From NCBI GenBank assembly GCA_947625895.1, contig CANQPZ010000011.1, positions 1 to 39,852 on the forward strand: DNA of 39,852 bases, given 5' to 3'. A program made the position numbers and the translations under genes. Origin of the DNA: an uncultured Clostridia bacterium. GTDB taxonomy: Bacteria > Bacillota > Clostridia > TANB77 > CAG-508. Shown here piece by piece: positions 1-39,852 of the stretch; within the stretch, counting starts at the first letter, position 1, and each line of letters begins with the position of its first letter. The notes beneath the pieces are model-generated. The model had not been told where the DNA came from. It worked only from the letters and a program-made list of their open reading frames with translations, and made no database searches.

Positions 1-131
1 TTATATATGCAATATATATTTGTATAGTTTATTTTGTAGGTAACAAATTACTAAATAAAGGTGTAAATGTGGATTAAATAAATTACAATTTGTGTGAGTA
101 AGATAGATAAAAAACTGTAATACTTGAAAAA

Positions 132-221
132 ATGAAAACCGTGTATTACAGATGGGAAAAGGAATACATCGAAAAAAGAATTTATCACCTCGACCAAAAT
201 ATTAGAGTATCAAGGACTTAA
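132..221 (+). other. Short 29-aa open frame (MKTVYYRWEKEYIEKRIYHLDQNIRVSRT), possible gene remnant
   Basis: ATG at 132 and TAA at 219, followed by a hairpin at 204-240; no clear RBS. Confidence 0.2.
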
Positions 222-246
222 AAAAAGTACTTGATACTCTTTTTAA
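204..246 (+). terminator. Rho-independent terminator
   Basis: AGAGTATCAAG ... CTTGATACTCT stem followed by a T run. Confidence 0.6.
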
Positions 247-383
247 AATTTAACTACTCTTTAACTGCTCAGTAATTGATTAAGAACATTAACAGATTCG
301 TCTTTGAAAATAATAGACATGTAATGAAAATGGCCCCCGATAAATCGGAGGCCACCAATCACTTACCGCACTATGTTATATTG

Positions 384-875
384 TTATCTGATTATTATAT
401 AGAACTCTTCTCGGTTATGTTTAGCCCATAACGCTTTTTCGGGCTTATTTTTTTCTCCTTTTGGCAAAGTTATCTTTCGATATGATACTCCTGCCATTTC
501 TGGTTCCTTATAGCAGATCTGATTCTCATTTGCAAGTACATATTCCAGAAAATGTTTCCTTGCCTCATCCAATAAGTGAGGCTGTGGAACGTAAATTTCA
601 ATCTGCGGATGAATCAAATCTGGATCATCAGGTTTACTCATCTTTTTTGTTAAAAGAACTCTGTAAGCACTGGGCGTGGACCCGGGTAGGTCTCTGTGGA
701 CTTGGAGCAAATTTCTTCCACCGAAAAGTTTTGTTGCCAGTGGCAACGTTGTCGCATACATCCCTGTATCAATCATTTCATATATATAACTCGCAGAGAT
801 TTTTTTGGTACCATTGTAATATGTGGGTATTCCCCAAAATTCTTTTTCAATATTCTCAAATTGTTGAGGTATCAT
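384..875 (-). CDS. Hypothetical protein, start MIPQQFENIEKEF
   Basis: ORF with strong RBS (AGGAGGGGAGTTATG) supporting the internal Met at 875 rather than 950; GC-like hairpin (about 332-353) just downstream. Confidence 0.6.
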   Translation of the reverse strand: MIPQQFENIEKEFWGIPTYYNGTKKISASYIYEMIDTGMYATTLPLATKLFGGRNLLQVHRDLPGSTPSAYRVLLTKKMSKPDDPDLIHPQIEIYVPQPHLLDEARKHFLEYVLANENQICYKEPEMAGVSYRKITLPKGEKNKPEKALWAKHNREEFYIIIR

Positions 876-1098
876 AACTCCCCTCCTGACGGTGAATGCG
901 GCAGTGATTGTGCGAAGATACAAAAGCGTATCTAAATGATAGTATAACATAAGTTTACATAATTGTAAAGTAAAATGAAAGTGGCTTTTTGGAGTTAACT
1001 CTAATTTTAGAAATTAATCGAAACAAGAAATTTACAAATATTTAGTTTTTTGTTATATTTTTATAAAAGAAATAATAACACGTAAAGGTGATAAATAG

Positions 1099-1614
1099 AT
1101 GAATTATATAAATGAAGGGAAAAGAGATATATTAATAATTCCAAAATTTAATAATATAAAAATAATTCAAGATGTGAGAAAAAGATATGATGAATTATTT
1201 GATATTATTGCACCTCATATAACTTTAGCTTTTCCTTTTAAAAGAGATATTCCTAATGAAAAGTTAAAGGAACAATTGTTAGATATAGTAAAGGATATTA
1301 AACCTTTTAAGATAAAATGCAAAGGTATAACATTAAATAAAGATGAGAAAGCTAATACTTATTACATTTTCTTAAATATAGTAGAGGGAAAAGAAATAAT
1401 TAGCCAAATAAATCAAAAAATTTATCAAAATATATTAAAAGATATAGATATAAAAAAATATAATTATGAACCTCATATAACTCTTGGTAATACAAATAAT
1501 GCTAATGAGATCATAGAAATAAATGAAGAATTTGAAACTATAGTAGATAGTATTGTAGTAGAACAAATAGGAAAAAATGAGGAGTCTATTATAGAATTTG
1601 AAGTTTCTTTATAA
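1099..1614 (+). CDS. 2H phosphoesterase / 2'-5' RNA ligase-like protein
   Basis: Two HxT-type motifs: PHITLAF and PHITLG, spaced as in the LigT/2H superfamily; RBS-like AAAGGTG upstream. Confidence 0.75.
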   Translation: MNYINEGKRDILIIPKFNNIKIIQDVRKRYDELFDIIAPHITLAFPFKRDIPNEKLKEQLLDIVKDIKPFKIKCKGITLNKDEKANTYYIFLNIVEGKEIISQINQKIYQNILKDIDIKKYNYEPHITLGNTNNANEIIEINEEFETIVDSIVVEQIGKNEESIIEFEVSL

Positions 1615-1643
1615 TAATAAATTTCAAAAGATAATAATAGAAG

Positions 1644-1985
1644 GTGAAAAGAATGAAGAAATCAAGAATATTTTTTTTAGTAACAATAATTTGTCTAATA
1701 ATTACTATAATATGTATTTGTATTGAAAAGAATATGACTAATAAAATTGATGATAAAGCTTGGAAAAGTGATTCAATAGATTACATTAAAGCTAAAGAAG
1801 AATATGATACGACAGGAGATAGAACAAAATTAGATAAATATGAAGAAGAAATTGAAGAAGTGTCAAACCTAGAGGATAAGAGAGATATGATTTTGGTTAC
1901 ATATCTTGTAACAGGTGGAATAACAGTCATAATGCTAATAATTAGCATAGTTTTGAATATTAAGGGAAAAAATAAATCTAAGTAA
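1644..1985 (+). CDS. Small hypothetical protein with two transmembrane segments
   Basis: Hydrophobic stretches at both ends with a charged middle; RBS-like AGAAGGTGA upstream. Confidence 0.55.
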   Translation: MKRMKKSRIFFLVTIICLIITIICICIEKNMTNKIDDKAWKSDSIDYIKAKEEYDTTGDRTKLDKYEEEIEEVSNLEDKRDMILVTYLVTGGITVIMLIISIVLNIKGKNKSK

Positions 1986-2022
1986 GAAAAAACTAAGCTA
2001 GTTTTGGCTATTTCGACTAATT

Positions 2023-2056
2023 AAAAGTTTTGAAAGTTCATAGTTTCAAAACTTTT
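2023..2056 (+). terminator. Rho-independent terminator
   Basis: AAAAGTTTTGAAA / TTTCAAAACTTTT, perfect 13-bp stem plus T tract. Confidence 0.75.
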
Positions 2057-2143
2057 TTTATTATTAAATCAGATTATTGACTTTACTATACAACCCTATT
2101 TTGCTATACTAATGTAAAATTTGATTAATGGAGATAACCTTGT

Positions 2144-2614
2144 ATGAAAGTTAATATAAAAGATGAATCTGAATTATATAACTCTTTTGATAAGTTTGAA
2201 GAAACATTAAGTGAAGATCTAATATCATATGTAAACAGTAAAGAGGAAATTACTTCAATAAAAGAAAGAGAGGATATAGAAATAATTTCAACTCAGAAAA
2301 TAGATGAGGAGAAATTTAAAAAAGCCTTTGAAAAATATTGTGATGAACAATTGTTAATAATAAAACGAAAACAAAAAATTAATAGAACAAAACAATTTTG
2401 GATGTTGGTAATAGGTATAGTATTTATTATTTTTTCATTAGTATTAGCTAATAAAATTAATATAATAACTTTAGAAATTGTTTCAACAATTGGTTCTTTT
2501 TCTATTTGGGAATCTGCAAATAGCTGGTTAATAGAGAGTAAAGTTATTAGATATAATAAAAAGAAAGCTATAAAACTAAAAAATAGTGAATTAAAATTTA
2601 TAAATTGTAATTGA
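2144..2614 (+). CDS. Hypothetical membrane protein
   Basis: ORF with charged N-terminal half and hydrophobic segments; ends in TGA. Confidence 0.5.
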   Translation: MKVNIKDESELYNSFDKFEETLSEDLISYVNSKEEITSIKEREDIEIISTQKIDEEKFKKAFEKYCDEQLLIIKRKQKINRTKQFWMLVIGIVFIIFSLVLANKINIITLEIVSTIGSFSIWESANSWLIESKVIRYNKKKAIKLKNSELKFINCN

Positions 2615-2624
2615 TTTAACACAA

Positions 2625-2660
2625 AAAAATAAGCACAAAATTTAATTTATGCTTATTTTT
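2625..2660. terminator. Bidirectional terminator between convergent genes
   Basis: AAAAATAAGCA ... TGCTTATTTTT stem. Confidence 0.6.
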
Positions 2661-2664
2661 CATT

Positions 2665-4407
2665 TTAATATCCTAACATTTTTAGAATTGCAGTTCCTGC
2701 TTTTTCACCTTTTCCTTCATAAGGCCATTCATTTATTGAATATCCTGGGTTATCATTTATTTCTATAATAGCATAATCGTCTTTTTTGACATCATTGATT
2801 ATTATATCAACACCGCATATTTTTCCGTTAAATGATTTAGCTGCTTTTTCTGCAATTTTTTTGAATTTTGCTGGCATAACATCTGTATAATCAACAGCTT
2901 CTCCACCAGTTGAACAGTTTGAATTTGTTCTTAAAAATACTCTTTTTCCTTTTGGTACAACAGATTTATATGTTAAATCTTGTGTTTTTAAAAATTCAAC
3001 AACTGGTTGATCTTTTTTTACTGGAGCATATGTTAATGCATGCCATGGTTCTTTGTTTTTTGCATCAATCAATTCCTCAATTGTAGATTTACCATCACCA
3101 ACAATACTTGCAGCTCTTCTGTGAGCAACACTTAAGCATTTTCCGTTTATTACTAAGAATCTATATTCCATTCCTTTTGCATATTCTTCAATTAGTATGT
3201 TGTCATCAAATGTAAATGCATATTTAATTGCATCTAATATTTGTTTTTTAGCTACTTTTTTAGAGAATACTGTAATACCAGTACCATAGTTTGTATTTCT
3301 TGGTTTTACTACTAGTGGTCCATTATGAAAATCAGCAAGAATGTTATCGATATCATCGCTGTCCATGTCTTTATCTAGTAGTACTGCTTTAGGAACATTA
3401 AGTCCTGCATTTTTCATTATTTGTTTTGATATGAATTTGTCATCAGTAATAATAGGGAATATATAGGTATCCCTGTCTGTTTTATTACCTTCAATTCCAA
3501 ATTCTTTATGACCATTTAAATTAAATTCAACGACACTCTTATTTTCATTAAGTACATTATAATCTATACCTAATTCTATGGCGTCTTTGATTATTGCTGC
3601 ACATTCTGCAACTATTTTTGGATATCTTGTTATGCAATATCTTGTTGCATAACCTTCTTCCATATATTTTTTAGCTAATTCTATTTTTTTGTTTTCAGAA
3701 AGTTTAGATTCTTTATCTGAGTTTGCCTTTAAAAGTGCAATTACTTCTTTTACAGATGCTAAAGATTTTAAAAGATATAATTTTGCTACTTTTTCTAGTG
3801 CTTTATTTAAGTCTGTTAAACTTTTTAATTCTAGTTTTTCTAAGAAACAAAAAGTTAGTGTAACTAAGAAATATAATTCATCTTGGCTAATTCCAAATCT
3901 TGTAGAACTGTCAAGTTTTATATTTGAAAATTCGATATTATTTTTTGAAATTTTCAATGTACAATCACCAAAAACTGGGTTAATCAAATCTGCATATAAT
4001 TTAAAGTTTTCTTTAACATTATTTAATGCTGGTAACATTAGTTTTGGTAAGTTCTTGTTTAATTCAGTCATTTCTTTATAAAAATCTGAATCAATAGATA
4101 TTGTTACTTTATTAGCTAATGATATGTTTTCATAATTTGAAAATGGCCAAATTAATTCTTTATCATTATAACTTTGTACATATACTACATTAGTGATTTC
4201 TTTTAGTTTACTATATGCATCAATAACGTTTTTTTCAGTTGGTGTTTTTATAACAAATATGTTGTCACTATTATTTTTAGTAGTAATAAAATTATTTTTT
4301 GTTTTATCTCCATATGCTTTAGGATATTTTAGTTTTACTGATTTTGCTTCATTGTTCAGTCTTAAAGCATCTCTTTCAATGCTAATATTATACTTTTCTT
4401 GTTTCAT
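2665..4407 (-). CDS. GshF/GshAB-like protein: shortened gamma-glutamylcysteine-ligase-like N-terminus fused to a C-terminal ATP-grasp ligase domain
   Basis: N-terminus ISIERDALRLN...YPKAYGDKTKNNFITT resembles the GshA/GshF start; C-terminal ATP-grasp motifs VVKPRNTNYGTGITVF, RFLVINGKCLSVAHRRAASIVGDGKSTIEELI, VDIIINDVKKDDYAIIEINDNPGY. Confidence 0.75.
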   Translation of the reverse strand: MKQEKYNISIERDALRLNNEAKSVKLKYPKAYGDKTKNNFITTKNNSDNIFVIKTPTEKNVIDAYSKLKEITNVVYVQSYNDKELIWPFSNYENISLANKVTISIDSDFYKEMTELNKNLPKLMLPALNNVKENFKLYADLINPVFGDCTLKISKNNIEFSNIKLDSSTRFGISQDELYFLVTLTFCFLEKLELKSLTDLNKALEKVAKLYLLKSLASVKEVIALLKANSDKESKLSENKKIELAKKYMEEGYATRYCITRYPKIVAECAAIIKDAIELGIDYNVLNENKSVVEFNLNGHKEFGIEGNKTDRDTYIFPIITDDKFISKQIMKNAGLNVPKAVLLDKDMDSDDIDNILADFHNGPLVVKPRNTNYGTGITVFSKKVAKKQILDAIKYAFTFDDNILIEEYAKGMEYRFLVINGKCLSVAHRRAASIVGDGKSTIEELIDAKNKEPWHALTYAPVKKDQPVVEFLKTQDLTYKSVVPKGKRVFLRTNSNCSTGGEAVDYTDVMPAKFKKIAEKAAKSFNGKICGVDIIINDVKKDDYAIIEINDNPGYSINEWPYEGKGEKAGTAILKMLGY

Positions 4408-4428
4408 AAAAAATTACCTCTTCTCTAA

Positions 4429-5439
4429 CTAATCTAATTCGCTTGCAATTTCTAATTGAATTGTCTTCAATAATGGAACTCTTTCGTTTCCATCAGCACT
4501 TGTACCAACATTTAAATTGATATTTAAAGCATTTATTGGTTTTATGCTATGGTAAATAATTTGTCTTCCATTTAAGAAATTGTAGTATTTTTTTGAATCT
4601 TTTGTGTTTTTACAAATTACGTTGCTTAAATCTGAATATAAATTAGTAGATTGGCAATTTGTATAATCAAATATAAAATTATTATTATTTAATTTCTTTT
4701 TATTATCTAAATCAATCTCTACTATAAAAGTAGGGGCTTCGCATAATACTTTACTAGAATCAAATATCTCATAAAATCCTGCTAAATAAATCTGTACATT
4801 AATATTTTCTTCTTGTAATTCTCTTACGGCTTTTGATATTGAATATAAACTACATGTATTTCTACAGTCTATTTCACATACAAGTCTAATTTTTTTATCT
4901 TTATTAAGGTAGTAAGCACCTTTAATTGCTGATTTAAATAATTCTTTTCCTAATCCTCTTATTTTATTTCCATTATTATCTATTGCATTGGCTTTTGTTA
5001 ATATACCTGTTATAGATAAAACATTCTCATTCTCAGATGGGAAATATGGATTATCATGAATTGACTTATTATTTTCAAATTTAATAGTTGTTGCTCCTAA
5101 TATTTCATTGTGTCCAAATTCATTTTTACGTGTAGATAACATTACTGGGTAGTGTAAAATATTTTTTACTATATTACTAATGTTAGGAACATGCATAAAA
5201 TCTTTATTTCCAGTGAAATTTGAATCATAAAAATAAGCTAGATCAAATATTGAATCTCTAACTAAATTTTTGCTTTTCATTGATTGAAATAAATGAAAAT
5301 TTATATTAGGTTCATTTGTTTTTTTAAATTGTTCTGTTTTCTCCTCCATTTCTTTAATATAAGTTTTAAAAATCTTTTGTTTAATATCCCCATTTATCTT
5401 TTTATTAGGTCGGGGTTTTTCTTTTTCTTCTTTTTCCAT
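4429..5439 (-). CDS. GNAT-like acyltransferase, putative
   Basis: VLSITGILT followed by IRGLGKELFKSAIKGA (R-G-x-G-K acetyl-CoA loop-like) and RLVCEIDCRN. Confidence 0.5.
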   Translation of the reverse strand: MEKEEKEKPRPNKKINGDIKQKIFKTYIKEMEEKTEQFKKTNEPNINFHLFQSMKSKNLVRDSIFDLAYFYDSNFTGNKDFMHVPNISNIVKNILHYPVMLSTRKNEFGHNEILGATTIKFENNKSIHDNPYFPSENENVLSITGILTKANAIDNNGNKIRGLGKELFKSAIKGAYYLNKDKKIRLVCEIDCRNTCSLYSISKAVRELQEENINVQIYLAGFYEIFDSSKVLCEAPTFIVEIDLDNKKKLNNNNFIFDYTNCQSTNLYSDLSNVICKNTKDSKKYYNFLNGRQIIYHSIKPINALNINLNVGTSADGNERVPLLKTIQLEIASELD

Positions 5440-5849
5440 AATAGTCTCCTATTTTTAAAGATGGTAGTATGCGGTATACTCCTGTTTTTGCATAAAATAG
5501 AAGATATAACCAGTACTACATAATCTATGATACTCGGATTTTTGCCAAAAAGCAATTTGTAAAAAAATAGCTTTTTTAACTAAAAAAGTCATTTTTTTCA
5601 AAATTTCTGAAAATTAAATGATGTTTTCTTTGCCGATTACCTCTTTTTTTCTCTTTTTTACTCTTTTTTACTATCACATATGATTTGACAAATGCATAAG
5701 TCTTGTATTTAAATAAAAAATTAGGATTTTAGGCTTATAAATCAACTTTTATTTATTAATATTATTTATTGAAATGCCCTATTTTAAAGGCTTTCTGAAC
5801 AAATATAAAAAATATATTATAGTACAGAAATAGGGAAGAAGTGCAAAGT

Positions 5850-5888
5850 AAAAAAGCATACAAGATGTATAAAATCTTATATGCTTTT
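5850..5888. terminator. Hairpin downstream of the MazG-like gene
   Basis: AAAAAGCATA ... TATGCTTTTT. Confidence 0.45.
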
Positions 5889-5898
5889 TATTTAGAAT

Positions 5899-6207
5899 TT
5901 AATCTGCTTCTTCTAAAAAAATCTTTTTATCAAATGCTCCTTTTTTATCCTTTTTTTCGTTTCTTATTTTTTCAAAATCCTCTATGGAAATATTCATAGA
6001 ATTTAATATACCGTAAATTACTTCAACTATATCAGCTAATTCTTCAACATTATTATCTTCTAGATATTCTTTAACTTCTTCTTGAAGCTTTTTATTCAAT
6101 TCTTTTCGGTATTCGTCATTATCTAAAATTCTATATTTACAGTTTTCTTCTTTAGATTTAATGATTTCTATTATTTTATCTCTAACTAATTTATTATATG
6201 TTTTCAT
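5899..6207 (-). CDS. MazG-like / phosphoribosyl-ATP pyrophosphohydrolase-like protein
   Basis: YNKLVRDKIIEII start and EEVKEYLEDNNVEELADIVEVIYGI. Confidence 0.8.
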   Translation of the reverse strand: MKTYNKLVRDKIIEIIKSKEENCKYRILDNDEYRKELNKKLQEEVKEYLEDNNVEELADIVEVIYGILNSMNISIEDFEKIRNEKKDKKGAFDKKIFLEEAD

Positions 6208-6428
6208 ATTTTCTCCAATTACAATAATTATTTAAACCATTCTGATTATAGCATATGAAAAAAGTATATTCAATTTGTATAGTGGCATGAAAAGAATTGG
6301 TTTTATCAAGTAATATTTAATTAATTTTGAAATTAAAAAACAGGGGAAATACCTATATATAAAGGATATACTAACTTTACATAATATCACAAAAGTGGTA
6401 AAATTAGAGTATGAAAGGAGTGTTGAAA

Positions 6429-7121
6429 ATGAAGAGACGGTTTATAGTTACATTAACTGTAATACTGTTATCCGTATTCCTATTGGGATGCAACGTCAGA
6501 GGTTCAAATGACTTCGTAAGTAAAACGGTTGTATTGAAGGACAATGTCTATGGCAACATGAGAATAACAATTTGGAATGAAGAATTTTCTCCTTACGATT
6601 ATTCTTCCTGTCTGAAAGTAGCAAATGACGTAATGAAAAACAGTCTAAAGGACGCATACAAAGAATGCACAATAATTCCGATGACTGTAAACGAGATGTA
6701 CGACTATTATCTTTATCCTAAAGGACTGCAGTATAATAACAAGATTCTATTAAATGTGGATGACACACTCTATGACAGCGAAAGAGATATCATTCTTACG
6801 ATTGTACATGAACAATTACATTTTAATGGAAGAATTGCTGTTAGCGGTCTGAATGAAGAAGAGAATGTGATATTAGCAGAATATGTCGTATATCATCTTT
6901 CAAAAAAGTTATGCTGCGACTATGACAACGAAACATTCCAAGATGTTGACTATGGGCATTCGCCTGTAATTCCTGAATTAGATGAGCATCTAAGTGAATT
7001 GTATGATGTTTATTTGGGAAATGCAAAATTAGACAAAAGTCTGAAAACGATAATCATTGATGCCTTTGAAAACACTCAAGAGGTGGCGAAAATCAACTTC
7101 GCCACCCACTTTTTTATATAA
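6429..7121 (+). CDS. Putative lipoprotein with HExxH zinc-metalloprotease-like motif
   Basis: Signal plus lipobox LLSVFLLGC; ILTIVHEQLHFNG; RBS GAAAGGAG favours the Met at 6429 over 6411. Confidence 0.6.
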   Translation: MKRRFIVTLTVILLSVFLLGCNVRGSNDFVSKTVVLKDNVYGNMRITIWNEEFSPYDYSSCLKVANDVMKNSLKDAYKECTIIPMTVNEMYDYYLYPKGLQYNNKILLNVDDTLYDSERDIILTIVHEQLHFNGRIAVSGLNEEENVILAEYVVYHLSKKLCCDYDNETFQDVDYGHSPVIPELDEHLSELYDVYLGNAKLDKSLKTIIIDAFENTQEVAKINFATHFFI

Positions 7122-7308
7122 TAGGAAATTGCTCCGCATTTCCTATTATATAAAGGCTTCGCCACAAATCTACACAAAATTTCTAAAGAAATTTTGGCGG
7201 GCGAACAATTGACGCGGACTTTGCAATAAATTTATATAGTATAACATATAAAAATGTCCGCTATTGTTCTATATAAACAAAAAGTGCCCTCTCAGACACT
7301 TTTTGTTT
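7082..7308. repeat. Cluster of consecutive stem-loops (REP/MITE-like)
   Basis: GGTGGCGAA/TTCGCCACC (7082-7106); TTTATATAATAGGAAAT/ATTTCCTATTATATAAA (7113-7154); AAAATTTC/GAAATTTT (about 7177-7196); GAACAAT..GCGGAC/GTCCGC..ATTGTTC (7203-7269); AAACAAAAAGTG/CACTTTTTGTTT (7275-7308). Confidence 0.65.
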
Positions 7309-7708
7309 GTTCATAACCGTTTCGCCATTTGATTAATCGTATTTCATTTTTGATCTCTATAACTCTTTGATATAATCTTTCAACAAATTCTGCATCTTCA
7401 TCATACATTTGATAAAGAAAAAAATTACCAATATTCTCATAAGTGTTTATAATGTCTGTTACTATGCTATCAACTTGCAAAATAAATGATTTATAGTCTC
7501 CGTTGTTAACAGAAAGTGAATAGTATAAACCATCATAAGATACAGATTTAGCACCACTTTCTAAGCTTCTCCGAACCGAATCATACAGAATTGTCAGATC
7601 TTCTGCCTTCTGAATAAAATTACCTATTCTCCGTTTGAATATAATATCTAGAAAAATTGATGTGCAAATGACAAAAAGTAATATTAAAATGACTAAGTGG
7701 CCAACCAT
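7292..7708 (-). CDS. Hypothetical protein with N-terminal transmembrane anchor
   Basis: MVGHLVILILLFVICTSIFLDIIF followed by a soluble domain; RBS-like AGGAGG upstream on the minus strand. Confidence 0.55.
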   Translation of the reverse strand: MVGHLVILILLFVICTSIFLDIIFKRRIGNFIQKAEDLTILYDSVRRSLESGAKSVSYDGLYYSLSVNNGDYKSFILQVDSIVTDIINTYENIGNFFLYQMYDEDAEFVERLYQRVIEIKNEIRLIKWRNGYEQTKSV

Positions 7709-7800
7709 ACTAATACCTCCTAAAAATATTTAATGGATATTGTCTATAAGTTATTTGTACTATTATAACAGGCATTTGGCTATAATTCAACAAAAGATGG

Positions 7801-9030
7801 TTATTCTGTCATTTCTTTATTATAATATTTATTTCTACAATATTTTTTAGCAAGTCCGCCTTCACTAGTTTCTCTATAGTGGCTCTGCAAATCTTTTCCA
7901 GTTTCATACATAGTTTCTACTACAACATCAAAAGATATACTTCTATTTTTAGGTGATAACATTGCTATTTTAGATGCGTCAACTGCTCTTATTGCAGCAA
8001 CAGCATTTCTTTCAATACATGGAATTTGAACATATCCATAGATTGGATCACATGTTAAACCTAAATGATGTTCCATAGCTATTTCTGCTGCATTTCCAAT
8101 TCTATCTATATCTAGTTTTAAAATGTATGCAGAAGCGGCAGCTGCCATTGAACAAGCTGTACCAATCTCTGCTTGACAACCACATTCAGCACCACTTATG
8201 GAAGCATTCGTTTTTACAATATTCCCAATTAATCCTGCAACAGCAAGAGCATTTATAATTGTTTCTTCTGATACTTTTTTATCGTGATTGTAATAATATA
8301 AAACTGATGGTAAAACACCTGAAGATCCACAAGTTGGAGCTGTTACAATTTGTCCACCAGAAGCATTTTCTTCGTTTACAGCAACTGCATATGAGCTTAG
8401 TAATCTTGTTTGTTTTAAAGAATCATCTTCATTTTCAACTACTGTATTAAACATATTCTGTGCACATCTTGATAATCTTAATCTTCCTGGTAATTTTCCT
8501 GTTGTGTTTAATCCTTTTTCAACAGATTGTTGCATTGCAATCCAAACTTTTTTTAAATAGTCTTTTAGTTTTAAACCTTCTACTTGAAATACATATTCGT
8601 GTAATTGTAAATTATTATTTTTGCAATATAACTTTATGTCCTCAAACTTTTTCAAGCTATAAATTCTAGGGATGTCAGAATATTCTTTTCCATCAATTTT
8701 TATTGTTCCTCCACCAATAGAGTAAACTGTCCAATCATCTAATTGGGTATCATTGTTATATCCTATAATTTGCATTGTATTTGGGTGTATAGGACAGTTT
8801 TTTTCAGTGTCAAATATTATTTCTGTTTCTATATTACCCACGGCTTGCTTTATTATATAATCTGTTAAATGTCCTTTTCCAGTAAGTGCTAATGAACCAT
8901 ATAGAATGACTTTTAATTTTGTTGTATGGGGATACTGTGTTAAAAAAGTTTCAATAGCTCTTTTTGGTCCCATTGTATGAGAACTTGAAGGACCATTTCC
9001 AATTTTATAAAGTTCATATAATGATTGCAT
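7801..9030 (-). CDS. sdaA: L-serine ammonia-lyase (L-serine dehydratase), iron-sulfur dependent, single chain
   Basis: GNGPSSSHTMGPKRAIETF; GSSGVLPSVLYYY; GAECGCQAEIGTACSMAAAA; EIAMEHHLGLTCDPI. Confidence 0.92.
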   Translation of the reverse strand: MQSLYELYKIGNGPSSSHTMGPKRAIETFLTQYPHTTKLKVILYGSLALTGKGHLTDYIIKQAVGNIETEIIFDTEKNCPIHPNTMQIIGYNNDTQLDDWTVYSIGGGTIKIDGKEYSDIPRIYSLKKFEDIKLYCKNNNLQLHEYVFQVEGLKLKDYLKKVWIAMQQSVEKGLNTTGKLPGRLRLSRCAQNMFNTVVENEDDSLKQTRLLSSYAVAVNEENASGGQIVTAPTCGSSGVLPSVLYYYNHDKKVSEETIINALAVAGLIGNIVKTNASISGAECGCQAEIGTACSMAAAASAYILKLDIDRIGNAAEIAMEHHLGLTCDPIYGYVQIPCIERNAVAAIRAVDASKIAMLSPKNRSISFDVVVETMYETGKDLQSHYRETSEGGLAKKYCRNKYYNKEMTE

Positions 9031-9167
9031 TGTTAAAACCTACTTTCTTCTTATTATTCAAACGTAAATTATCATAATAAGAACTAAATATCAATACATA
9101 AAATGCACAAAAATGGAGTTATATAAAAGTTCCTTCTTTTGTATAATTTCACGGGGAGGTGAAATAA

Positions 9168-9332
9168 GTGAGAAGGAGGAAAAATTATATTCAGTTTACT
9201 TGTAGAATAGAAGAAAATTTATTAGAAGAGATAAAGAGAATAGTTTTAGATAATGAATTATATTCAATTAATAGTTTTATTAATGAGTGTTTAGAATTTG
9301 CTATTAAGGAAAATATAAAAAGTGTAAAATAA
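9168..9332 (+). CDS. Small ribbon-helix-helix-like protein, 54 aa (absent from supplied ORF track)
   Basis: GTG start after GGGGAGGTGAAATAA; translation MRRRKNYIQFTCRIEENLLEEIKRIVLDNELYSINSFINECLEFAIKENIKSVK has a short beta strand followed by two helices. Confidence 0.6.
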   Translation: MRRRKNYIQFTCRIEENLLEEIKRIVLDNELYSINSFINECLEFAIKENIKSVK

Positions 9333-9534
9333 TGTGTTCTTTTTTATATTAATATAAGTAAATTAATATTTGATTTTATATGCCAACTTGTTTACATAAT
9401 TTACTTTTCAAGAATAAAATGGTATAATCAAATTACTACAGATTGTAGATATTTTACTAGGATCTGTCTTTAGTAAAGTGTCTTAATTTGGAATAGTTCA
9501 TCAAAAACATTTTTATTTATGCAGGAGGAGAATT

Positions 9535-10203
9535 ATGGTGAACAATCGGAAGCAATACAACAGCATGAACCAAGGTCAGTTAATCTGGAGGGAAAAGGAA
9601 GAAGAGGATAGAAAGGACGAAAGGGGCAGAATGGATAAGTTGGCAAGAAGAGAAAAAATGGAGCGTACTTTCCACCGAATCAAGATCATCAGTGTTTTAA
9701 GTTTTTTCATTGTGCTTTTCCTTGTTGATGCCTATTGCGTAGTATCGTGCCTTTCCTATTTAAACAGGGCACATGTAGTAACAGAAGTTGGACATGAAAT
9801 TGACATTAGTGAGTACAAACCAAAAGTAGAGAGGTATGACACATCGTGGTTGTTTAATAGAGAAGAGGATGATATTGACTGGAATAGGATAGGGGATTAC
9901 AAAGTAAGGTTTATTCCAAAATTATTTGGGATTAGTCACACATTGACTATTAGTGTGGTTGACACAACGCCTCCTGAGATTATATTAGGCGAAATTGGCG
10001 AAGATGAGTGTTTTTCTAGTATTGATGAAGCTATTTCTCGGGATTTTGTAGTGATCGATAATTATGATGGCAACATTACACAAAATACCAAAGTGGACTA
10101 TTTCAAGAAAGACGGAAGAAACTATTCTATATTCTATACGGTTAAAGATTCATCAGGAAATGAAACAGTTATGAAACAGGACGTAAAGATCGGAAATGCC
10201 TAG
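9535..10203 (+). CDS. Membrane-anchored protein with extracellular DUF5011/HYR-like Ig-fold domain
   Basis: One TM helix (IISVLSFFIVLFLVDAYCVV) and VDTTPPEIILG...VIDNYDGNITQNTKVDYF...YTVKDSSGNETV. Confidence 0.65.
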   Translation: MVNNRKQYNSMNQGQLIWREKEEEDRKDERGRMDKLARREKMERTFHRIKIISVLSFFIVLFLVDAYCVVSCLSYLNRAHVVTEVGHEIDISEYKPKVERYDTSWLFNREEDDIDWNRIGDYKVRFIPKLFGISHTLTISVVDTTPPEIILGEIGEDECFSSIDEAISRDFVVIDNYDGNITQNTKVDYFKKDGRNYSIFYTVKDSSGNETVMKQDVKIGNA

Positions 10204-10243
10204 ACTTATATTCTGGCATGTATTAATTCCAAGTTAGGACTAA

Positions 10244-10281
10244 CAGAAAGCGCGTTTGAGTATTATCAAATGCGCTTTCTG
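10244..10281 (+). terminator. Hairpin terminator
   Basis: CAGAAAGCGCGTTTGA / TCAAATGCGCTTTCTG with one G-T pair. Confidence 0.55.
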
Positions 10282-10379
10282 AATTTATTAAATATCATAA
10301 AGTTTATGTTATTGTAAAAGTTTAAAAAATAAATTAAAATATATTAAATTTAAATCTTTTATGAGAGGTGAAAATTTAG

Positions 10380-10718
10380 ATGATACATCAAATGAAATTG
10401 AAAGCTAAATATTATGATTACATTAAAAATGGAACTAAAAGAATAGAATTAAGATTATATGATGAAAAAAGAAGTAAAATACAAATAGGTGATGAGATAG
10501 AATTCTTCAAAGAACCAGAATTAACTGAAAGCATAAAATTAAAAGTAAGAGGATTGTTAAAATATCAAACATTTATAGATTTGGTAGAAGATATTGATAT
10601 ATCCTTATTAGCAGATAAATCTATAACTAAAGAAGAATTATTAGATATCCTAGAAACATTTTATCCAATTGAGCAACAAAAACAGTATGGAGTTATCGGA
10701 ATACGTTTAGAGAAATAA
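10380..10718 (+). CDS. ASCH domain protein
   Basis: MKLKAKYYDYIKNGTKRIELRLYDEKRSKIQIGDEIEF is typical of ASCH proteins; RBS GAGAGGTG. Confidence 0.75.
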   Translation: MIHQMKLKAKYYDYIKNGTKRIELRLYDEKRSKIQIGDEIEFFKEPELTESIKLKVRGLLKYQTFIDLVEDIDISLLADKSITKEELLDILETFYPIEQQKQYGVIGIRLEK

Positions 10719-10871
10719 GAGAGTGCGCTATTAGAGTGAGTTTACTGGATTTTTTAAAGTCTTTATATTAGAAATATAATATTGATTTTAAATTTTCTTG
10801 TATATATAATTGATATGAAATATATAGACTAATACGTAAATGGCTAAAAAGAATTAAAATTGGAGGTTATT

Positions 10872-11558
10872 ATGGAGGATGAGAAGGCTAAAATAAGAAC
10901 AAATCATTCTAAAAAATTATGTATTGCGTTTCTAGTATTAGGACTTATTGCAATTGCTCTATGTTGGATTCCAGTAGTAGGAATTGTTGCATCAATATTG
11001 GCATTAGTTATCTCAATAGTTTTAAATATAAAAAGAATTAAAAATAAAGGAAAAAGAAATAAATTTATTATAGTAGGAATTGTATGTTGTATACTTGGAA
11101 TTGTTATTAGCTTAGTTAGTACATCATTATTCTTTCATTATTTTAAATCTAATTCAGCAGGAACAGTAGCTAGTTTGATGAGTGATGCGGATAAAGAAGA
11201 TTATAATTCAATGATAAATAAATATATTGGAGATTCAAAAAGTGGTTCTGAAGTACATGAAATGATTCAAGAAATTGTTACTCAAAATAATCAATATATA
11301 GATCAATCTGGAAAATTTATTTGCATAGATGCTAGCAACATAACAGATGCAAATGAAGGTTGGAATAATATAGGTATGAATGCAGATGCTTTTCAAGGTG
11401 GAGAAAATAACTATGTAAATGTTAGTGACTCATCAAGAATGATGAAAGAAGTTTCTAGTAAAATTTCTTCAAGAAAGGATTATATAGTTACTGTTAGTAC
11501 AGATCCGGAAGGATGTACAGACGATATTATTCATATAGTTAAAATTGTGGAAAAATAG
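10872..11558 (+). CDS. Membrane protein with DUF4190-like hydrophobic N-terminal region
   Basis: Two TM helices (LCIAFLVLGLIAIALCWIPVVGIVASILALVISIVLNI; FIIVGIVCCILGIVISLVS); GGAGG precedes the ATG at 10872. Confidence 0.5.
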   Translation: MEDEKAKIRTNHSKKLCIAFLVLGLIAIALCWIPVVGIVASILALVISIVLNIKRIKNKGKRNKFIIVGIVCCILGIVISLVSTSLFFHYFKSNSAGTVASLMSDADKEDYNSMINKYIGDSKSGSEVHEMIQEIVTQNNQYIDQSGKFICIDASNITDANEGWNNIGMNADAFQGGENNYVNVSDSSRMMKEVSSKISSRKDYIVTVSTDPEGCTDDIIHIVKIVEK

Positions 11559-11564
11559 ATAAAA

Positions 11565-11592
11565 AAAAGATACCTTGAAAGGTATCTTTTCT
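11565..11592 (+). terminator. Rho-independent terminator
   Basis: AAAAGATACC TTGAAA GGTATCTTTT. Confidence 0.75.
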
Positions 11593-11624
11593 ATTTGCGG
11601 ATTACATATTTTTTGCTTTTGTTC

Positions 11625-11774
11625 TTAACCTTTATTTTGCTTTTTATCTTTTGTTATTTCTTCAAGTTTTTTAGCTTTTTCTTTTTGCTTATCTAGTGGC
11701 AACCATGCAAATTCAGAACAAACTTGTTCACCATACATGGTTGTATTTGATTTTTCATCTTCATCCTTATACAT
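11625..11774 (-). CDS. Small hydrophilic ORF, 49 aa (absent from supplied ORF track)
   Basis: Reverse-strand translation MYKDEDEKSNTTMYGEQVCSEFAWLPLDKQKEKAKKLEEITKDKKQNKG with upstream AAGGGG. Confidence 0.4.
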   Translation of the reverse strand: MYKDEDEKSNTTMYGEQVCSEFAWLPLDKQKEKAKKLEEITKDKKQNKG

Positions 11775-11838
11775 AGAAAATCCCCTTCTTAAATACTAAT
11801 CTATATTTATATTATTGGGTAAGAATCAAAAATTATAC

Positions 11839-11872
11839 AAAAAATAAGATATGTTTAAACATATCTTATTTT
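11839..11872. terminator. Perfect palindrome, terminator of the downstream minus-strand gene
   Basis: AAAAATAAGATATGTTT / AAACATATCTTATTTTT, 17 bp arms, no spacer. Confidence 0.65.
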
Positions 11873-11878
11873 TTTATT

Positions 11879-13345
11879 TTATGAATTCAGTTCTTTATTT
11901 TTAATATGTTTTTTTACATATTCATATATTTCTTTTAAACCTGGGACAGCCAATATGCATAATAACATTTGGATTGAATACATATATCTATTTTGTGCTT
12001 CAACTAGAATTAATAAAAGTGCAGAACCATGAATTATAATATAAAGCAATATTTGTTTTAGGTTCTTTTTTTTGTTAGTGTCTATTAATCCAAGTGCTAC
12101 TAAAAATGATAAAATAATATAATAATAATTATTTAAATCAATTATATATTTTCTAATTATGTTTGAAACTTTGTAATGTTCATTTATATCAAATGAATAA
12201 GCTGTTATTGATAATCTTGCACTATCTGTATTAAATAAAGTTTTTGCTTTATTCTCAAAAAAATCTTTTTTATAAATATCACTAGTTCCATCTTTAATAG
12301 TTGTAATTAATTCTGACATTATTTCTTTATTTGCTTTATTATAATCATAATCATATTTTTTTATTGCATCAAAATACATACCATAAATTTCATCCGAATA
12401 ATGACCATTACCACGAAGTCCTACATTAAGGTAACATGGTATGGTATTCCTATCAACCTTATCTTTAATTATTTGATCTATTCCTGTGAAGATTATATTT
12501 TGAGTTGATATGAAAGAGATAATTATTATTACTATGCTTATAAATTTAGATAATATTTCTTTTTTTATATTCAAACCATCTTTCTTAAAATTATTTAAAA
12601 AATAATATATTGCAAATGCGATTATTAATACAGGTGCAAAATTCTTGAAAAATGAACTTAATGCAAGAATTAGTCCAATTAATAACAAAGAAAGTAAAGA
12701 TATGATTTTATTTTTCTTATTATTTTTTTCCAATATTAAAAAGATATAAATTGCTAGTAATATTAATAATATTCCTAAATGTTCTTGAGTAAATATTAAT
12801 GTATATAAAATATTTGCAGGCCAGAAAATATAAATTAATGCAGCAATAAATCCATATTTAGGATTGTCAAATATTAAATTAGTTACTTTATATACTAAGA
12901 CTGAAACGATAGTTAAAATAATTGCATTTGTTATTAAGGCAACTATTTGTGCATTACCCAAAACTTTATATATAAGATTAAGCAAGAAAGGCCATAATAT
13001 CCAATGGTTATATACTCTGTGGTAGTCAAACATGAAATTTAAAGATTGTGATGTTCTTAAAGCAGTACGAAAATCTGACACTTGTGATATATAAGAGTTA
13101 AATAAAAATACTGTGCCTAACCTAGTTATTAAAGCTAATAATAGTATTATAGGTAAGTAATATTTTTTATTAATCTTTATATTAATCTTTTGATTAATAT
13201 ATTTTATTTTTACTAAAAATAAAATGGCGATAACTGCGCAAAATATTATTATTGGTTTTAAGTCTGTTATTCCATAAGATATAGGGTAGATTAAAACTAA
13301 TATTGAAAAAATTAAAACTAGAAAATTTAAAATTTTATTTTTCAT
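11879..13345 (-). CDS. Polytopic membrane protein, GT-C / dolichyl-phosphate-mannose-type glycosyltransferase-like
   Basis: Many TM helices; N-terminal lumenal-type loop SQVSDFRTALRTSQSLNFMFDYHRVYNHWILWPFLL, as in GT39-like proteins. Confidence 0.55.
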   Translation of the reverse strand: MKNKILNFLVLIFSILVLIYPISYGITDLKPIIIFCAVIAILFLVKIKYINQKINIKINKKYYLPIILLLALITRLGTVFLFNSYISQVSDFRTALRTSQSLNFMFDYHRVYNHWILWPFLLNLIYKVLGNAQIVALITNAIILTIVSVLVYKVTNLIFDNPKYGFIAALIYIFWPANILYTLIFTQEHLGILLILLAIYIFLILEKNNKKNKIISLLSLLLIGLILALSSFFKNFAPVLIIAFAIYYFLNNFKKDGLNIKKEILSKFISIVIIIISFISTQNIIFTGIDQIIKDKVDRNTIPCYLNVGLRGNGHYSDEIYGMYFDAIKKYDYDYNKANKEIMSELITTIKDGTSDIYKKDFFENKAKTLFNTDSARLSITAYSFDINEHYKVSNIIRKYIIDLNNYYYIILSFLVALGLIDTNKKKNLKQILLYIIIHGSALLLILVEAQNRYMYSIQMLLCILAVPGLKEIYEYVKKHIKNKELNS

Positions 13346-13493
13346 TTTTAACTCCTCATTGATTTTTTGTTCAATATTTAAATGTATTTTCCATATTATT
13401 TTGTTCTATAATTTTTTCATTAATATCTTAACATAAAAATTAATGCTTGCATATAAATATTATTATTTTCTATCTACTATAAAATATAAAAAG

Positions 13494-13535
13494 AAAATAC
13501 CAGTATTTTAAGTATAACTAAAATACTGGTATTTT
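13494..13535 (-). terminator. Terminator downstream of tRNA-Arg
   Basis: AAAATACCAGTATTTTA / TAAAATACTGGTATTTT, perfect 17-bp arms. Confidence 0.75.
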
Positions 13536-13611
13536 GGTGAACCAGGAGGGGTTCGAACCCCCGACCCCGCGCTTAGAAGGCGCGTGCTCTATCCAACTGA
13601 GCTACTGATCC
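13535..13611 (-). tRNA. tRNA-Arg, anticodon TCT
   Basis: Reverse complement GGATCAGTAGCTCAGTTGGATAGAGCACGCGCCTTCTAAGCGCGGGGTCGGGGGTTCGAACCCCTCCTGGTTCACCA folds as a cloverleaf; loop CTTCTAA; encoded CCA. Confidence 0.95.
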
Positions 13612-13736
13612 AGAACGCTTTATAGTATATATTGTTTTGCCTCATTTGTCAATACTTTTACAATATTTATTTTGCAAATTTATTTACAAAATACTTGCTT
13701 TTTGGTATATTATCATCGTTGAAATAGGAGGCTATT

Positions 13737-14369
13737 ATGTTAAATTTTGATAGCATTATTTTTGATTTAGATGGAACTTTGTGGGATACTTTACAAAGTT
13801 CGGTTGATATTTTAGCAGAATTCAAAAAGAAACATTCTGATATAACAAAAGATTTAACACCTGAAATTGTTAGATCTTGAATGGGATTATCTTTTAAAGA
13901 TATTGTAGATAAATATTATGGATATCTAGATAGGAAAACAGCTGAAAAATATGTTAGAGAAGTTTTTGATGAGGATGTAAAAAAATTAACAAAAGATGGT
14001 GCTGTTTTATATAAAGGTGTTGAAAAAACAATAAAAGACTTATCATCATATTGCAAATTATACATTGTAAGTAACTGTCAAGAAGGATATATTGAAGCAT
14101 TTTTATCTACTAGTAAATTAGGAAAATATTTTGATGATTTTGAATCTAATGGAAGAACTAAATTAGAAAAAGGGGATAACATTAAGTTACTAATAGAAAG
14201 AAATAATTGCAAAAGGCCTGTTTATGTCGGTGATACTATAAAGGATAAAGAAGCGGCTGAAGAAGCAAAGATTCCTTTTGTTTTTGCTTCCTATGGTTTT
14301 GGTAATGTTGAGAAATATGATTATAAAATAGATTCTTTTAGTGATCTTTCAAAGATTGTTATTAATTAA
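13737..14369 (+). pseudogene. HAD-family hydrolase (phosphoglycolate phosphatase-like) interrupted by in-frame TGA at 13878-13880
   Basis: MLNFDSIIFDLDGTLWDTLQSSVDILAEFKKKHSDITKDLTPEIVRS*MGLSFKDIVDKYY...YIVSNCQEGYIEAFL...RPVYVGDTIKDKEAAEEAKIPFVFASYGFG; frame is open from 13737 except for the TGA. Confidence 0.8.
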
Positions 14370-14384
14370 TATCTTATTTATCTA

Positions 14385-14413
14385 TTGATATTTTAAGCAA
14401 AATACTCTATAAT
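14385..14413 (+). promoter_or_regulatory. Sigma-A-type promoter upstream of tRNA-Arg(ACG)
   Basis: TTGATA (14385-14390), 17-bp spacer, TATAAT (14408-14413). Confidence 0.75.
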
Positions 14414-14446
14414 GTACGAAGTGATATTTTTTATCTAAAAATATAT

Positions 14447-14523
14447 GCACCAGTAGCTTAGCTGGATAGAGCACTCGGCTACGAACCGAGAGGTCGGGGA
14501 TTCGAATTCCTCCTGGTGCACCA
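14447..14523 (+). tRNA. tRNA-Arg, anticodon ACG
   Basis: GCACCAG...CTCGG CTACGAA CCGAG...TTCGAAT...CTGGTGCACCA; encoded CCA. Confidence 0.95.
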
Positions 14524-14550
14524 GATATATTAAAAATATTAAATACAATT

Positions 14551-14653
14551 TTATCAAGAGTGGACGAGAGAATCGGCTTTATGACTCCACAGCAACCTAT
14601 TGAATTAGGTGCTAATACCGACAAAGTTACAATAATTGTGCTTTGAATGATAA
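14551..14653 (+). promoter_or_regulatory. SAM-I (S-box) riboswitch
   Basis: TTATCAAGAGTGGACGAGAGAATCGGCTTTATGACTCCACAGCAACC...GGTGCTAATACCGAC...TGATAA; P1 ends TTATCA/TGATAA pair; upstream of metK. Confidence 0.9.
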
Positions 14654-14672
14654 TTTATTTACAAATTATTAG

Positions 14673-14701
14673 GCTCTGTACAATTTGTACAGAGCTTTTT
14701 T
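14673..14701 (+). terminator. Riboswitch-controlled terminator of metK leader
   Basis: GCTCTGTACAATTTGTACAGAGC followed by TTTTTT. Confidence 0.85.
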
Positions 14702-14723
14702 GAATAAGAAAGGATGAATAATA

Positions 14724-15866
14724 ATGAGAAAATTTTTTACTTCAGAAAGTGTAACAGAGGGACATCCAGATAAATTATGTGATTATATTTCAGATAGTGT
14801 TTTGGATAGTTTTTTGAGTCAAGATAAAAATGCAAGAGTTGCATGTGAGGTCGTTGCTGGTAAAGGAGTAATATTTGTAACAGGTGAAGTAACATCAATT
14901 GCAAATGTTGATATAGAACAAGTTGTAAGAAATGCAATTAAAGGAATTGGTTACTTCGGAAAAGATACAGATATTGATTATAAAACTTGCAATATAATTA
15001 TTAATATGTCAAAACAATCCACAGATATTGCATTAGGTGTGGATTCATCACTAGAAGATAAAGAAGGAGAGAAAGTAGAATCTGAAGGTGCTGGAGATCA
15101 AGGATTAATGTTTGGTTTTGCCTGTGATGAAACTAAAGAATTGATGCCTTTACCTATTTCGTTAGCTCATAAATTAGCAAGAAGATTAAGTGAAGTTAGA
15201 AAAAACAAAATAATAGACTATTTAGGAGCAGATGGTAAAGTTCAGGTTACAGTAGAGTATGAAGATGATAAACCTATAAGAGTTGATACTATTGTTGTTT
15301 CTACACAACATAAAGATGGAATTGAACATGAAATTATAGAAAAAGACATAAAAGAAAAAGTTATTAATTTTATTGTTCCAAATGATTTATTAGATAAGAA
15401 TACAAAATATTTTATTAATCCTACAGGAAGATTTGTTATTGGAGGACCACTTGGAGATAGTGGATTAACTGGAAGAAAAATAATTGTAGATACTTATGGT
15501 GGATATAGTCGTCATGGTGGAGGCGCTTTTTCTGGAAAAGATCCAACAAAAGTTGATAGATCAGCTGCTTATATGGCAAGACATATTGCAAAAAATGTTG
15601 TTGCAAATGGATATGCAAGAAAATGTGAAGTACAATTTGCATATAGTATTGGTGTTGCAAGACCTGTTTCTATTTATATTGATACTTTTGGAACTGGAAC
15701 TATACCAGAAGAAGAGATAGTTGAGAAGATAAATAAAAAATTTGACTTAACACCTAGGGGAATAATAAATTATTTAGATTTACAAAAACCAATTTTCACG
15801 CAAACGACTAATTATGGACATTTTGGAAAAGAAAATTTGGCTTGGGAAAAAATTGTTAAGATGTAA
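14724..15866 (+). CDS. metK: S-adenosylmethionine synthetase
   Basis: [70 protein letters not shown]. Confidence 0.97.
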
Positions 15867-15897
15867 AAAAATCAGACTTTAAAAGTCTGATTTTTTT
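15865..15897. terminator. Bidirectional terminator between metK and the convergent gene
   Basis: AAAAAATCAGACTTT / AAAGTCTGATTTTTT. Confidence 0.75.
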
Positions 15898-17003
15898 GCT
15901 ATTTGTGTTCCAAAAATAAATTCTTTTAATGATCTAAAAATTTTTTGTACTTTTGATAATTTGTTATTTGTTAAAAGTATTGGTAAATTTTCACTATTTG
16001 GTTGAGGTATGTTTAAAACTTTGCCATACTTGATAATTTGGCCTTTTTTCTCATTTATACCAATTAATATTTTAGTACAGAATTTATTATAAAATGTATA
16101 ATTATCAGAAATGATTAGGAGTTTTTTATATTCTTCTAATTCTTGTTCAAACTGTTTTATTTCTTCTAAAGTGCATAAGTGTGACAGTTTTTTCTTAAAG
16201 CAAGAAGAAAGTATTTTATTTTGTGTTTTTTCTACTATATTTATTATTTGTTTCTTCTGAATTTCAATTTGCATTCTTAATGATTTTAATTTTAGTTCAG
16301 AAGAATCTTCAGTTTCAAACTTTTGAGATAAAATTGCTAAGTCTGTTTCTAAATTTAGTAACTTATCAAATGAAAGTGCTATATCATTATAAACCTCAGA
16401 AGAACTGGCTTCTGTAAATGCCTTTTCAAACGTTGATGTACCATAAAGAGTGCTAAAATATAAAGCTTCTTTTCCTGTAAAGAAAAGCATTTGATTAATT
16501 AGTGCACATTCTATTGGATAATATTCAGGACTTTCTGTTGAAAGTGATAAACCATAATATGTTACGTTTTCTTTTTGAGATGATTGTGTTCTTGAGGCAA
16601 CTAATTGAGTTGCAGCTTCATTTAATGCTAGTCCAATTTGTGTATTTAAATCATATAATCCTAATTTTACTAATTTTCCTTTTTGATCTTTTGTCTCTTG
16701 CATATAATGTATGCATTCATGAATTGCGGGTATATCCATTTTATCTAAATCTAAATTTTCATTAAAAAATATAGAGTTATTTCCATATACGTATTTTGCA
16801 CTAGTACAATTATCTTGCATTTTTGCAGTATACATATTAAGTCTGGATATTTGTATAAATAGATCACTTTGAGATAAGTGCAAATCTGGAAAGGCATTAC
16901 ACAATTTTTCAGAGATGTATGATGCAATCTTATTAATTTGCATTGTATCTAATTTTTTTATATTTTCTAAGCCTTCTTTTCGCAATAAAAATGTTATTCC
17001 CAT
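15879..17003 (-). CDS. Uncharacterised protein with HExxH motif
   Basis: DMDIPAIHECIHYMQE followed by an all-helical, charged C-terminal region; GGAG RBS upstream. Confidence 0.5.
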   Translation of the reverse strand: MGITFLLRKEGLENIKKLDTMQINKIASYISEKLCNAFPDLHLSQSDLFIQISRLNMYTAKMQDNCTSAKYVYGNNSIFFNENLDLDKMDIPAIHECIHYMQETKDQKGKLVKLGLYDLNTQIGLALNEAATQLVASRTQSSQKENVTYYGLSLSTESPEYYPIECALINQMLFFTGKEALYFSTLYGTSTFEKAFTEASSSEVYNDIALSFDKLLNLETDLAILSQKFETEDSSELKLKSLRMQIEIQKKQIINIVEKTQNKILSSCFKKKLSHLCTLEEIKQFEQELEEYKKLLIISDNYTFYNKFCTKILIGINEKKGQIIKYGKVLNIPQPNSENLPILLTNNKLSKVQKIFRSLKEFIFGTQIAKKSDF

Positions 17004-17326
17004 TTGTTCTCCTTAAAATCTTTCGTATGAAATCATTATACTAACTTTAAATTGCAAAGGGTATAACAGATTGTTTAAGAAAGTATTACGAAAAGATTAC
17101 TTAGAAAATTTTGACCTCCAAAAGCAAGTAGCACTAAGAAAAATGGCATTTTGTAAATTAAAAGAAATAAAAAATTAACAAAATAAAAAAAATAGGTATA
17201 AAGGAGAATATCCCTAAGATTTATTTTGTATTATTATAATTTTTCAATTAATAAACATATTGATTTTTATATATTAAATGTTGATAATTTGTTCAAATAA
17301 TATTTGAGTTTTAAGGAGAAATTACT

Positions 17327-19273
17327 ATGAAAAACAAAAGGAAATTAGTCATTCTTCTATTGGCAATTTTTATTCTTATATTAGGCAGTAAAAATCTACT
17401 TGCTGCTTCTGTAGAAAATGTCCAATTAGAAGGCGAAGGAATATTAAATTATACGAATAATCCATTTAATCCATTTTATTCAACTTCTAAGAGGGATGAA
17501 AGCCATATAAGTAATAGAATAAGTAGTTTATTCAATAGAGTTGTTGCTGCTACATTACCTTCAAGTTATAGGACTGAAGGACTTACAGTAAAAAATCAAG
17601 GAGAAACTGGTGAATGCTGGGCATTTGCTTATACATCAGCAATTGAAGCGTATAATTTAACTCATAATGGAAGTACTAAAATTTTTTCTCCTAGACACAT
17701 TGATTACTCTTGTAGTAAAAGTTTTACTGAATCTGTAGATTCAAGTAAATATTTTAATAGGGAAGTAACAGATGGAGCAGGAAATTACTTTTTAGCTTCT
17801 GCATATGCTGCATCTAGAAAAGGTCCTGTATTGGAATCTGATATGCCTTTTTCTGAAACTTTAAACAAGATATCAATTAATGATTTAAATAAAGAAAGGC
17901 AAAAACAAATTGAGGATTATGTAATATTTGATAGTGTTTATAAAAAATATACAGGAAGTCAAGTCTCATACTATATGGATCCTACTTGCACAATGCCATA
18001 TAATAATATAGAAGGTTTTAGAAATCAAGTAAAACAACAAATAAAAGAAAATGGTGCTGTATTGACATGTATATTTCAAACAGTGCGAGATAGTGATGTA
18101 TTAGTAAAACAAGATGAATACGGTGTAAATCATGGAGTTTGTATTGTTGGATGGAATGATACATATCAAGCTGCTGGTTGGGACAAACCTGGAGCATATA
18201 TAGCAATAAATTCTTATACTGAAGAAAGTTTTTATGATGGTTATATTTACATATCATATGATGATATATATGTAGAAGAAAATTTATTTGGAATTACAGC
18301 TGTATCAGATGTAGATACAACAAATGTATATGAATATGATGAATTAGGAACTACAGGTGGTGCAACTGGTGAAGACATTGCAGAAGAATGTAGTCAAACA
18401 GAAGAAATAACAGCAGTTAATGTTTTTAATAGAGAAAGTGTAGGAAAAGATGAATTACTAACAGAAGTTGGGGTAGCAAACTGGAGTTATCAAAAAGCGG
18501 AAGTTTATTTTACAGAAGAATTTTCATCTGATAGTGGTGATGAATTACCTAAAAATTGGAAACTTATAGGATCAACAGATACGATGGGCCCTGGATTTAA
18601 GACGATTAGATTAAGCAAACCTACTAAACTTACTAAAGATAAATATGCTATAGCTGTAAGATTTATAGAAGACAATGTTGAAAAACAAGCTTCTGTAGCT
18701 TTGGAAATGCCACTTTCTAGCAATAATTGGTGGGCAAATGTAAAAGGAAATAAAGGGGAATCATTTATAGTTATAGATAAGTTTAATACTAATGGTGGTA
18801 ATACATTTTATATGCTTGGATCTAGAGGTAATTATTATAATAATTGTGTAAAAGGTTATACAACAATTTCAAGTGATATATCTTCTAGCGTTTATGAAAT
18901 AAGAGGTTCAATAGTAACAAAAGTTGATCTTAATACATCATTAGAAGATTTTAAGAGCAAAATAACTGTTCCAGAAGGTAAAGAATATAAAGTAGTAGAT
19001 TCAGAAGGACATGAAGTTTCTGAAAATGATGCTGTTCTAAAAACAGGAGATAAAGTTGTTATTGATTCTAAAGAATATGTTATTTCTGTTAGAGGAGATG
19101 TTACAGGTGACGGAGTAGGAGATATTCTTGATTTAGCAAGAATTCGTGCACATGCTGTAGGAAGAAAAGGATACATACTTACTGGTGCAAGCTTGTATGC
19201 AGCAGACTTGAGCTCAGATAGTCAAGTTGATATTCTGGATATTGTCAGAATGAGGAGAATTTGTGTTGAATAA
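17327..19273 (+). CDS. Secreted papain-like (C1) cysteine protease with C-terminal type I-like dockerin
   Basis: Signal peptide; VKNQGETGECWAFAYTSAIE (Cys), NHGVCIVGWNDTY (His), AINSYTEE (Asn); dockerin DVTGDGVGDILDLARIRAHAVG...AADLSSDSQVDILDIVRMRRICVE. Confidence 0.85.
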   Translation: MKNKRKLVILLLAIFILILGSKNLLAASVENVQLEGEGILNYTNNPFNPFYSTSKRDESHISNRISSLFNRVVAATLPSSYRTEGLTVKNQGETGECWAFAYTSAIEAYNLTHNGSTKIFSPRHIDYSCSKSFTESVDSSKYFNREVTDGAGNYFLASAYAASRKGPVLESDMPFSETLNKISINDLNKERQKQIEDYVIFDSVYKKYTGSQVSYYMDPTCTMPYNNIEGFRNQVKQQIKENGAVLTCIFQTVRDSDVLVKQDEYGVNHGVCIVGWNDTYQAAGWDKPGAYIAINSYTEESFYDGYIYISYDDIYVEENLFGITAVSDVDTTNVYEYDELGTTGGATGEDIAEECSQTEEITAVNVFNRESVGKDELLTEVGVANWSYQKAEVYFTEEFSSDSGDELPKNWKLIGSTDTMGPGFKTIRLSKPTKLTKDKYAIAVRFIEDNVEKQASVALEMPLSSNNWWANVKGNKGESFIVIDKFNTNGGNTFYMLGSRGNYYNNCVKGYTTISSDISSSVYEIRGSIVTKVDLNTSLEDFKSKITVPEGKEYKVVDSEGHEVSENDAVLKTGDKVVIDSKEYVISVRGDVTGDGVGDILDLARIRAHAVGRKGYILTGASLYAADLSSDSQVDILDIVRMRRICVE

Positions 19274-19284
19274 AAATAAAGGGG

Positions 19285-19313
19285 TTGACGTAATACCTAA
19301 AAAATAGTATAAT
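19285..19313 (+). promoter_or_regulatory. Sigma-A-type promoter of the cohesin gene
   Basis: TTGACG (19285-19290), 17-bp spacer, TATAAT (19308-19313). Confidence 0.75.
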
Positions 19314-19339
19314 ATAAAGAGTTAAAGGAGAAATTTTAA

Positions 19340-20080
19340 ATGAAAAAGAAGATTGTATTAGTTTTATTAATGATAATTTCACTAATGAGCGTACTTACAG
19401 CAAGGGTTTTCGCTGCTGATTCATTTTCTGCATCATTAACCCCAAGTACAACAAGGGTTACAAAAGGTGGAGAATTTACAGTAACTTTAAAAATATCATC
19501 AATCAATGTTCAAGATGGTATAAGTGGAGTTGAAGGTACGTTAAAATATGATCCAGATGTCTTAAGTATTACAAAAAATGATATAAAAGCAGCTGATGGA
19601 TGGGCAGTTGATTTTAGTGAAGATACTTTGAAATTTGAAGTAGATAGATCTGATTCAACAAAAGAAGATGCTGAAATAGCTACATTTAAATTTAAAGTTA
19701 ATCAAAATACAAGTAATACAACAGCTACTGTTTCAATAGTTTCAATTGCAGGTGGAAATGCTAGTTTAAGTGAAAAAATAAAAATCACTGATCTTGTTAC
19801 GAATGTTACAATAGCAAGCTCAGGAACAACTTCACCTACAGCAACAAGTTCCCCAAGTTCATCACCATCAACATTACCAACAGTTAATCCAACACAAAAC
19901 CCAAGTTCAAATCCAGGTACAAATCCGGGTTCAGGTGATGAAAACGTAGTTGAAAACACAACTAGAAAAGATTCTGATATGCCATATACTGGTGCAGAAG
20001 CTTATATAATACCACTAATAATAGTTATATCTTTATTAGGAATAGCTTCTTACATCGGATATAAAAAAATAGGTAAATAA
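19340..20080 (+). CDS. Cohesin-domain surface protein with Thr/Pro/Ser-rich linker and LPXTG-like C-terminus
   Basis: SFSASLTPSTTRVTKGGEFTVTLKISSINVQDGISGVEGTLKYDPDVL...DAEIATFKFKV; linker TSPTATSSPSSSPSTLPTVNPTQNP; DMPYTGAEAYIIPLIIVISLLGIASYIGYKKIGK. Confidence 0.82.
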   Translation: MKKKIVLVLLMIISLMSVLTARVFAADSFSASLTPSTTRVTKGGEFTVTLKISSINVQDGISGVEGTLKYDPDVLSITKNDIKAADGWAVDFSEDTLKFEVDRSDSTKEDAEIATFKFKVNQNTSNTTATVSIVSIAGGNASLSEKIKITDLVTNVTIASSGTTSPTATSSPSSSPSTLPTVNPTQNPSSNPGTNPGSGDENVVENTTRKDSDMPYTGAEAYIIPLIIVISLLGIASYIGYKKIGK

Positions 20081-20090
20081 ATATAAAGTT

Positions 20091-20125
20091 AAAGACAACC
20101 TAAATTCATAGGTTGTCTTTTTTTT
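20091..20125 (+). terminator. Rho-independent terminator
   Basis: AAAGACAACCT / AGGTTGTCTTT plus T run. Confidence 0.8.
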
Positions 20126-20184
20126 GTGTTTAATATATAATTCTACTTGTTTACTAGAGCTTAAAGAAATGAGGACGCTGACTA

Positions 20185-22086
20185 ATGTCAAAAAAATTAT
20201 TAATAACAGAAAAGCCGAGTGTTGCAATGGAATTTGCAAAGGCACTAAAAATAAATACTACTAGAAAAAACGGATATTTAGAGTCAGACGAATGGATTAT
20301 AACATGGTGTGTAGGTCATTTAGTTACAATGTCATATCCAGAAAAATATGATGAGAATATGAAAAAATGGCGTTTAGACACATTACCATTTATACCAAAG
20401 GAATGGAAATACGAGATAATCCCACAAGTTGAGAATCAGTTTAATATTGTAAAAGATTTAATGCAAAGAGAAGATGTAAGTGAAATATACAATGCTGGTG
20501 ACTCAGGAAGAGAAGGGGAATATATACAAAGACTAGTTTTTATGATGGCTCATCCAAATCCAAATGCTGAAATGAAAAGAGTTTGGATTGACTCACAAAC
20601 CGAAGAAGAAATTCTTAAAGGTATAAAAGAGGCTAAACCTTTATCTGAATATGATAGCCTGTCAGATTCAGCATATTTACGTGCTAAAGAAGACTACTTA
20701 ATTGGAATTAATTTTTCGAGATTGTTGTCAATTATTTTTGGAAGAAGAGTTGCTAAACAAATTAGTGAAGAACGTGTTTCAATTTCTATAGGAAGAGTTA
20801 TGACTTGTGTCCTAGGAATGGTTGTTTCAAGGGAAAGAGAGATACGTGATTTTAAGAAAACAAAATTTTATAAAATATCTGGAGATTTTGGAGAGGAAAA
20901 TTCATTTAAAGCAGAATGGAAATCTCAAGAAGGATCTGAATATTTTGAATCACCTGAGCTATATAATGAAACAGGATTTAAAAAAGAAGAAAATGCAAAA
21001 AAGTTTATAGAAAAACTTAATGGTAAAGAGGCAATAATTGAAGAGCTTAAAAAATCTAAACAGAAAGAGAATCCACCATTATTATTTAACTTAGCAGAAG
21101 TCCAAAATGAATGCACAAAACGTTTTAAAATAAAACCAGATGAAACGTTAGAGATTATTCAAGAATTATATGAGAAAAAACTAGTAACATATCCAAGAAC
21201 TGATGCAAGAGTACTATCAACAGCGATTGCAAAAGTTATTACTAAAAACTTAAATGGAATTGCTAAAGGTTTTAAAAATGATGAAGTTCAAGCAATTCTA
21301 AAAAAGATGTCAGAGGAAAAGTATTCAACTAACCTTATAAAAACTAAATATGTAAATGATTCAAAAATAACAGACCACTATGCCATAATTCCTACTGGCC
21401 AAGGATATGAAAATTATGATAAATTATCTGATTTAAAAAAGAATGTATATATATTAATAGTAAAAAGATTTTTGAGTATCTTTTATCCTCCAGCTGAATA
21501 TAATAAGCTTGCATTAACAATCAAAATCGAAAATGAAAGATTTTTTGCTAATGAAAAGGTTTGTACTAAAAGAGGATATTTAGATGTCTTAAAAGGCGAA
21601 AATGACGATAAAGAAGATGATGTAAAAATATCTTCTGACTTGAAAAAAGGTCAAAAAATAAAAGTTAATCAGATAGAAACAAAAGAAGCTGAAACATCTC
21701 CACCTACAAGATATAATTCTGGTTCAATGATTCTTGCAATGGAAAATGCAGGTAAGCTTATTGAAGATGAAGAGTTAAGAGAGCAAATTAAAGGTGCAGG
21801 AATAGGAACAAGTGCAACTCGTGCGGAAATAATGAAAAAACTTGAGAGAATTGGATATATTGCAATTAATCCTAAAACTCAAATTATTACACCAACTGTA
21901 AAAGGGGAGGCTATTTACGATGTGGTTGCAGCTTCAATGCCAGATATGTTAAATCCTGATCTTACAGCTAGCTGGGAAAAAGGATTAGATATGGTTGCAA
22001 AAAAAGAAATAGAGCCTGAAATATTTATGGATAAGTTAGAAAAATATATAAAAAATAAGATAGGGAAATTAGTAATACCTATGTAA
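20185..22086 (+). CDS. topB: DNA topoisomerase III
   Basis: KKLLITEKPSVAMEFAKAL; NAGDSGREGEYIQRLV; ISIGRVMTCVLGMVV; YPRTDARVLS; GIGTSATRAEIMKKLERIGYI. Confidence 0.93.
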   Translation: MSKKLLITEKPSVAMEFAKALKINTTRKNGYLESDEWIITWCVGHLVTMSYPEKYDENMKKWRLDTLPFIPKEWKYEIIPQVENQFNIVKDLMQREDVSEIYNAGDSGREGEYIQRLVFMMAHPNPNAEMKRVWIDSQTEEEILKGIKEAKPLSEYDSLSDSAYLRAKEDYLIGINFSRLLSIIFGRRVAKQISEERVSISIGRVMTCVLGMVVSREREIRDFKKTKFYKISGDFGEENSFKAEWKSQEGSEYFESPELYNETGFKKEENAKKFIEKLNGKEAIIEELKKSKQKENPPLLFNLAEVQNECTKRFKIKPDETLEIIQELYEKKLVTYPRTDARVLSTAIAKVITKNLNGIAKGFKNDEVQAILKKMSEEKYSTNLIKTKYVNDSKITDHYAIIPTGQGYENYDKLSDLKKNVYILIVKRFLSIFYPPAEYNKLALTIKIENERFFANEKVCTKRGYLDVLKGENDDKEDDVKISSDLKKGQKIKVNQIETKEAETSPPTRYNSGSMILAMENAGKLIEDEELREQIKGAGIGTSATRAEIMKKLERIGYIAINPKTQIITPTVKGEAIYDVVAASMPDMLNPDLTASWEKGLDMVAKKEIEPEIFMDKLEKYIKNKIGKLVIPM

Positions 22087-22112
22087 AAAGGATAGAAATC
22101 TATCCTTTTTTT
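22085..22112 (+). terminator. Rho-independent terminator
   Basis: AAAAAGGATAGA / TCTATCCTTTTT. Confidence 0.7.
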
Positions 22113-22181
22113 CATATATCATAAAAATATGGTAATTGTGGTGAATATGTGATAGTATTAAGCAAGAATAGGATAAAAAAT

Positions 22182-25100
22182 ATGGAATTTAAAATAGTTT
22201 ATGGTAAAAGTGGGGCAGGAAAGACCACATATATTTATGATGAGATAAAAGAAAAAATAAAAGAGAATAACAAAATATATATAGTTGTTCCTGAACAGTT
22301 TTCTTTTTCTGCCGAGAATAATTTATTAAACGTTGTTGACGGAAATAGTAGTATTAATGCAGAAGTTTTGACCCTAAGCAGAATGGCTGATAGGGTTATT
22401 TCTGAGGTTATGGGAAATTATCAAATTCATTTATCTAAAGTCGGCAAAAGCATGATAATCTATGATATTATCGAAAACTTAAAAAAGGAAACGAATTTTT
22501 TAAAGAGTTCAGACAAAAATTTAGAACTTGTATTAAATATGATTACTGAATTTAAAAAGCATAACGTTAATCCTCAAACTATTCAAGATGGAATTGAAAC
22601 TATTGATGATAAGTATTTGAATTTAAAATTAGAAGATGCTAGAAAGATTTTTCAAAAGTATCAAGATAGGATTGCTGAAAATTATATTGATGAAGCGGAT
22701 TCATTAGATATTTTAGCCGATCATATTGAAGAAGTTAATTTTTTTAATGATTCAATAATTTACATAGATGAGTTTGCAGGTTTTACACCTAATGAATATA
22801 GAATTATAGAGAAATTATGCACAATAGCAAAAGAAATTACTGTTACGATTTGCACAGATTCTTTGCAAAAAGTGGATAACATAGATGATAGTATATTTTA
22901 TTTCAATGAAATTACTGCTGAAAAACTAATTGAAATAGCTAAAAGAAATGGTTGCTTTTTAACTAAAGTTCATTTAGATGAAAATAAAAAATTTAAAAAT
23001 GAAGAATTAAAGGTATTAGAACAAAATTTATATGTAAATAATTCCAAATATGAAGATTGCACAAAAGATATCTCTTTGTTTATTGCAAAAAATCCTTATT
23101 CTGAATGCGAAAATGTTGCAAGCCAAATTTTGAAATTAGTTAGAGAATGTGGATATAGATATAGAGATATTGTTGTAATTTCTGCAGATATGGAACGATA
23201 CTCTGCTGATGTAAAAGCAATTTTTGAAAAATATAATATTCCTGTTTTTATAGATGAAAAGAAAGATGTTAGCAATAATATATTGATGAAATTTATGATT
23301 TCACTACTAAATGTTATTACAAATAATTTTTCATATGAATCTGTTTTTTCATATATAAAATCTGGAGTTCTAAATTATAATGAAGAAGATATATTTTTGC
23401 TTGAAAATTACGTTAATAAATGGGGAATAAGAGGAAACAAGTGGTATAAAGATGATTTCAATTATGAGGAAAAGAATGATATTCAAGATAGATTGAATGA
23501 TTTAAGAAAAGAAATAGTTTCTCCTATATTAGATTTTAAAAATGATTTTAATGGCGAAAAAACTGCTAAAGAGATAACTGTAGAGTTATATAAATTTATA
23601 ACGGATAATCATATACAAGAAAATATTTTAAATAGGGCTGATTTATTTGAAAGTGCTGGAAATATAGAAATAGCAGAAGAATATAGAGCTGGCGTAAAAA
23701 TATTTTTTGATGTTCTTGACGAAATTTATATGATTTTTGAAAATGATAAAATGTCATTTGATAGATATAATAAGATATTGCAGATAGGAATTGCAAAATC
23801 AGAGTTTGGAAGAATTCCTTCTTCTTTTGATCAAGTTCTATTTGGAGATGTTGATAGATCTAAGGCAACAGATGTTAAAGTTTTATTCTTAATAGGAGTT
23901 AATGATGATGTAATTCCAAAAATTCTAAAAGATGAAGGTTTCTTTAATGATAAAGACAGAGATAAGTTAAAAGAGAATAATTTAGAAATTGCTAAGAATT
24001 CTATTGAACTATTATATGAAAATCAATTTAACATATATAAAGTTTTGACTATGCCTGAAGAAAAATTATTCTTATCTTATACAGCAACAGATAAGGAATC
24101 AAATTCTTTAAGACCATCAATTTTAATTACTCAAATTAAAAAAATCTTTCCTAACTTGACGGAAGATAGTGATGTTGTAAATAATAAAAAGGAAATTACA
24201 ACAAGAGAAGCAACTTTTGATACGGCTATTGACAAATATAAGCAATTTATTGATGATCAAGAAATCGAGGATGAATGGAAAGAAATAATTTTGTGGTACA
24301 AAAGAAATAATGCCCAGAGAATGAAGAAAATACTTGAAGGAGCTAGCTACAATAATTTACCTGAAAAAATTTCAGCCAAAAATATTGAAAAAATGTATGG
24401 AAAAAGCTTACGTGCCAGTGTATCTAGACTTGAACAATATAGGAGTTGTCCTTTTTCATTCCACTTAAAGTATGGATTGAAGTTAAAAGAACAAGAAGAA
24501 TTAAAGATTAGACCTTTGGATACAGGTAATTTTATGCATGAAGTAATTGATGAAGTATTTTCGAAAATTGAAGATGCTGAAATTGATATAAAAGCAATAA
24601 CAGACGATGAATTGAAAAAGATTGTAAATGACATCATAAATCAAAAATTGAATATGAGTAAGAATTATATATTTTCAAGTTCTCCAAAATTTATTGCACT
24701 TACAACAAGACTAAAAAAGGTTATCTTTCAATCAATAGGTTATATTGTTGAACAATTTAAAAACAGCAAATTTGAATTATATGGACATGAAGTTGAGTTT
24801 AGCGAAAAATCAGCTTTAAAGCCAATGAAAATAGAATTAGAGAATGGTAATAATGTTGTAATTACAGGAAAAATTGACAGAATTGATGTGGCTAAAACTG
24901 ATAATAATACTTATGTTAGAATTATTGATTATAAATCTTCTGTAAGAGATGTCGATTTAAATAAGGTTGTAGCAGGAATTCAAATTCAGTTATTAACTTA
25001 CTTAGATGAAGTTGCAGTACAAAAGAATTTTGATCCAGCAGGAATTTTATATTTTGGTTTAATTGATACAATCGTTAAATCAGATAAGAATATTTCAGAT

Positions 25101-25520
25101 GAAGAAATTAAAAAGAAACTAAGTAAACAGTTTAAGATGAAAGGTTTGATTGTTGCAGATGTCGATATTGTAAAAATGATGGACACAAGCCTTGAACCAT
25201 CTACATATTCTGATACAATTCCAGTTTATTTGGATAAGGATGGCAATATTAGTAAGTCAAAATCAAGTGCATTAGATAAAGAAAAATTTGAAAATTTACA
25301 AAAATATATTAAGAATATAATTTCACAAATTTCTAAAGAAATTTTTAGTGGAAGTATTGATATTAAACCTTATTATATGAATAAAAAATCGCCTTGTGAT
25401 TATTGCGAATATAAGTCTATATGTAATTTTAATCCTAAATTCAAAGGCAATGATTATAGATATATAAAAAATATGAGTAAAGAATATATTTTGGATGAAA
25501 TTGCTAATAGAAAGGAATAA
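22182..25520 (+). CDS. addB: ATP-dependent helicase/nuclease subunit B, AddB-like
   Basis: Walker A FKIVYGKSGAGKTTYIYDEI; C-terminal nuclease TGKIDRIDV...VRIIDYKSS; cluster cysteines RSCPFSFHLKYGLKL and CDYCEYKSIC; start could be GTG 22149. Confidence 0.88.
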   Translation: MEFKIVYGKSGAGKTTYIYDEIKEKIKENNKIYIVVPEQFSFSAENNLLNVVDGNSSINAEVLTLSRMADRVISEVMGNYQIHLSKVGKSMIIYDIIENLKKETNFLKSSDKNLELVLNMITEFKKHNVNPQTIQDGIETIDDKYLNLKLEDARKIFQKYQDRIAENYIDEADSLDILADHIEEVNFFNDSIIYIDEFAGFTPNEYRIIEKLCTIAKEITVTICTDSLQKVDNIDDSIFYFNEITAEKLIEIAKRNGCFLTKVHLDENKKFKNEELKVLEQNLYVNNSKYEDCTKDISLFIAKNPYSECENVASQILKLVRECGYRYRDIVVISADMERYSADVKAIFEKYNIPVFIDEKKDVSNNILMKFMISLLNVITNNFSYESVFSYIKSGVLNYNEEDIFLLENYVNKWGIRGNKWYKDDFNYEEKNDIQDRLNDLRKEIVSPILDFKNDFNGEKTAKEITVELYKFITDNHIQENILNRADLFESAGNIEIAEEYRAGVKIFFDVLDEIYMIFENDKMSFDRYNKILQIGIAKSEFGRIPSSFDQVLFGDVDRSKATDVKVLFLIGVNDDVIPKILKDEGFFNDKDRDKLKENNLEIAKNSIELLYENQFNIYKVLTMPEEKLFLSYTATDKESNSLRPSILITQIKKIFPNLTEDSDVVNNKKEITTREATFDTAIDKYKQFIDDQEIEDEWKEIILWYKRNNAQRMKKILEGASYNNLPEKISAKNIEKMYGKSLRASVSRLEQYRSCPFSFHLKYGLKLKEQEELKIRPLDTGNFMHEVIDEVFSKIEDAEIDIKAITDDELKKIVNDIINQKLNMSKNYIFSSSPKFIALTTRLKKVIFQSIGYIVEQFKNSKFELYGHEVEFSEKSALKPMKIELENGNNVVITGKIDRIDVAKTDNNTYVRIIDYKSSVRDVDLNKVVAGIQIQLLTYLDEVAVQKNFDPAGILYFGLIDTIVKSDKNISDEEIKKKLSKQFKMKGLIVADVDIVKMMDTSLEPSTYSDTIPVYLDKDGNISKSKSSALDKEKFENLQKYIKNIISQISKEIFSGSIDIKPYYMNKKSPCDYCEYKSICNFNPKFKGNDYRYIKNMSKEYILDEIANRKE

Positions 25521-25594
25521 TAAAGGTAACAAAAGATACGCTTAAAGTAAAAAGATAATTATATTTATTATTGAAAAGGGAATAAGTAGAAATA

Positions 25595-25638
25595 AAAAAA
25601 CCTTCTTTGTTTTGTTTAACAAAGAAGGGTTTTTATAT
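25595..25638. terminator. Bidirectional terminator between addB and por operon
   Basis: CCTTCTTTGTT / AACAAAGAAGG flanked by A and T runs. Confidence 0.8.
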
Positions 25639-25650
25639 AAAAGTTTAACC

Positions 25651-26610
25651 TTATTCTTGTTCTTTATTTGTCATTTCTTCAAGATCTAATAGTTCTTGCC
25701 AACGTCTATCTACTTCTTCTTGGAATTCTTTAATCATCCACTCATTACCTTGTTTAAACATATGTTTAAATCTTTTTTGTGGTCTTAAAAATTCTTCTAC
25801 TGGAAGTTTTTTAGCTGGTTTATATGTGATGTGATATTTTCCATCAACAACTTCATATAAAGGCCAGTAACATGTATCGGCAGCAAGTTTATTTATTACC
25901 ATTAAATCTTCTGTATTATATCCCCAACCTCTTGGGCAAGGTGCCATTACATTTAAGAATGCTGGACCTTTTGTATAAATAGCTTTTTCTGATTTTTCAT
26001 ATAAATCTTTGAAGTTTGTCATTGCTAATGTTTGAGCAACATAAGGAATGTGATGACCTACCATTATTTTTGATAAATCTTTTCTATTTTGCATTTTTCC
26101 AGGAATAACTGATCCTGCAGGAGATGTTGTAGTGTCAGCAAATCTTGGTGTTGCTGATGAACGTTGAATACCTGTATTCATGTATGCTCCGTTATCATAG
26201 CAAACATATACCATATCGTGACCTCTTTCCATAGCTCCTGAAAGTGATTGTAAACCTATATCATAAGTTCCACCGTCACCACCAAATGCGATGAATTTTG
26301 TTTCTTTTCCTTCTGGTAATTTTCCTTGTTCTTTCATAGATTGATAAGCTGCTTCAACTCCTGAAAGAGTTGCTCCAGCACATTCAAATGCTGTATGTAT
26401 AAAAGAATCTGTCCAAGCTGTATATGGATATATGAAAGTAGAAACTTCCATACAACCAGTTGCATTTGCAATAACTGCATGATCTTCTGGCTTTAATGCT
26501 CTTAAAACCATTCTAGCAACTGCAGGTGCTCCACAACCAGCACACATTCTGTGTCCAGATGTTAGTCTAGAAGGTTTATTAACCATAATTTCTTGTAAAT
26601 TATATGCCAT
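25651..26610 (-). CDS. porB: Pyruvate (2-oxoacid):ferredoxin oxidoreductase beta subunit
   Basis: HRMCAGCGAPAVARMVLRAL; AFGGDGGTYDIGLQSLSGAMERGHDMVYVCYDNGAYMNTGIQRSSATP. Confidence 0.93.
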   Translation of the reverse strand: MAYNLQEIMVNKPSRLTSGHRMCAGCGAPAVARMVLRALKPEDHAVIANATGCMEVSTFIYPYTAWTDSFIHTAFECAGATLSGVEAAYQSMKEQGKLPEGKETKFIAFGGDGGTYDIGLQSLSGAMERGHDMVYVCYDNGAYMNTGIQRSSATPRFADTTTSPAGSVIPGKMQNRKDLSKIMVGHHIPYVAQTLAMTNFKDLYEKSEKAIYTKGPAFLNVMAPCPRGWGYNTEDLMVINKLAADTCYWPLYEVVDGKYHITYKPAKKLPVEEFLRPQKRFKHMFKQGNEWMIKEFQEEVDRRWQELLDLEEMTNKEQE

Positions 26611-27797
26611 TATTTATCCCCCCTTAAACCTAAATATCTGTAAGGATTTTCATTTTTACCTTCTTTTTCAATTTCAATTAAATCATTATATACTGATTCA
26701 ATTTCTTTTGTAGTTGTATCTCTACCTCCAATACCATAAACGTAATTTACAGTTGGAATAGTTAATTTTTCATTGTACATTCCTGATACAACATCTTCAT
26801 ATAATGCACCACCTTGGCCATTTAAAGAATCTGCTTTATCAAGTACTGCAACAACTTTTGCTTTTGATAATGCTTTTGCAATTTCTTCACCTGGGAATGG
26901 TCTGAATACTCTAACTTTAAGTAATCCAGCTTTAATTCCTTTTTCTCTTAATTCATTAACAGTTTGTTTTACTGTTCCTGCTGTAGAGTTCATACAAACG
27001 ATTACATATTCTGCATCATCTAATTTATATTCTTCAAATAATCCATATTTTCTTCCTGTCATTTTTTCAAATTCTTTTGAAACTTCTAAGATTACTTTTT
27101 TAGCATTTTTCATTGCTATAGCTTGTTGAGCTTTATGTTCAAATAGATAACTTTGTAGATCTAATGGTCCTATTGCCATTGGATTTTTGTCATCTAATAA
27201 ATAATGCTCTGGAGTATATTTTCCAACGAATTCTTTTACTTTTTCATCTTCAATTAGTTCTATGTTTTCAATTGAATGAGAAGTAATGAATCCATCTTGG
27301 CATACCATTAATGGTAGTAGAACATCCTTATGTTCTGCTATTCTGTTTGCCATAATTGTATTATCATATGCTTCTTGATTGTTTTCTGAAAATAATTGAA
27401 TCCATCCGCTATCTCTAGCACCCATGGCATCAGAATGATCATTATGGATATTTAATGGTCCTGATACAGCTCTATTTACAAGAGATAGAACTATTGGAAG
27501 TCTTAAACTTGATGCGATATATATCATTTCCCACATTAGAGATAAACCATTAGCTGATGTAGCAGTCATTGTTCTTGCACCTGCTGCTTCTGAACCTATA
27601 CAAGCACTCATTGCACTATGTTCACTTTCAACTGCAACAAAGTTTGTATCTACTTGTCCATTACTTACAAAAGTAGAGAAATATTGTGGTATTTCTGTAG
27701 ATGGTGTAATAGGGAAGGCAGCAACTACATCTGGATTAATTTGTTTCATAGCTGTAGCTACGGCTTCATTACCACTTAATCTTTCACGAATTCCCAT
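26610..27797 (-). CDS. porA: Pyruvate:ferredoxin oxidoreductase alpha subunit
   Basis: GNEAVATAMKQINPDVVAAFPITPSTEI; VAVESEHSAMSACIGSEAAGARTMTATSANGLSLMWE. Confidence 0.93.
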   Translation of the reverse strand: MGIRERLSGNEAVATAMKQINPDVVAAFPITPSTEIPQYFSTFVSNGQVDTNFVAVESEHSAMSACIGSEAAGARTMTATSANGLSLMWEMIYIASSLRLPIVLSLVNRAVSGPLNIHNDHSDAMGARDSGWIQLFSENNQEAYDNTIMANRIAEHKDVLLPLMVCQDGFITSHSIENIELIEDEKVKEFVGKYTPEHYLLDDKNPMAIGPLDLQSYLFEHKAQQAIAMKNAKKVILEVSKEFEKMTGRKYGLFEEYKLDDAEYVIVCMNSTAGTVKQTVNELREKGIKAGLLKVRVFRPFPGEEIAKALSKAKVVAVLDKADSLNGQGGALYEDVVSGMYNEKLTIPTVNYVYGIGGRDTTTKEIESVYNDLIEIEKEGKNENPYRYLGLRGDK

Positions 27798-27799
27798 AT

Positions 27800-28099
27800 T
27801 TAAACCTCCTTTTCAATTGCTTTGAAAGGACAAACTTTTGCACAAACCATGCATCCTTTGCAAGCATCATAATTAAAATTAGTTCTTTTCTTTTCTTTAG
27901 TAACTGGTATTGCGTCATCTGGACATACTGGCCAACATAAACCACATTGTTTACATTTTTCTTCTATCCATATAGGCTTTTGACTACGCCAGTCACCTGT
28001 TTTAAATTCCTTAGCATTTCCAGCATCATAAATGTTTCCACCTATTGTTAGATCTTGATAAGGAGTTTTTGGATTAATTTTATTCTCAGTCATAACCAT
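27800..28099 (-). CDS. porD: Pyruvate:ferredoxin oxidoreductase delta subunit (2x[4Fe-4S] ferredoxin)
   Basis: CKQCGLCWPVCP and CKGCMVCAKVCP motifs. Confidence 0.92.
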   Translation of the reverse strand: MVMTENKINPKTPYQDLTIGGNIYDAGNAKEFKTGDWRSQKPIWIEEKCKQCGLCWPVCPDDAIPVTKEKKRTNFNYDACKGCMVCAKVCPFKAIEKEV

Positions 28100-28107
28100 C
28101 TTCCTTT

Positions 28108-28689
28108 CTATTTAACTTTTTCTACTTGTTTTAAAGCCATTTCTAGTGCTTTCATATTTCCATCTATAACTTCAGGCTTTTTAGCAAATTTATGTTTAAA
28201 AGAACCTACCATATCATTTAAGAACTCTTCGTCTGTCATGATTTGAGATACTTTTACAATTGCTGCAAGCATTGGTGTATTAGGAAAATATTTTCCTAGA
28301 GCTTCCATTGAAATTTTTCTTGCGTCAATTTTGTAAATTGATCCATCATAATCTTTTAGTACTTCTTTTAAATACTCATTATCTTTTGTAGTATTGATAA
28401 CTATGGCTCCTGTTGTTTTTAAACCACTTGCAACATCAACAACTCCAAGAAGTGTGTCATCAACAACTACAACATAATCTGGTTCATAAATGTTGCTATG
28501 AATTGTGATTGGTTCTGTACTGATTCTGTTATATGCTGTTATTGGAGCACCCATTCTTTCTGGACCATATTCAGGAAATCCTTGAATATATTTTCCTGTG
28601 TTAAATGCTGCATCTGCAAGTAGAAGAGAAGCTGTTTTAGCACCTTGTCCACCTCTACCGTGCCATCTTATTTCAATTAAGTTTTGCAT
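28108..28689 (-). CDS. porC: Pyruvate:ferredoxin oxidoreductase gamma subunit
   Basis: EIRWHGRGGQGAKTASLLLADAAF...GFPEYGPERMGAPITAYNRIS. Confidence 0.93.
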   Translation of the reverse strand: MQNLIEIRWHGRGGQGAKTASLLLADAAFNTGKYIQGFPEYGPERMGAPITAYNRISTEPITIHSNIYEPDYVVVVDDTLLGVVDVASGLKTTGAIVINTTKDNEYLKEVLKDYDGSIYKIDARKISMEALGKYFPNTPMLAAIVKVSQIMTDEEFLNDMVGSFKHKFAKKPEVIDGNMKALEMALKQVEKVK

Positions 28690-28725
28690 ATGTAGTTTTC
28701 CTCCTTTATATTAAAAAATAAATTA

Positions 28726-29400
28726 TTATCTTCCTATCATATTAAGATTAAATTCATACCCATTTCCATCTGTACATTCTATAACTGCTGAAAGTTTTTT
28801 ATTACCATTTTCTGTAGTTGTTGTAGCATAAACTCTACTTGCTTCAGGAATGTCTTGAATATAACCATCAACTTTAAATTTTCCAGTATTATAAGCATTT
28901 TCTATATCTACGTAATATAATCTACCAGATTCACCAAGTAATAAAAGAATTGGATAATCATATCCATCAACTAAAAAAGTATAGTCTGATTTAATGTTTT
29001 CCGGAATATTGTTTATTGGATACTCTAAAGAAACTTGAACTTTAGAATTTTCATTTAATAATGATTCTGAATCTTGACCTATTAGAACTTTATTAGAATT
29101 TTCTAATGTTACTAGATATAATCTCGGAGAATCTTCTACTAATGGTTCAAATGTTTTGTTTTGACTTGATGTGGTATTAGATTCTGAATTTGCTTTTGTA
29201 TATATTTTTGATGGTAGAACAACATCTGCTTTTTTTGCAACTTGGATATCGTCTACAGAAATGTATTCACTATTTTCATCTTTAGCATCAGCTGTTTTTA
29301 TATTCTTTCTAGGTATAAAAAAAGCGATAATTGCTACGGCAATAAGAACAATAGCACAAATTCCTAATATGTTAAGGAATAACTTTTTCTTTCTTCGCAC
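28726..29400 (-). CDS. Hypothetical membrane-anchored protein
   Basis: N-terminal TM helix LFLNILGICAIVLIAVAIIAFFIP, soluble extracytoplasmic part, GGAGG RBS. Confidence 0.5.
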   Translation of the reverse strand: MRRKKKLFLNILGICAIVLIAVAIIAFFIPRKNIKTADAKDENSEYISVDDIQVAKKADVVLPSKIYTKANSESNTTSSQNKTFEPLVEDSPRLYLVTLENSNKVLIGQDSESLLNENSKVQVSLEYPINNIPENIKSDYTFLVDGYDYPILLLLGESGRLYYVDIENAYNTGKFKVDGYIQDIPEASRVYATTTTENGNKKLSAVIECTDGNGYEFNLNMIGR

Positions 29401-29605
29401 AAATTACCTCCTTAATTGAATTTTAGTAAAGTACTTTTTACCATTGCTATTATATAGGAAATAAAAAAATATAACAAGATATTATAAGATAAATTATATA
29501 AAATTATTAAATCTAAAAAATTTTATAGTCAAAAAAATTATTGAATTATATATGATGTGTATTTGTTTGCGGAACCGGTGATTGTGTCGATTTTAAAACA
29601 ATAAT

Positions 29606-29658
29606 ATTACAAAAATATTACATTTTGCATTGACTTTTTATATAAAAAAATATAAGAT
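29606..29658 (+). promoter_or_regulatory. minD promoter with upstream 11-bp repeats
   Basis: ATTACAAAAAT ATTACATTTTG CA TTGACT -17 bp- TAAGAT. Confidence 0.6.
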
Positions 29659-29709
29659 ATTAGAAGTAAAAGCAAATACGAGTTATCGCTTTTAATCAAG
29701 GAGGATAAT

Positions 29710-30504
29710 ATGGGAGAAGTTATAGTAATAACATCTGGTAAAGGTGGAGTTGGAAAAACAACAACAACTGCAAACTTAGGTTCTGCACTAGCTTTGGCCG
29801 GTAAAAAGGTTGCTTTAGTAGATACAGATATAGGTTTAAGAAATCTAGACGTTGTTATGGGACTAGAGAACAGGATTGTATATGACATTGTTGATGTCAT
29901 TGAAGAAAAATGTAAAGTTAGACAAGCTTTGATAAAAGATAAACGTTTTAAAGAATTGTTTTTACTTCCAGCAGCTCAGACAAGAGATAAGACTGCTATT
30001 AATGAAGAACAAATGAAAGAATTAATTTCTAAATTAAAAGAAGAATTTGAGTATATATTAATAGATTGTCCTGCTGGTATAGAGCAAGGTTTTAAAAATG
30101 CAATTGTTGGTGCTGATAGGGCAATTGTTGTTACTACAGCAGAAATTTCAGCAATTAGGGATGCTGACAGAATTATAGGTCTACTAGAATCTTCAGATAT
30201 TAAAAACCCAGAATTAATAGTAAATAGATTACGTCCAGCTATGGTAAAAAAAGGTGAAATGATGGATGTTGATGATATTGTTGATTTACTATCAATAGAT
30301 TTAATTGGTGTTGTTCCTGATGATGAATACATCATAACTCAAACTAATAAAGGTGAGCCTGTTATATCTAACAGAAAAGCACCTTCAGGAAAGGCATATA
30401 TTGAAATCTCAAGAAGAATTTTAGGAGAAAATATTGATGTAAGTGTACCTGGAAAAGAAACAGGTTTCTTTGCAAAATTAAAAAGAGCTTTTGGAAAAAA
30501 ATAG
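29710..30504 (+). CDS. minD: Septum site-determining ATPase MinD
   Basis: VIVITSGKGGVGKTTTTANLGSALALAGKKVALVDTDIGLRNLDVVMGLENRIVYD; C-terminal amphipathic GFFAKLKRAFGKK. Confidence 0.95.
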   Translation: MGEVIVITSGKGGVGKTTTTANLGSALALAGKKVALVDTDIGLRNLDVVMGLENRIVYDIVDVIEEKCKVRQALIKDKRFKELFLLPAAQTRDKTAINEEQMKELISKLKEEFEYILIDCPAGIEQGFKNAIVGADRAIVVTTAEISAIRDADRIIGLLESSDIKNPELIVNRLRPAMVKKGEMMDVDDIVDLLSIDLIGVVPDDEYIITQTNKGEPVISNRKAPSGKAYIEISRRILGENIDVSVPGKETGFFAKLKRAFGKK

Positions 30505-30524
30505 ATAATAACTGGAGGTAAACA

Positions 30525-31088
30525 ATGTTTGAAGGAATTTCAACTTTTTTTAAAAGAGTTTTTAAAGTAGGAAATTCAGCAGATGAAACATCTAAAGACA
30601 CAGCAAAAGAGAGATTACATTTAGTACTTATGCAAGATAGGGCTAATGTGTCTGCAGACTTTCTAGACTTAATGAAACAAGAAATTATAGAAGTTATCAA
30701 AAAATATATAGATGTTGATGAAAAAGAGATAGATGTTAGATTAACAAATCAACCTAATGATGACGGAACAACTGGTGCACCTGCACTTTATGCTAATATA
30801 CCAATCATTAATATAAAGAATGATGTTAAAGGCGAAAAAATTAGAGAACAAAAAGAGATGGAAGAAAAAAGCAAATTAGCAGATAATAAAGAAAATGAGC
30901 AAGAAGAAAAAGAAGAAATCGAAAAGGATGAAGAAGTAGAGCAAGAAGAAAAAGATAAGAAACAAAAAAAGAATAAAAAACATGGAAAAGAAGAGAATGA
31001 CGAGGAAGACATAAAAGAATCTGAAGAAGATAATGAGGATGTTGAAGAAGAAAATAGTAAAGACGATGATGATGAATCTGATGAATAA
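30525..31088 (+). CDS. minE: MinE with long acidic/charged C-terminal extension
   Basis: AKERLHLVLMQDRANVSADFLDLMKQEIIEVIKKYIDVDEKEIDVRLTN is MinE; residues after about 105 are nearly all E/D/K. Confidence 0.88.
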   Translation: MFEGISTFFKRVFKVGNSADETSKDTAKERLHLVLMQDRANVSADFLDLMKQEIIEVIKKYIDVDEKEIDVRLTNQPNDDGTTGAPALYANIPIINIKNDVKGEKIREQKEMEEKSKLADNKENEQEEKEEIEKDEEVEQEEKDKKQKKNKKHGKEENDEEDIKESEEDNEDVEEENSKDDDDESDE

Positions 31089-31136
31089 ATTTTAGCTCAT
31101 TGCTGTTTTTAAATATTACTGATGATGAGGTTGTAA

Positions 31137-32240
31137 ATGAGAAAAAAACTTTTAAAGAATATGGATTGGGGAGTATTAATCTGTACATTGTTACTATTTA
31201 TAGTAGGATTATTTGCACTCTTTTCTACTACTCAAAATTCTAATTATAATGAATTTATAAAACAATTGAAATGGTTTGCTATTAGCATACCATTTTTCGT
31301 ATTGGCTGTTGTGATTGATTATGAAAAGATTTTGAAAATTGCACCTGCTGCTTATGGAGTGTGTATATTCTTATTAATACTTGTTATATTTACGAATCCA
31401 ATCTCAGGAGCAAGTAGTTGGTTCACAATTGGTGGTGTTTCATTCCAGCCTTCAGAAATTGGCAAAGTTGTAACTATTTTATTTATGGCATATACATTGA
31501 ATCTAATACAGGCAAAAGGCAGAAAGGAAATTAATAGATTTCCTAAATTAATTGCATTTATAGCAGTAGCTGCTTTACCAATCTTTTTAATATTAAAAGA
31601 ACCTGACTTAGGTACATCTATTGCATATATTTTTGCAACAGTATTTATTCTTTTTACATCTGGAATTAATAAAAGATATATATTTTTAGCAATTTTGATT
31701 ATAGCAATAACAGCACCAATTATATATATGAATTTACCTGCACATGCTCTTGCAAGAATTGATGTCTTTATGCATCCAGAAAAAGATCCTAGAGGGGCTG
31801 GATATAACATAATGCAATCAAAACTTGCCATTGGAGCTGGAGAAGTATTTGGAATAGGTTATCTTCAAGGTAACCAAACTCAGTTAGGATATTTGCATCC
31901 AAAAACAACTGACTTTATTTTTTCTGCTATAGGGGAAGAAATGGGGTTTGTTGTTGCAGGAGCAATTGTTATTTTATATGTAATTTTAATTACTAGAATT
32001 ATTTTTATTGCAAAGACGGCAAAAGATAATGTTGGATCATGTATTACGATTGGAATTGCAGGTATTTTGTGTTTCCATATGCTTCAAAATATAGGAATGA
32101 CAATTGGTTTATTACCAATTACTGGTGTTCCTTTACCTTTTGTAAGTTATGGTGGAAGTTCACTGCTTGCTAATTTTATTGCAATTGGGTTGGTGCTTAA
32201 TGTTAGTGCGCGTCGTCAAAAAGCCATATTCATCGAATAG
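31137..32240 (+). CDS. rodA: SEDS family rod-shape/peptidoglycan glycosyltransferase RodA/FtsW
   Basis: FQPSEIGKVVTILFMA; KEPDLGTSIAY; IGEEMGFVVAG; TGVPLPFVSYGGSSLLANFIAIGLVLNVS. Confidence 0.9.
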   Translation: MRKKLLKNMDWGVLICTLLLFIVGLFALFSTTQNSNYNEFIKQLKWFAISIPFFVLAVVIDYEKILKIAPAAYGVCIFLLILVIFTNPISGASSWFTIGGVSFQPSEIGKVVTILFMAYTLNLIQAKGRKEINRFPKLIAFIAVAALPIFLILKEPDLGTSIAYIFATVFILFTSGINKRYIFLAILIIAITAPIIYMNLPAHALARIDVFMHPEKDPRGAGYNIMQSKLAIGAGEVFGIGYLQGNQTQLGYLHPKTTDFIFSAIGEEMGFVVAGAIVILYVILITRIIFIAKTAKDNVGSCITIGIAGILCFHMLQNIGMTIGLLPITGVPLPFVSYGGSSLLANFIAIGLVLNVSARRQKAIFIE

Positions 32241-32273
32241 GCGTTGAAAAAATAATCAGCATCTTGCTTCGTT

Positions 32274-32452
32274 AAAATTAAGTTTTGAAATCCTCATGTA
32301 CACACGTACACTCCGGTGTTCAAAACTTAATTTTGCCTTGCAATATACTAATTCTTTTTTCAACCTGATGACGGAAAAGATCATCGTACGCCTCCGGTAT
32401 TTTAATTGTAATTTGCCTAGCATAATGGCAATTCTTTTTCCAACCTGATGAC
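32274..32452. repeat. Structured intergenic repeat: inverted repeat plus about 80-bp imperfect tandem duplication
   Basis: AAAATTAAGTTTTGAA (32274-32289) / TTCAAAACTTAATTTT (32319-32334); CGTACACTCCGGT 32305 vs CGTACGCCTCCGGT 32385; AATTCTTTTT(T/C)CAACCTGATGAC at 32350 and 32430. Confidence 0.75.
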
Positions 32453-32482
32453 AGAGGAAAGTAAAGTAAAAGGAAATTTTAT

Positions 32483-33454
32483 ATGTTTGTTCATAAATTA
32501 AAAATTGGAAATGTAGAACTTGAAAATAATATTTTACTTGCTCCAATGGCAGGAGTAACCGATCTTGCTTTTAGAAAAATCTGTAAAGATTGTGGAGCTG
32601 GTCTTGTTGAGTGCGAAATGGTAAGTAGTAAAGCCATTTTTTACAATGATGAAAAAACATTAAAGATGTTAAATACAGACGGAGAAAAAAGACCTATATC
32701 AATGCAAATTTTTGGAAATGAACCTGATATTATGGGTGAAGCTGCTAAATTTTTAAATGGAAAGGCTGATATTATTGATATAAATATGGGATGCCCTGCT
32801 CCAAAAGTTGTAAAAAATGGAGATGGAAGTAAGTTATTACTTGATTTAGAACTTGTTGGAGAAATCGTCAGAAGTGTTGTAAAAAATAGTGAGATTCCTG
32901 TTACTGTAAAAATAAGAAAAGGATGGGATGATAATAATATTGTTGCAGTTGATGCTGCAAAAATTATAGAAGAGGCAGGAGCATCTGCAATTATAGTTCA
33001 TGGAAGAACACGTGATCAATTTTATACTGGAAAAGCTGATTGGGATATCATTAGAAAAGTAAAAGAAAATGTTTCTATACCTGTCATAGGTAATGGTGAT
33101 ATTATTGATGGAAAGACTGCTCAGGAAATTTTTGAAAAAACAGGTGTTGATGGCATAATGATAGGAAGAGCTTCTTTGGGAAATCCATGGATTTTTAAAG
33201 AGGTCATTTCATATTTAAATAATGAAGAATATGTTGGTATATCTAAGGAAGAAGTTTTAGATACAATCTTAAAACATTATGAATTGTTGTATAAAGAAAA
33301 AGGCGAGTATACTTGCGTTAGAGAGATGAGAAAGCATATTGCTTGGTATGTAAAGGGGATGAAAGATGCCAGTACTTTACGAAATGAAATAAATTTATTA
33401 GAGAATATGGATGAAGTTATAGAAAAATTGAAAAATTTCTTTGAAAAAAATTAG
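32483..33454 (+). CDS. dusB: tRNA-dihydrouridine synthase
   Basis: LAPMAGVTDLAFRKICKDCGAGL; DINMGCPAPKVVKNGDGSKLL; VHGRTRDQFYTGKADW; IGRASLGNPWIF. Confidence 0.93.
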   Translation: MFVHKLKIGNVELENNILLAPMAGVTDLAFRKICKDCGAGLVECEMVSSKAIFYNDEKTLKMLNTDGEKRPISMQIFGNEPDIMGEAAKFLNGKADIIDINMGCPAPKVVKNGDGSKLLLDLELVGEIVRSVVKNSEIPVTVKIRKGWDDNNIVAVDAAKIIEEAGASAIIVHGRTRDQFYTGKADWDIIRKVKENVSIPVIGNGDIIDGKTAQEIFEKTGVDGIMIGRASLGNPWIFKEVISYLNNEEYVGISKEEVLDTILKHYELLYKEKGEYTCVREMRKHIAWYVKGMKDASTLRNEINLLENMDEVIEKLKNFFEKN

Positions 33455-33594
33455 GAAAATCTACTTTAATTTTACATAAAAACTTTCATTATTCAGTTAT
33501 ACAATTTGAAATCAAAAAAATATTATTTTTTCTGTCACTTTTTGTTGATTTTTGCGAAAAAGTGTTATATATTTAATACGATTTATAAAAATAT

Positions 33595-33669
33595 GTTACA
33601 AACGAGTTACAAAAGCATTACAAAAACGTGACGCATTCTATTGACTTTTTTACAGAAATGTAATATTCT
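33595..33669 (+). promoter_or_regulatory. ftsA promoter with four upstream 11-bp units
   Basis: GTTACAAACGA GTTACAAAAGC ATTACAAAAAC GTGACGCATTC TA TTGACT -17 bp- TATTCT. Confidence 0.65.
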
Positions 33670-33709
33670 AAAACATATTTAAAAGATGTTGAAAAATGGA
33701 GGAATTATC

Positions 33710-34942
33710 TTGGCAATAGGAGATATAATTGTTGGAATTGATATAGGCACTTCCAAAGTTAGTACTGTCGTTGGCGAAGTTAATAATTTCAAGCAAATAG
33801 AGATAATTTGCAATACAACATGTAAATGCAATGGAATCAATAAAGGACAAATTATTGATGAGGATGCTATCTCTAATGCTATTTCTAGAACAATGAATGA
33901 AGCAGAAGAAATTGCTAATTTCAAAATTTCATCAGCATATATTACTATTCCAGGAAAATATATTACTATAGTTCAAAATAGTGTAGTAAAAGAGACAAAG
34001 GAAAAGCTAGAAAGCATTTCTTCAAAAGATGTTATTTCTGCACTAAATTCTGTTAGAGAAATTGAAATACCAGATGATTGTGAATTAATAGACATTCTTC
34101 CAGATAAATTTATTTTAGAAGACGGAAAAGTTGTTGACGATCCTATTGGAAAATTCAGTTCTAGTTTTACATTGATGGCACAATTAATATTAGCAGATAA
34201 AAATTACATAAAGAAGCTTACAAGCATCTGTAAAAAATCTGGAATTGATATAGATGGAATAGTTCCAATTACTCTTGCTGAAAGAAATTTAGTTTTGGAT
34301 AATAATGAATTAGATGATAATGTAATGATTCTTGATATCGGTGGAGGAAACACTGAAATAGGAATATTTAACGGTAATTCATTCTTATATACAAATACAC
34401 TTTCTCTTGGTGGAGATAATGTTACAAGCGATATTGCATATGTACTAAACATATCAAAAGAAGAAGCTGACAAATTAAAGAGACAATATGGTTTAGCATT
34501 AAAATCTTTTATAGATAATGATACAAACATTATACTTAATACATATAATGGTGCAGACACTAGAAATAAAACAATTAAGAGTTCTGAACTTATTGAAATA
34601 ATCGAAGCTAGAATTGAAGAAATATTTTCTTTAATTAATAAAGACATTACAGCACAAGGTTTAAAAAATGACATTAACTATGTGGTTTTAACAGGTGATG
34701 GAATTACAAACATTAGTAAAAGCGATATGGCTGGTAAGATTATTTTAAATACTCAAGTTAAATTTGCATCAGCAAGACTTTTAACTACAGTTAAACCTAC
34801 TTATAGAACAAGTTATGCACTTATCAGATATATTTCTTCAAAACCTTTTGTAAAAAGAGTTTCTAGTACTATTGATACAAAATCTGAAAAATCATTAATA
34901 AAAACTGTATTAGGAAAAGTTAGAGATTTCTTTTATTCATAA
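33710..34942 (+). CDS. ftsA: Cell division protein FtsA
   Basis: DIIVGIDIGTSKVSTVVGEV; VMILDIGGGNTEIGIF; TTG start preceded by GGAGGA. Confidence 0.85.
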   Translation: MAIGDIIVGIDIGTSKVSTVVGEVNNFKQIEIICNTTCKCNGINKGQIIDEDAISNAISRTMNEAEEIANFKISSAYITIPGKYITIVQNSVVKETKEKLESISSKDVISALNSVREIEIPDDCELIDILPDKFILEDGKVVDDPIGKFSSSFTLMAQLILADKNYIKKLTSICKKSGIDIDGIVPITLAERNLVLDNNELDDNVMILDIGGGNTEIGIFNGNSFLYTNTLSLGGDNVTSDIAYVLNISKEEADKLKRQYGLALKSFIDNDTNIILNTYNGADTRNKTIKSSELIEIIEARIEEIFSLINKDITAQGLKNDINYVVLTGDGITNISKSDMAGKIILNTQVKFASARLLTTVKPTYRTSYALIRYISSKPFVKRVSSTIDTKSEKSLIKTVLGKVRDFFYS

Positions 34943-35039
34943 AAGAAAGTTAAGTAGTTTTTAATTTTATCATTGATAGAGAAAAATTCTATCTAAAAAT
35001 AACTTTATATATATTTTAATTTGAAGGAGGAGTTACCGA

Positions 35040-36149
35040 ATGATAATGGAAAACGATGATAACAACAATTACATGATGGATGGAACAGCTACAATTAAAG
35101 TAATCGGTGTTGGTGGAGCCGGAAATAATGCTGTAAACAGAATGATTGAAGCTGGAATAAAAAATGTAGAATTTTTATCTGTTAACACAGATAGACAAGC
35201 ACTTCAAATGTCTAAAGCATCAACAAAAATTCAAATAGGTGAAAAACTTACTAGAGGACTTGGAGCTGGAGCAAACCCTGATATAGGAACTCAAGCAGCT
35301 GAAGAAAGTCGCACAGAAATAGCTGAAGCTTTACGCGGAGCTGATATGGTATTCGTTACTGCTGGTATGGGTGGTGGAACTGGAACAGGTGCAGCACCAA
35401 TAGTAGCTGGAACAGCAAAAGAAATGGGAATTTTAACAATAGGTGTTGTTACAAAACCATTTACTTTTGAAGGAAAGAAAAGATTAGCTCAAGCTGAAAG
35501 AGGAATTGAGAATTTAAAAGGTAAAGTTGATACTTTAGTTGTAATCCCAAATGATAAATTATTACAAGTTATAGATAGAAAAACATCAATAATTGAAGCT
35601 TTCAGAATGGCTGATGATATATTAAGACAAGGTGTTCAAGGTATATCAGATTTAATTGCTGTACCTGGACTAATCAATCTAGACTTTGCTGATGTTAAAA
35701 CAATAATGTTAGATAGAGGAATGGCTCATATGGGTATTGGTATTGCTTCTGGTGAAAACAGAGCAGAAGATGCTGCAAAACAAGCTATTCAAAGTCCATT
35801 ACTTGAAACATCAATTGAAGGAGCTAGAGGAGTTATTATTAATATTACTGGTGGTAGCGATGTTGGATTACATGAAGCAAATACTGCTGCTGAACTTATC
35901 CAACGCAGTGCTGATCCTGAAGCAAATATTATATTTGGTTCTGTTACTGATGATTCTATGGGTGATGAGATCCAAATCACTGTTATTGCTACAGGTTTTG
36001 AAAATGAAGATGAACAAGAACAAAAAGTTACAGGAATAGTAGATAGAGCTTGGAACAAAAAAATGAACACACCTACTTCTTCAGATTCAACAAATAGCAA
36101 TGAATTGGATATTCCAACTTTCTTAAGAAAAAATAAAAATATGAAATAA
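35040..36149 (+). CDS. ftsZ: Cell division protein FtsZ
   Basis: [38 protein letters not shown]-terminal LDIPTFLRK. Confidence 0.97.
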
Positions 36150-36192
36150 TGTATCCATTATTGTCAAAGAAAATATATATAGTAAGAAATAA

Positions 36193-36231
36193 AAAGAAAT
36201 AATCTACTTAGTGTAGATTATTTCTTTTTTT
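36193..36231 (+). terminator. Rho-independent terminator after ftsZ
   Basis: AAAGAAATAATCTAC TTAGT GTAGATTATTTCTTT plus T run. Confidence 0.85.
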
Positions 36232-36336
36232 CTACAATAAGATGTGACATGTTTTTTAATAAATTTAAAATATAATCATTTTAATCTGAAATAGGAAGGA
36301 ATGATTATGTATGCACATTAGTTTTCAAGGAGAGTA

Positions 36337-37183
36337 ATGTATATGACTATATATGTTGACATTGTTTTCATAGAAAATTTGATTATGAACTTATCAGTTA
36401 TTTTTGTAGAAGCTATTGTGCTAAACTTAGTTGGTAAAAAATTTAGAAAAGTCATTGCAGGTATTATTGGAAGTGTTTTTTATATCTTAACTTTAATTTT
36501 TCCGTTTATTTCATCATTGCAAGTAATAGTTACTGTTATTTTAGTTAAAATTGCTTTTGATCCATACTCATTAAAAATTTTATTAAAAGAAACATTTTTA
36601 TTTTATTGTATTAATTTTGTTTTTGGTGGTGTTTCTTTTGCACTTATTAACTTGTGGAATAAAGGAAAAGTTACGATATTAAATGGAATATTGTTTGGAA
36701 AATTTAACCTTATTGGAATATGCTTGAGTGCAATCATAGGAAGCGTTATTATAATAATTTTCTTAAAGAAAAATAAAAAAAATATTCTTAGAGATGCAGT
36801 TATAGTAGTAGATGGAAAGGAAAAGAAAGTAAGAATTTTATTTGACACTGGCAATTTATTAAGAGAGCCATACACAGATAAACCTGTTATTATTGTGGAA
36901 AAAAATATTTTAAAAGATCTTATAAGTGGAAAAGTGTTAGATGATTTAAGTAATATTATAAATCGGAAAAATGAAATTACCTATTGGAATGTTTATTATT
37001 CCATATAAAAGTATAGGCAATCAAAGTGGATATTTACTTGGATTCAAGCCTGATTATATAATTCTTAAGGGTAATGAAAAAAAAGTTCTAAAAGATGTAG
37101 TTATAGGAATTTGTGAAGATACATTAAGTGAAAATAATTTATATTCCGGAATTTTTGGATTGGAAATAGAAGGTATAGTTTAG
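36337..37183 (+). pseudogene. spoIIGA: SpoIIGA (sporulation sigma-E processing protease), split by +1 frameshift near 36964-36975
   Basis: ORF1 IYVDIVFIENLIMNLSVI...RILFDTGNLLREPYTDKPVIIVE; ORF2 KLPIGMFIIPYKSIGNQSGYLLGFKPDYI...; two halves join if one A is removed from CGGAAAAATGAAA. Confidence 0.85.
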
Positions 37184-37233
37184 AAAATTGTTTTTCAAAC
37201 TAAATTTGTGCCTTAGGAAGGATAAGAAGGAAT

Positions 37234-37947
37234 ATGAATATACTTGAGATTTTAAAAAATTTATTTAAAAAATTCACAAAAAGTGATTTGGAAAAGTTAC
37301 CTATTTTTTATATCAATGGAAGCCAAACTTTGCCACCACCGCTTAGTCCGGAGGAAGAAACAGAAGTATTATCAAAAATTAAGGATGATGAAAATTCCAA
37401 GAAAATACTGGTTGAAAGAAATTTAAGATTAGTAGTATATATAGCTAAAAAATTTGAGAACACAGGAGTTGATCTAGAAGATTTGATTTCAATTGGCACA
37501 ATTGGGCTAATGAAGGCTATAAATACGTTTAATGTAGATAAAAATATAAAACTTGCGACATATGCTTCAAGATGCATAGAAAACGAAATTTTGATGTACT
37601 TAAGAAGAAGCAATAGAATTAAAAGTGAAGTTTCTATTGATGAGCCACTTAATCAAGATAGAGATGGAAATGAACTACTTTTGTCTGACATACTTGGAAC
37701 AGATGAGGATATAATTTATAAAAATTTAGAAGATGAAGTAGATTATAAATTACTGAAAATTGCAATATCAAAACTTACTGATAAAGAAAAATATATTATG
37801 AATTTAAGATTTGGAATGGCCGGCTATAAAGAAAAAACTCAAAAAGAAGTTGCTGATATGCTGGGAATTTCACAAAGTTATATATCAAGATTAGAAAAGA
37901 AAATAATGTTAAAAATGCGTAAAGAAATCTCAAGTAAAACTGGATAG
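37234..37947 (+). CDS. sigE: Sporulation RNA polymerase sigma factor SigE
   Basis: [96 protein letters not shown]. Confidence 0.95.
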
Positions 37948-38046
37948 ATATAAATGATAGTTAATTACTTTGCGATTTCTTAATTACATAAATTTAAGGT
38001 TTTAATCATACATATTAATAAGAATTTTTTGAGAGGATGACATTAA

Positions 38047-38643
38047 ATGAAAAGAAAAATTTTTATTGTGTGTATGATTTTTTTGTTCTTAATTTCTTGC
38101 GTTTTTGGTTATAAATTTTTTATTACTGGAAATAATAAAAACATCGATAACATTGGTGAGATAAATGATTTTATTTTGCAAATTAAAAATTATGATGTAG
38201 AAGCAAATGTAACAATTTATAGTAATAAAAATTCAAATACATATAATTTGAAACAACGTAAAGTGGAAGATTATCAAATTCAAGAAATTAATGATAATGA
38301 AGGAAATGGATTGATAATCGAAAATGACAATAATAAGGTGACAATAAAGAACACTAAACTTTCTGTAGAAGAGGTTTTTGAAAACTATAATGAAGTGGCA
38401 AAAAATGATGTTGGTTTTGATTCTTTTATAGAAAATTATGAAAATAGTGATGATGTTGAAATTACTGAAAATGAAAAATATTATATTGTATTTGTTAAGA
38501 TAAAAAACTCAAGAAATAAATATATAGAAAACAAGACTCTTTATATAGACAAGACTGAAAATAGGCCTGAAAAAATTGAAATTAAAGATGTAAACAATAA
38601 AGAAACAATTATCATAGAATATACTAAGTTTCAAATATTATAG
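38047..38643 (+). CDS. Putative secreted/lipoprotein, LolA/GerS-like fold possible
   Basis: Signal sequence with FLISC; body INDFILQIKNYDVEANVTIYSNKNSNTYNLKQRKVED resembles LolA-like clostridial lipoproteins; weak. Confidence 0.4.
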   Translation: MKRKIFIVCMIFLFLISCVFGYKFFITGNNKNIDNIGEINDFILQIKNYDVEANVTIYSNKNSNTYNLKQRKVEDYQIQEINDNEGNGLIIENDNNKVTIKNTKLSVEEVFENYNEVAKNDVGFDSFIENYENSDDVEITENEKYYIVFVKIKNSRNKYIENKTLYIDKTENRPEKIEIKDVNNKETIIIEYTKFQIL

Positions 38644-38709
38644 AAATATCTAATAATAAAATTCAATAACTTACCAGTTCGATATATAGAATTATTAGGA
38701 GTGATTGTT

Positions 38710-39063
38710 ATGGTAATCAAAAGAGGAGATATGTTTTATGCTGATTTAAGTCCAGTAATTGGTTCAGAACAGGGAGGTGTAAGACCTGTTTTAATAATTC
38801 AAAATGACACAGGAAATAAGTATAGTCCAACAGTAATTGCGGCAGCCATTACCTCTCAAGTTGGAAAAAATAAATTGCCAACACATATTGAAATTGATTC
38901 AAAGGATGTTGGCTTAAAATCTGATTCAGTAGTTCTTGCAGAACAAATCAGAACAATTGATAAGAGCAGATTAAAAGAAAAAATTGGTCATATAGATGAT
39001 GAAAAAATTATGGGAAAAATAAATAGCGCTATAGGTATAAGTTTTGGTTTAGCTAATGATTAA
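38710..39063 (+). CDS. mazF: MazF/PemK (EndoA-like) endoribonuclease toxin
   Basis: [47 protein letters not shown]...[17 protein letters not shown]; start set by AGGAG RBS. Confidence 0.92.
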
Positions 39064-39090
39064 ATTAATTGGAAAGTTGAGAATTAATAT

Positions 39091-39759
39091 ATGAACATTA
39101 ATAATAGGTTAGTTTCACTTATTTATAGAATTTGTGTGTTTTGTCTAGGATTTTTTTCTTTGACTTATGATTTTGGAATTTGGAATGGAAACTTTAAAAT
39201 TGGTAATCTTTTTTATTTTACTATTATTAGCAATTTGTTTTGTTTAGGATTATTTTTTGTTCTAATTATAGTTACTATAAGAGATATAATAAAATATGGA
39301 ATTAAAGGAAGTAGTACTATTTCCCCACATATAAAAGGAGAAATTACAATTTCTATTCTACTTACGATGACAGTTTATCATTTTATTTTAGTTCCATATG
39401 CATTAAAAATAAATCCATATCAGAATTTTAAAGTTGTTGATATTATATTTCATTATTTAGTACCAACTTTAACAATTTTTGATTGGATTTTATTTGATAG
39501 TAAGAGAAGATACAGATGGTATGATCCGTTTATATGGATTATTGGACCATATTTATATGTTATTTTTATATTTATACAAGCTAATTTTGGAATAGCTAGT
39601 AAAATTGATTCTAGTTTAAGTGATTATATTTATGCTTTCCTTGATGTTCGATTAATAGGTAATACTGATGTTATAATAAATATATTGAGTTTGACTGTTG
39701 CTTTTGTTATTGTGGGATATTTGATATATGGAATAGATAGAATTAAACTTGAAACTTGA
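39091..39759 (+). CDS. Pr6Pr-type integral membrane protein
   Basis: Six predicted TM helices; VDIIFHYLVPTLTIFDWILFDSKRRYRWYDPFIWIIGPYLYVIF. Confidence 0.6.
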   Translation: MNINNRLVSLIYRICVFCLGFFSLTYDFGIWNGNFKIGNLFYFTIISNLFCLGLFFVLIIVTIRDIIKYGIKGSSTISPHIKGEITISILLTMTVYHFILVPYALKINPYQNFKVVDIIFHYLVPTLTIFDWILFDSKRRYRWYDPFIWIIGPYLYVIFIFIQANFGIASKIDSSLSDYIYAFLDVRLIGNTDVIINILSLTVAFVIVGYLIYGIDRIKLET

Positions 39760-39781
39760 TAAAAAAAGAGTGCTTTTGAAG

Positions 39782-39852
39782 TGCACCCCGATTAGTAGAC
39801 CATAATAAAAAAGAGTTATGGTATACTTTAATCGGAGGTGTATTTTTTATGG
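39782..39852 (+). mobile_element. Probable left end of an insertion sequence (IS3-like) with transposase start codon at 39849, truncated by window end
   Basis: TGCACCCCGATTAGTAGACCATAA...TTATGGTATACTTTAATCGGAGGTGTA: nested inverted repeats, then a spaced ATG. Confidence 0.4.

Follow-up and report, generated by a model that had tools for sequence, protein, structure and literature searches.

Gene A and gene B, two adjoining genes of an uncultured Clostridia bacterium, are best explained as parts of one surface-display device, in which the dockerin of a secreted cysteine protease (gene A) would be held by the cohesin of a wall-anchored protein (gene B), so that the protease is quite probably tethered to the cell surface. 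The best reading of the other dockerin genes in the same genome is similar, namely that dedicated, parallel enzyme–socket pairs would keep individual enzymes at the cell wall. Both genes lie in the window, by which we mean the whole 39,852-nucleotide stretch of DNA that was analysed, and their features are collected in Table 1.

Gene A, gene B and the gap between them

The preliminary description of the window, made from the sequence alone, had proposed that gene A encodes a secreted papain-like protease with Cys/His/Asn motifs. The product scored 37.5 bits against Peptidase_C1 (Pfam cut-off 20.7), and the papain-site residues Q91, C97, H269 and N295 showed no variation across 20 homologues, in agreement with that proposal. 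Going beyond it, we could identify the type of protease: the profile of gene A homologues matched Cwp84 of Clostridioides difficile (4ci7, E 5e-52; 4d59, E 3e-50), and the best fold match of the predicted structure was Cwp84 4d59, with a TM score of 0.79 and with the lectin-like domain included. Gene A has both the Q/C/H/N site and the lectin-like domain of a C1A peptidase of the Cwp84 type, and as judged from its sequence and predicted fold it is a Cwp84-type protease with an intact catalytic site.

Table 1. Positions of the protease gene, the cohesin gene and their parts in the window
Feature	Position	Strand	Basis
Gene A, secreted C1A Cwp84-like cysteine protease with lectin-like domain and C-terminal dockerin, 648 aa	17327..19273	+	Pfam PF00112, PF00404
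Peptidase_C1 domain, residues 87-312 (Q91, C97, H269, N295)	17585..18262	+	Pfam; homologue alignment
Lectin-like domain, Cwp84 type, limits approximate	18300..18898	+	Model aligned with 4d59/4ci7 over 462-485 columns
Dockerin, two repeats DVTGDGVGDILD / DLSSDSQVDILD, recognition pair IL/IL	19094..19255	+	Pfam, genome scan, repeat reading
Predicted cohesin-gene promoter, GGGGTTGACGTAA...TATAAT	19281..19313	+	11 of 12 consensus; whole-genome scan of relatives
Gene B, one-cohesin secreted wall-anchor protein (predicted), 246 aa	19340..20080	+	Pfam PF00963; fold match 2vo8
Cohesin domain	19439..19807	+	Family-specific profile, 128 bits
Predicted sorting signal MPYTG, TM helix, KKIGK tail	19979..20077	+	Sequence; conservation in relatives
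Intrinsic terminator downstream of gene B	20091..20120	+	12-bp stem, then T run

Gene B consists of a signal sequence, a cohesin, a Thr/Ser/Pro linker and a tail of MPYTG, a TM helix and lysines, and its single cohesin, also proposed earlier, scored 30.2 bits (Pfam cut-off 24.1). A structure of the complex, one of the checks suggested in the preliminary description, was predicted with AlphaFold2 for the matched pair alone. Because the two genes share a reading frame, they were modelled as one read-through chain (dockerin–linker–cohesin, 33 aligned rows) in which the stop codons of the gap were read as Gly. The model reached a pLDDT of 89 and a pTM of 0.77; these scores exceed those expected if the cohesin alone, about 52% of the chain, had been placed, which suggests that the placement of the dockerin on the cohesin is predicted confidently. 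The best fold match of this model was the Clostridium perfringens cohesin 2vo8 (TM 0.83), and gene B is thus recognizable as a cohesin by both profile and fold. The only PDB sequence matches of the whole gene B protein were to cyanovirin, and we rejected them as spurious, given that the fold search returned the cohesin 2vo8.

The gap between the two genes is exactly 66 bp, as first described, and contains the region's top promoter-like site, TTGACG-17-TATAAT at 19285-19313, which matches 11 of 12 consensus positions and had been proposed as a promoter of the cohesin gene. A whole-genome scan for GGGGTTGACGTAA...TATAAT found one copy in each of the same-genus genomes G000, G010, G104 and G151, and none in the 26 other genomes scanned. 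By coordinates, the copies in G000, G010 and G104 sit within the protease–cohesin gap; the G151 copy is letter-identical to the gap of the named relative L059. Because the element recurs once per genome in relatives, the promoter claim is backed by comparison as well as by consensus, and the predicted promoter is conserved. The extended -35 element GGGGTTGACGTAA is unusually conserved and may mark a specific regulator. When the gene A protease was used as query, no relative was found among the named genomes; topB as query did yield one, and in L059 the protease/cohesin pair is kept, adjoining topB.

The surroundings agreed with the preliminary description in that no glycoside hydrolase was found among the other Pfam-annotated genes of the window. 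Divergent from gene A lies a gene (15879-17003, minus strand) for a HECIH-motif protein without a Pfam match. Another pair in the genome, on C17, is followed by a HETIH protein; that these two HExxH-like proteins form one family was not supported, no significant similarity being found between them. Further along, a PemK/MazF-like toxin gene (38701-39063, plus strand, 119.6 bits) separates FtsZ/SpoIIGA/sigma-factor genes from the end of the window.

The proposed mechanism is as follows. The gene A product would be secreted and its C-terminal dockerin would plug into the single cohesin of gene B, while the gene B protein would be exported and a sortase would join its MPYTG tail to the cell wall. 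Wall attachment of gene B would thereby keep the protease at the cell's exterior by a non-covalent link that allows its replacement, and since the cohesin gene appears to have its own promoter, the supply of the socket could be adjusted apart from that of the enzyme. Likely substrates of gene A would be the cell's own surface proteins (compare SlpA for Cwp84) or gut proteins.

Parallel dockerin/anchor pairs in the genome and the family

Profile searches across genomes, including the genome-wide count suggested earlier, found four dockerins, four cohesins and seven sortase matches in the assembly to which the window belongs (1.475 Mb, 95% complete). All four dockerin genes directly precede a same-strand gene for a secreted, tail-anchored protein, with gaps of about 10-66 bp, and these anchors comprise three cohesins and one Ig-like protein. 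Besides the window pair (C11: protease, then cohesin with MPYTG), they are an F5/8-domain transglutaminase-like protein followed by a cohesin with LPKTG (C37), a transglutaminase-like protein that bears both modules itself and precedes a cohesin with LPALG (C17), and a SagB-like glucosaminidase followed by an Ig-like (Big_2-like) and cadherin-like protein with an LPTLS-TM segment (C9, L009:7953-11232). The C37 protein is labelled transglutaminase-like from clustering and a cysteine–histidine motif, because Pfam detects just its F5/8 and dockerin domains. The term 'one-enzyme cellulosome', used in the preliminary description, is not adopted here: the pair is not a lone one, being one of four in the genome and of many in the family, and the cellulosome part of the term did not stand. 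The four cohesins lie at four places with at most one per ORF, so that no multi-cohesin scaffoldin was found in the genome, and the dockerin partners (a C1 protease, two transglutaminase-like proteins and a SagB-like glucosaminidase) include no plant-polysaccharide hydrolase. For these two reasons we rejected the identification of the pair system as a cellulosome.

We surveyed 145 genomes of the family, from 39 genera, and found cohesins in 120 and dockerins in 136; the protease query had matches in 122, some through the dockerin part only. At the level of the order, two families, this one and f5, commonly carry the cohesin profile, which is sparse in the remaining ones. Sixty regions around the strongest cohesins, together with the regions of the own genome, gave 71 cohesin-only genes, and a gene was counted as paired when a same-strand dockerin gene ended less than 400 bp upstream. 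This was so for 44 of the 71 (median gap 30 bp), against a chance expectation of about 0.05 given about five dockerins per 1.4 Mb; the other 27 have no adjacent dockerin, and since regions were picked by a strong cohesin score, weak cohesins may be paired at a different rate. In two genomes (G004 and G040) the protease occurs with no cohesin next to it. A signal sequence is present in 43 and a C-terminal TM in 41 of the 44 paired cohesins; paired dockerins stand at the extreme C-terminus in 45 of 47 proteins, none of the 47 having a TM tail. Most dockerin partners are transglutaminase-like proteins, F5/8 + NPCBM proteins and C1 + lectin-like proteases, and no glycoside hydrolase catalytic family is among the 25 commonest Pfam families.

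The alternative that survives best is a shared mini-complex, in which dockerin–cohesin binding is promiscuous or chained, the anchors and the C17 enzyme form a mixed non-cellulolytic complex, and gene adjacency reflects operon formation only. The C17 enzyme itself (L010:6426-11275, 1300 aa) speaks for this, as it bears both modules, stands ahead of its own cohesin anchor and could carry another dockerin protein. So do operons in relatives, G014 (L077), G083 (L078), G062 (L079) and G037 (L082/L149), in which a dockerin protein, a short Coh-Doc adaptor, a C1-dockerin protease and a cohesin anchor form adaptor-type chains without a multi-cohesin scaffold. However, the recognition pairs of the four own dockerins are all distinct (IL/IL, AT/AT, MV/MI and PI/PL, the last read off the C9 sequence), and identity is low, 18-34% among the own dockerins and 25-27% among the own cohesins. 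Given the different recognition residues in the four parallel pairs, it is probable that every enzyme is served by a separate socket, for which it would be specific, rather than by a place on a shared multi-enzyme scaffold.

Dockerin type is, moreover, tracked by cohesin clades. Over 45 non-redundant pairs, distances between dockerins correlated with those between cohesins (r 0.72, p 1e-4), and the correlation persisted when the enzyme core was taken into account (partial Mantel r = 0.60, p 1e-4); the correlation of dockerins with their own enzymes (r 0.50) was below that with the neighbour's cohesin. Within one cluster of 13 enzymes, eight AT-type dockerins (seven AT/AT or AN/AT and one PT/ST) correspond to cohesins of a single clade with 100% support, whereas the cohesins of the other five (IT, VN, VT, TT or FQ) fall outside this AT-linked clade. 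Shared inheritance of neighbouring genes can account for part of the co-variation, but not for a switch inside one enzyme cluster, and such a match of dockerin type to cohesin clade is what a matched socket predicts. We therefore regard the mini-complex as rather unlikely.

The Ig-like anchor of the C9 pair may represent a second kind of socket. It has homologues in 115 of the 145 family genomes; among the N-terminal matches listed, about 40 have a dockerin ending within 300 bp upstream, and in 20 further regions at least 12 have dockerin and Ig-like profiles on adjoining genes. The Pfam cohesin is missing from 25 family genomes, and a family-specific profile recovered a cohesin in only one of these 25. 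Seventeen cohesin-less genomes have dockerins, and in 16 of them a dockerin gene is followed by one for a secreted protein that starts with an Ig-like domain, called a beta-sandwich from its sequence; in the seventeenth (G125), too little sequence lies behind the one dockerin to judge. Pfam assigns the domain to Big_2, and comparison with cohesin profiles gave probabilities of 74-83 over the first strands only and of 80 when the alignment was forced to be global. An Ig-like protein in the cohesin's place is a possible new dockerin receptor, or a far-diverged cohesin. Tentatively, and at somewhat less than an even chance, we propose a plug-and-socket wall display throughout the family, in which each secreted enzyme would have a private socket in the next gene and one very widespread Ig/Big_2-like socket would be either a dockerin receptor of a new class or a cohesin too divergent to be recognized as such.

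The tail of gene B and the dockerin of gene A

For the window pair, the wall-display reading depends on the tail of gene B being a sortase signal rather than an ordinary membrane anchor on which no sortase acts and which would tether the protease to the membrane instead. MPYTG is non-canonical, and TIGR01167 scored 11.9 bits on this tail, below its cut-off of 15.9, as a plain membrane anchor would allow. Gene B relatives, however, conserve [MIV]P[YDS]TG amid variable flanks (the exception, L144, has ADTG), an LPxTG-like motif precedes the TM in 32 of the 44 paired cohesins, and the genome has its sortase matches. The sorting-like tail noted in the preliminary description therefore stands, and with a signal peptide, an LPxTG-like motif, a TM, a positive tail and sortases in the genome, gene B has the features of a sortase substrate; action as a membrane anchor only is improbable.

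The two-repeat dockerin of gene A was also recovered as described, with scores that straddle the Dockerin_1 cut-off of 22.9 bits: 20.9 by hmmscan, just below it, and 25.1 by genome scan, just above it. A type I dockerin has two F-hand repeats with acidic residues in the calcium loops; here the loops of the two repeats have D at positions 1, 5, 9 and 12, with T/S in place of N/D at position 3 in both. The degenerate calcium ligands, the score at the cut-off and a degenerate first repeat in two congeners would fit a decayed dockerin, or one with some other binding partner, in a relic pair without a tethering role, but this is very improbable, as same-genus pairs retain the dockerin, dN/dS relative to L059 is about 0.30 for the protease (dN 0.24, dS 0.78) and 0.37 for the cohesin, the predicted cohesin promoter is conserved and the joint model is confident.

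Relation to known cohesin–dockerin systems

The pairs share cohesin–dockerin pairing with the cellulosomes of Clostridium thermocellum and Ruminococcus flavefaciens, and gene B resembles the cellulosomal ScaE in being a cohesin with sortase-type anchoring. In contrast to the cellulosome, the genome has single-cohesin proteins only, one enzyme per anchor gene and matched partners that adjoin on the chromosome. Protease-type proteins held at the surface through a dockerin have precedents: the NlpC/P60 papain-like RflaF_05439 of R. flavefaciens is bound by ScaE, which is anchored by a sortase (PMC3573020, where the result is quoted as unpublished), and the double dockerin dDoc_0689 of a C. thermocellum S8 protease prefers the cell-bound scaffoldin ScaD (review PMC12484212). 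ScaE and ScaD also serve a cellulosome, whereas here the anchor stands beside one enzyme in a cell without a scaffoldin. Several transglutaminase-like dockerin proteins are likewise known from R. flavefaciens (PMC2930009). Non-cellulosomal use is known from C. perfringens, whose cohesin 2vo8 is the closest predicted fold to that of gene B; its modules join secreted glycosidases to each other, whereas in the window a wall-anchor cohesin faces a protease. The mucinolysome of Limousia, also a gut bacterium, likewise uses Coh-Doc pairing without being cellulolytic and includes some dockerin peptidases (PMC12997984); in contrast to the pairs of this genome, its defining features are multi-cohesin scaffoldins and mucin glycosidases.

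Cohesins and dockerins are taken as signs of a cellulosome, and a recent census demanded a multi-cohesin scaffoldin (PMC11557425). Both modules occur in 4,333 human gut genomes, three of which fit the mucinolysome criteria (PMC12997984); one-to-one pairs in small-genome gut Clostridia could explain part of the remainder. In the open-access papers searched, we found no account of the one-enzyme/one-socket gene pair as the main cohesin–dockerin use across a family, without a multi-cohesin scaffold in the genome examined. Such pairing may be a general means of hanging single enzymes on the Gram-positive wall, and the many naturally matched pairs would provide new building blocks and a ready specificity data set.

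Cwp84 carries CWB2 wall-binding repeats, whereas the C-terminus of gene A is a dockerin. Both combine a papain protease with a lectin-like domain, and Cwp84 is a surface enzyme (PDB 4ci7, 4d59; PMC4089489), as gene A is predicted to be.
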